From Loxodes magnus (Eukaryota > Ciliophora > Karyorelictea > Loxodida > Loxodidae), in NCBI GenBank assembly GCA_946699065.1, contig CAMPDV010000907.1, positions 1 through 64,000 of the forward strand: a stretch of DNA of 64,000 nt, written 5' to 3'. The first letter of the stretch is position 1, and every line of letters starts with the position of its first letter. The notes below the pieces were generated by a model. That model made no database searches. It had not been told where the DNA came from and worked only from the letters and a program-made list of their open reading frames with translations. The position numbers and the translations under genes are program-made. Below, in pieces: positions 1-64,000 of the stretch.

Positions 1-499
1 TTAAAGATCTTCTTTTATCTAATATATTAAAGCTTATAAAAAATTCGCTAATAAATCCTAAATATAAAGCTAATTATTGTAAATTAATAAAGCATTTTTA
101 AAGAAGACTACAGCCTTATACATAAAAAACATTTACAAGAAGCTTAAAATTTAAATGATTAAACTCCATTAAAAAATTTGATAAGATTGAAATCTTTTCA
201 ATGCATAACCTGCTTATACTCTATTATTTTCTCTAGATATTTTTAGAATAGATGTAATAAATAGAGGTGCTACAGTATTTTATTAACTTTGCATCTATAA
301 AATTGAAAAATTTAAATTTGCACTTAAAAAAGAATTGTGTGCTAATATCTTTATATTAAATTACATGCAAGCTTTTAGATTTATATTTTACATTTAATAA
401 TATTAAAATAGAGTGAAAATATACATCCTTAAATTTAAAACCTAATATTTAATAATAAGACTTCTTTATTTATCATAAGTCTTTATTTCATTCTTTAGT
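1..499. other. A+T-rich intergenic stretch
   Basis: No motif, paralogue match or protein-like reading was found here. Composition is typical of the spacers of this window, with homopolymer A and T runs. Confidence 0.4.
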
Positions 500-843
500 T
501 TACATTTATTTTTAATAATTGAAAAGATGGTGGGAGTTGAGAATGACCTTTGTGACAATACTTTCTGGTTTTATGACTAGGAAAAAGTTCCTTTCCTGTC
601 GCTGAGAAAGTCCATGGTCAGAGTCATTTTCTGAAGGGAACACTGTCTTTGATATTATCAGCTCTTGCCAGGGGTTTGAAGCCTGGCTGCTCATAGCGAT
701 GTAGCTCCCTAGCAGCTGTGCTGGAGCATAACAGGATATCCCCATTATTTCATAAAAAGAGAGTGTCGGGTCGTGCAATCGGAAAGGAGGTTTTCGGTCC
801 AAAAACTTTTTTAGTTGAAATAATTAATTACATTTATTTTTAA
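500..843. mobile_element. SINE-like 312-bp insertion, copy 1, with target-site duplication
   Basis: An island much richer in G+C than its surroundings runs from about 516 to 827. It is flanked by a perfect 16-bp direct repeat (TTACATTTATTTTTAA at 500-515 and 828-843), the mark of target-primed insertion. A homologous element of the same 312-bp length lies at 36,039-36,350. Both begin near AAAAGATGGTGGGAG and end near GTTGAAA followed by a short A/T tail. The copies differ at roughly a fifth of positions with no codon pattern, so the sequence is treated as non-coding although open frames cross it. Internal pieces can pair, for example CCAGG with CCTGG around 667-687. The source RNA was not recognised: no clear tRNA A and B boxes are seen. 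Confidence 0.75.
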
Positions 844-3800
844 ACTTTACCAGATTATCTAAATTTTTTAAAATTCTATTTTATTTTTTTACTTTTTTTA
901 TATATTGCAAACTTTAGGTTAGATTTAAAATAAAATTAATTTATTTAAAAAGTAAGCATAGAAATATAAAAATTAAAGATTATATTATTTTCTAAATGAT
1001 ACTAATATAGCTATATAAAAATACTCAGACGTTTCTTTGAGAATAAATTAAAATAATTATAAGAAATATAAGTAAAGCATAAACCTTTATTTTAAATTAT
1101 TAATGTAAAAATAAATTATTACTAATATTTAAGACTTTAATGAGTTAGTGAAAGTAACTTAAATTTAGTGTTATTTAAGTAATAGTAAATTAAAAAAATC
1201 AAATTATATTAAGAAACTATTACTTATAAACTTAATAGTTTTGTTATTTTTTATTGATATACTAAAAATCTTAATATGAATAAAGAACTATTTTGATTTG
1301 AACTATAATCATTAAATTATTTGTATAAGATATAAAATAAATTATATTCTACATCCTAGAAATAGAAATTTATGAGAACTTATAAATATCATAATTAAGT
1401 TTTTTCAACTTTACTATAATTCTTAAATTAAGTTCTTTTGCTCAAATTTATTTTATAATTTTTTCATTTAAACAGTTTAGAAACTCTTGTGATTCAAATA
1501 TCCTTAATTTAATTACCCTTTGTAAATTCTACATAATTAAACATTAAGCTTACAAAGTATTTTTCTTATTTTATGCTCATTGCATTGGAAACTTCATACA
1601 CTTATATAGATAAAGAATAATATTTAAGTTTAACTAGCCCTAGCAAATTATTTACTTGATACTAATTTATCTATGATGCTTCTGACAATTTAAACATTAA
1701 AATTAAAGAAATTACAATCATTGATATAATTATATGAACTATTAAAACACTTCTTTCACTTAAAGCTCTATTAGCTAAATAACTTTATAATTATTATTTA
1801 GCCAAATTTAGATAGCTAAATTTAGATTTATTAGAACTGCTATAGAAATTTAAATTTGATACCAAAATAATTATAAAGTAGATAAAAGGTTAGTTTCATA
1901 AAGTAGAGAAACCTTAAGCTTCAATTAATCATACTTGCTTGTAAAATTTATCATGAACTTTCAGATTAACTATGCTTAGATTCAATATAACAGCAATATC
2001 AAAATTTCTTCGCCTAATAACAACGGAAATCATCATATTTTCAGATAAACATAATTATGATATGCTGAGATTAAAATGAAACAAAAAGGCTTATATAGCA
2101 AATTTGGTTTTAAAAGATTATAGATACTTATGCAAAAGAAAGAAAACTAAATTAATGTAAATACTTTAGATGTAATCAAAAATATTTTTTTATTTTATTC
2201 AAATTAATTAAGATTCCAAATAAAAACTTATATTAGTTTTCATGTGAATAGAGCTTTGTTTCATTTATATAAAATATAGTATTAAAAGATTTTGACTCTT
2301 TAAATATACAACTTATATCCTTTATTCTCGAAGATAGAAAAATAAAAAAAGATAAATAGAAATTACCAAGCAAATGAAATATATGATTATGTATTAACTA
2401 TATAGTTAAAATATATGCGTGTATAATATATAAAAAGGAAGCTTTGGAGATTATAACGAGATTGAATAAATAGCATTAAAAATTGCTCACTCTTCTTGAA
2501 GTAATTCATTTTACCTCTATCAAACAAAGATAAATAAAACTAAAGAGATTTCTTTTAAGTATTTCATGATTAAGCTCTATAAATTCTTAAAAGTACAACA
2601 GACATTAGTACCCATATTAAATAAGGATATTTTAAGTAAGTTTGGATATTAAAAAGAAAAATGATTAAAATTTAGCTAGTAGATCCATTAAATAACTCCT
2701 TTGTCTATAATTATTACATCTTATTAAAACAAACTTGAGGTTATTTTATCTATATATTTTTATAGTTTTCGCTTATTTCTTCATATATTATTATTTTATT
2801 TGTTGCTCTTAATAAACTTATACAAACATGATCAGGAAATTTAACTAATTTTTTCAATTAAATGATTGGTTTCCTTTTTATTTCTAGCTTAGAGGAAAGG
2901 CATTAAGGTTATTAAAAAGATAAATATAAATGCGACTTATATGCTGTTTATAAATGAAAATTTAGGATTAAAAAATAAACAAATTAAATAGGATATTTTG
3001 TGATTGCAGTATAACTCTAGGAATTAGAAACTTGATCGTTATTTTTTGTATAGGGTTAAGATTTAATTATTTTAATTTAGGAGAAAAAATAATTTTGCTT
3101 GTATAGTAGTTGATTAAGAAGAGAGTTTTGCAATTTCTTAATTATCTTTTAATATCTAATTAAAATGTGATTTAAATCTCTGGCTAGGTTTGCTATTAAA
3201 TAGTTATAAAATATCTTACTTATAATTATAATATAAAGTTACTTGGCTATATTTTATCAATTCTTTCTTTTAAATTTAGTTTTAGATTTCAATCATGAGA
3301 AAATAATTTAAATGGTTAGCTTTTATAATTTCTATTATAAGATGAAAATAAAGTTTCAATCGAGTTATATAAGCATAATATATTTTATAACCTACCATAA
3401 TACACGAATATAAATCTAAGAAAATAAATCACTAGCATTTATTAAACTTTTAAAACAGCAATGAAGAAAATTTAGAAGCTTAACTCAAGATAACGCTAAT
3501 TAATTATTATTTTACTTTTTTAGATTTTTTCTTTATTTAAAATTTATAATATTCGCATAACTTGAAATTAGAGCAAGCTAATTTAAAAGCTATGTTTGAG
3601 AATTAAAAGCATGAACATAGTATTAAAAAAGAATATTTCATCTTAAATTGCTATATGACGAATATTGGCCAAAGTAATGCGCTGTATTAATTATAATTTT
3701 CTTTTATTATGGTTCACTTCTGTTTTTATACAGTTTTATTAAGCTCCTTAAGCTTTAATCCTTTTTTTTTTTTAATTAATAAGCCTTGCATATTAGGTTA

Positions 3801-4407
3801 AAATTTGCTGAGTTTTTTTGCTTAGATAAAGAAATTTTTTAAAGGCAGAATTTTATATTTCGTACTAATATCCTTGCATACAAATTATTATTTGAATTTT
3901 ATATTAAAACAAAATAAAAATTTAGAATTTTAAAGAAACTATTTATTCAAAAGTATCTCAATTCTTGTATTCTAGGAAATTTGCTAGACTTCATAAATAC
4001 ATAGAAACTCAGCAAAAAATCTGTACTAAAAATATAAAAAAAGTGATAGAGAAATAGCATATTTTATAAAATAGCTTTTTCTAAGGTAAAGTTGACTTTA
4101 TTTTTTTTCAATAAGCAAGTTATTTTTAGTTAAAAATATAACTATTAATTTTAAAAATAAACATGAGGGAAAGATCAGAATAACCAAAAATAAAAATCAA
4201 TAATAAATTATAATATTCATTTTTCAACCTAAATATGACTTTCATTCTCTAATTTTTGCTTTTGCTTTTACTTTTTGCTTTTTATAATTTAATTAAATTA
4301 TCTTATTGAATGACTTTGATTTTAATCTGTTGAAAAGAATCTACATTATAAAGTTTTAGTCCTTGTAAATTTAACTTTTAACTCATTTCAAATTTGTTAA
4401 AATATAA
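844..4407. other. A+T-rich intergenic stretch
   Basis: This stretch has nothing recognisable: no cysteine-repeat, zinc-knuckle or RT homology and no tRNA-like arms. Short protein-like runs occur in several frames, but a code in which all three stops can be sense makes that uninformative. Confidence 0.35.
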
Positions 4408-7400
4408 ATGAATGTGGTAAAGAATTTGATACTTTGCCTTTTGACTATTTCCTTTAGCAACGCTTAAACTAATTTTTTTAATATTTTAGTTCCTAATGAG
4501 TCTACAATATTATTCTGGTTCTCAAGATAATATTATAGAATCATTTCAGTACTATAATTACAATCCCCTAGACTTAATAAAAAATAAGTATATCTGCCCT
4601 GGCTAAAGTTTGATAGAAATGCTTAGTAAAATTAATGAGGAACTTATATTCTTGTTAGATAATCTCCTTCAGGATTTATATAATTATCTGTGGAACAAAG
4701 TTAAAATAACTAATAAACTATCTTTTTAGCTAAAATTTAAACCTAAGTAGCAAACTAAGACGCTACCCTGTAAGTAACTTTGATTCATGACATTTGAATT
4801 TTTGTTGGATTTTCAGGTTATAAAAAGTGGGAAACTTTTTTTGGGTATAATTAATTCTTAAGCTAATAAATTCTCCACTATAGAGCAGCAGTTAACTGTT
4901 TGGTAAAGGTTTTGATCTAAGTAGTAATTTTTACATTTCAGGTTAAGCTAATAAATATAGAGAGTATATTTACTCTCTCAAATACTATAAAAATTTTTCT
5001 TTAGCACTTGATGATTTATGAGATATTTATAATTAACCTAATCAACAATTTATTTCTTTATCCGATAATCTTTCGTGCAATTAACTTTGCAGCAAATGCT
5101 ACGGATCTGCTGAGAATAACTGTTTACAATGCTATGAGTCTTTCCATTTTAGTAGTAATACTTGCATCTGTAATCAAAAACTTTCTTTGGATGGTATTTG
5201 TTAATAAAACTGTCCTTCTACACAATAAGATTCAGATTATAATAATATATGCGACTTCTGTAATGCTTCTATTCCACTTTGTGAGGAATGTAGATAATAA
5301 GGGAGATATCTGTAATAATGTTCAAGTTCATCTTATTAATTGGAAAATATATGCGTATCTTGTACAGAATACAACACTTTTTGCATTAGTTGTGACAATT
5401 AAAAATGTCTTTAATGTCAACAAGATAAAAAACTGACCAATTATACATGTGAAGATTAATGCATTGAAACTGAATAAGATTACAACTAAGATGAAATCTG
5501 CTAACCATGTGATTATTAGTTTAACTTTTGCTACACATGTAATGATATAGAATGCTTAGAGTGCAAATTAGGATATTTTCTATAGTCATAATAATGCAAA
5601 TAATGTTAAGAAGCAGCTAAGAATTGTTCTAAATGCTCTTAAGATGGAAAAATATGCTATTAGTGTGAGAATGATTATTTAAAAATTAACTAATAACTCA
5701 TGTGAGTTGAATTGTCTAGAAACAGAATAAGATTATGATTAAGATGGAGTATGCTAATATTGTAGTAAAGCAATATAAAATTTGCGGGAGATGCAACGTA
5801 AACAGGATTTGCATAAAATGTATATCGGATTAATATTTTATAAACTCAAATAGACTTAAAATGTAAACTTTGTAGCGAAGAAAATAAAGAATTGCGAAAG
5901 ATGTGATGAGCATGGTTAATATTGCTCAAAATGTATTGAAGGATATTTTTTTATATAATCGGAAGCTGTGCAGATAAATGCCCAAATGAAACTCACTGAG
6001 TTTAAGATCAAAAATGCTATAAATGTGATAATTTAATTTAAAATTGTTATAAGTGTATCGAAAATGGTAAAATCTGCTCTTAATGTAACGAATTTTTTGT
6101 TTGATTTGAGAATTCTTGTGATTAGGAGTGTCCTAATTAATCTTATTATGTTTAAGATTAAACATGCAAAAAATGTGATTAATCAATCTAATATTGCGAA
6201 AAATGTAGTGAGAATGGAACTCTTTGTGTTAAATGCTAAAAACCTTTTTTAAATCTAGAAAGTATTTGCATATAAAATTGTCCAGATGATAGTTACTTTG
6301 CTTAGGGATAAGAATGCTATAAATGCGAAAAAATCCAATATAAAAACTGTGAAAGATGCAGTAAAAAACGGACAAATTTGTGATAAGTGTTTAGAGCCTT
6401 TTGCTTTATTCGAAAATTATTGTGTTTAAATAATGTCCAAACGAAACTCATTATAGATAAGGTTAAATATGCCTAAAGTGTGATTATTCCATTTAAAACT
6501 GTGAGAGATGCAATTATTAAGGACAAGTTTGCATTAAATGCTACGAATCACATAAACTTTCTTTAGAAAATGCCTGTATAACTTGCGAGTCACATCAGAT
6601 TTTATTTAATTAATCTTGCATTCCTTGTTCAGCGATTCCTTAATGTGAATAATGCATAGTAATTTAGGAATTATACGATTGGATGTACAAAATGCAAACA
6701 AGATTTCAGCCTTGATAACTTTTTGTGTTAAGCATAAATTTCTAGCGAAGATTTAAAAAATTTCTCTGAAAGTAAAAGTGATGATGACGACGGTCAATAC
6801 GAAAGCCTTAATGATTTCGAAATATCAGATTTTGAAAAATAGTTTATTTACAATACTGATATAACCAATTTAGGGCCACTACTTATGGTGCTTTGCTGGA
6901 TCAGTATTAACTTCAGTTTCAGCAACTGTGACTTATACCTAATTTTCAGCAGGTTAAGTTCAATTTTTATCTATTCTTCTAATTAATCAGCTCATTTTTA
7001 ATGAATGGCTTTTGTAGATGTTAAAGAACAGAAAATATAAATGCTTATTATTACATGAATTTCAGAGGCAGCCAACCTATGTCAGGAATAAACAACAATG
7101 ACTTTCTAAATTTTGACTTGGATTCTAAGAAATTGATAGTAAATAAAAAGATCTACATCTTAATGAACTTCAATAGCTATACTTTTAATAGCTAATATAA
7201 TAAGCGCATTATTTGTTTTAATTATCTTATATTTAATAGACTTTTTATTTATAATCATAAGTTGCTTCATTTTGGGAAAGAAAAAATAGAAAAGGTAAGA
7301 AGAAAATTAACCAATAAGAATTTTATCACAATGGCTTACAATCTAAAATCAATTCAAATCACAAATGCTGCAATGCTCTAGTTATACCATTTTAATATCA

Positions 7401-8289
7401 GCGATTGATATGTTGGCTTTAACTCTTTTCTAGCTATTTTTATTATAGTAAGTTTTAAATTTTGTAGATTACGCAACTCTACTTTATTTTCTATAGCTAT
7501 TAAATAAATAAATAATATTTTTATTTAAAGGTCAAAAAACAAAGAAGCTATAGATGAAAAAGTTAAAAAGGAGTAAGATGAAATGTACGAAAAGAATATT
7601 ATACACTTTGACCATAAAGCATAAAATACAAAGCCTCAAGTGATTGTTCTAGACATTCTTCTTATTGAGAAGGCTATTTATTTCATTTGCAGCTGTTTTA
7701 CTTGTAGAAACTTAAATAGCCCAAATTATTTTGTATCTAATTCACTGTCTGATTTGGCTTACTTACTTAGTTTTTGTAGACCTATTTCAAGAACTATATT
7801 GTTTATTTAAGAATAGTAGGAGAAGGATTGTTGATAGTAATATACTTCTTTAATTTCTATTATCATGCAATAAGTAAAAAGCAGTTGACAGAAAAATAAT
7901 TTAATTAAGCTGATTATTTAGGGAAGATTCTAGTACTAATTTGTTGCTTTTACACCATCTGTGGACTGGCCATTTCAACTTTCTTAGTAGCTAAAGATTT
8001 ATAAGAATCTTGGAAGATTTATACGAATCTTGGAAGATTTATAAGTAGAAAAAATAAAAAATTTAATAGTCATCTTAAGAAGAAAGCAAATAAATCACAT
8101 AAAGACATAATTACCTTGAAGATAGAATAAATTAGCACTACCAAGATTACTCGAAGAAAACAAAAATTATAAAATGATCTTACTAAAGACATAAATATTA
8201 TAAGAGGAGATTAAAGAACCCATATTTACATCTCATTAAAAAGCACGCAAAAGGTAAAAAGAAAAATACATATGGCGATAGACATATGA
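4408..8289 (+). pseudogene. Surface protein paralogue A: LamG-like, Cys repeats, multi-pass membrane domain (decayed)
   Basis: This is the first of four paralogues. The proposed start gives a signal peptide, MNVVKNLILCLLTISFSNA. A LamG-like segment follows, with the conserved block HDIWIFVGFSG near 4,790, whose W is TGA. Furin-like CxxC modules run from about 5,070 to 6,700, and a C-terminal domain with several membrane helices runs from about 6,960 to 8,000. The terminal TGA at 8,287 is the proposed stop. Compared with D, the frame changes repeatedly: in the N-terminal domain, in the cysteine repeats after about 5,690, and at the MNAFVDV block near 7,001, where one extra base is present. It is the most damaged copy and probably a pseudogene. 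Near 7,998-8,042 a 20-bp unit containing GAATCTTGGAAG is tandemly repeated in the cytoplasmic tail. The ligand is unknown. Confidence 0.7.
7998..8042 (+). repeat. Tandem 20-bp repeat in the tail of gene A
   Basis: The unit ATTTATAAGAATCTTGGAAG occurs twice with one difference, followed by the start of a third unit. It is absent from the same place in paralogues B and D, so it arose after they diverged. Its length is not a multiple of three, so each added unit shifts the frame. Confidence 0.8.
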
Positions 8290-8883
8290 AATCGATATAT
8301 TTTACTTAATAATTAAATTTTAATGATTTATTTCTTAATAAAGCTTATCCTTTATAAACGTTCTTCCAACTTTACCTTTTTCATATACTTAAAAGATATA
8401 TCTACTAATTATTTTCTCTTTAGTAGAGTTTAGAAATATTTCTAATTAGTGTCTCTAATCATTTTAGATAAATTCAAACCTTTTTACTAAAGGACTAATT
8501 AGATTTTTTGACAGCATAGAGTTTATAAGATATGCTAATTATAATTAAAATTATGCTTTTTTCTCCTAGCTAATTTAATTCCTCTCTTTCCCATTTAATT
8601 CTTTTTTATACCTATATGTTTTATCTATTTTTTATCTTCTTTCTAAAACATTACTCATATACAGAATAAATTAGGATTATTTCTTTTTAAAAAATTGACT
8701 TTAAGTTTTGGATTAAGAAAATTGAGCAAAGGAGAAAAGCTGAAAGTCTTCTATATTATCATAGTAAAATATTCCAAAAGATAATTTTGAAATGCTTTTT
8801 TATAAATTAGATACAAATAAAGCGAGTAATTACCTTTACGATAAACATTAAACTTTATCATACTCATTTATCGAAACCTTACT
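8290..8883. other. A+T-rich spacer downstream of gene A
   Basis: Nothing is recognised here. The stretch is A/T-rich and carries no repeat shared with the rest of the window. Confidence 0.35.
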
Positions 8884-9650
8884 ATGACCTTTAAGCTATT
8901 AAGATTTATTAATTATATATTTTACTGTTGGCTAAAGATTAAATCAGAATCAAAGTGTTCTAAGGGCTGACTACTATTAAATCTAGAATTTATTTATTTC
9001 TTAGCTTATTTTATAGCTAATTCATTCGATAATTAAGAAGAGATATTAAGTTCATTAGGGGATAAAGTTCATATTTCTAGTTAGGATAGAAAGTAAAATT
9101 CCTTTATTCAATATTTAGTCCTATTGCTTAATTGAGAAAGCTATAACTATAAAAATTGTATATGAGGGTATTGGAACTTCTTTAGTATAGTAATGGAGCT
9201 TTTAGTTAGATATAATTTAGCTTAAATAAAGATAACTTCAATCCAATAATTTACTCTTAGCTCCTTTATATATTAATTAGACTCTAAATAGTAAAAGCAT
9301 TATGAAACTAGATATAATTTATTGCTATAAGGTATAAAGTCAAGAAGAACGTTTAATTAAGAAACTTAGTTATCATAAGATAAATAAATCCCCATTATAT
9401 GAGATCTATGGGCTAATATTTAGTTAAGGTTAAAAAGGATAATAAAATTGCACTAAATAACTAAGACTAATTAATAGCCTGAAATCAGATTTTCAATTAA
9501 ATATAATAGAACATTCTATTTATAGCTTAAAGCATCAAATCATTAATAATTACACTTCTAGTCAATATAGTGGAATTTATTATAGTTTGAAGGTTTAAGA
9601 CAATCAAAATTTGAGCAGCTAAGACTTTAAAATAAAAAGGAATAAAATTG
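8884..9650 (+). CDS. Possible unrecognised protein-coding gene (weak)
   Basis: From the ATG the frame reads MTFKLLRFINYIFYCWLK and then a stretch with mixed, protein-like composition, for example DNQEEILSSLGDKVHISSQD near 9,030 and WDLWANIQLRLKR near 9,400. With TAA/TAG as Gln and TGA as Trp the frame stays open, but so do the others, so openness is not evidence. Beyond about 9,650 the translation becomes the F/L/Y/Q-rich text expected from non-coding A+T DNA. The end is arbitrary and no family is recognised. Confidence 0.22.
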
Positions 9651-12600
9651 GATTAAAGTGTTTCATATTAATATGAACATTTATTAAATTTGCTAAGTTT
9701 TACCTTATTTAATGATTTATCCTTTACCTCTTTAATGAAATTCCTTTTTAAAAATTTTAAACTAAGAAATAATTTTTAACTATCCTTAACCATTTCAAAA
9801 GCTTTTTTATAGCTAAAAATATTCCTTATTGATATCTTTTAGTTATTAATTTAATACTTATATTTAAGTGTATACAACAAAATTTATCGTATATCTGAAT
9901 TTAAAATTAAAATAATTTAGGAAATTTAAAAAATTTCATTTTTTTATTAGTCTACATTTTCAATCTTAATGCTTATTTAATCTATATCATAACTTATACT
10001 TGTCTTGCCTTTGTAATTTTTTTCTTTAATCCGTTTATTCAAGATTTTTAATTTTTGTCCCTCTTTCTTTATTTAATTACCTAGTAAATAACTAAATAAA
10101 TGTTTCCCACCTATAAATTTTATAGAAGTAGGTAGGAATTTTAAATACATTTTTCTAATTATTTTACTTATAACCCATAAAATTTAATATAAAGAGCTAA
10201 TAGTTTTCAATTGACTTTTAGTAAAGAATGTCTATTAACGAATAGACTTTAGCTATATAAATAAAATAGTAGAGTAAGAAATATGAATGAGTTATTATTT
10301 TATAAGATATGTTCCAGCTTTTAAGTTAAAAAACTAAATTTAAGATAATTTTAACCTAAAAGAAGCTTGAAATAGAAATTGTAGATTGATTTACAACTAA
10401 ATAGAGTATTTTATAACTTTGCTTTAGATATTTATATTAATAAGGAGATCTAAGTAAAAATATATTCTAAACTTATAGCAGAGTTAGTTTGTTAATTTAG
10501 CTATTTAAAGATAATTAATGGTAACTTAGTAAAAATAGTTGGTAAATAATTTTATTAAATAGAACTTAATAAATATTCCTAATTTAGAAATATAAAGGTA
10601 AGGAAGTATTAAATGAGCATACCAAGATTTAAGTTAGTAACTTATAAAAAAGTAAATTACTTATTTAATTATAAGAGAATATTTAGTATATAAGCGATTT
10701 GAGTCTTGTCGTTATCTGGTGTAATAATTATTCTTATGGTATTTATAAGTTTAACTAAAACTTAGTTATGTGAGCTGAATAGCACTAATATATATTAACT
10801 TCACAGTTATAGTTAAAGTTAGATATTTTGCTAAAAATAAATTTGATATGGATTTTAATAAATTTAATAAGTAAGGCATATAGATTCTAATAATCTATTG
10901 CAGAATTCATAATTAAATTAACTATTTAAATATTATTTTAGAAGCAAAGATCTTTTAAACAATATTCTTTTCTATTCTTATGCTAAAGTGCTAGCTAAGG
11001 TAATTTCATGAAAATTATTTCAAATTAAAAAATAATTTATTTTCTTGTAATTTATTTTGCTAAATAGAAGCAAGGGAAAATCTAAAATTAATTTTATAAG
11101 TTTAATTATTAGAAAGGTTAAATTGTAAAGCCAATTATTTAGTAATAAAGAAAATAAATAGCTAAAAGGAAAAATTAAAAAAAAACTTTAAATTTATAAA
11201 TTTAACTAGTCAATTTATTTCCATCCTCATAAATATAAAAATAACTGTGATAGTAAATCTTTGATGTCTATATGACATTGTTAGCTAGATAAAATATTTC
11301 ATTAATATATCTTTGATTTTTTTGTGGCTTCAAAGATTTAATTAAGCTTATTTCTTTTAAATTTTATAAATAGTTATTCTTGCTTTATTAGTTAGCTAAA
11401 GAGTGCTTTTTAAATTGTTTATTTTTATTTATTTTTTAAGATAAACATTTAAAACTTTTATTTTATTTAAATTATTACACTTTTTATCTAAAAGCTCTTA
11501 CTCTCGCTTAATATTTTCTTTTCAACATTATCTTTAACTTTTTTTCTTCTTAATATAAATTTATCAAAAATGAAAGAATAATTTAACAGAGAAAGAATAA
11601 AAAAATATAAAATTAATATATAAGAAGTAGTCTCCAATTAATTTCTAGTCCTTAAAGGAATTTTATGTATTCTCAGTAATAAAAGTAATAATTTAATAAT
11701 TTCTTTTGATTATCTTTAAAAATAAAATCCATGTTAAATATAACTAAAACACTATTAAATAGATTTCAATGCGACGAAAGTAGAATGAGGATTGAAAAAT
11801 AACTAATTTTTTTATAAATCAAATGCTTAATAAATTTCATAATGAGTAACTTATAAATCTAATTGCTAAGAAAGTATATATTTATTTAAAATATTCCACT
11901 TTCCTATCTTCCTAAATTTGGCTTAAACTTAATTCCAAATAATTCTAATATGCACTACAATTCAATCAACAATATTTATTTATAATTAAATTTTTGATGC
12001 TATAAATATATATGATTTATTTAACTTTAGTTATTCAGTTTAAAGTTTATATTATTTTATCAATATCTTAAACAAAATAAAAAATAAATTTTAAATTATA
12101 CTCATTTAAGCCTTAATATCTTAATCTTATAGCTTTTAATATTTATTTAAGTAAATTATTTTTATTTTAGAGATAGCTTGCTTAAATGATTTTTAGTATT
12201 TCTATCTTTTATTTATTAGATCTATTATAATCTCTTCATAATGTATTAACAACTTTATATTTTAGGAACTATTTACAATAGTTAAGTAATTTGTATAAAG
12301 AAACATTCATATCTATCTTTATAATACCTGCTTAATGCTAATATTTGCAAAATTAGATTTAAATGTGATTTTACTCTTTTTAAAATTGGATTTTCTACCT
12401 CTCTATTAAGATAAAATTAAGAAACATCCTTTAGGTATGCTCTATACATAATGTTTATTTTTTAATTTAAAAAAGTTATTAGTTTCATTTAAAAATCCTT
12501 TTTAACTCCACATTCGAAAAACTTAATTAACAACATGAAAAGATGAAATAAAGCTATTTTTGATACCTTAAAATAATTAAATATTAGCTTCTTTTAATTT

Positions 12601-14652
12601 TATATTTTTCATTAATAAATTATAATAAATAGAAAACTAAATTTAGGAGCTATTAGCAAACTTAGCTTCATCATTTTTCACTATTTTAATTAAATTTAAA
12701 AATATTTAAAAAATTAATAGCTTTCTTATAGATACATTAGCATCTAAACAATCAATATTCCAATTTTAATATTTTATCATATAAAAAAGAGAAGCTTTTT
12801 ATATTTAAGAAAATTAAATTGAATCAGCATAGAGATTTTAATAAACATTATTTATATTATTATTTGGTTTTTATTAGTAATAATTTAACTAGTTAAAATA
12901 GTGATGATCATATTAAAGGAAGAATCAAATTAATTTATTATTATTATTATTTTAATTTGAAAAATTGAATTTATTTATTCTTTGATTGTATTAAAATTAT
13001 ACTAGATAAAATAAATATCTTCATTAAATATGCAAATAAAAATATTAAGATAATTATTTAAATTAATCTTTACAAAAAATTAAAAGCCAAAAGTAATAAA
13101 AATAAAATAGATCTAATAGATATAAAAGAAAATAAAATAAACTAATTAAAATAAATAAATAATCTACTCTTTGTGAATTATATTTAAATTATAATTAACA
13201 AATATTTTTAAGCTTTTAATTAATTATCTAAACTTTTTTATTTAATTTTATATTAAAATTTAAATTTTTTACATGGATTAAAGAAATCTATGTTGCAAAG
13301 AAATTATACAAATTTTATAGAAATTTCAATAAAAATAGTAAAAGTTAAAAGTGTAGAATCATGCAAAAGAAAAAAATTTGTAATTAATTTTTATCTAAAA
13401 AGCTATGATAAAATAATTAAATATTTAAAAATTAAAAATAATTAATAGAGATTTTTTAAATTTATATATCTTTATTATTTAAAATTTTTAATAATATAAT
13501 TTTTTAATTAACTTCAGCTCTAATATTAGATGTAGAGACTCAAATTTCATAAATATTTCTAAGTATTATAAAATTAATCAATAACTTTTCCTTTTTATAC
13601 GTTAAATTCTTTTAGTTATCACCTTTCTCTTTCATTTTATTTTAACATATTATAATCATCAAGTTAAGTTAAATTCTAGAATCAATTAAATAAAATATTT
13701 TTTTCTTTATTGATATGCTAATAAAGTTTTCTAAATAAATATTTTTATTTAAATTAACTTAATTATTTTTAAAGTACTTATTTAATTATTATTTTTTAAT
13801 TAATAAACTAATTCTTGCTTATTCATTTTGTGATTTTTATTTTTTTATAAAATACTTTATAATTTGATTTTTTATAATTTAATATTTTTTAATCTAATAT
13901 AACAGATAATATCACAGAAAAATTCCTATTCAAATAAGTTAAAGATGCTGTTTTTAAGGTGATCATTAAATTATTTGATTTTGAAAAAATTAAAAAGGAC
14001 AATTTACTGATTGTAATATATTCACCTAATTATTTTGCTAGAGATTTAAAAATTGTTACTCTTTTTTTACTAAATAGTAGAAATAAAAAAAAGTTGTTTT
14101 CTAAATATGATAAATAATGTTAAATTTTAATTTTAATTTTATTTAAATTTAACCAAATTTGAATAAATTAAAAAGATATTTGATTTTTAAATTAAAATTA
14201 TTATGATTTAACTATTTCCTTTATTAATAAAACATTTTTTAAATAATTTTATTTAAAATTAAATTTAATATTTAAGTTTTTTATTGAGTTTCCAGCTCTT
14301 AGATTTTAAATTTTATCATGAAAATTTGAAATTAAAGGAATTTTTTTAAATTAAATCCTTTTTTAGTTAATTACAAAAAATGTTCTCCTTTAATAATTAT
14401 TTGAGTGAAATAAATATAGATACAATCAAATAAGTTATTAAAATTAGTTTCTCAAATAAATATTTTTCTATATATATTTTAATATACCTTTAAATTAGTA
14501 TTAAGCCTTATCTTTATTTATTTTAAGAATTTAACTAAACACAAAGTAGATATTTTTAATAATAATTTTATTTTATGTATATTTAAGTTTTAATTAATTA
14601 TTTAACTAGTTTCTTTTAGTTTCATATAGAACCACTATTTTTATAAAATAAA
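9651..14652. other. Long A+T-rich gene-poor stretch
   Basis: About 5 kb, with long A and T runs and no recognisable gene, RNA or element. The lowest G+C of the window is around 12-14.6 kb. It may hold the promoter of gene B, but no defined element can be pointed to. Confidence 0.35.
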
Positions 14653-17604
14653 ATGGAAATTATTCTGATTCTAGACTTTTTAGCCTTTTCTATTTCTTAA
14701 GCATATCCTGATTTTTTTTCCTATTTAAGATACAGATGCTGTGAGATATTACTAAGGTACAGAATCTATAATATAAAAATAATTTAAGGATTATGGATAT
14801 GATCCTATTAATCAAACTAAAATTAGCATTACAGCTTGAATTAAATTCGATAAAGAAGACTAACCTTAAAATTCGGGGGTATTTTTGCAAAAAATTTTTA
14901 AAAAATCCGCAAAACTGCATTAATTTAATAATTAATCAAAATTTTACAATGCAATCAACTGAATTCTACATTTAAACTAATTTAAATAATGATAAAAAAT
15001 AAAATAACTTGAAAGTCAGCTTTGTAAGTGATATTTGAGTATTTGTAGGATTTTCTTTAACCTAAAGCGGATAGCTTTTTCTAGCTTTAACTCACTCCTA
15101 ACTTAATAATATATTTTAAACAAATACAATTCAAAATGCTTATTGAATATAATTTAATTAAAGTGACTTTATTTGATAAGTTGTTTAAGCTGCTAAATAT
15201 AGAGGATTTGTTTATTCTCCTAAATATTATAAGAATTATGCTTTAAATTTAGACGATATTACAACTATTTTTAATCAACCAAATCAAGGATTTACCTCTC
15301 TTGGTAATAATCTTCCATGTTATTCTAACTGCTTAAAATGTTATGGATAAAATAGCAATAATTGCTTATAATGTATAGAAAGTTTAACTTATTAGAACGA
15401 TACTTGTATTTGTCTTCAGAAACTTTCTCTTGATATTGTTTGTGCTTAATTTTGCCCTTCTACCTAATAAGACTCGGACTTAGATAATCAATGCGATTTT
15501 TGTAATGTGACTATTCCCTTTTGTGAAGAATGTTCTTAAGCTGGAGATATCTGCTATAAATGCTCTATTTTTTCGTACTGAGATGGAAAATCTTGTGTTT
15601 AATGTACTTCATACAATCCATTTTGTGCTACTTGTAACAATTAACTTGCCTTACATGCTAATAAGGTAAAAAGCTTATCAACTAAACGTGCTAAGATTAA
15701 TGTATAGACTAAGAATAAGATTATAACTAAGATGGTATTTGTTTACCTTGTGATTAGTAATTTAGTTTTTGTGATAGATGTAATGATACATAATGCTTAT
15801 AATGCAAAGCAGGTTATTTCCTTTATTAGTAATAATGCAAATAATGCTAAGAAGCTATTTATAATTGTTCTGAATGCTCTTAAGATGGAAAAGAGTGTCG
15901 TAAATGTGAAGAAAGGGAATTTGAATTTAACGGGACTTGCTAACCTTGCTCAATAATTTCTAACTGCGAGTATTTTTGAGCAAATAACAACTAAAGTGTT
16001 GAATGCATAAGCTGCTAGTAGAATTATACTCTTACTAATAATAATAGTTGCATATAAGAAATTTCTAATTAAAGCTTGCTAAACTAAACTGAGAATTAAA
16101 GTGATAATGAACTTGTTTATTATAACAGCCTAGATGACTTTAATATTTCAACTTTTGAAAAATAGTTTATTTATAGCACAAATATAGTAACTTAAATTGA
16201 AATTTACATAAATACTGCTGGGTCTGTAATTATGACAGTTTCTTCCACTATTGCTTTATCTAGATTTTCATCAGGTTAAGCTTAATTTTTTTCAGCAGTT
16301 CTTATTACTCAACTTATATTAATGAACGCTTTTGTAGATGTTGAAAGAACTGACAATATAAACGCATACTATTTCATGAATTTCAGAGGTAACGAGCCTA
16401 TGTCAGGAATAAATAACAACGATTTTCTAAGCTTCGATTTAGATTCTAAGAATTTAGAAGTAGATAAAGAAATTTACATTTTAATGAACTATGAGAGTTA
16501 TACCTTAATAGCTAATTTAATAAGTGCTTTCTTTATTTTAGCTATATTATACCTAATAGATTTCATTCTTATTGTAATAGGAAGATTAAAATGGAAAGAT
16601 AAAATAGAAAAATTGAGAAGCAAACTAACAAACAAGAAATATATTTCTTTGGTCTATAACTTAAAATATATTCAAATAACAAATGCAGTTATGTTATAGT
16701 TATATCACTTTAGTTTAAGTGATTGGTATACTGGCTTAAATTCTTTCCTTGCTGTAGTTATTTTAGTAAGTTTTTAATTTAGAACATTCAACTATACTTT
16801 ATTTTCTAAAACTATCAAATATGTATCAAATATTTTAAACTTAAGGTATAGTTTAATTAGACAAATGATGAGCAAGTGAAAAAGGAGTTAGAAGAGATGA
16901 AAGAAAAGTATGTGATTTACTTTGAGTAAATAAAGTAAAATACTAAGCTACAAGTAATTTTCTAAATCTTCTTCTTGATTAGAAGATTTCTTCTCTCTTT
17001 TGCAGCTGTTATACTTGTAGAGTTCTAAATAATCTAAGTAATAATGTATCTATTAACTTGTTTGCTTCAGCTTGCTTACCTAGTTCTTTGCAGACCTTTT
17101 ATAAGTACTTTATTACTGTTTTAGGAGATAGTAGGTGAAGTAGTGCTTATAATAGTTTATTTATTCAGCTTTTATTATAGAGCAAATGGTGCCAAAACAT
17201 TAGCAAATGAAAAAATTTAAGAAGCTGAAAATTTAGGTAAGTTTCAAGTGTTTACTTGCTGCCTTTATACAATAATTGCATTAACAATTTCGATAGTATT
17301 ATTAATAAGGGATTTGCATGCTTAATGAAAATAAAGCAAATAAAAGAAAAAGAAAGTTTAATAAGAAATTATCGCATAAAGATTAATGAACATAGATATA
17401 AGGAACGAAAGCGTCATATAATTAGAGCTAAGTTCTACAAATAAATTAACTTCAAGAGAGGAAAAAAGTTCTTAAGATCTCACTAAAGATAAAGTTTAAC
17501 AAAACGATTCAAAAATAAAATTTTTAAATCAAGGTGTTAAAAGCAGGAAAAGGAAGTAGAAAATCAAAGAATAGAAAAGGAGAATTATGATTTTAGAAAA
17601 TTGA
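14653..17604 (+). CDS. Surface protein paralogue B: LamG-like, Cys repeats, multi-pass membrane domain
   Basis: Start MEIILILDFLAFSISQA (signal peptide). The LamG-like part contains FKDYGYDPINQTKISITAWI near 14,785-14,840 and SDIWVFVGFSLTQSG near 15,028. Furin-like CxxC repeats run from about 15,320 to 16,060. A long juxtamembrane block leads into the conserved MNAFVDVERTDNINAYYF (16,322) and about six membrane helices; the second contains LIANLISAFFILAILYLIDF. The tail is basic and Gln-rich and ends at TGA 17,602. Near 17,322 TGA encodes the W in LHAQWK; paralogue D has TGG in the matching codon. Frame changes relative to D or C occur in the N-terminal T-run near 14,710, at about 15,645, where one A is missing compared with C, and near 16,850 at a place shared with D. 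It is either a recent pseudogene or carries assembly indels. It probably sits in the plasma membrane. Confidence 0.7.
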
Positions 17605-19165
17605 GATTTAACTTTTAACTTTTTTACTAGAATTTAGTTAATTAAATTTATACAATTATAAACAATTTGCTGGCTTATCATTATAAAGCTTAACTAGCTA
17701 TTTTATTTTCTATTAGTTAGTTAATTGAAATTCTCTTTAAATATTATCTTCCATTATTTATTTTATTCTCTAAGAACCTTATTCTTATTAAATTTTTATT
17801 TTATATTCATTTATTATTTTTAATTATATTATCAAAGTTATTAGATTTTAATATTCGTGGCTTGTATAAAATTCTTTGGAAATATAGCTATCATAGATTC
17901 ATAGCATTATATCAATTTTCATCATAATATTCACTTTTTATTTATTTTTTTTGAATTAACTTTCTAAATTCTCTTAAATAGTTTTAAAACATGAATTTAG
18001 CTAGTTTAGTTATCTAAAAATAAATATGATTTTTTGATGTAATAGGGTATTGTACTATTATCCCTAATTCATAAATGTATTACATTATGTAGTTAGATTA
18101 AGCAACTTAAAATTATTTATTTAATTGATAATTATTAAAATAAACTTTATGCTTAGCTTACATTAATGTAAACCAATTGCATTATATTAAGCTTTTAAGG
18201 ATATAACTAAAGTTATTAGTAATATCATTTTAGCTTGCTTTTTTATTTATTGTTTACTAAAATTTTAGATACTCTAAACTTTTATTTCCCCTCTTTATTA
18301 TAAATTTTTAAAATTAGCAATATTTAGGGAAAAGAAAGGATAAATAGGATTTAAAAGAAGTAAATATATAATCTAAAGCTAGCAATAGAATAAAAATATA
18401 TCTAGCATTCATCTCATTTTAATTAATTTTTCTTTTCGCGAAACATTAATTATTTACTTTGATATCCTACAGCTTAGAGATTCTAATTTACTTTATATAA
18501 TAATAATCAAAAACATATAGAAGAAAGATAGTCATTTTTAGTAAATATTCAGCTAATTGAATGCAAAAAGAGAATAAACTTAACAGGTATAAAGCATAGT
18601 TGATAAGCTTATTACATAAATTAGCTTTAGAATTAAAAGATAGAAGTTAAATTTTATTTCTATATCAGCAACAAAAAAATTCACTATATTTTTATCCTTG
18701 AATCTCCTTCTAAAAGAAAGAAGCGAAGAGTTACTTTCTGTATAAATTAAGAGATAAAGGAAAATGTAATAAGCTAATATAATAAAAGTTAGAAATTAAA
18801 AATGAATATTAATAACTTTAAACATATGATATGATGAAAAAGGATAATTATATAATAGAGTTATTAAATCACTTAAGAGAAAGAGCAATCATTTCTTTAT
18901 ATCTCAAATAGTGAGAGACAAATTACCTATACTTTGTAAAAATTAAGATATTAATAAAGCATTTTATTTATTTGAATCAACTTTATTAAGATTAATTGTA
19001 TATTTATTTAATTTTATAAAAAATAGGTAAAGCAGCTGGTCGTTAAATACAAGCTTTTCTTAATATGATATCTTTTTTAGACTTAGACTACCTAATTTAA
19101 AGAAAAGTGTAAAGAGCTAGAATCAAGACAGCAGATGAAATATAAATAATTTTTTAAAGACAATA
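17605..19165. other. A+T-rich spacer between gene B and the duplicated block
   Basis: No recognisable feature is seen. Confidence 0.35.
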
Positions 19166-19684
19166 AAATTTCTTTAGAATATATCCAGTTTCTTTTAATT
19201 TATTTAGAGGAATTAGACTAAATTTATATTCAATTATTTAGCTTATTTGATTTTTTAATTTATCGAAGGCTATTTGAAGAACTTTGGTGAAAAATCCTTG
19301 CAACACAAAATGTGTCAAGATAAATCTGCAATGTATAAATAAAATTAGCTATAAATTATAAATCTCATTCTTGAAGATACCTTACATCTAAATAGGAACA
19401 CAAAGCAAATATTTTCTTTATCAGAGCCCTAATAATTAAGCTTGAAAAATAGGTATTTTATAATACTTTTATCTATCTTGCTAATGAATTTTAAAAATTA
19501 GATGATTGAATCTAGCACTCATACTACATGAATATTAGACTGATAATTATTTAGCTAAAAATTTTTATTAAATAAACCAACAAGACTGATTATCTACAAA
19601 CATGAATCTGATATTTTTATTAAGATAGTTGTTTATAAGTAAAATTCCTAAAATGGAAAGTTAGAAAGAAGTAAAAGGAATGAT
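19166..19684. repeat. 520-bp duplicated block, left copy
   Basis: The sequence from about GAATATATCCAGTTTC to GGAATGATTTA is repeated at 27,305-27,824 in the same orientation with about 90% identity by eye. The two copies flank gene C. One frame reads protein-like in both copies, for example INYKSHSWRYLTSKQEHKAN and DDWIQHSYYMN, so the block may be a remnant of a gene. Differences are not obviously concentrated at third positions. No family is recognised. It marks a segmental duplication within the array. Confidence 0.75.
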
Positions 19685-21097
19685 TTATTAAAGAAATAAC
19701 TTCTTAAATATAATACTTATCTTAATTAATAATAAATATAATAGTCATCGTGCTCAATTAAACTATTTCCTTACTTACTCTCTTAAATTTAAAATAGAGT
19801 TTACTTTATAAATAATTCAAAATTAGTGAAGCAAGGAAATAGTTAATAAAGCTAAATTTAAATGTCTAATGAGGAGAATTAAATATATTTCTAGCTGCTT
19901 ATTAACATTTAAGAGTATTTATTTTTTATTTTGGAAAGATAAAGCTAGATATATCAATTGTTACTTGGAAATCAATCAATTAAAAACCTTTTTAAACAAA
20001 TTATTAAATTAATATGAACAAATTATTAGAAAATTAATTGTTAGAAACCAAATATATATCTCATTTCTTTGATTTTCTTTGATATAAAGATAGTATCATC
20101 ATTCTAACAAAGGAACGACAACCACTAAGATTACTATAATATTTTCATTAAGATAAGAAAAAATATTTTAATAATTTAAACTAAATTTACTATAAAAGTT
20201 ACTTGAGAATTGTATGAAAAAATCACACTCGAAAATAGAATTTTATAGTTATTATTTATAATTTTCTAAATAATGAAAAATAAAATGAAATTGGTGTCTT
20301 ATAAATAATAAACTGATTATAAATTAACTATTAATATGAGGTATATTTAGTCTATTATAAATAAAAAGTCTTAGAAAATATTTTTATCTCTTATTTATTA
20401 ATAAAAGGTAGCTAAATCAGAAAATATAAATCATATTGCTAGTTTATCAGATGAAAAATTATTATTTTACTAGATATTAAAATTTTTCTTTCGTTATTTA
20501 TTTAAATAAAGGCTTTGCTTCTTAGTTTATTTTTAATTAATCCTCTATCAAATTAATAAAATCTCTAATTTTTAATTTCATAAAAAATTAAATTAAGTTT
20601 TTCATTTAAAATACCTTTTATAAATTTATTACTGTTTTAAGATTAAAGTACAAGAGCTAAAAACATTTAATATAAAGATTAGAAAGAAATTAAGAAATAT
20701 TTACTATCCAATTATTTAGATTGCTTGTAGACAAATTTAAAGCTAAAAATTAAAAAGTGAATAAACTAATTAAAAGTTTAAAACCCATTTATCTTATTTT
20801 TTATTTTATCAAGTATTTATTATAATTTTATTTTTGGAAAACTAAGAAAAATATTTAAACTAAGATGAAAAATCTTAAAATAGAATGAAATTAAATAAAG
20901 TTTTTAAGGATTTATTATATTTATTCCAAATAAATGTTTAATATATTTATCTACTAGTTATTTATAAATTCTTTTTAATATTTACTCAAAAATAATCAAA
21001 ATGTGTAAGATAGAGCTAATTAACTTTTATTTATAAGAGAAATAAATTTTATCTTTTAGATTAAAATTAAATATGTTTTATTTAAGTTTATAATTGC
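19685..21097. other. A+T-rich spacer downstream of gene C
   Basis: No recognisable feature is seen. Gene C reads toward this stretch. Confidence 0.35.
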
Positions 21098-24000
21098 TCA
21101 ATATATCATTGTCTCATCCCTATTTTTTTCTTTGATAAATAGATTTTCGAAATAATTCCGTAGATAATTAATTTTATTTTTATTTCTTTCTCCTTTGCTC
21201 ATTTTTTCTAACCATTCCTCTACATATTCCATAAATTTCTAATCACTAGGCATTTCTATTCCTTTTTTATAGATTTTTAGTTCTTTATTTTTTATAGAAT
21301 TTTTTAAGTTCTCTACATTAATGTTTTGCTTTACAGCTTCATCAATAAAACTTTTCATTATTTTTTCTTTTACTATGAAGTAAATTAAGCTTTTCGTTCA
21401 TTTTTATCTTTTTTTTCTTCTTCAGAATAATTATTTGATTGATTATTTTATTTCCCAGTAAAAATAAAATTTGATTAGTCTTAATTAAAATTTGTCTAGT
21501 TTATATTAAAAGAATCTAATTCTAATTGTATTTATTATCTTTTACTTGCTAGGGTAGAATTATTATTATCTGAGCTTATTTAACTTCTTTTACTTCTGAA
21601 ACTTTTATATTTATCAAGCATAAGTTTAAAGAAAATTATTAATCCTACTATAAAGTTGCAAAGTGTGAGCATACTTATTAACACTATACCACATTTACCT
21701 GCATTATCATACATCTTTTCAGTTATTAGCTCTCTGTGTTAATTATCAAAAGCAACGAAGCAATAGTCTAAAAGGTAAATTATTATAATAACTAATTCGT
21801 TGAACAGACTCAAAAACTTATCTACCTTAGATTTATAAGGATTTAGATTAAGCAAATACATACTATTTGCTACACATAAAACTATCATAGTGGTTATTTA
21901 TAGCTCAGGTATATTTTAAGCGAGCACTATAACTAGACTTATTATAAATCTCCTTAGAATGAAAAAAACATAGAAATAGGATGATCATAAGTTATCTTTA
22001 TAGTTGAACTCTTCAAATAAACTTCCATATTGCATCATCTTTTTTCTTCTTCTTATTAACTATTTTATTTATTAAGTTTTTTCATTTCGAAGGCTTTGAA
22101 ATTAATAAAGGCTATAAATAAAATCTAAATAATCTTTAATATAAAATAAACTTACCAAAAATAGGAAAGCTAAAATAGAATTTAAGCAAGCATATCAATC
22201 ATACCACTAAAGATTTTAAAGCTGTAACCAAACTGCATTTCATATTTAAAAGTTGTTTATAATGCCAAATCTAATAAACGAACAGAACTTAAAGTGGGAT
22301 ATAACTTTCTTAAAGTATTGATTTCTTTTCCAAAACCGGGAAATAATCGAACAGTTAAGAAAAATTAAAAGTTAAAGAATTATTTCAATAATAACTTTAT
22401 AAGCATTAGATAAGAAAGTATGCTCACTATAATTATATAGATTAAGATTTTCATTTTATATCTAATCATTTTCATTTTTTGTTAATAAAAGATCTTAAAC
22501 ACCAAAATCGAAGTATAAAACTCCTACTTATATGAGACTATATAAATATTTTAGCTTAGAAGGAAATTTAGATTCAGCATTCCATTTATGCTTATTAGTT
22601 CATTTAATAAAATTATTATTCAAAATAAAGTAAATCCTGTTGTGCTTCCCTACTAAATGAAGACATATAGTACGGCTGAAGATATAATTGAGTTTGCTAG
22701 TATTTAATTAATATCACTTTGTATCTTTAAATAACTTTTGAATTTTTCTGAAAGATCTTTAAACTCTTCACTGTTTTAATCCGTTTTATTTTACTAAGAC
22801 GGCATACATTTTCCATCTTATCAATCACAAATCTCCTCCTATTCAATGCAATTTTATTCATCAAATAATTGAGAACATTTTGAAGCATCATTTTAGCATT
22901 CTTAACACATTTCAATACAAACATCATTATATTTCGTATAATTTTCTTTACATTTGATGCAATAAACTTATCTATTTAAATTTACTAAGCATATTTAGCA
23001 GTTGAAAATTAAAGAAAAAGATTGGCAAATTCCAATTAATTCAAATTCATTTTCATCACATTTATCAACGCAAGTCTTATTTTAAGACACGAGATATGGT
23101 TCAGAACATTCACTGCAAGCTTATCCATTGTTATTACACTTCTCACAATTTTTTATTGAATTTTCACATTTATAGCATATTTAATCCTATAAATAATAAC
23201 TTTCATTCGGACATTTTTCTACGCAACTTCCGTAAAATAAAACAAAACCTTCAGAACATTATGTACAATATTAAGCATGATCTTCACATAATTCACACTT
23301 TTCTATTTCTTCACTGCAAAGCCTACATTATTAATCATTTTAAGTTAAAAAATATTAATTTGAAATACATTTTTTACAAGTCATGTTTATATCACATCTC
23401 TCACAATCTTTTAACTCTTCTTTACAAGGTTCGCATATTCCATCTTAATCGTAATCTTATTCTGTTTCTACACAACTATACTAGCAAGATTTATTTGTTA
23501 ACTTCAATTAAGTATTTTCACACTTATAACATTCTTTTCCATCCTAAGAACATTCTGAACAATTTTAAATAGCTCCTTAGCATTTTATGCATTATTACTG
23601 ATAAAGGAAATAACCTACTTTGCATTATAAACATTCTTTATCATTGCATCTTTCACAAAAACAAAATTATTAATCACAAGATAGACAAATTCCATCTTAG
23701 TTATAATCTTATTCTTGTTCTATACATTAATCTTAGCACGTTTAGTTGGCAAATTTTTTACCTTATTAGCATGTAAGGCAAGTTTAATTGTTACAAGTAG
23801 AACAAAAGGAGTTGTATGAAATACATTAAACACAAGATTTTCCATCTCAGTATGAAAAAATAGAGCATTTGTAGCAGATATCTCCAGATTAAGAACATTC
23901 TTCACAAAAGGGAATAGTCACATTACAAAAATCACAATAATTATCCAAGTCTTCATCTTATTGTATGGAAGGACAACTTTGAGAGCAAATTTGTTTCAAA

Positions 24001-24772
24001 GAAAGTTTATTGTAACAAGTACAAGAATCGTTTAAGTAACTTCAACTATCTAAGCACTACAAACAGTTATTAGAACTATTTCCATAACATTTTGTACAGT
24101 TTTAGTAGCATGGTATCTGTATAGAAAGTGAAATGAAACCTTGATTTGGTTAATTGAAAATTGCTTAAAGTTCAACTAAATTTAAAGCATAATTTTTATA
24201 ATATTTATGGGAGTAAATAAGTCCTCTAAATTTTCAAGTGCCAGCAATAATATAAATTTTGGTATTATTATCAAAATTTAATCATTTTGTATCTTAACTT
24301 ACATTATTTACGAAAACATTATTGAGTTGAGAGTGAGTTAAAGCAAATAAAAATTATCCACTTTAAGTTAGAGAAAATCCTACGAATACTCAAATATCAC
24401 TTATAAAACTGACTTGCATATCATATCGTTAGGGAGTATTATTATAAGTTATTATAGCACTAAAAATAGATTTTTAGTTTTTAAAATCTTAAGTTAAAGT
24501 TAACCTTAAATAATTTTAAACATCAACTCAAATTTAACTATAAGCTCCAAAATTGCTCGCTGGTTGTTTGTTTTTATCAAACTTTATTCAAGTTGTAATA
24601 CTAAATTAAGTTTGATTTGAAGGATCATAACCATAATCTTTAAATTATTTTCAAATTTAACTCTAGTTTCCTGTGTAATATGTAGGTGATCAGCAACTTA
24701 AATATAGAAAAAGTCAGGATCGGCCTAAGAAATTGAAAGCATCAAAATGCTGAGCATGAAGTACTTTACCAT
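21098..24772 (-). CDS. Surface protein paralogue C: longest Cys-repeat ectodomain, multi-pass membrane domain
   Basis: The minus-strand start is at 24,772 with signal peptide MVKYFMLSILMLSISQA; TGA at 21,100-21,098 is the stop. Order: a LamG-like domain, then a long run of furin-like modules (CxxC...CxxC, with repeats such as KNCEKCNNNGQACSECSE) in one frame from about 24,100 to 22,700. It has more modules than D. The membrane domain follows (about 22,650-21,600), with LRRFIISLVIVLAQNIPELQ near 21,940 matching the RRLLLSLAAIILVEFQ of D. A hydrophilic charged tail ends EEWLEKMSKGERNKNKINY and then NRDETMIY. Frame changes lie close after the signal peptide, where one base is missing relative to D, and just before MKSFIDEAVKQN in the tail. 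The tail is homologous to two remnants at 42,069 and 45,005. It is transcribed opposite to A, B and D. Confidence 0.75.
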
Positions 24773-26840
24773 TTCTTTAATCTTAAATTATATTAAATGT
24801 ATAAAGAGATAATAAAAATAATTAAGCATTAAAACAATTGAATGGTAATTTTATAATTATCTAAAACTTCAGCCTATTAAACTATTAATTTTATCCTAAT
24901 AAACAAACTCAATTATCCTAATTTGTTGATTAGGGTATTTATAAATTTTTTCTGCTTCTCAAGTTCTCACGTTATATCTTAAAAAATTTGAATCTTTTTT
25001 ATTATTTTTTTCTCTTAAGGTTATATTTATAAATAATTAATAATCTAGAATCACTTTGAAGGAAAATTAATTTTCTGGTTTTATAAAATATAAAATGAAA
25101 ATAGTGTTTCCAATTGTATCTCAAGACTCTTGATTTTCTTTTTAAGTTGAATAAGATAATTTGCTTATAGATTAAATTTAAAAAGCTAATATCTTCTTTT
25201 GTTCAATTTATCTTATTGCTTTTTTCTTAAGTAATTGATTTTAAGTTTGATAAAGCTTCTATTTTAAGACTTAAGAAAGAGGAGTTCAAAACCTATTTGA
25301 ATTTTTATTTTTATTAAATGTTTCAAAATCCATATAAATTGAATATGTTTATTAATTAAAGCTTATAATTTTTATTAATTTAATAAGCTTCTAATTTAAA
25401 TAATTAGTAAATAAGTATTAATGCTTATCTAAATCTCTTTCCTTTGCCTCTTTATAGCAGTTTATTATATTTATTAAAAGTTTTAAGTTTTTTAGATTAT
25501 AATTATTTTCTACTTTTCTTTGGTCTGATGATAGCCTAATTTAATTTTCGTATTTTGTGTCTTAATTATTTAATAAATACTAACTACTTTTAAACTAAAT
25601 TAGCAACTCTTATTATTTTTAAAAATATTCCTAGTTTTTCTTATTATGCAGGAATAAAACTAAAGAATTATCTAAAATTGAGAGATACCTTAATAAAAGG
25701 TAAATTTTGGATTTGCTAGTTCTACTACAAGATTATAATTTAGTGAACTTATTTAAAATTACTAAGATAATAAAGAATAATAAGTTAATAAGGTATTTTT
25801 AAGTATTTCTATGAAATTCTTTAGAATCATTTACTATAAACTAAGCTACTTATTTTAAATGTTAAATTTATTTTATATTTTAATTATTAAATTAAATCTA
25901 ATATCCATACACTCTTACCATTTATATTGCTTTTAGCAAGAATTTCTTTGTATTTTCTTAAATTATTAATTATATACTAAAGGGCTAATTCAAAGACCTA
26001 TTATTTATATAGATTTTAATCTAAGAATATGTTTCTTTTATTTAGTTAAAATAATAAAATTAAAGCATATGCTTTTATTATCTTCCTTGTTACTCTTTAT
26101 AATTTTAAGACTCAAATTAATTTTATACATTCTACTTTGAAAATTCAGATTCTTAAAAGCTATTTAAATTGACATAAGATTTAAATATTTTTATCATATT
26201 TTGGTGAAGAATATGTTGAGATTGGATACAAATGGAATATTATTTAGCATATGAGGAATAATACTCTTAGTTATAGAACTTTAATAACATTTTAGAAAAA
26301 ATTAATAAAATCCATTTATAAACTAAAACTCCAAGCAATTAAATTTTAAAAATTTAATTAAGTTTTTATATTAGTTCAATTTTCAAGGAGACTATACACA
26401 AATAAAAATTAAATAATGCTAGCATACACAAAATCTCAACAAAAAGCAAAGATAAAAAAGGTTTTATCACATAACAGTAATTTCTTGCTAAATTTATTAT
26501 TAAATTACCTTATTGAAATACTAAAGAAATGATTACTTATATAAATATCTTATTTTAAGATTAAAATATAAAGTTGATTCTATTTTATTAGTAGCCAGTT
26601 AGTTTGAAATAATTAATAACTTTAAAGATTTTTTAAGTAATTAATAATAAAAGCATTCTCATTTGTTTGCTTATTTTTATATTTTTAAAGTAAATAAAAT
26701 AAATCTAAAATATAATGATGTATTTTAAGATTCTCCTATTAATGATTATCCAATATTGTTATTGTATAATTACTAAAGCTTATTAATATATTTAATAAGT
26801 TTTTACCATTATATCCTTAAGGACTTGGAGTACAAATTGT
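24773..26840. other. A+T-rich spacer upstream of gene C
   Basis: The promoter of C must lie here, but no specific element could be identified. Confidence 0.35.
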
Positions 26841-26849
26841 AATTGTTCA

Positions 26850-26925
26850 CAAGCGGGGAATTGAACTCAGTCTAAAATAAAATAAATAGTTAATATCCTG
26901 TAATTAAACCACCCAAGTAATTGAG
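26850..26925 (-). other. tRNA-like remnant (doubtful)
   Basis: On the minus strand GGGTGGTTTAATTACAGGAT resembles a D-arm/A-box region, and GAGTTCAATTCCCC resembles a T-loop/B-box about 40 bases later. The acceptor and T stems do not pair acceptably and no anticodon arm can be drawn. At most it is a dead tRNA or a tRNA-derived fragment. Confidence 0.2.
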
Positions 26926-26940
26926 CAATAAGTAATTATA

Positions 26941-27304
26941 AATTTTAAAGGATATACATATTCATATATTAATTATTTTGCTATATAAGCTATTTAAAAA
27001 TAATCAAAAATACTAAATTTATTTATTATTCTTTTTATTTAGTTTATCATTATTTGAGAACCTAAAAATGCTAAATTTGTATATATCTAATTTCAATTAT
27101 TGCAATCATAGAAATGTATATAAAAAATAAACCTAAAGATAAAATTAAATAGAAAGGCTACCTTATTTATGAGGATTGTATACTGATTATAGAAAAGTTA
27201 AAATTAAAGGAATCTTTATTATTGTAAATAATCCTTCTTCCCTTAATGTAACCATCTTTAAAGTTATTAGTCAAATAAAGCAATTTATATGATAATATCG
27301 TTAT
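26941..27304. other. A+T-rich spacer before the right duplicated block
   Basis: No recognisable feature is seen. Confidence 0.3.
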
Positions 27305-27824
27305 TTAATGAGAATATATTCAGTTTCTTTCAATTTCGTTTAGTGGAATTAGTCTAAATTTATCTCCAATTATTTAGCTTATTTGATATTTTATTTTATC
27401 GAATGCTATTTGACGAACTTTTGCGAAAAACCCTTGTAACACAAAATGTGCCAAGATAAATCTACAATATAAAATAAAATTAGCTATAAATTATAAATCT
27501 CATTCTTGAAGATACCTTACATCTAAATAGGAACACAAAGCAAATTATTTCTTTATCAGAGACCTAATAATTAAGCTTGAAAAATAGGCATTTTATAATG
27601 CTTTTATCTATCTTGCTAATGAATTTTAAAACTTAGATGATTGAATCTAGCACTCATACTACATGAATATTAGAATGATAATTATTTAGATAAAAACTTT
27701 TATTAAATAAAGCAACTAGAATTATTATTCTATAAACATGAATCTGATGTTTTTATTAAGATACTTAGTTTAGAAGTAAAATTACCTAAAATGGAAAGTT
27801 AGAAAGAAGAAAAAGGAATGATTT
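27305..27824. repeat. 520-bp duplicated block, right copy
   Basis: Direct-orientation copy of 19,166-19,684. It shares long identical runs, for example from CATTCTTGAAGATACC through the AATAGGAACACAAAGCAAA region. The open, protein-like frame of the left copy is kept here, with substitutions such as I to Y and A to D. It is followed directly by a fragment resembling the tail of the WD40 membrane gene. Confidence 0.75.
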
Positions 27825-27839
27825 AATTCCTGATATATT

Positions 27840-28180
27840 AGATAATAAACAGTTTTAATTAATTTAAAAGTGTCTTCGACTAACTATGATAAATGGATTA
27901 CGATTTTTATTAATTTAGATAATTTTTCAAGGATCTTAATACTCAAAACAGAAAATCTAAAATTAATGTGGATCATAAAAATAAAAAAAATAAAGAAGTA
28001 TAAAGGTAATTAAAGTATATAGTAATAAATTTATTATTTTATTATATAAAGAAGCATCTTCTTTATATAAGTCTAAAAGAAATAAAGGATTTTTAATTAG
28101 TCCTCATTTAGTATAAATTAATAATTTTAGAAAATTCAAAGATACTTTTCCTAAAAATAATATAAATAATAAGAGCATGC
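27840..28180 (+). pseudogene. Fragment resembling the cytoplasmic tail of the 48.8-52.2 kb gene
   Basis: Segments such as TTTTTCAAGGATCTTAATAC and the following K-, Q- and N-rich reading (for example KVIKVYSNKFIILL, then SKRNKGFLISP) line up with the region near 51,770-51,950 of the WD40 membrane gene (KVIKYMVLKTIIAQY, then SIKRNNFENPLF). No start or membrane helices are present, so it is a detached, decayed piece. The homology is judged by eye. Confidence 0.35.
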
Positions 28181-29435
28181 TGAAGTTAATTTAATTTCGT
28201 AATGAAGTTTGTTAATTAAATAATAAGGCTTAATCTTAAAATTTAAGTAGCTTGGTTTATAATAAATGTATAGAAATAGATAAAAGACACTTAATAATTT
28301 TAATTATTCTTTATAATTTATCTTAATAATTTTGCATGTTCTACTAAATAATAATAAAGTAACTATTATAAATATACTTCTGAAATATTATATTCCTTTA
28401 TTTTTATTAATTATCTAGTGCGTTCTTTTGTATTAAGAAAACTTAATAAGTTCATTTAGAATCTATAACAATTATTAGCTTGTAAAAAATGTAGAGCAAA
28501 AAGGAAAAAGAATGATTAATAAGAAAATTAAATCAAAGAAAGGTAGAAACCATAAAATTTCTATGTTTGCAAGGCTTTAAAAAGTTTAAAAAGATAAATG
28601 TTTGAAACAAAAGAAGGAAAGAGAGAACTTTTACAAACAATTATACTTTAATTTTAAGATTTGATATATAAATTTATTAATTTAATTAAAATTATAAAGT
28701 TATGAAAGCATCGTAGATAAGTTTAATATAGATTTTTAAATCTTAAAACAAATAAAGATAGTGAGGTTTTGAACTCCTCATTATTAATTACATTAAAATA
28801 AGAAATAAACATTTTAAAGAAAAAAATCTATTTAAAACCGAGGAACATTTGCATTTTTTCTAAAACATACCATCACTAAACAATTAGATATTAACGTAAA
28901 CCACTATTTGAATATGTAAATTAGAGCTGTAAATTTTGAGAAAAATAAGGAGTTCAATATACTCTAAAAATAAGAGTGAATATAATTAAAAAAAAAATTT
29001 AGAATGAAGAAACAAGAAAAATTTAGTAAAAAGACCTTCAATAGCTTTCAACTTAATTATACAAAATCAAATAGAAAAAATATTAAAAGAAATAAAATAC
29101 ATAAAATTAACTATATAATTAATATCTTTAACTAAAAAGCGGAATAAAGCTATTGACAATGTGAATAAAGGCTTAAAAATGTTTTTAAATATAACCAACA
29201 TTAAAAGAATGGTAAGCAAATATTTTTGAAGTACTCAGGCTAATTTGAGTATTTGTGAAGTAGACTAAATTAAATAATCTTTATCATAAAAATTAAGGAG
29301 AGTTATGTGAGTAAATTAGAATAATCTTAAAAATTAATAGGTTGAACTTAAGAATTATAAAAGATGCAATAAAATGATTTTATTTTAAGTGATTTTTAAT
29401 TTTATCTTTTGTATTTTTAATAAAATTTAAGATTT
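28181..29435. other. A+T-rich spacer upstream of gene D
   Basis: The promoter of D should be here. The 60 bases before the start are very T-rich, but no motif shared with the upstream regions of A, B and C could be defined. Confidence 0.35.
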
Positions 29436-32400
29436 ATGAAAATGGAAAAGCACCTTATGCTCAGCATTTTGATATTTTCTATTTCTTTGGCTAATCAGGA
29501 TTTTTTCTACATTCAAGTTCCAAATTAACCTACATTTTATACAGGAAACTAGAGCAGTTAATCCAAAAAATTTAAAGATTATGGATATGATCCTTCAAAT
29601 CAAACTTAAATGAGTATTACAGCTTGAATTAAATTTGATTAAAACTAACAACCAAAAAATAATTTAGGAGTTTATAGTCAAATTTGAATGAATTAAAGTC
29701 ATTTTTTTAGGTTAGCTTTATCTTAAGATTCTTTTAACTAAAAAACTAGCTTCACTGCTATAATAAATTTAAGCATTACTGCATAATCCTATGATATAAA
29801 AGTCAGTTTAATAAATGATATTTGAGTTTTCGTTGGATTTTCTCTAACTTAAGATGGATAACTTTTGTTTGCTATAACTCACTCTTAACTCAATAATGTA
29901 CTCGTAGCAAATTCAAGTCAAAATGCAACCTGAATAGATTTTGATTAGAGAATAAATATTTTTTAAATTATGCCAAATTTAAAATATAGAGGGTATATAT
30001 ACTCTCATAAATATTATAAAAATTATGCTTTAAAATTAATTGAGCTTTAAACTATTTTCAATTAGCCCAATTAAGGTTTTATCTCTCTTTCTATTCCCCT
30101 TTCATGTGAATCAAACTGTACAAAATGTTATGGAAATAGGGCTAATAACTGTTTGTAGTGCTTAGATAGTTGAAGCTACTTAAACGATTCTTGTACTTGT
30201 TACTATAAACTTTCTTTGGATTTAGTTTGTTCTTAAACTTGTCCTTCTACCCAACAAGATGAAGATTTGGATAATTATTGTGAATCTTGCAATGTGACTA
30301 TTCCCTTTTGTGAAGAATGCTCCTAATCTGGAGATATCTGTTACAAATGCTTTAATTCCTCATACAAATATGGAAATTCTTGTATTTCATGTACTTCCTA
30401 TAACTAATTTTGCGCTACTTGTAACAATCAAACATGTCTTTCATGTTTTTAAGATAAAAAACTTACCAACTAGACATGCTAAGGTCATTGTATAGCTTCG
30501 GAGTAAGATTCTGATTAAGATGATATTTTTTTACCTTGTGATAAGTAATTTAGCTTTTGTTTAAAATGTAATGATACAGAATACTTGCAATGTAAAGTTA
30601 GGTATTTTCTTTAATCATCATAATGCATATAATGTTAAGAAACTCTTTATAATTGTTCAGAGTGTTCTTAAGATGGAAAATAATGTTACAAGTGCGAAAG
30701 TATTTTATTGAAGTTAACAAATAATTATTGTGAATAGAGCTGTATAGAGACAGAATAAGATTACGATTAAGATAGAGTATGCAAACTTTGTAGTGAAGTG
30801 ATATAAAATTGCGAGAGATGTGATATAAATAAGAGTTGTAAAAAATGTATTTCAGATGAGTATTTTTTAACTTAAAATGATTTATAATGTAAGCAGTGTA
30901 GTGAATAAATTAATAAGTGTGAAAGATGTGAAGAGCATGGATAATATTGCACATAATGTGTTGAAGGATATGTTTTGTATGACGGAAGTTGTGTAGAAGT
31001 ATTCCCTAATGAAAATTAAAATGATGATAACTTAAATCCTTACAACAGCCTAGACGACTTTAATATATCTACTTAAGAAGAATAGTTTATTTAAAATACA
31101 AATCTAATAACTTAAATACAAGTTTATACAAATTTTGCTGGATCAGCTATAGTCACTGTTTCTTCTACTATTAGTATATCTTAATTTTCATCAAGCTAAG
31201 CTTAATTTTTATCAGCAGTTCTTATTACTTAGCTTATTTTAATGAATGCTTTTGTAGATGTTAAAAGAGCAGACAATATAAACGCATATTATTACATTAA
31301 CTTTAGAAATAACGAACCTATGTCAGGAATAAATAACAATGACTTTCTAAATTTTGGTTTAGATTCTAAGAAACTAGAAGCTGATAAAGAAATTTACATT
31401 TTAATGAATTTTTAGAGTTATACCTTAATAGCTAATCTAATAAGTAGTTTGTTCATTTTAGTTATGCTTTATTTAATAGATTTCATACTTATTGTAATAG
31501 GAAAATTGAAATGGAAAGATAAAATAGAATAATTGAGAACATAATTTACAAACAAGAAATATATTTCTATGGTCTATAACTTAAAATCTATTCAAATAAC
31601 AAATACAGTTATGCTATAGTTATATCATTTTAGTATAAGTGATTGGTATACTGGCTTTAATTCTTTCCTTGCTGTAGCTATTTTAGTAAGTTTTTAATTT
31701 AGAATATTCAAATATACTTTATTTTCTAAAGCTATCAAATATGCATAAAATATTTTAACCTAAAAGTAGAATATGACTAAACTAACGAAGAGAAAACAAA
31801 GTAGAAGTTAGAAGAAATGAAAGAAAAATATGTGATATACTTTGAGTAAATAAAGTAAAATACTAAGTTACAAATAGTTTTTTAAGCTTTGTTCTTGACT
31901 AGAAGACTTCTTCTCTCTTTAGCAGCTATCATATTAGTAGAATTTTAAGCCCTCTAAATTATAATATATCTGATAACTTGTCTGTTTTAGCTTCTTTACT
32001 TGATTATTTGTAGGCCTTATAAAAGAGTTTTGCTATTTGTTTAAGAGATAGTAGGAGAAGTAGTGCTAATAATATCTTATTCTCTAAATTTTTATTATAA
32101 AGCAAATAATGATAAAATACTAGCAGGAGATAAACTAAAAGAAGCTGAAAATATAGGTAAATTAATAGTTTTTATTTGCTGTCTTTACACAATATTAACT
32201 TTAGCAATTTCGATAATTTTACTAATAAGAGATTTTTACATTTAATGGAAGTAAAAGAAATAGCAGAAAACTAAAGTTTAGTAAGAAGTTTTAGAGTAAA
32301 GCCAATAGAATTTAGACAACTAAAATGAAAGTAACTTGTAACTAGAGTAAATGATAGCAACTAAAGTAACTTAAAGAAGTGATTTAATTTTAATCGATCG

Positions 32401-32521
32401 AACTAAAGATAAAATATCTTAAGATGAGATAAAGCGACCTTAATTTGAATTCTTCTAAGCTAGAAAGTAAAGAAATAAGGAAAGCAAAAAGCGAAAAGAA
32501 GAAAATAAAGAGAATACTTGA
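29436..32521 (+). CDS. Surface protein paralogue D: LamG-like, Cys repeats, multi-pass membrane domain (best-preserved copy)
   Basis: About 1,030 codons. Signal peptide MEKHLMLSILIFSISLA after a second in-frame ATG. The LamG-like domain (residues about 40-200) includes SITAWIKFDQ and NDIWVFVGFSLTQDG. Furin/growth-factor-receptor-type cysteine modules cover about 224-520 (for example NCERCDINKSCKKC). Then comes MNAFVDVKRADNINAYYYIN near 602, and six or so membrane helices to about residue 930, including YTLIANLISSLFILVMLYLI and LYTILTLAISIILLIRDFYI. A basic Gln-rich cytoplasmic tail ends at TGA 32,519. The W of FYIQWK is TGG here and TGA in B. One continuous frame holds from 29,436 to about 31,760, where a one-base shift is needed; B needs one at the same place. 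The architecture resembles the many ciliate surface proteins with a TRP- or polycystin-like membrane end. A role in adhesion or sensing is inference. Confidence 0.8.
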
Positions 32522-33850
32522 AAAGTGAGAGCAAATTTTTTTAAACTAGTTTTATGAATAAAAATAAAAATAATTAAATAAAAAAATTGTCTGAATATTT
32601 ATTACATCTAAATGCAATTAAATTATTATATTTAGTCAAAAAATATGTCAGATATATAGAAAGAATTCTTCTCTAAAAGCATCAAAAAAGAAAAAAAAGT
32701 AGATGAGGAGAAGAATCCAAAGCAATCCATGTGAATGGAGAAACTCGTAAGCTCAGAGCAGAAGAATTTTTAATTAAAGATTATATATTTTTCTTAATTT
32801 TTGGAATTTTAACTATAAGCAACTAAATTTCTTTGTAGATTAATAATAATTTGAATAAAAATAAAAAATATAATGCCTAGAATAATACTTTTGATACTTT
32901 AAAAATTAAAAATTCTTAATTTTTTTATTAAGATATTAAAAATAAATTATTTATTTTTTATAAATCGATAATTTAAAGTTAGTGTTTAATTATCTTCTTT
33001 ATTTATAAATATAATTTTATATTTTAAGAACATTAAAGATAATTTAAATTATCTTAAATATCTTATTTTATCTTTCATATTTTCATATTACTTATTTTTT
33101 ATTAATTATTAAAATTAATCTAATTTTTACAAAAATAATTTACTATTTATTCATAATTTATACATATTTTAATATTTTGAAATATTTTGTTTCAATTTAG
33201 TTAATAGATTGCTTCTCCAATTTTAGATTTTTTATTCTATTTCTTTAACTTAAAAATTTAAATTTATCAAAGTTTTAAAATAATAGATTAATTTATCTTT
33301 TTAATTTCTTTAAAAAATTATCTTATTCTACTAGGTTTAATAAATGTTAAATTATTAAACTGATTATTACAAATAGATAATTTAATATAAAAGCAATTAA
33401 AAATTAAACTAATGCTTTAAAATATAAAAATAAATGATAGTAATTTTAATAAAACTATATTCTATTATCTAATCTTTTACATTTTTTTCTTAAATTTATT
33501 AAAAATATTTTATTAATTTAATTATTAATTTCCATATATTTAAAGACTTATAAGCATAAAGCATACTTAAATTAGAATTAATTAATTAATTAAATAAAAT
33601 TTATAATGTTTATTATTTATTTAATAATAAATTAAAAGATACTAAAACTGAACTAAAGTATTTTATTATCTTAATAAATAAATTATTTATTTTACTTTAC
33701 TAATTTTAATTAAATATTTTAATTAAAATCAAAAACTAAACAATAAATTAAATTTTATTCTTTTAAATATAATTTATTAATTAAATTTATCAAATAACTT
33801 AAATTATCATTTTTGTATCATTTTAGATAAATCAATAAATAATAAATATA
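32522..33850. other. A+T-rich spacer
   Basis: This is among the most A+T-rich stretches of the window. It has no recognisable feature and separates the surface-gene array from the retroelement zone. Confidence 0.35.
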
Positions 33851-34235
33851 TTTTATTATAGAGCGCGTAACACCTCGTTGGTGTGCAGCTCTTTCCATAT
33901 CTCAAAAATATCAGTTTTTTCAAGTAAACCTTCAGGTAATAGAAATTCTTCTCTTATTAGTTGCATATCTTCCTCATTTTCCTCTACATTATCTCTTGTT
34001 CTTCTGTCTTCTATCTATCCACACTTTATTAGTTCTTTATTGCAAGCTTAAATAATAATAATACAATAATAATAGATTAATGTTGTACCACCTTTAATAT
34101 GTTCATTACAAATAATGATATTAATATTGTTAAATTTAATCTCATACAAATTCTAATCTAGCTTGCTCTATATGTAAATCTTCTCTCTTTTCCAACTCTT
34201 CTTCCATGAGATCCAACAATTAATAAAATAAAAGA
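33850..34235 (-). mobile_element. LINE reverse-transcriptase ORF, 3' end only (5'-truncated)
   Basis: On the minus strand one frame reads CNKELIKCGQIEDRR, then EEFLLPEGLLEKTDIFEIW, then KELHTNEVLRAL, followed by A/T-rich short repeats. The last block recurs as FKELHAIEVL at 46,430 and LKELCAIEVLRAL at 59,285, where the adjoining sequence is recognisable as the end of a non-LTR reverse transcriptase. The DNA of the shared block is itself hairpin-prone (GAGCGCG near one end, GAGC near the other), which could be an RT recognition stem-loop. The copy is strongly 5'-truncated, as LINE copies usually are. Confidence 0.55.
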
Positions 34236-34590
34236 TAAATTTTATCTAAAATTAATTAAATTTTATCCTAATTATATAAAGAAGAAAAGCTAATTATCAT
34301 TTATCTTTATAATAAATTAGAATATCCTTTTCTAATAAAATTGATTAAATATTAACTTTAGTTTAATAATAATTTCTCAAATATTTAACTTTTAGAGATT
34401 AGTTTCTAATTATAGAAATATAGATAGACTTAAAAACTTAACTAACTATAATGTTAATTTCACAATAAATTAATTAATATTCTATTTATAATATTTTTTA
34501 AAAGCATATATTAATAAATATCTAGATTAAATTTGTAATTCTAACTTTTAAAATAAATCATAATTAGAAATTAAAAATTTATTAAATAAA

Positions 34591-35475
34591 ATGGCTTCTA
34601 AGAAATAATAGAACTTTGAACAAAATATTTAAACAGGAAAATTCTCTAAAAAATAAAAAAGCGAAATAATTACAATGAGTGAAAGTGAGAAATATGATTG
34701 ATATGACGAACATTAACCACTTGGAAATCCAGAATTAAAAAAACTTCCGACACAAACTCAAATAAATATATTATCTAAGTCATTAAAAGAGTTTATGTTT
34801 AAAAATAGATACCTCATTGATAAAGTAGAAAAATTAGAAAAACTAATAACGTCTTTACTTGAGAAACAATATTAATCATCATAAGAAATAGAAAACAAAC
34901 TGGAACAAAGAATTCTTTAAATTTAATAATAAATTCAGGTAACGTCATTTTCGTTTTAACAGAATTAATCAGATCCTATGGAAATAGAAAATGAAGCCTC
35001 AAATTAAAATAAACAGTAAACGTTTATTTAAAATAAGTAGTAAATTTAAATTAAATAAGTGTTACAGGAATAATAGTTTAAAAGAAGAATAAAATGCTAC
35101 ATGTGCAATAAATAACACCAATGAAAATACTGCTATTAACTAAGCGAAATTTAAAGAAAGAATAAATAAGATACTTTTAAAAAACTATTTAGGATATATC
35201 AAACATAAAGCGGAAAAATTTATAGAAATTTTTTTAAAAATTAAAATCTTAATCCTTGGATAAATAGTTAGGAACGCTACATGCAAGATGAAAACTATTC
35301 AGAATATTAAAGGATGGTGCACTAATGAAGTGCTACACCGCCTAACTAAGCCTAGTAGGAATTCAAGACAAATTAATGGAGACAAGCTGATAGAATAGGT
35401 TAGATGGCTGACTACTAAGGCTTTAACAAAGCTTTTTAACTTTTTTAACTTTAACTTAAGTATTTTTTTATTTTT
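34591..35475 (+). mobile_element. LINE-type ORF1 protein with zinc knuckle, copy 1
   Basis: Start ATG in a purine-rich context (AAATAAAATGGC). The protein begins MASKKQQNFEQNIQ; a coiled-coil-like Leu/Ile/Glu-rich part (LIDKVEKLEKLITSLLEKQ) is followed by Gln-rich linkers and a CX2CX4HX4C knuckle, CYMCNKQHQWKYC, in which the W is TGA and a Q is TAA. About 25 residues later comes LFRIYQTQSGKIYRN, a motif shared by the other copies. It ends in a T-rich region containing TTTAACTTTAACTTAAG. The family is judged non-LTR because neighbouring RT pieces are LINE-like and related copies have short-repeat tails. It would bind RNA as a nucleocapsid-like ORF1p (inference). It is unclear whether this copy is complete. 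Confidence 0.65.
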
Positions 35476-36023
35476 TTAAATAATTAAAAAAGTTAATTTA
35501 AGAATATTTTACATTTTTGCTTTTTATTAAATTATAGCAAACTTTGTTAAATGAAAATATTCAAATAAAAATAAAAAATAGAGTCATTATATAGTTACAT
35601 GCTTTATTAAAATTAATTTATACAATAGTTTATACAAATTTTTTTCAAATATTTAAGTTGAAGAAAGGGAAAAAAATTTAAATTTAAGATAATAAAGTTT
35701 AATTTATAAGTAAAGGAAAAATATTAAATAATTTTATAAAAGAAATTAAAAAGTAAATCATTATTGTATAAAATTTGATGAATCTTAAAATTTAAAGAAC
35801 TAAAAATTTTAAAAAAGAATCTTAAATACCAAGCGAATTGAGATTAAAAAATTTGTGAGTTTTGTTTAAAAATGATCAAAGATGAAGAAAATAAAATAAG
35901 ATAAATTATATTAAGAAATATTTACTAAATCTGATTTTAATGAAAAATATTTATGACATTGGTAACCTGAAAATTTTAACAAAATTAAATAATAAAAAAA
36001 ATTTATTTGAAAATTTAGTTTAA

Positions 36024-36365
36024 TAAAGTTTATCTCTAGAATAATTAAAAAGATGGTGGGAGCTGAGATTGACCTTCTGAATCATACTTTCTGGTTTTAT
36101 GGCTAGGAACAAGTTCCTTTCCTGTTGCTGAGAAAGTCCTTGGTCAAAGTCAACCTTTGCAAGGGAACGCCTTCCTCTTGATTATCCACTCCTGGTAAGG
36201 GCTTGAAGCCTGGCTGCCCATAGCGATGGAGCTCCCTGGCAGCTGCTTTTCGAAAGCAACAGAATATCCCCGTTATCCCATGAAGGGAGTGTTGGGGTCG
36301 TTAAACTGCAAGAAGTTGCAGTCCAAAACTCTTTAAGTTGAAAATTAAATTAAAGTTTATCTCTA
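36024..36365. mobile_element. SINE-like 312-bp insertion, copy 2, with target-site duplication
   Basis: The element (36,039-36,350) is flanked by a perfect 15-bp direct repeat, TAAAGTTTATCTCTA, at 36,024-36,038 and 36,351-36,365. It has the same length as copy 1 at 516-827 and conserved blocks such as AGATGGTGGGAG, ACTTTCTGGTTTTATG, GCTGAGAAAGTCC and GCTTGAAGCCTGGCTGC. The tail is a short A/T run. The different target sites and the ~20% divergence show two independent insertions. The source RNA is not recognised. Confidence 0.8.
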
Positions 36366-38493
36366 CAAATAAAAATTAATTAGCTTAATATTTAATAAAA
36401 GAAATTTTTACAGTTAAATTAAATTATAAGGTTGATAGATTATAAGAGAATTTTTTTAATATTTTTATTTTATTTGCTACATTTTATCAAAGAATGAATT
36501 AAATGAGCTTATTCCTTTTTCTTTAAATTAAACAAAATTTAAATTAAAGATTAAGGCAGTCGCTTTATTATGATTGTTCAAATTTTACATTTTTTATAAT
36601 TATTGTGCTAATTAAGATTTTTAAATCTGTCTGTGGAGATTGAAGAAATCAAATAATAGTGATTATCATAATAAGAAGAATAATATATAAAAATGGTGAT
36701 GATTTAATAAATAAACTTTTAATTATAATTAATTCAATTTTATCTTTTACCAAAATTCTTTATGATATATTCTTGAACTCTATCTAATTTATTATTATAT
36801 ACCTTTATTTCTCAAATTTAAAAACTAAAATTTTAATAAATCTATATATTTATTTAAAATATGAAGCTTTAATTTATTTTTTCATTAAGAAAATATTAAA
36901 TATTGAGCTTATTTTTATTTATTAGAGGAATAGTTAAAAGTCAAATAAGAAACAATATTTTTAAACCAAAAAAATGAAAATTAAAAAAATAGAATATTAA
37001 ATTCTTTTTTATCTGAAAGTTAAATAATAATAATCATATAATTAAGCATTGAACATTTTCTTTTAGGTAATATCTTATTCAGTTATTAAAAAATAAAATC
37101 ATTAAAAATTTTAATTTCAATACATTTCTTTAAAAAAATCTAATTAGTTTACTTTTAATCAATTTTTAAAATTCAATTAAATAAAATACTTTATATTGTA
37201 TCGACTCTGCTTTATTTATAATATTTATAGAAATAGTAATAAAATTCTACCCTCAAATGTATCTTTACCTTTACAAATATCTTGTAATCATGAATTAATT
37301 TAAATTAGAGTCTAAATATTTATCTTTAGTAAATATGTAAAAATAATTTCTTTCTTTTCTGAATTTTCACTATAAATTTGCAATATTTAACTTTTTAATT
37401 TAAATAATAATGATTGAGGAAATTCTTAAAACTTAATTTTAATGAACACTTCACATTAATTATAGAAAATTAAATTTCAGATCTTCAAATATTGAAAAGA
37501 ATTAAAAATAAAAAAATTTATAAAATTATTAAATAAAATGATTAAGGAGTCTTCTTTATTAGAATAAATATTAGTTTGCTTACAAATTTAAACCCCTTAT
37601 ATTTTATTCTAAAATTTTTCACATAATTTATAAACAAGTTTACTTACTTAAAAATAGTAAACAGCTTACTAAATATTTCTAAATTGCTAAATTTAAAATT
37701 TCATAATTATTTATATGATTTAATTTAATTATTTTTAATTATTAAATTAAAAATATTCAAATTCATTAAAATTTCTTAGAGTTTTTTCAGCTCAAAATAA
37801 AATAAATAGTTTTTAATTTTTTTCTAAGTTATTATTTATTAATTCTCTATGTAAAAGAATTTTTTAAATAAAATGTAAATTTATTAAAAAATTAAATTAG
37901 CTTTCTTTTAATAATAATTTAAACTTTTATTGAATGATCTATAATTAATTTTAATGAATATTCTAAATTTTATATTTTTTATGATTAAGTTTAAAGATAA
38001 ATGGGTAAATAAATAATATCCTTATTAATTGCCCTAATTGTTTATAGTAATTTTAAAATAATTGTTATAATTATATTCAAAACACTATTAAATTTTAATT
38101 AAATTTAATGATATATTATATTAAATTATTTTAATTTTCTTAGTACTTCCATCATAAATAAGGAAATGTTTTGAAATAATAAAATTGTTTTTATATTAAT
38201 TTTTAGTAATTTAAATAATAAAAATAAATGAAATCTGGAGTATCATAATGTCAAAAATAACCTTTTTTAATTTCTTTATTTTTGATTTATTTTTAAATTA
38301 TAAAATTATTAAAATAAAGTATTAAATTATCCCTCATTAAACTTATTTTCTTTTTAATTGTTTTAATTTTATCAAATCTTAAGAACTTAGCTCTATAATA
38401 AAATAGGCATATAAATAAATTTATAAATAGCAGACAATTAATTTAATAATTAAATTTAGATAATTAACTTAATTTCTAATTAAATAATTAATC
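36366..38493. other. A+T-rich spacer
   Basis: No recognisable feature is seen. Confidence 0.35.
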
Positions 38494-39060
38494 ATGTAAG
38501 CATTTCTACTTCTATTTACTAGCTACTTTGGTCTCATTAAAATAACTTATATCAATTAAAGTATTATCAAATATGTTTCAAGCTAGCAAAATATAGAAAT
38601 TTACATAGTTAATATACAAAAAAATTTAGACTTATAATTTAAAATTTATTTAGATCTTTAAACAACATAATTAAGTTGTTAAAACACTATAATAGTTACT
38701 AATATCTCAGATAATTTAAAATTATTTACAATTTTATAATTTACCTTATTATTGGAAACTTAATAAGAATAAAATCAAAAATCAATATACTATAATTTTA
38801 TTGCATATTTGTAATAGATAATCTGTCTATATTATATTACTGCAGATTTGGAAATATATAAAAAATAAAATTAAGCATTAACTAGGCGAAAGAACAATTC
38901 AAGGAACATAAGTATATCAAGGAGAAGATTTATTGAAATTTACAATTTTTTATATTTAATCTCTAGAACCATCTAGAGATTGTCTAAAATAGGTTGAATT
39001 TTCCAAGAAGTATGAAAAATTAATCATGTAGTGCATTAAAAAATTTTAATGTTTATAAAT
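38494..39060 (+). pseudogene. Possible decayed gene with signal peptide (unrecognised)
   Basis: The ATG opens a signal-peptide-like start, MQAFLLLFTSYFGLIKITY. A protein-like stretch continues to about 38,860. From 38,885 a different frame is the natural one (GERTIQGTQVYQGEDLLKF, then EFSKKYEKLIMQCIKKF), so the frame changes at least once. No domain is recognised. It could be a degenerate relative of the membrane proteins in this window or a chance reading. Confidence 0.25.
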
Positions 39061-39497
39061 TAGTTAAAAATCTAAAATCTTTTACTCTTATTTTCTATTT
39101 TTTACTATCTATTTTTATTTTGCTATGATTATCACTTATTATTAGTATTTGTTAATTATTTAACTTTAATCTTTCAAGCACTAAATTGATTTAATAATAG
39201 TGATTTTTGATGTTAAAATAATTAAGTTTATTTTTATTTCATTAATTTTTTTACAAATTTAAAGAAAATTTCTTAAATTAAAATAATAAATAATTTAATA
39301 TGATGAATTGAAATAGAAAATATAAAAGGATAAAATTAAGTTTATAGTTTTAGAAGAGAAATTCACAATTAATTTCCATTTGTTACCGCTTTCTCCCGAA
39401 ATTAAGGATTACGTAGGATTTCGTTAGTACACCATTCTTATCTCCCCCAAAATGCATTTGTTATTACATTTTCTACTTCAATTGCTATTCTTTTCTT

Positions 39498-41217
39498 ATA
39501 TTCTTAAGTTATAATAAAGGAAAAAAAATGGAAATGGAATAGAATATTCGACTATCTAAAAATTAGGCAAGGAACGCAAGAAGAAGAGCTAACAAAGAAT
39601 TAGAGAAGAAGTAGAAATAAATGGAACACTTATCAAGCTCCTCTTCAGAAGGCAAAGTAATGGTTGGATAAGTTAATGAGAGCACTTCGCTTTCAATTGA
39701 AATGGAAAAGATGAAAAAATTAATTTCTAAATATGAAGAAGAAACATATAATCAAGGAGAAAGAATAATAATAATAATAATAATATACTTAAAGTTAGTA
39801 GAGTTTTGCATTCTCTGGAATTGCAACCAGTTCTTGCGGACAGTTTTTTTAACGTGGGTGTGATCCACGACCTTTTTATTAAGTGGAAGGTTACCACTGT
39901 AACCGTTCAAGTGGTCTTGCAAAAAGCTTTTATTTGTAGATTCCTGTTGGAGTTATTCATAGTTTATTGAGTTGTCTCCATGTTCTTTTCTGCTCTTATT
40001 CGTTTATTTTCTTTCATTATCAACAGTTTTTTAAAATATGTTGATTTGATTTGCAACATCAACAAAGTTTGTATTATTGTCTTTATTTCGTTCTTTTTTA
40101 TGATAATTTATTTTCTATATTTTCTAATCTTTTAATGAAACTTGCAGCAATCATTTCTTTTTCTGGATTCAATTCTGTTTTTAATTCTATTGGCATTTTT
40201 TCTATTTCCATTTTCGTGTCATATTTAAAGTTTTATTGTGACTAAGTTCAGAGTTGTTCTTCCGTTATCAAATTGCTTTGAATGAGCTGTCTTCTGAGTA
40301 TTAATAATTCGTTGTTTTAATCCTCTATGCTATTCATTAATTCCCTTATTTTTTCTCCTTAGTTATAAGCTATTTCTTCATACTTTGAAAATAATTTTTA
40401 CATTTGATCTAGTTAAATTTAAAGTTTTTGATCAGATTCGTTCTTAGGTTATCTTATCTCTATAGATCCTACCATCACTTTACCTTCTGATGACGAACTT
40501 GACTCCTCTCGTTGCTATTGCTTTTTCTAAATTTCTTTTGCCGCTTTTCTCTTTAGGTTTTTAAGTTAATTCTTTGAGAGTCGAAGAGATTAATCCATTT
40601 TTTTTCTATATCAAGGAGAAAGAATTAGAGAGCTTATGAAAAACATTGAGGATAAAAATAACGAACTATTAATTCTTAGGAAATAGCTTATATAAAACAA
40701 TATTGTGACAGAACAATAGCTCTATACTCAGTCTTAAAATAATTTCAAACAAGGGGTAAATATGAGTATTGAAGTCCTCCCTTCTTAAGCAAAAGATTAA
40801 GAAATAAATATAGAATAAAATGTTGATAAAAGTTTAATTAAAAGAATAGAACAAATAGAAAAATTAGTTTTGCCTTAGTTGAATAAAAAAAGTAGACAAA
40901 AAATTGTTGATGTTGTAGGTCGAAATATCACTTATTAAAAAATTGAAAAAATGATAAAAATTGAAAAAAAGAGAAGAAATAAAAACATGAAGGATGTTAA
41001 ACAAACTTTGAATAACCGACTCAAGAATTTATAAATAGAAATTATTTAGTGGTAACATGGAAAATTCATTGTGGTAGCCACCCACATTCAAAAAAAGGCC
41101 GTGGTATACATCCACGTTAAAAAAAAGGTGGAGCGAAATCGGTTGGAATCCCGAAGAACTCCAAAACTCTTAACATTTAGTTTACATTATTATTATTATT
41201 ATATTCTTAAGTTATAA
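39498..41217 (+). mobile_element. Complete-looking ORF1-only retroelement with target-site duplication (host of a nested copy)
   Basis: A perfect 17-bp direct repeat, ATATTCTTAAGTTATAA, lies at 39,498-39,514 and 41,201-41,217. Between them the element runs from a short purine-rich leader and ATG at 39,528 to an (ATT)n tail at about 41,186-41,200. Without the nested insertion it is about 827 bp. The single product is an ORF1-like protein: a basic start (MEMEQNIRLSKNQARNARRR), an acidic serine patch (SSSSSEGKVMVG), a coiled-coil-like section (GERIRELMKNIEDKNNELL) and a knuckle region. In this copy the knuckle is decayed, and the frame is not continuous. There is no reverse transcriptase. Leader, tail and duplication together suggest the element was mobilised at this size. 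Confidence 0.8.
39751..40625 (-). mobile_element. Complete-looking ORF1-only retroelement, nested in the previous element
   Basis: A perfect 16-bp direct repeat, ATCAAGGAGAAAGAAT, flanks it (39,751-39,766 and 40,610-40,625). On the minus strand a short A-rich leader leads to ATG, then MDQSLRLSKNQLKNLKRK, a serine-rich SSSSSEGKVMVGS segment, a coiled-coil-like GEKIRELMNSIEDQNNELL, MEIEKMPIELKTELNPEKE, and a perfect CX2CX4HX4C knuckle CWCCKSNQHILKNC whose first W is TGA. LWITPTGIYKQK follows. The 3' end is a (TAA)n-type tail, seen as AATAATAAT at the left edge. Total length is about 843 bp with no RT. The protein is alignable to its host element along its length, so one family member inserted into another. 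Confidence 0.85.
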
Positions 41218-41220
41218 AAT

Positions 41221-42068
41221 TTCTTTCTATAAATTGGTCCTGTCTTTGTTGTCAAAAGTAAAAAAGTTCGTCTAATTTTATTTCTTATTAATTCTTTCTA
41301 TTTCAATTTTCTTTCAGCATCTTTTTCAGCAATGGTTCTTCTAACATATATAAATCAAATATTTCTACTATATAAATTCATCTTATTTATATCTAATTAT
41401 TATTGTTCAGATTAAATTTCTATTAGAATGCTTGATTACTAATCTTATATTTTTAAATTACTTTCTTTTATTATTCTTACTTTCTTAAGGTCGTTTTTTT
41501 TGATATAAAATTAAAAAAAATAGGAATTAAAATATTTGAGGAATTTCCTTAAATTATTTATCAATATATTCCAATTTAATTACTATTTACGATTAATTTT
41601 ATTTAATGTTTCTTCTATGGATGGAAGTTATAGATTTATCTATTCAATCAATTTTTCTTGTTTGTTTTATAGTGTTTCTATCTTTTATCTATGTTATTTT
41701 AATTCGTATTGTATATTAGTTATTCTTTGCTGCATTTATTATGCGCAAATTTTCTGAGATTATTTTTCTTTAGCTTAATAAGACATTTAGTCTGATTATT
41801 TTTCTTGTTTTTTAATGAATGAGCCAAGAGAGGACTATTTCTTAGGTGCCACATTTTATAATAAAATATTATCAATGAATTTTTTTCTTTATTTTAGATA
41901 AATGTTTGAAAAGACTAATTTTCAACTTATTTATTTTTTATTTTTATTTAATGTTTATTCTAAATAATTAAAAATATTAAATTAAAGTTATTAAATTTAT
42001 TTAATAGAAAATTCTTTTTTCTTTAAACTAAATTTTAAAATATTATAATTATTAAGTTTATAAATTGT
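41221..42068. other. A+T-rich stretch, unassigned
   Basis: T-rich sequence that could encode something on the minus strand. Nothing recognisable was found apart from general similarity in base composition to the retroelement copies around it. Confidence 0.3.
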
Positions 42069-42750
42069 TCAACTTATCATTGTTTCGTCTCTATTTTTCT
42101 CTATAAGTATACTTTTGAAATATTTCCTAAGATAATTTAGCTTATTTCAATTTTTTTCTTCTTTTTTCATCTTTTTTAGTCACTCTTCAACGAATTATAT
42201 GAATCTCTAATTGCTTGACATTTTAGATTATTTTTAATAATTTTTTAATTCTTTATTTTTTATAGAATCTATCAAACTTTATACATTAACATTTTGCTTT
42301 TACGCTTCTGTGATAAGCTTATTTATTATCTTTTTTCTTTGCTTGGAATTTAATTTTTACTGTTCTTCATGTTTAGCTATTTTCTCTTCTTCAAACTAAA
42401 CGTTTGAATTATCAATTTATTTATCAATAAAAATGATTTTTGCTTACTTTTGATTTAAGTTTGATTAGTTAATATTAAAAGAATCTTGCTAAATGTTTCT
42501 TAATTATCTTTCGCTCACTAGAGTAGAATTAAAATGTTTAATCTAATTATCTATGCTTACTTGACTTTTCTGAAATGTTTACATTTATTAAATATAATTC
42601 TAAAGAATATTATTAATCCTACTATTAAGTTGCAAAATGTGAGTAACCATATTAGTATTACACTACACTTACCTGAATCTTCATACATCTTTTCAGAAAT
42701 TAACTCTCTCTGCTACTTTTTAAAAGCAATAAAACAATAGTATAAATAGA
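42069..42750 (-). pseudogene. Remnant of a gene C-like membrane protein (C-terminal part)
   Basis: The minus strand matches the last membrane helices and charged tail of gene C (21,098-21,780), including the terminal TGA context, TTGTTCAACTTATCATTG against TTGCTCAATATATCATTG. The match stops abruptly near 42,750, where a 5'-truncated ORF1 copy begins, which suggests the retroelement interrupted or captured this fragment. No ectodomain is left. Confidence 0.65.
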
Positions 42751-43446
42751 GATAAGTTAACCTAAAAACGAAACTAATCAAAAACTTTAAATTTAATTAG
42801 ACCAAATGTAAAAAGTAATCTCAAATTATGAAGAAACAACTTACAACTTAGGCGAAAAAATACGGGAACTAATGAGTAACATAGAAGATTAGAACAACGA
42901 ATTACTAATACTTAGAAGATAACTTATTTGTAGCAAATTAATAACGGAAGAATAACTCTGAACTTAATCATAATAAAATTTTAAATACGACACAAAAATG
43001 GAAATAGAAAAAATACCAATAGAATTAAAAACAGAATTGAATCCAGAAAAAGAAATGATTGTTACAAGTTTCATTAAAAGATTAGAAAATATAGAAAATA
43101 AATTATCATAAAAAAGAACGAAATAAAGACAATAATACAAACTTTGTTGATGTTGCAAATCAAATCAACATATTTTAAAAAACTGTTGATAATGAAAGAA
43201 AATAAACGAATAAGAGCAGAAAAGAACATGGAGACAACTCAATAAACTATGAATAACTCCAACAGGAATCTACAAATAAAAGCTTTTTGCAAGACCACTT
43301 GAACGGTTACAGTGGTAACCTTCCACTTAATAAAAAGGTCGTGGATCATACCCACGTTAAAAAAACTGTCCGCAGGAACTGGTTGCAATTCCAGAGAATG
43401 CAAAACTCTACTAACTTTAAGTATATTATTATTATTATTATTATTA
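42742..43446 (+). mobile_element. LINE-type ORF1 element, 5'-truncated copy with triplet tail
   Basis: The sequence is nearly the reverse complement of the nested element at 39,767-40,450 and encodes the same protein from IEISQPKNETNQ onward: the coiled-coil-like GEKIRELMSNIEDQNNELL, MEIEKIPIELKTELNPEKE and the intact knuckle CWCCKSNQHILKNC, with W as TGA. It ends in a (TTA)n tail at about 43,424-43,446. The basic start and the serine patch are missing, so it is 5'-truncated. Very high similarity to the nested copy indicates recent activity. The two form a ~650-bp inverted pair about 2.5 kb apart. Confidence 0.75.
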
Positions 43447-44490
43447 TAAAATTCCAAATTAAAAATGTTTTTAATTGAGAGCTTAATAGAATTTAGTAAA
43501 TTAAAAGGATAAATAAATTTGATAGCTTTATTTAATATAATATAAAGATTTAAATAAAGCTGAAGCATTTTATTTTAAAAAACAGTAATAAATATGAATA
43601 ATTAAAATAAAATATAAATATTCTTCATAAGTATAATGAGAATAATAAAATTAATTTTTATAAAAGAATTCTAAATTTTAGTGCTTAATATCATAAAATT
43701 TACTTTTATTTTTTAAGTGCTTTTTTATGAATTTTATTGAGAAATATTATTAACTTGAGTAAGTATATATATTTTAATTTATAAAATAATATAATTTATT
43801 AGATAAATCATAATTGAATATTATTATATTTAACTTAAGATATAAATACAATAAATATTTCTAATTTAATTAAATTTTTACTTTATTAATTATATCAAAA
43901 GAATGATATTATTATTTTAACATTAAAATATCTTAGATTTAAAATAATTTACAAAATAAATGAATTTTTTAATTTTAAATTTATTTTAATGAAATAAAGA
44001 ATAAAAATTAAATTATATTTTATAGCATTTATGTACATAAAAATAATTATTTAGCTTAAAAGATAAAAACAGTTTTCTAGAGTAACTCTATATTAATCGT
44101 TTTTTAATAAATACTAATCTTAAAGATAATAAGAAATAATTTATTTTATTTTTCAAATAAATACACAAAATTTATTAAAGCTTTAGATAACTTTCAAGTT
44201 AATAATATAAAATTTTAAAACTTGAGTAACTTATAAAATTAATTATAAAACAAAAAATTGTCTTTATCTTGAAAATACTTTTTTAATTTTTAGACTTTTT
44301 ATTTATAAAATACTTTTTAATAAATATTCTAATATAATATATCTTTATTAGTGAGATTTTTCAATTTAGAAAACTTATAAGGAATTTTTAAACTAATTTT
44401 AAGAAAATTTAAAAGGGGGTTTGATTAAAGAATATTCAAATGTTAGATAATTTATCTTTTTAATTTTATCATCTTATATTATTATTTTTA
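43447..44490. other. A+T-rich spacer
   Basis: No recognisable feature is seen. Confidence 0.35.
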
Positions 44491-44492
44491 AA

Positions 44493-45003
44493 ACCACCAT
44501 AGTTGTTCGAAGGTGAACAACAAGGTCATCTTCATCAGAGGTTGGGGAAGTTAAGTACCCATAATCGACTTTATGTCTTCCTCTGCTTTGGTTTTACCTC
44601 GAGACATAAGATTCTTAGATCTTCGACACTGGCTTGACTTGGCTTCGTTTATTTTTAATACTGGAACGAAAAAGAAATAATATTGCGAGCTTCATCAGAG
44701 GTAGGGAATTTAAGTACCCATAATTGACACATGTCGTCATCTGCTTTGGTGATGCAATGAGACACAATCCTGCCATGTCCTTGGACCTCCAGCAAGTATT
44801 AAAGATTACGAGTATTCTAAAATTATATCAGTATTGAACATTTTTATCAGTACTGAATAATTATACCAGTATTGAACAAGGTCTACCAGTATCTGATAAT
44901 TTTATCAGTAATAAACATTCTTGCCAATATGAAACATTTTTTTAAAGAGCTGCGCACCAACGAGAGTGCTACGCGCTCTATAATCAAATTTATTTATTTA
45001 TCT
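44493..45003 (+). mobile_element. Retroelement fragment with internal two-unit repeat and LINE 3' end
   Basis: The left part holds two imperfect units, about 44,538-44,650 and 44,690-44,775, each containing CTTCATCAGAGGT and TTAAGTACCCATAAT. Between 44,820 and 44,935 an approximately 20-bp motif (ATCAGTATTGAACATTTT-like) is repeated about five times. The right end, AAAGAGCTGCGCACC to GCGCTCTATAATC followed by TTTATTTATTTAT, is the 3' end shared with the LINE pieces at 46,430 and 59,285. Upstream of it one frame reads VLNKVYQYLIILSVINILAN, so part of this may be diverged RT coding sequence rather than a separate body. Confidence 0.45.
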
Positions 45004-45004
45004 T

Positions 45005-45240
45005 AGATTGATTTTAACTATTCTTAAGCGAACTTTTTAAATCTCTACTTGATTGACATTTTCGATTGTTTTTTATAATTTTTTAGTTCTTTAATTTTTA
45101 TCGGCTTATCAAACTTCATACACTAATATTTTATTTTTTCGTATCTGTTATAAAGTTTTTTAATATATTTTACTTTACTTTTAATTTAAGTTTTATTTAT
45201 CTTTAATTAAAATTTTTTCTTTCTTCAAGTTAATTATTTG
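45005..45240 (-). pseudogene. Second remnant of a gene C-like tail
   Basis: Segments such as TTAGTTCTTTAATTTTTAT and CTTCATACACTAATATTTT line up with 42,165-42,400 and with 21,190-21,370, the cytoplasmic tail of gene C. It is shorter and more diverged than the 42,069 remnant and starts directly after a LINE 3' tail. It is not functional. Confidence 0.5.
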
Positions 45241-45329
45241 AAAAATAATTTTATTTAAGCTATTATATAAATTAATTTTAGCAAAAGCATATAACTATAT
45301 AATATCTATTATTTTTTTGTTTTCATATG

Positions 45330-45850
45330 AATGAATGAATTAATTTATATGATTTCACCTTTATTTGGTTAATCAAAAATCAAAAGTTTAATTTTAAATA
45401 AAAGAGACTTCATATTTGCTTGGATCTTGTTTATCATACGTTCTAAGGATTTTTAATCTATCTTTTCTGAGAGTTTCTGATAGATCGATTCCCATTTATT
45501 TTTTATTAAATTCGTTAATTGCATGCTATATGTTTGGAGCTTCTTTGTTTAGCTGGAGTATTTTTTTCCTGTATAGTTTACCTTCTTGATTGCAATAGAT
45601 CCTGAAAATATTTTCCCAGTAATTTTCTACTATTTTATTTTATTTTTATTAGAATTGGAAGTAGCTTCTAACTTCGTGCCCTGGTCGCTTGCAGTATCAA
45701 CATCTCATTATTTTCCAATAGGGAATATAATTTGTCGTAGGCAACACTCTACATCCATCATATAATATTTGTATTTGATGGGGATTTCTTTATTTAATAA
45801 GGAGCTTTTCTATAAAATATTCTTATAATAAAACTTTTTTAAAATGATAT
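45330..45850 (-). mobile_element. LINE-type ORF1 fragment with zinc knuckle
   Basis: Minus-strand reading: QILYDGCRVLPTTNYIPYWK, then the knuckle RCWYCKRPGHEVRSYF (CX2CX4H kept, the fourth ligand is Y), then WENIFRIYCNQEGKLYRKK and MGIDLSETLRKDRLKILRTY. The pre-knuckle pattern (YDG...V..YIP) followed by CxxC...GH is the arrangement of Jockey/I-type non-LTR ORF1 proteins. It is most similar to the copy at 57,473-58,378. The start was not found; it is probably 5'-truncated. Confidence 0.6.
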
Positions 45851-46157
45851 ATTTTGTAGTTCTCATTTATTTAAAAAATTAAATTTAAAAATTATATCTA
45901 GATATCTTTTTAATATAATCTTTGAAAAAATTCGATAATTAGAATAGTAATAAATTAATGTGAATTTAGTATTATAGTTAGTAAAGTTTTTAAAGCTATC
46001 TATTTTATTTGTTATGAATTTTACTATTTCTATAATTAGAAACTATTATCTTATAATTTTTAAATTTAATATTATAAACATTATTTTAAACTAAAATTTG
46101 TATTTAATCTATTTTATTAGCAAAATAGTATTATCATTTATTATATTATATTTCAAA

Positions 46158-46483
46158 TAGGAAGGAGCAATCCTCCAACTAACATTCGCTTAAATTCTGG
46201 TGCCAGGAAGTATCCCATAGGCGAAGAACTGAACAAGAATTTGGTAGGAATCAAGAGAAAAGAGGACTGAAAAGGTATCGAGTGAGTTAATGATGAAAGA
46301 TACCAGTACTTAGGTCTTTTAGTAAGCATTCCAATCGCGGCCCTATAGAAAGCAAAATTCACAAGGGAATTGCTTTCACTATGGAAGACTTTAGCAAATA
46401 CATTTTTTAACTTTAAAATTCTTTTTAAAGAGCTGCACGCCATTGAGGTGCTATGTACTCTCTAATCTTATTTATTTATAAAA
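46158..46483 (+). mobile_element. LINE reverse-transcriptase ORF, C-terminal part with (TTTA)n tail
   Basis: One frame reads LNSGARKYPIGEELNKNL, then KGIEWVNDERYQYLGLLVS, then KFTRELLSLWKTLANTFF, then LFKELHAIEVL. The YxYLGL block, shortly after where the catalytic core would be, fits the thumb region of non-LTR reverse transcriptases, and W residues at TGA codons make sense. The catalytic YxDD is not included, so the copy is 5'-truncated. It ends in CTTATTTATTTAT. The same stretch occurs on the minus strand at 58,437-58,565. Confidence 0.65.
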
Positions 46484-47575
46484 GATTCTTGAAAATTAAT
46501 AAATTTTTTATTTATATAATTTAATTATAAAATTAAATAAACTGTAACCTATTACTAAAGAAACAATAAAAATTAATCATTTTATTAATAAATTAATTCT
46601 AATTTAAATCTACTTTAAGCGTATAAATCTTAGATGTATGGAAATAAAAAATATTAACAAATAGAAAAAAAGATATAAGTATATTTTTAAGCATAGAAAG
46701 AGAAATATATAGATAAAAGTATATTTATTAGATATAATAAAATGATTTTTTTAATTTTTAATATAATATTTCAAATGTTTTAATTCTTTTTATATTCAAT
46801 TAATAATTATAATAATCAGTTGAATAGCTTAACGTTTTTCTAACCTAGTAAATAAAATAAATATTTAAAAAATTAAAAAGATGAATTAATATATTTTATT
46901 CTAAATACTTTTAAATTAAAAATAAATCAGTCTCAAACATATTTTTTATTAAAACTTTAATTATTTTAATACTATATTGAGATTTAAAATTTTTTAATAA
47001 AATAATATGTTTTAATATAATTTCGGATTCGTTCAAGACAAAATTTTAATTTTTTATTTCTATAAAGATTTTAAAATAAAAATTGTTTGCAAAGCATTTT
47101 TTTTAATTTAAGTTATTTAAATCAGCTTCATAGATAATAGATATGCTTTTATACATATCTTCTTTATAATTTATTTAAAATCCAGTTGTTTGATTACTGT
47201 TTTATTAATGTAAAAATATATAAATTTAAATTAAAGTTTGAGACAATTAAATGAACTCAACAACTTATTATAAAAAACTATTCTACAGAACTTGGATAAT
47301 TTTAAATTTTAAGTTAAAGAAATAGAATGAGAGATTTAAAATTAAATAGACAATCTTTATTAAATAAATTAAAATTAGAAAATACAAATATTTAACATGT
47401 AAAATCTATGAATAGATACTGAATTATTTTGTATCAATAGTTAAATTTTAGTAATCAAAAAAATAAAGAGTTAAGAAAGCTAAAAGGGATATTTACGATA
47501 ATTTAAAATATTTTTACAAATTAATTATCTTAAAAATATTAAATTAAATCATTAAAATAACTGTTCACCTTCCGG
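46484..47575. other. A+T-rich spacer
   Basis: No recognisable feature is seen. Confidence 0.35.
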
Positions 47576-47584
47576 CTTAATTGA

Positions 47585-48597
47585 AGTTTTAAATGTATAA
47601 AATCTCCTTTCCTCCATGTTCGTTTCTAGTGCTCTTTTTCCTGGACTTCTCTCTTTTTAATAGTCTGAGTTAAGAATTTTTTTTTTTCCAGATTTTCCCA
47701 TTTCCCGATGGGAAGAATTCCGTCTCTCGCCATTTCAGTTGGTAATAGTTAATAATACTCCAAATATTCATTCTTATTCTTTTCTATTGGGGACATTTTC
47801 GCCATAGATGTCAAGTGCTGTTACAAATGTAACATCTTTTCCTTGCTCTAGGAAATATCTTTTCTTGTTTCTATATTTCCATTGGAATTCCTTAAGAAGG
47901 CTTCTACAGGTTTTCTTCTATTAATTTGAGTCTGGAATCTAATTTTACTCAGTTTTTCTCGTTTTGCTCTTGCATTACTCAAATAACATTCTCTAAATTT
48001 TAAATTGACTCATAGACTCCGACTTTAGCTCTTCTGTCTACCATATGGACTTCGTCATCATCTTCATGGTTTATCAGATCCTGACTTATTGTAAACATCT
48101 CTTCCTTCTGGGATTTTAATTCCTCTTCGAGTTTTTTTATGTTTCTAATAAGTAGATGAATCAGCTGTTTCATCTATTCAGAGTTCATTTATTCTATTTC
48201 AATGTTGTCTAAATCAAAGGTAATAGGATCTATATCAAATTATCGTACTTTACCTTCTTCGTTTATTTTTTATTTCTTCGTTATTATTTTTATCGATTCA
48301 GTTGAGTGGTCTCTTTTTTCAGTTTTCAATGGAGGCGTTGAGAGCTGTGTCAACTTTTCTGTTCTGAATTTTTGTCTCAGCTCCTGCTTGTCCTTTGATG
48401 GAAGAAGTCCGCTTTATTTTAATTTGTAGGATTTAGTGTTTTTTATTAGTTCTTCTAATTTATTTTGTTGTTTTGGTTATTTTTCTCAAGAAGAACGTTA
48501 AGTTGAAGAAGACGTGGTGAGAATATTTGCTTCTGGTTTTCTCTCCTGTTCTGAGGAGGCGGTAAAAAACCCTTCTTGAAGCCAGCCATTTTATATT
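47585..48597 (-). mobile_element. LINE-type ORF1 element with zinc knuckle, near full length
   Basis: The minus-strand ATG at 48,597 is in a good context (TATAAAATGGC) and begins MAGFKKG. Further in come an acidic/Gln-rich section, IDPITFDLDNIEIEQMNSEQ, a coiled-coil-like KQLIHLLIRNIKKLEEELK, and VYESIQNLENVIW. The knuckle CYICNSTWHLWRKC (CX2CX4HX4C, W before H is TGA) is followed by a GNGKIWKKKK motif equivalent to the G(K/I)(I/L)Y(R/K) motif of other copies. The sequence is markedly more G+C-rich than its surroundings. The frame is not continuous near the start. No target-site duplication could be established. Confidence 0.65.
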
Positions 48598-48769
48598 ATG
48601 CTTAATTAATTAATTTCTATTTATAAGTCACTTTAATTATATTAAGAGTATTGTTATTTGACTAAGGTTGTTCCATATTTTTGTACTATCTATTGCTATT
48701 AGTTGTAGTCATTAAATTTAAAATTTAATACAAAGCTTGTATATTTAAATCCTAATTTCTACCCTTTTT

Positions 48770-51700
48770 ATGCTAAAAGCTATTTGCTTTAGTTATTTTA
48801 AATTGGATCAATAAATCTTTTGCATTTAGGAGCCTTAGCAAGTTTAAAGTTACATTGGAAATAAACTTTTATTACATAGATATTTTCATACCTAGTAAAG
48901 ATAGTTTTGTATGCCCTAACTGATCTCATATTTTAAATGATATCAAACTCCAAAGACATTACAAAAATATAATTCAGAGGCAAGATTAATAGACTTTAAT
49001 AATAGTGGCCTTTCTCTTAATGATCTACCTAAAAGTTTTAGAAAAGTAAAATATTACTCATTAATAGAATCTCTAACTCATCAAAAATACATCGAGTCAA
49101 ATAATTTTAGACTTATAGATTCCAATTAAGATACATAGATAACATTATGAAGGTCTAATTTGTAATTTTCCTATTTTAAATTTCTGGTAAAATGAAAATT
49201 TTAAATCTTCGTATACTTGTTAGTTTAACTAAGACGATGAAGGTTTATATCTCTGGTAATGAGTATAGAGAGATTATTTTGCAGGATGACTGCACATTGT
49301 ATAAAATAGTGATTGATAGTCCAAGCGAAGAATTGAGATATAATTAAGTTGATAAGTTACAGACTAAAACCGAACTTCATATAATTAGTCATAAAAAAAG
49401 AAATAGAAGAAAAATATAATTTCTTTACATCTTCCATTACCTTATTAGGATAATAGTTTACAGTGGAAACAATCTTAGAACTTAATATAATAATCTATTT
49501 CAGCAATCAAAAATAAACATCTGATAAAGTGTACTTACATATAACCAGTAATAAAATATCTCCAGTTTCTATAGTGATACAGAATAATGAATATAACATA
49601 GTAGCCCAATTATTATCTTTATAATGTATAGAGTTGTTTCTAATTCAAGCTTAAATATCGAATCAATTTCTTGTTACCAAAGTCCTGGTAATATTTTATA
49701 AACTGCTACCTTCTTTGCCACATCATTGCTTATACAAATCAATGCTTAAGAACTGGAGTAAGGAAATTACAATATTCACTTTTAAGGAGTGACTGTTGCT
49801 ATATCCAGTGATTCAGAGTTCATCGTATCTGGAAGTTATGATACTACGGTAAGTATACTAGCAAAAATAATCTATGCTAACGGGGTTCCTCAAATTGAAA
49901 ATTTTATAGTGAGCTCTCAAAAAGGAAAAGCGTTAATTAACTTATTTACTCTAAAGTGTGATGATACTACTGATTTAGATGAAGATTATCCATTAAGACG
50001 CCAGTTCTTTTACATAGGATCATTCAATCAAGAATTTCCTTTAAATTAGATGAGTAATTTTTGCACTAAAAGCTTTAAGTTACTTTAAGTAGATTATAAA
50101 GGTTCATTAGTAGTAGAAATCACCGACTATGACTAGTTTAACGCATCTACTAAAATGTTTTTTACTATCTAAGAAGAAAGGATATTATAATCCTTATCTT
50201 AGGAAATATAAACCCTATAAATTAGATAAGGATTGTAATTAGAATTTATCTACCTAAGCACTAAGCTACTCCAGAGATCTTAAAGTATACTTTGTTGCAA
50301 TCTTTCTTTTTAAAGAAGCAATCCATGTGAGTTGGAAGATTTACGTTATATATTATATAAATCTTTCGGTTTACTAAATATCTGAAAAAACAAATGAAGG
50401 ATTCTATGTAAAAACGTAAACTGAAGAAAGTGAAAATCTAAGTCGGATATATTTTATGCTATAACAAAACTTAAACACCTTCAAATGTAGTGCGTCAAAT
50501 GTGAGATATTAACGAATAAAAATGAAATAATAGAACATCATCCTCAATAGAAAAAATCCACATAACTAACTATTAAAAGTGTAAATTGTAGTTAGTCATG
50601 ATTTATTATACTCGCTTCATTTGTATAAGAGGCAGAAGAATAAGAACATGGGGAGCAAAATGAAGAAAAGCAAAATGATGAAGAATCAGATTTAGGATTT
50701 GACTTGAATGGAAAAAGAGAGTATAATGAAAATTATTAAAGCTATAAGCATCCAGTTATTGCTTACTCATTAGTTATCTTATGCTTTATATTTTTCAATT
50801 TATATATTTATAATTCTGCATGTAATATCAAAAGGCAAAAAGAAAATTTAGATAGAGCTTATATTTTAATTCTTTAAATCTACCAGAACTATCCTAATGA
50901 GCTATTAATGTTTTCATAACAGGTCCTTGATTAAAGATTCAATCCCAAACTTTTTAAAAAATTTCATTTTTTATATAGATTTTATTATTGATTCGCTATA
51001 CTTACTGGTAAACCTTATAATTGCTACTTAATAGAAAAGTTTAGGCTAATATTTTTGAATTATGGCTTTAGTAGGTTTTGGAATGTCTGTATGTAAGTAG
51101 TTTGTATAAAGATTCTAGTCTAGTTTAAGAAAATCTAGTAAGGTATTATTTTTAGCTGCTGCATTTTATTCTTAAATTCCATTTAATGTATTTTTACGTT
51201 TTTAAACACTGAAGAAATTATTCTTGACTATCTTGTCTCTTTATCAGCTACATTTTTCTATTATTACTATTTGTTTATTTCTAGTCTTTTTAGTATGATA
51301 TAATGCTGAGACTAAAAACGAATAAAAATAAATTCTAAATATCATAAGCAGTTCATCCTTCATAAGATGGTAAGTAGATGAATGAGGTTAAAATGAGAAA
51401 TAAAGTAAACTCTTTCCTTGCAGAGTTGTTTTAGTCAGTTTTAATTTAGAATAATAGCATATTAAAACTTTATTTTAATTGAGAAATTTAAGATTATCAG
51501 CTTATAAATATTTTATTTACTTTCATATGTGTAGTTTCACTCATTTAATTCAGAACTTTTATACAGAACTTTAATTTTATTAATAGCTAATTTACTTAGA
51601 TTGGCTAAAAGAATTTTAATTTCTTTTTCTTAAGTTTTATTCAGTTTGATTTATTAAGAATAAATTGAATAAATTTATGCTAGATTTAGAAGCAATTTTT

Positions 51701-52206
51701 ATTTATTTTGGTAAAAGTTTATAACAAATTTTCACAAGAAGCCTCAGTTTTTATGTAAATTTTAATAATTTTTCCGAGAATCTTAAAACTCAAAGCAGAA
51801 GACATAAAAATAAAATTGATTACAAAAATAAAAAGTAAACATTTAGGAAGGTAATAAAATATATGGTTCTTAAAACTATTATTGCTTAATATATTTCTAG
51901 AAAAAAGTCTATAAAAAGAAATAATTTTGAAAATCCTTTATTCATTATAAAAATTAAAAAATGCTAAAGCCAGAAGAGACTTTTACTGAGTATAATATAA
52001 TTTATAAAAAATGTATTGAATTAGATTAAGATTCGTTCTCAGATAAAGAGAATATAAATAAAAATGTTTAACTTAAAAAATAATTAACTTAGTTTATAGT
52101 AAAACAGATTAAAAATATTTCTAAAGAAGTAGATAATGATATAAATTTAAGTTTATCTTAATAATTTTAAATGTTTTCTCTGACTGATAAAATAGTAATA
52201 GAGTGA
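48770..52206 (+). CDS. Large membrane protein with WD40-type repeat and multi-pass C-terminus
   Basis: Unrecognised gene of about 1,140 codons. Start MLKAICFSYFK (weak signal peptide). One frame runs to about 49,150 and a second from about 49,147 to about 51,290. In the second, NIHFQGVTVAISSDSEFIVS followed by GSYDTTVSI is a typical WD40 unit (49,770-49,850), so the N-terminal half may be a beta-propeller. A hydrophilic acidic insert (EEQEHGEQNEEKQNDEESD, ~50,630) precedes several membrane helices from about 50,750 (YSLVILCFIFFNLYIY, ILDYLVSLSATFFYYYY). The tail is basic, and a third frame ends KIVIE at TGA 52,204. At least two or three frame changes are needed, so it is either decayed or affected by indels. 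A tail fragment related to it lies at 27,840. The function is unknown. Confidence 0.5.
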
Positions 52207-53194
52207 ATTAATATAAAATTCACTTATGGTAAATAAAAGTTTTCAGATTTTATTAATTAATTTTTTTTTTTTTTATTTTAAAGAAATTAAATGAGTTTAA
52301 TAACTTTTTGATTATTAGAAGTGATAAATAACTTAATATGTTTGTATGATTTAAAAGTCTTCTATAATTAAAAATTAATTAATTAAAATATAGCAAAATA
52401 TTATAATGATAATATGTTTTAATTTATTAATTTACACTATACTTAATAACTATAATTATATAATATATTTAAATATTCTTTATTTATAATTATCTTAAGA
52501 CTTAAATAAATATTTTCCTTTATATCTATTATGTTTAGTAATTTTATTATGCAAATTTCACAGTTTAAAAAGTGACTAAACTTAATAGGGAATAATCATT
52601 AGTTTTTCCATTTAAATTATATATGAAATGTTTTAGATCATTACCCCCAATAATTATAAATTTTTGCTATATTTAATAATAATTAATTGCTCATTAGATA
52701 AATATAGATATTACTAATAAGAGCTAGTTCCGAAATTTTTCTTGGAAATATAATATTTGAACAAACCTTTATAAATAAATGATAGAAATATGAATAAATT
52801 TAATTTTTAATTATAATAATATTAAATCATATATAAATAAAATTATTTATTAGAGGAATAAATTTAATAATGTAGTATTTTTAATTATGCTTAAAGCTGT
52901 GCTCTTAAAAATTGCTGATTGAGTTTATAAAATAAATTAATTTATACATTCTTAAGCTTAATGTTTTGATAAAAATAAATAGGAAATTTACCTAATTTAG
53001 GACTAACTTTCTTAGTTAGAAGAAAGTTAAAAATATAAAAATTGTTTATGATGTTTCGTTTCTGCTTATATATGTATAAAATTATATTAATGAAGAATCA
53101 AGCTATTTAATAAGCCTCATTGCATAATATATATTTAACTCTTAAATTATTTTTTCAATAGTTTATTGATTGTAAGAAAATTTGATTAATAATA
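52207..53194. other. A+T-rich spacer
   Basis: No recognisable feature is seen apart from A and T runs. Confidence 0.35.
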
Positions 53195-53267
53195 GTCTCC
53201 GTAGCTCAATAATTAAGAGTATTTGAATGGTAACCTAAAAGTCAAAGATTCAAATCCATCTGGTGGA
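53195..53267 (+). pseudogene. Decayed tRNA-like sequence
   Basis: It begins GTCTCCGTAGCTCAATAATT, with a D-arm that pairs (GCTC with GAGT), and has a loop ATGGTAA that would give anticodon GGT (Thr), then GATTCAAATCC in T-loop position. The acceptor ends and the anticodon stem pair poorly. It lies 38 bp from a good tRNA-Thr on the other strand, so it is probably a dead tRNA; an unusual functional tRNA cannot be excluded. Confidence 0.4.
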
Positions 53268-53304
53268 TTTATTAATTTCTTTAATTTTAAATGAGATTCA
53301 AAAA

Positions 53305-53376
53305 GCCTCCACGCGGGCTCGAACCACGGACCTTTCGCTTACTAAGAGAATGTTCTGCCAACTGAGCCATAGAGGC
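53305..53376 (-). tRNA. tRNA-Thr (anticodon AGT)
   Basis: The minus strand gives a 72-nt cloverleaf: acceptor GCCTCTA with TGGAGGC; D-arm GCTCAGTTGGCAGA; anticodon loop TTAGTAA with anticodon AGT; T-arm CGTGG-TTCGAGC-CCGCG with standard T-loop. The acceptor and T stems pair fully (one G-T each). The D-stem closes as GCTC/GAAC and the anticodon stem has one T-C mismatch, a little worse than usual. A and B boxes are present in the arms. Confidence 0.8.
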
Positions 53377-53613
53377 TTATAATTTTATTAATAAAGTTTT
53401 ATTATAAACATAAAGATTTCACTTGTAAAACTAATAAAAATGAGAATCGATCTTTTCTTAATATAAGATATTAGAAAATAATTTAAGTCATAGAGCTTTT
53501 AAATAGATTATGAAATATTAATATTTTTTATGATTAATTAAAAAATAGTCATATTTTACGCAGCTCAAGGAAAATAGGGTTTAATAACATCTTAGAGAAA
53601 CTAAAACAGAAAA
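53377..53613. other. A+T-rich spacer
   Basis: No recognisable feature is seen. Confidence 0.3.
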
Positions 53614-54260
53614 ATGGCTTTAAAGGGGGCACCCACTTAATTGTGAGTCCCACTTCTAAAGAGAGATTTAGGAAATAGACTAAAAATATAATTCGCTCGA
53701 AAGTCTCGATTCTCACCACACAATAGTAAATAAGCTATGATTAACTGATTAAAGAGGTACTAGACCTCTAGTAAGAGGTAAAAAGCCGAAGAAAGACAAT
53801 AAAAGAATGATGGAAAAACTTGAAATAGCAAAATAAATAAAATCGAGACTCACGATCCAAGAAAGAAAACCTAATTCATTCTTAAATTTTCACAAAATTA
53901 GAGCAGTTTATCTCAAACTTGCAATAGAACCAGAAAGAACTGATCAATAAATTAGAAAAAATAGAAGAAAACAATTACAAGTTGCAGTGTTAAATGTAAT
54001 TGAGAGAATAAAGGAATAATCCAATGAAAGATGAAGGTGAAAAAAATCAAAAATTCAGCTTAAAAGACAAGCAAAAAGATGCTTTTAGCGTAACTCTCGA
54101 ATGTTTTTGTGGAAAAGTCGCTATAAATTTCTCAATTTCAAGTAAGAATATTGAAGCAAGTAGAAGTAGTTGGAGAACAAAAAGAAGATATTATAGCAAC
54201 TAAAACTATCAAAAGAAAGAGAAATATTACATTATAAAAAATTTGGGGAAATTAGTAATA
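53614..54260 (+). mobile_element. Decayed LINE-type ORF1 copy
   Basis: ATG in the context AAAAATGGC begins MALKGAPTQLWVPLLKR. Lys/Gln-rich, coiled-coil-like sequence follows. Near 54,100 ECFCGKVAINFSIS resembles a degraded CX2C knuckle of the type CFCCGSVWHFYRKC found at 55,590. The region is G+C-richer than its surroundings. It is treated as a decayed family member. Confidence 0.4.
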
Positions 54261-54950
54261 AAAAGATATCTAGGTATAAATTCTAATTAAATTTATAACT
54301 TTAAAAATATAAAATTAATAAAAATATATTAAATGTAAAATTTCTATGCTAAAAGAATATTTCTAGAAAAGTAAAATAATTAATTTTTCCTCTTCTTGAT
54401 ACAACTAGAAATTATAGAAATAATTTATTAAAATATATAACCAAAGAAAGTATCATAATTATATAGAAAATTCAAACTTTACAAAAATTTATGTTTAAAA
54501 AATTTAGATAAAATAGAATCTTAAAAGTCTTTTAAAAACTAATATTAAAAATTTGTCTGATATAAGTTGCTTTAATTAATAATTGAAATATATTATAAAA
54601 AACTAATTAAGTTCTTTATTAATTTTAAATTGGTCTAAGTTAATAAATATATTAATTTATCTAATTTAGCTTATTTGTTCATATCTAAAAATAAAGTAAA
54701 AAGTCTTTATCTTCTAATTATAAAAACGCAATTTTACTATTCTAACAAGCACAAAGTTTATCTATAATTTTCATTAAAGCCACATAAGTTTAGTTTTTAC
54801 TTTTACTAAAATTAAAAATTTCATATTAGAATATCTTCACAAAAAATAATAATAATGATATTAAATAAAGAAGCAAGAGTAATTTAAATATTTTTTATAT
54901 CTAACTAAATAATTAAAAATATTATTATTAATTATTTTATATATAGAAAA
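54261..54950. other. A+T-rich spacer
   Basis: No recognisable feature is seen. Confidence 0.3.
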
Positions 54951-54954
54951 AACC

Positions 54955-55890
54955 TTTCAAAAAAAATGGTTGAAGGTTTCAAGTCAGGCTTCTATACCAC
55001 CTAGGACATAAGTCTTGACTCAATTCCTTCTGCTAGGTCTAGCTTTGCCATCAGCATATCATTGTCCTTCTTCTCTTGACCTCTTCCTGGAGGTTCAGTA
55101 CCACTTTGATGAGCTACTCCATGCTCATCTGGCTAGAAGGGTTGAACTCTGATACCTTCTGATGAAGAACAGACTTCAACTGTTTCCTCGGTTTCTCGCT
55201 TGAGGTTGGAGTTCCCGTATGTATATTCTTCAAGGTTGGCTTTCGTTCGTTTTGTTAGATTCAAAGTTGTTAGTTCAGTATTGGTTAAGGTTGTGATTGA
55301 GAAGATTGTTAAGATTATTAAGACTTGGTTTTTTGCTTCCTCCGTTCCTTTTTTGCTTAGGAAGAGGAAAGAGATCTTAACGCCTTTTGGAATATCTCAC
55401 AAAGTCAGACTAACGGATCCTAAAATTAGCTTTAGAAATTGGATAACAGACTCGGAAAAGTGGAAGAGAAATTTTAAACTTTTAAAAAAGAGTAAAGCGA
55501 AACTGGAGCTATACAAATGAAAATCGAAGCCTAGCAAGAGCAAGCAAATCAAGGAAAACAATTCAAAATAAAAAAGAAATGTTTCTGCTGTGGAAGCGTA
55601 TGACATTTTTATCGGAAGTGTTAGAAATTCTAATAGAAATAAAGAAACTATTGGATAAAAGAACAACAAAAGAAGAAAAAAGAAGAAGTAAGAATGAAAA
55701 GAATGTATTGCAACCCGAATGGTTCAATATACAAGATTAAGATGGAATCAAGGCAAGTTAAAGGAGGGAAAATCTGGAAAAATCTGAGTTCCCAATCTCG
55801 CTAAAATTGGGCGACCGAACTTTTATATTTAACAGCAGGGAGCATGAACTGCTGTCTTCCTGACGGAGTTGGAAATCCCTAAAGCGGAAA
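54955..55890. mobile_element. LINE-type ORF1 copy with inverted 5' portion
   Basis: The right part (about 55,200-55,890, plus strand) encodes LTDPKISFRNWITDSEKW in one frame and, in another, the knuckle KKCFCCGSVWHFYRKCQK (CX2CX4HX4C, W is TGA), then RMYCNPNGSIYKIK. It ends in AATATTATTATTTATTATTT, an A/T triplet-like tail. The left part (54,955-55,200) reads as a G+C-rich, coiled-coil-like protein segment only on the minus strand (MSMEQLIKVVLNLQEEVKRR). A 5' segment inverted next to a 3' segment is what twin-primed LINE insertion leaves. No target-site duplication was confirmed. Confidence 0.55.
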
Positions 55891-57472
55891 ACTTAAAATT
55901 AATATTATTATTTATTATTTTATCCTTTAAACTATTTATTAATAAAACTTACTATTTATTATTTAATTTAGTATTTATTAGTTATTTATATTTTTAATTA
56001 CTTAATTTTTTTAATTTAAATAAGGATATATTATAATTAATCTAAAAATATACTTTTTATTTTAAAATTTCTATGTTATTCAATTATTCCATAAATAATT
56101 AATACAGTCTTACTCAATTTTAGTAAGTTATTTATACTTTTATTTAAAAAAATTTTATTTTCTTTCTTTATAAATTTAAATAAACTTGATTATGTTCTAA
56201 TAATAACTATCTTTATTTATTTTTACCAGTTTAGCTTTTAATTTATTCAAAATAAATGCATTATAATCTCACTAAGGTACTTTATTACTTGCTAAGCTGC
56301 TTGAGTTTTTTTATCTATAGCTGGAATTTTATTTTATGTCTAGTGTTTTGAAAAATAAAGTTAAAATAATGTAGATATAATAAAAAATTTAACTTGCAAC
56401 TAGAATAAATTATAGCAAGCAAAGTCATTTAAAGAGAAAAAAGGATTTATACTGAACTAAGATAAAATATCACAAAAGGAGATAAAGTAACTTTTAGTTT
56501 GAAGCATTCTAAATTAGAAAATAAAAAAGAACAAAAATAAATAAGAGAATAAAAAGCGAATGCTTAAAAAATGAGGATAGATATTATATATTTTAGTAAG
56601 AATAATATTAAATTAAATTATTTTGTATAAGATTTAAACTTATTTACTATATTTGGTTTGTATAGTTGTTATCTATTAATCTTTTATCTATATTCATAGA
56701 AATTACCTTACACTCTTTATTAATTATTAAAATAAAGATAAAGTTTTTGTCAATATTTTACAAAACAACTACCAGTTTATGAAGAATCAAAATTGATCGC
56801 ATATGGTTTAAAATGATTAGTCTCCTAGTCTGCTTAATATAAATTTCTTTTAATCCTTCATTTTGAAACTTGTGTATATTTTTGAGTATATTTTTCGAAT
56901 TTTCTCATTATAAAGTTTTATCTTAAAAATAATTGAAATCTAAATTTTTAAATTTACAAAAAATTTCCATTTTTTAAGAAAAACTTAAAGCAATAAAAGA
57001 GAAATTACCTGTTTGGCAATGTAAAATTATAGTGAAGATAAGGATAAATAGCTTTTACCTAGATTACTCTAATTATATCTGTATTCAACAAACTTTATTA
57101 TTATAATAACTTTCTTAGAATTAAGTTACAAGTAAAAAGAAAAGCATAATAAGCAAAGATTTAACCTAATATCTATTTTGCTGCTTATAAAAATTTATAA
57201 ATAAAAGATGAGTAGGGGAATATAAAATTTTAATAATAATGTCAATTAAATAAATTTTAATACAGAGCAGCTCTTATGTTTTTAGATAAAGTTTAATGTT
57301 TTATAATAAAAAACATTATAATTTTAAAATAAATAACTTAAAATAATACAAAAATATTTATAATTTATCATTATTTTTTAAGATGCTTTAAATACCTATT
57401 CCGATATATTAAAATGTATATCTATTTTATAAATAATTAAATTTAGCTTTCAGAGTAAAAAATCTAATTAAA
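55891..57472. other. A+T-rich spacer
   Basis: No recognisable feature is seen. Confidence 0.35.
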
Positions 57473-58378
57473 ATGATGAAAAGAACATCAAGAAATTGGG
57501 ATTAGTTTTTATATAATTTCTTGCTATAACTTACTAGCTTGGGTAGAAATTCAAATTTTACTTTTATAGTAGATGGAATAAAAACTAAGATAAGAGGATT
57601 AAATTATAAAAAATGAAAAGTTGGGAGACTAATTATTAAGGAATGTATTAACATTTGATTAAATAAAATAATAAAAAAGTCTTGAAGAAAAATTTAAATC
57701 AATTATTTCAGAATGAACTGATTAAGTAGATTTTATTAAATTTCTATATTAAATTAAAAGAATTAAGAAATTAGAAAATTAATTTAATTTAATTATTATT
57801 TACAATCCTCTAAATAATGATTAATTATTTATTTAAAACTGAATGATATTCCTATCTAATTTCTTTGAATAAAAGTTATTTAATCAAATATTGATTTTAC
57901 AAGAGGCCAGAAAATAAAGTCTGAAATTGTTTCAATTTTAAATTAAAAGAAAAGAAAATTATAGTAAATTAATGGGAAAATGAATTCAAGCTTTATTGTA
58001 ATTAAGAAGGTTAATTTGCAGGGAAAAAATAATTCTGACTAAACAAAGAAACTCCTTATATCTAATATGAAGTTAATAAATTCAATAATAAAGGAATGGA
58101 CCTCAACCTATGGTAAATTATTAGAAAGAACAATCTAAAAATCATCAGGATTTATGATAGACTTAATCTAAAAAAAATTTGAAGTTAATGCTTTTATTAA
58201 GAAATAAATTTTTATTTGTGATGAATCAATGGATTTCTATGAATAGAAAAACGAAGAAGAAATATAAGAAAAGAAGTTGAAAATAAGTTTTAAGGAAGTG
58301 TTAACAGCCTTTAGTTATACTATTTCAGTAGTTCGAAAAAGTAAAATTGAATGGATTTCCATGAATATTAAAAAGTGA
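57473..58378 (+). mobile_element. LINE-type ORF1 copy with altered zinc knuckle
   Basis: Starts MMKRTSRNWDQFLYNF; later WENEFKLYCNQEGQFAGKK, YEVNKFNNKGMDLNLW and LKIIRIYDRLNL align closely with the 45,330-45,850 copy. At the knuckle position it reads YWFYKRPENKVWNCF against CWYCKRPGHEVRSYF: three of four zinc ligands are replaced by Y, Y and N. A C-terminal extension (CDESMDFYEQKNEEEIQEK, then ISFKEVLTAFSYTISVVRK) ends at TGA 58,376. At least two frame changes are needed. It could be a decayed element or, less likely, a co-opted host gene. Confidence 0.5.
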
Positions 58379-58436
58379 AGAAAGTAAGAGACCTTAGTAT
58401 CTGGCATCTTTCATCAATAACGTTACTGATGCCTCT

Positions 58437-58565
58437 TATTTATTTATTTATTTATCTTCTCTCTTGGCTCTTACGAGATTCTTGTTCAGTTCTTCGCCTA
58501 TGGGTACTTCCTGGTACCAGATCTTAAGTCAATGTCAGTTGGAGGATTGCTCCTCCAAATATAGG
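58437..58565 (-). mobile_element. LINE reverse-transcriptase fragment with (TAAA)n tail
   Basis: The minus strand reads RSGTRKYPIGEELNKNLVRA, closely matching the RT piece at 46,160-46,260, and then runs into a perfect (TAAA)n tail, seen as TTATTTATTTATTTATTTAT at 58,438-58,460. The tail joins the coding sequence well upstream of the usual 3' end, which suggests an internally primed or rearranged copy. Confidence 0.6.
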
Positions 58566-58889
58566 TGAAATCACTGTTGATAATAATTATTATTATCATA
58601 TCCTGGAAAAATAACTAAAGTTTAGATAAAAATTAAATATTATCCAAAAAAAAATTTCTTACGTTGTAAATTTCGTTGCTTATTAGTGCTAAGTTATTTT
58701 AAAGCATAGGCTCCTATGAATTATTAGATATAAATTTATGGGTCATTTTTGTATATTTGCTTTATAATTTAGCATTCAATTTTATGGAATTGTACTATTG
58801 TTAAATCAAAACAATTCATATACAATCTTACTTTAGATTTTACATTCCTTAGAAGAAGTAATCTCTTTAGAATTTTTTTTCTGCATTTA

Positions 58890-58919
58890 TTATAATATTA
58901 TATTATATTATATTATATA
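58890..58919. repeat. TTATA microsatellite
   Basis: Tandem TTATA units (ATATTATATTATATTATAT) lie immediately before the structured element. This could be a preferred insertion target or the tail of an older element. Confidence 0.7.
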
Positions 58920-58921
58920 AA

Positions 58922-59095
58922 ATGGATGTCGGCTGCGTCAGTCAAACTAGTAGGTAATCTAGTGCAGTGTATACTGCATTGCAAGTAATCTCGCACTAGA
59001 TGCCACCACGGGGAAGGGTGGATAAGCTCTGTTGAGACGTATCTAACTTACCCCGAGGGTTCTCTCTAGTAGTATGAAAGTTTGACTGACGGGCC
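58922..59095 (+). ncRNA. Structured RNA candidate with nested stems and a possible pseudoknot
   Basis: A ~50% G+C island in A+T-rich DNA. A perfect 13-bp inverted repeat closes it (CGTCAGTCAAACT at 58,936-58,948; AGTTTGACTGACG at 59,079-59,091). Inside are a 9-bp stem (ATCTAGTGC, 58,957-58,965; GCACTAGAT, 58,993-59,001) around a hairpin GCAGT-GTAT-ACTGC, and a hairpin CCACC/GGTGG at 59,003-59,021. The loop of that hairpin contains CGGGG, complementary to CCCCG at 59,051-59,055, so a pseudoknot is possible. The compact nested fold resembles small ribozymes or the 5' body of a SINE. A LINE 3' end follows within 200 bp on the same strand. The same DNA also has an open frame continuous with that piece, so a coding origin is not excluded. 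Confidence 0.5.
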
Positions 59096-59129
59096 TTCTA
59101 ATTACCAACTTAATAACTATTTTTATTTG

Positions 59130-59342
59130 GACCTTATTCAAGAAGACTGAAGCATTTGACTCAAGATTTTAGAATAATTTTTAATAAGAAGATTCCCTAT
59201 TTGGAGAAGCTGACATAACTCATCGGACCTCTAGAATTTAACAAGAATCATGAGAACATTTTTAAATATTAAATATTAATATTGAAAGAGCTGTGCGCCA
59301 TCGAGGTGCTACGCGCTCTATAATCATTTTTATTTATTTATA
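59130..59342 (+). mobile_element. LINE reverse-transcriptase 3' end with (TTTA)n tail
   Basis: One frame reads PYSRRLKHLTQDFRIIFNKK, then IPYLEKLTQLIGPLEFNKN, then LKELCAIEVLRAL, followed by TCATTTTTATTTATTTAT. It shares its last 40 bases with the copies at 44,943 and 46,428 and, inverted, at 33,861. Together with the structured segment just upstream it may be one composite, non-autonomous element. Confidence 0.55.
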
Positions 59343-60143
59343 GAGATGTTATTCTCTTTATCTTTTTGCTTTTTTATATTCTTATTATTTTAATTTTATC
59401 AGTTTTTTTCTGGAGATATGAGTTAATTTCTTGAATGCTACTGAACATTATTATTTGATTTAAAATGCTTAGTTTGGTTTTTCTTCTAGATTGTTTTTAA
59501 AACAAATTTTCTTTCGTATTATTTCTTGTAAACTCTCTTAACTTTACTCGACTATCAATTTAAAATAAATTTTTATAGTTAAAAGTTTCTTATTTTTAGA
59601 TAGCAAATCAATAGAACAAAATTTCATAGAAATTGCTAGAAGTATAATATAATAATTATCAATGATAACTCTGATTAATAGATTGAGTGTTTAACGCTAG
59701 TTCCTTAATAGCAAAATAGAAAAAGAAAGTTATTAATGAAAATAGCAAGTAAAGTGAAATAAAAACTATAAAAATATGAAAATGTATGAATAAAACAGAA
59801 ATCTTATCACAGAAAAACAAATTGGATTCTTTTTTTATTTAGTTAATTATGTATTATAATCTTATTTTTTATAGATATTAAGCAGCTAAATAAGAAAGGT
59901 ATCCTATTATTCTAATTTCTTCACACGTTATATTTGATTAACTAATTGACAAATTCATTTTTAAAGTCAATAATACGTAAATAATTTGGTCATTTTTGCA
60001 CTTAAGATTGAGTCGCATAGTAATTTTAAGCTTGAAAGATTCGAGATAAAATTATATAAAAAGCGCTGAAAAAACTTAAACCCATAAAATATAAAATTAA
60101 GTTATTTATTGTGTTCAATTTAATATTTAGTGTATTTATTTAA
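59343..60143. other. A+T-rich spacer
   Basis: No recognisable feature is seen. Confidence 0.3.
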
Positions 60144-61490
60144 ATGAAGATCACCTGATTTTATAGAGCCTAGAAATTAGGCTTAACTAGAGTATTTTAA
60201 AGTTTGTAAGATATAAATTATTATTCTCGACTCTTCAATGCTTATGCTTTCTTAAAATTTTCAATTATTATTTACTTAAAAATTCCTTTTAGAAGAGGAG
60301 AATTTTATTTATAAATTAACTAATCAGATTTAGATACTAAAGTGTTAGTTAAGAGTAAATATACCAAAGGTTGCATTTGTGTAGCCAAATTATATAATCT
60401 CTCCTCTACTATTTTTTTTGTTATTTAGATTTTAGAATAGAAATTTATTCTTTTTTCTATATAAATGAAGCTAAAACAGTCCAATTACATCCATTCTTCT
60501 CTATAGCTCAAATTATTTAGCCTTTATTAAAAAAACTCGTAAGGTTTTTTTTGAAATCCTTATGTTCTTAATTAAAAATGTATTTTCCTATTTAAACCTA
60601 TTTTTCATATTTAGACTGATTATCTTTCATGAAATTAGTGACTTCACCCCTCTATAAGCTAGAAGCTTTTTATTAATCAAATACCTATTAAACTTCATCT
60701 AATAACTACCATTAAATGTAGTCAGCTTAATAGATAAAAAAGGTTTATAACCCTTTTTATGATGAGATTACGTATTCCATTATTATTTAGTTATTTAATA
60801 TCTATTCATTATGACTATTTATAAGGCTTTTAAGACTATTTAATTTTATTAAGATTTACTTGAAGTTTCTTCAAATAAAATCTGAGAAAATAGAAGGCTT
60901 TATAAATATGACCATTATTTATAAGTTTAATAGCATGTAATTATAAAAAATGAAATAAAAACTTTAAGAAGAATATCCAGATGGAACTAGAAACGATAAC
61001 TTAAGCTGATGATAGCAAAAACATACATAATTAAAATAACTTAGCAATCCTTAAATAATTATGTCTCAAAAAGTATCTTAACAGAGCTATTATCTAACGT
61101 AAATTAAGAGTTTTAAAGGAAAGAGAGAATGGCTAGTAATTTTATAATAAATACTTTCTAATATCTTTTAATATTAATATTGCTATTTATCATATATCAC
61201 TTTGCAAGAATCTCTTATATTAAATAAATGGAAGATGGCTAGCATAAGCATAATTATTAATATTCTTATCTTTAAATGAAACTTAATTTTTGAACTATAT
61301 TATGTGCAATAAAGGCAATTTAGCATGCTAGTTCTTTTTGTTAGAATAGCTAAATTATTTTGAATATAAGAAACTAGAATATGATAGATAAATTTCGACT
61401 CTAAATATATTAACAGCGTATAGAGGAAATTAGCTAGCTTAATACCATATTATTATGGTTTTTTACTAAGATGTGAAAAGAGAATATTGA
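60144..61490 (+). CDS. Possible unrecognised protein gene, convergent with the pseudokinase
   Basis: From ATG at 60,144 (MKITWFYRAQKLGLTRVFQS) the same frame gives protein-like text at separate places: RRGEFYLQINQSDLDTK near 60,295, MELETITQADDSKNI at 60,981, and QLCLKKYLNRAIIQRKLRVL near 61,065. Three TGA codons cluster at 61,488-61,514, so the first is proposed as the stop. No family is recognised. Evidence is compositional only. Confidence 0.33.
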
Positions 61491-61708
61491 TCTAATTAGA
61501 AGTGATTATAATGAGATAGATCTATTTATTTCTTGTTTTATATCTAAAAGAAAATCAAAACCTAGACTTATCTCAATTCTTATTAACTTAAATAATTAAA
61601 TTAAAAACTTTAGACAAAAGGATGCCCTTTGCAGAAAGGGAACTAATTATATATAACAATAATAAACAGAAAAAAGACAAAAAAGATAAACTTTATAAAA
61701 GTTAAAGG

Positions 61709-63438
61709 TCAAGAGTAATAAAGCGTGTCAAATATCTAGTAGTCAAAGTCCTAATTCTTAATAGATTCACTAAGGATTTTAAAATTCATCTCCAGTTTTT
61801 TCTTAATTCCATCAGCAAACTACTGCCTAGTTAATTATTTCTTGCTATCCTAATCAAATTCTTAAAGGAACTTTAATAGAGCTTTTTACTAGTTTTTACG
61901 AAACTGGGGAATTTTGGAAATGTTTTAGAACTAAATTAGGTCTTATTGATACTGTATAAAATATTACTGTATCCATCCATGAAAAGAGGAAATCTATAGC
62001 CAGATCTATTTCTTGAGGACTGATTTTCCAAAACATATGCGTAATTAGGTATTCTAAATATAAAAAGGATACCACTGAAGTTAAATTCTCCATCTCCTGT
62101 TGCATCTATTTCTGAAAACAGTTGCTAAGATAAGGCGAAAGGTTCTTTTCCAGAAGAATATGTATTATAATAAATTTAGTTATCCTATTTAATATTAAGC
62201 AGGATCTAATTTAAATCTGATTCAGTTATGAAACCTTTTCCTTGCTTATCCAACCTTAAAAATGATTGCTCGTATTTAATCTTTGACTGAGACTTAAATA
62301 ATTTCAGCACGATAAACTAGAAGATTATTCTTTACCAGATGTTAAGCTTTGAATATGCAGTGAGCTTATAAAAGAGCTCTCTATTCTGTCTTTTAAGTGA
62401 TGATTTAGTCTAGAAAAATCCTAATTCTAGTATTTATTCAGGCTAATTACGCTTTTAGGTATCCTTTTGAAAGCACATTTAAAATAGATCGTATAATGCT
62501 TCAGACATGTACTTTTTGTTTTACCGTAATAGCTTAAAAAGTAGTTCATGATTGTTATTCTTGCTATTTTATATACTTTACTCTCAGCCTTTAATCATGT
62601 TTTTAGGATGATCTCCTAAAGCCATCTATAGGAGAATTACTCCAATTGCAAACATATCAGCTGAGCAGTTTACTTTTTGAGAGTGATCGTAAAGCTCATT
62701 TGAAAAATAATAGTTTTAGTCAAACTATCTCTCAATAGATTTGCTTGAAGGTTGGTGCTCGAATATAATTGACTCTGTAAATTTTGTAAGCTTGATGATT
62801 TTAAAGTTCCTTGGGTTCTAAACGAAAATATTTTCAGGAGTGAAGCTAAAAAGAATAGTTTTATTCTTACGAAGGTAGCTAGCTAAAAGTAACAGGGAAT
62901 ATCCTAACTTACGAATTTAGATTTCTTCAAATTTTTTTTATTAATTAATAATGTCTTGCAATGAATAGCTTGGAAGCTAATTCATTACTACTGTAAATTC
63001 GTTTTAATCTTAGAAATATTCCACAGAAGAAGCTAGAAAGGGATGATCTAACCTTTATAGAAATTCTATTTGCTTATCAATTATTTTGCTATTTTAGCTT
63101 TTTATCTAAAAAACTTGGTGAGTAAACTTCTGCTAGAGGAAAGTACTTAGGACATTCTTGTAGTATAAATTATACCCTTCGTTCTTTATTTGCAAGTTGT
63201 CAAAGGTAAAATCATTTTTCAAATCCTCGAAATATGAAATTTTTGCCTGCATATTTTTAAAAGGAACTGATCTTAAGTCCAAAAATGCCTAATTTCAATC
63301 TTTTCTTTCCCTTGCTATTTCTACACTTAGAATTGCTAGTTCTTAATTCAAAACTTCATCTCCATTATTCTCGCTTTTTTCCAGATTCTATTTCTTGCTT
63401 TAACGATTTTCACCACAACACGAGATTTCCAACCCCAT
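61709..63438 (-). CDS. CDPK-like protein with degenerate kinase domain and EF-hands
   Basis: About 576 codons from the ATG at 63,438 to TGA at 61,711. The N-terminus MGLEISCC is a good N-myristoylation plus palmitoylation signal, so membrane attachment is likely. The kinase-like domain (residues about 85-330) has QVFQIK at the VAIK position, EFLQRLDHPFL, and EEIQIRKLGYSLLLLASYLR. It has SFTPENIFV where HRDLKPEN is expected, KLTKF where DFG is expected, and ADMFAIGVILLQMALG at subdomain IX. With HRD and DFG lost it is probably catalytically dead. EF-hand DKQGKGFITESDL and EF-hand DATGDGEFNF follow; after the latter the frame changes more than once and a terminal EF-like DQDSKKQLTRQQF with tail IFDTLYYS is read. 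Calcium sensing is inferred from the family. Confidence 0.75.
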
Positions 63439-63818
63439 TTTTTATAAATTTAAAAAATTAAAGAATTTTCAAACTTTTTCTTAGTCTTTTCTTCCAAAGC
63501 TCTTCAATCCTTAATAAAAGTATTTCTATTTCTATAAATCCACATATATTGTAATGAATTATAAAGTATCTAAAGCCTAAAAGTGTAGTGAAGAGCAAGA
63601 TGACTAAGCTATTAATACTTTAAAAATTAATTAATAATATTAAATCTAAAAAACTAATTCTTCTAGTGTAAAAATAGAGGAATATTATATATCATATACC
63701 TCTAAATTTGATATATCATTGGAACTTTATTTCTAACTTCTGCTTAATTTCCATACTTTTTGCTTATTTTATAGATATAATAAGAGGGTAAATTATCTAT
63801 GGTAAAGGAGGATTCTAA
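63439..63818. other. A+T-rich spacer upstream of the pseudokinase gene
   Basis: The promoter of the minus-strand pseudokinase gene should lie here, and possibly one for a plus-strand gene at the right edge. No motif was identified. Confidence 0.3.
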
Positions 63819-64000
63819 ATGGCTTAATAGAAAGTTTAAATTTAAATAGGGATGATGCTACTATTTGAGTTTTTTGCTGCTTTTTATTTTGATAATTAAT
63901 CAGTTAAAATGAGATTGTTGCTACTCATCCTGATGTTATATTTTAATTCTAACTATCTAAATTTTTTCTTAAAAGGCTTAGTTAAAAGTATAAACTTAAA
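63819..64000 (+). CDS. Possible 5' end of a gene running out of the window (weak)
   Basis: ATG at 63,819 (MAQQKVQIQIGMMLLFEFF) leads, in the same frame, to a second Met with a hydrophobic run MRLLLLILMLYF, which could be a signal peptide. Another frame is equally protein-like (NEIVATHPDVIFQFQL), so the call is uncertain. It is cut by the window end. Confidence 0.2.

Follow-up and report, generated by a model that had tools for sequence, protein, structure and literature searches.

Loxodes is a ciliate without extensive genome editing, and one locus of its genome raises the question of how an element that encodes a single protein and no enzyme for its own copying can spread, and of what kind such an element is. 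The window analysed here is a stretch of 64,000 nucleotides on contig C907 of Loxodes magnus. The original prediction described two retroelements in it, one nested in the other on opposite strands, each bounded by an exact direct repeat. Both elements and both pairs of repeats are present, at the following positions:

39498-39514, unstranded: left target-site duplication (TSD) of the outer element, ATATTCTTAAGTTATAA, 17 bp, exact
39515-41200, plus strand: outer ORF1-only element, split by the inner element, with a 3' (ATT)n tail
39751-39766, unstranded: first copy of the TSD of the inner element, ATCAAGGAGAAAGAAT (plus-strand letters), 16 bp, exact
39767-40609, minus strand: inner ORF1-only element, sublineage A, 843 bp
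40610-40625, unstranded: second copy of the TSD of the inner element, ATCAAGGAGAAAGAAT (plus-strand letters), 16 bp, exact
41201-41217, unstranded: right TSD of the outer element, ATATTCTTAAGTTATAA, 17 bp, exact

The outer element measures 827 bp after removal of the inner element and one 16-bp repeat, and both sizes agree with those predicted. Triplet tails are present on both elements, and the purine-rich leader expected ahead of the start codon was seen in each as a short A-rich leader followed by an ATG at the 5' end. We consider it very likely that both elements belong to an old, diversified superfamily of ORF1/Gag-like-only non-LTR retroelements that is copied in trans by a LINE enzyme.

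The insertion of the inner element can be compared with its empty site. It is missing from all five outer sister copies; four of these five uninterrupted copies (L086, L087, L088, L090) carry the 16-bp site once, where the window copy carries it twice, and the fifth (L089) has a deletion at the site. The nested pair itself occurs twice on contig C817, in inverted orientation (C817:39500-41219, plus strand; C817:77968-79687, minus strand), and one of these pairs sits at almost the same offset as on the window contig. The C817 pairs may be haplotigs, an inverted duplication or a misassembly.

Copies were searched for in the macronuclear assembly (G000; 7,843 contigs, 705,730,643 bases). For the inner element, at least 37 further places at 97-99% identity were listed among the best 40 of 4,087 candidates, excluding the nested pair and its duplicates, and the outer element has 37 further places at 98-99% identity among the best 40 of 1,418, excluding the window copy and the C817 duplicates. 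The predicted recent movement of the family is supported. Because such a search favours full-length matches, inner copies were ranked a second time by their last 163 bases only (best 40 of 1,080, all 99-100% identical there). Among 20 of these best 40, 19 are full length, their 5' ends lying no more than a few bases from the A-run that precedes the ATG, and L039 alone is 5'-truncated; 20 further inner copies were taken from the list biased to full-length matches. The copies are thus mostly full length and start at the ATG leader, which bears out the view that they are not 5'-truncated LINEs. A 5'-truncated close relative had also been predicted in the window and was confirmed:

42738-43446, plus strand: 5'-truncated copy of inner sublineage B, with an (ATT)n tail

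No clear TSD was found by eye at this copy, the best shared string being about 6 bp.

For the direct repeats, the 60 bases before the ATG were compared with the bases after the tail, duplicates of one site being collapsed and the two ATG-less copies (L039 and the window copy at 42738) being left out. A shared string of at least 10 bp was found in 38 of 43 insertion records of inner and outer elements, against 46 of 838 mispaired flanks, in which the longest shared string was 13 bp. The 43 records represent 41 sites, because L007 and L077 repeat, with longer tails, a site that is represented by another record; by site, 37 of 41 share at least 10 bp, and L055, L058, L060 and L071 do not. In all five outer sister copies the repeats measure 14-16 bp and an (ATT)n tail is present, the flanks compared spanning only about 100 bases. 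Direct repeats are therefore mostly present in other copies as well. An (ATT)n run of at least 13 nt follows the 3' end in all 43 records, and the copies of both elements are dispersed inside contigs, not in telomeric head-to-tail arrays.

Two further observations concern the ends of copies. In some of them (e.g. L043, L046, L051), about 10-19 extra unique bases lie between the TSD and the A-run, which may be untemplated additions or carried-over leader. At one insertion site, six records differ in tail length: 36 (L004), 21 (L005), 21 (L006), 988 (L007), 306 (L008) and 825 nt (L077). The (ATT)n tails of a retroelement can grow into long microsatellites of nearly a kilobase, and such growth may bear on the large low-complexity share of the L. 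magnus genome.

The coding capacity of the nested pair is laid out as follows:

39528-39766, plus strand: 5' part of the outer ORF, with the ATG at 39528; the inner insertion cuts the ORF
39921-40598, minus strand: inner ORF, 226 codons read with TAA/TAG as Gln and TGA as Trp; the frame is open beyond
40023-40064, minus strand: CCHC zinc knuckle CWCCKSNQHILKNC, C-x2-C-x4-H-x4-C, codons 179-192
from 40626, plus strand: remainder of the outer ORF, in which a frameshift precedes the knuckle

The predicted unusual genetic code was borne out at reverse transcriptase (RT) loci of L. magnus, which contain in-frame TAA, TAG and TGA and read cleanly with TAA/TAG as Gln and TGA as Trp. A translation with code 6 was rejected, as it gave apparent stops inside the ORF and the RT loci with in-frame TGA spoke against it. 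The genome paper describes a macronuclear assembly of 706 Mbp and the same code, in which UGA is the only stop and codes for Trp at sufficient distance from the poly(A) tail (PMC11441545). In-frame TGA occurs in the inner ORF at codons 117, 180, 193, 195 and 214; by eye, four of the five align with Trp, Tyr or Phe of other families, and codon 193 does not. The 226 codons read end at a conserved motif. There is no in-frame TGA between codon 214 and the tail, and the frame stays open into the 3' hairpins and the tail.

The inner protein has a basic N-terminus, a Ser-rich patch, predicted coiled-coil-like helices, the motif CWCCKSNQHILKNC, which we take to be a CCHC zinc knuckle, and a C-terminal motif RTWRxLxKLWITxTGIYKQKLF. 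It aligns at 36-92% identity, in some cases partially, with the proteins of L041, L059, L066, L075, L090, L091 and L093; among these relatives the knuckle is degenerate in some copies and the C-terminal motif is weak in L075. A Pfam search with the inner protein returned no family, and a sequence search of the PDB gave weak matches only (e.g. tektin, E 0.015). Its AlphaFold model is weak (mean pLDDT 63, pTM 0.25), and a Foldseek search of the PDB with this model found nothing at E 0.001 or better. In the outer ORF of the window a frameshift precedes the knuckle, and none of the frames contains a complete CCHC. None of the six outer copies read (the window copy and five others) has a complete CCHC in the frame of the ATG; L086 and L090 reach CWCC in frame, with the last Cys missing. 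The prediction that each element encodes only a zinc-knuckle ORF1-like protein thus stands for the inner copy and fails for the outer one. Because none of the six copies keeps an in-frame CCHC, an intact ORF in cis was not needed for the recent outer expansion.

Inner copies fall into two sublineages, A with 37 rows and B with 13 (duplicates of one site included), which are separated by 49 fixed differences. Because all 49 are confined to the first ~390 nt downstream of the ATG and the other ~430 nt have none, one of the two sublineages is a mosaic, which probably arose through recombination or template switching. Over codons 1-131, dN/dS was 0.09-0.14 in 15 pairings of actual copies (five A by three B), and between families dN was 0.29-0.62 and dS ranged from 1.07 to saturated. 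This pattern fits long-lasting selection on the protein, with the inner ORF under purifying selection.

These features bear on whether the elements could be ordinary SINE-like sequences with a chance open frame, whose protein is not made or is irrelevant. All three stops can be read as sense, so chance open frames are common, and even with TGA as a stop the window contains 221 frames of at least 150 aa; outer copies were amplified despite their frameshift, and pieces that combine the 3' hairpin of LINE-A, the dominant LINE, with other bodies occur in the genome. Such an origin is nevertheless improbable in view of the codon-position bias and low dN/dS, the knuckle and C-terminal motif common to several families, and the ATG immediately downstream of the 5' end in full-length copies of both elements. 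SINEs are non-coding, unlike an ORF under purifying selection.

Corresponding hairpin regions were found at the 3' ends of both elements:

39785-39900, minus strand: inner 3' hairpin region immediately ahead of the (ATT)n tail, with the stems GTGG/CCAC, CGTGG/CCACG and CTGG/CCAG
41069-41184, plus strand: outer 3' hairpin region, with stems as in the inner element

Near the tail, the CGTGG-7-CCACG stem is identical in all eight families and the CTGG-8-CCAG stem is kept in seven of the eight; the GTGG/CCAC stem, upstream of the other two, is clear by eye in seven of eight. RNAalifold predicts the CGTGG/CCACG and CTGG/CCAG stems, with seven of nine pairs invariant and a small covariation term; in the other two, both partners are substituted in one sequence and pairing is lost in another. 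By eye, an outer stem that encloses the CTGG hairpin covaries in five of eight families (GCA/TGC, GGAG/CTCC, AGCA/TGCT, GAG/CTC). The signature CGTGG-N7-CCACG-N14-30-GGTTGNNANNCC has 2,331 exact matches in the genome and its reversed control has none. By eye, about half of the matches first listed are of the inner type, and at least nine sequence variants are visible. Three rare variants of the 3' signature were considered as possible LINE ends and rejected, since they carry ORF1-type sequence upstream. With regard to the small-RNA-derived head of SINEs, an Rfam search gave no match up to E 0.1, and a search for undecayed tRNA genes with ARAGORN found none in the elements.

The fixed ends also bear on a host gene family that was retroposed repeatedly to leave processed pseudogenes. 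One ORF, no RT and TSDs of variable length would be expected of such copies too. They would hardly produce 37 or more inner places that share 97-99% identity and begin and end at fixed points, however, nor a structured 3' end followed by a triplet tail in place of poly(A), nor several families with high dS, and we regard this explanation as very improbable.

A superfamily of mobile elements, as we prefer to read these data, extends beyond the nested pair to a third family, absent from the original prediction, with a copy in the window:

34583-35453, plus strand: third ORF1-only element, about 870 bp; its protein starts MASKKQ and contains a knuckle-like CYMCNKQHQWKYC

This family is of high copy number, with places at 93% identity or more among the best 40 of 2,692 candidates; in the 33 rows without flanks, 27 begin at query positions 174-187 and 27 end at 1047-1091. 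Against a profile, its protein matched in the knuckle and the C-terminal motif with an E of 3.7e-4 and a probability of only 36%. Its 3' hairpin matches that of LINE-A (z 5.8, none of 2,000 shuffles), and a decayed element at L080 matches the 3' end of LINE-B (z 5.2, none of 2,000 shuffles); neither 3' end matched the other LINEs tested. Placing the L080 element by its protein was abandoned because it is too decayed. The 3' modules are thus varied: a LINE-A-like hairpin at 34583-35453, a LINE-B-like 3' end at L080 and the two-hairpin module of the families to which the nested pair belongs.

With one layout and high to saturated dS, the families look, from their sequences, more like a long-lived lineage without RT than like half-LINEs. 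A single RT-less ancestor is suggested because the families join the same ORF to the same hairpins, and their diversity suggests that partial parasites can last very long. We also hold, tentatively and at less than even confidence, that an ancient RT-less, protein-coding non-LTR lineage swaps 3' RNA modules, so that its families hijack different LINEs of the same cell.

A helper or parent LINE was sought among the RT families read. Of 30 LINE-A loci, 29 end in a different hairpin and a (TTTA)n-type tail, and the remaining one (L013) runs into other sequence at its 3' end; a blast of the elements against the 30 loci gave no match. LINE-B and LINE-C, a single copy each, have different 3' ends with (TTAA)n-type tails, and the 3' ends of four lower-scoring RT loci also differ from those of the elements. 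The LINE that the original prediction called for, sharing the element-type 3' end and the triplet tail, was therefore not found among the RT families read. In a shuffle test of 3' ends, the families of the nested pair showed weak to moderate similarity to LINE-B (z 0.9-4.1), and the LINE-A2 control scored 3.6 and 3.9 with two families; an earlier test without LINE-A2 had given z up to 4.0 for LINE-B and up to 1.6 for LINE-A and LINE-C. LINE-B is not claimed as the helper, because the LINE-A2 control scores nearly as high.

The sequence examined around element copies covers 64 of the 2,331 signature matches, some of them duplicates, and is biased to young copies. A search of it, outside the LINE loci, with the LINE-A, LINE-B and LINE-C proteins found no RT attached to element copies, as had been predicted, and none of the copies read runs past its tail or start into an RT ORF, which supports stand-alone, ORF1-only elements in this sample. 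RT-type fragments lie near four copies (L044, L054, L071, L076), and a LINE-A piece lies in the window. L054 and L071 are interrupted host copies, because the RT fragments continue beyond the far side of the element; in L044 and L076 they are on one side only. Six long (ATT)n runs other than the inner type occur in the sequence examined. One of these, at L026:634, was rejected because it terminates a different repeat, which has no similarity to LINE proteins (E 0.58 or worse).

This other repeat (L026:160-648, and L010 on the minus strand at 2456-2940) is 78% identical between its two copies, has an ATT/TAT-rich end and is likewise without LINE-protein similarity. Its 3' end is joined to two LINE-A copies, with different 5' breakpoints at about 635 and 1324 of the reference, and the junctions look as if the LINE-A enzyme had switched templates and so produced chimeras. 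Other pieces, which terminate in the 3' hairpin of LINE-A and a (TTTA)n-type tail, are found in the window at 33835-34047, 44930-45001, 46422-46479 and 59267-59341, and also upstream of the element in L061 and L066; one of them is a LINE-A 3' fragment, and several have other bodies and are SINE-like by look. On contigs C5131 and C20, RT matches recur every 2,504 or 2,532 bases on one strand, and these repeats are a tandem array of a LINE piece.

The original prediction likened the elements to mammalian HAL1, which would imply a LINE ancestor whose ORF1 is homologous. LINE-A and LINE-B proved to have different ORF1 proteins, not homologous to the element protein (HHalign E 0.088 and 0.18), and no readable ORF1 was found in LINE-C. 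The name half-LINE in the HAL1 sense is unproven, because these two ORF1s are not homologous and no helper LINE was found. True half-LINEs in the sense of HAL1 or TRE5-A.2 would be deletion derivatives of a LINE with the same ORF1 and 3' end, and their parent would lie outside the RT families sampled; this alternative concerns the origin of the elements and shares the mechanism of copying. The ORF1-only layout, the TSDs and the triplet tail fit it, and the mosaic sublineages could stem from a shared LINE source. The RT families read are also few beside the about 2,700 RVT_1 copies given in the genome paper, which further mentions two or more complete LINE families and leaves most interspersed repeats unclassified (PMC11441545). 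Against these points stand the unrelated ORF1s of LINE-A and LINE-B and the eight 3' families that combine ORF1-type sequence with the same hairpins, which would need repeated deletion at one junction. We therefore regard derivation from a LINE as rather unlikely.

Whichever their origin, elements without reverse transcriptase or endonuclease probably borrow their copying enzyme. Their TSDs vary in length, their 3' tail is simple and the inner element inserted into a site known empty. Read with the established knowledge of non-LTR elements, this insertion pattern suggests that an APE-type LINE enzyme acts in trans and inserts the elements by target-primed reverse transcription. In the proposed cycle, a full-length transcript would start at the A-rich leader and be translated with TGA read as Trp, and the protein would bind and coat the element RNA. 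The RT/endonuclease of a helper LINE would then recognise, in trans, the triplet tail together with the folded 3' end, and target-primed reverse transcription would yield a mostly full-length copy with TSDs of about 10-19 bp and an (ATT)n tail.

If the superfamily is real, two questions become testable: why a parasite that does not copy itself keeps a protein of its own, and whether the LINE that it exploits is determined by its 3' RNA module. We found no paper describing such elements in the literature on Loxodes retroelements. Some of the unclassified L. magnus repeats mentioned in the genome paper may be the elements described here, and the finding may thus name part of them (PMC11441545).

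Several known systems share part of this organisation. In LINE/SINE pairs of the stringent type, the LINE recognises a 3' stem-loop and a short repeat tail, and the SINEs are non-coding. The Loxodes elements resemble such pairs in their short repeat tail and in stem-loops conserved in eight families, whose recognition by a LINE RT is putative, and the 34583-35453 family has a LINE-A-like hairpin; unlike these SINEs, they encode a protein. To our knowledge, RT-less non-LTR elements with only a Gag or ORF1 are few, namely HAL1, HeT-A and TRE5-A.2. HAL1 of mammals is a non-autonomous non-LTR element that encodes only ORF1p, derives from L1 and arose several times independently (PMC5753468). The Loxodes elements, with one ORF in 843 and 827 bp and no RT found, are similar, but a LINE parent carrying a homologous ORF1 was not found for them, their tail is (ATT)n and their families look old. 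HeT-A of Drosophila is likewise a non-LTR element without pol, thought to borrow Pol from another element, and HeT-A and TART are reported from several species spanning a genetic distance of 120 million years (PMC5537684). HeT-A copies form head-to-tail arrays at chromosome ends, whereas the Loxodes elements are interspersed, flanked by TSDs, and end in a triplet tail. TRE5-A.2 of Dictyostelium lacks ORF2, is mobilised in trans by TRE5-A.1 and is active in assays (PMC5391098). It is a direct derivative of a living autonomous element and inserts upstream of tRNA genes, whereas no such parent is known for the Loxodes elements. HAL1 and TRE5-A.2 are derivatives of a known LINE (PMC5753468, PMC5391098). 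In Loxodes there appears to be an entire superfamily, comprising more than 2,300 signature 3' ends, families whose dS is high to saturated, and very young copies.
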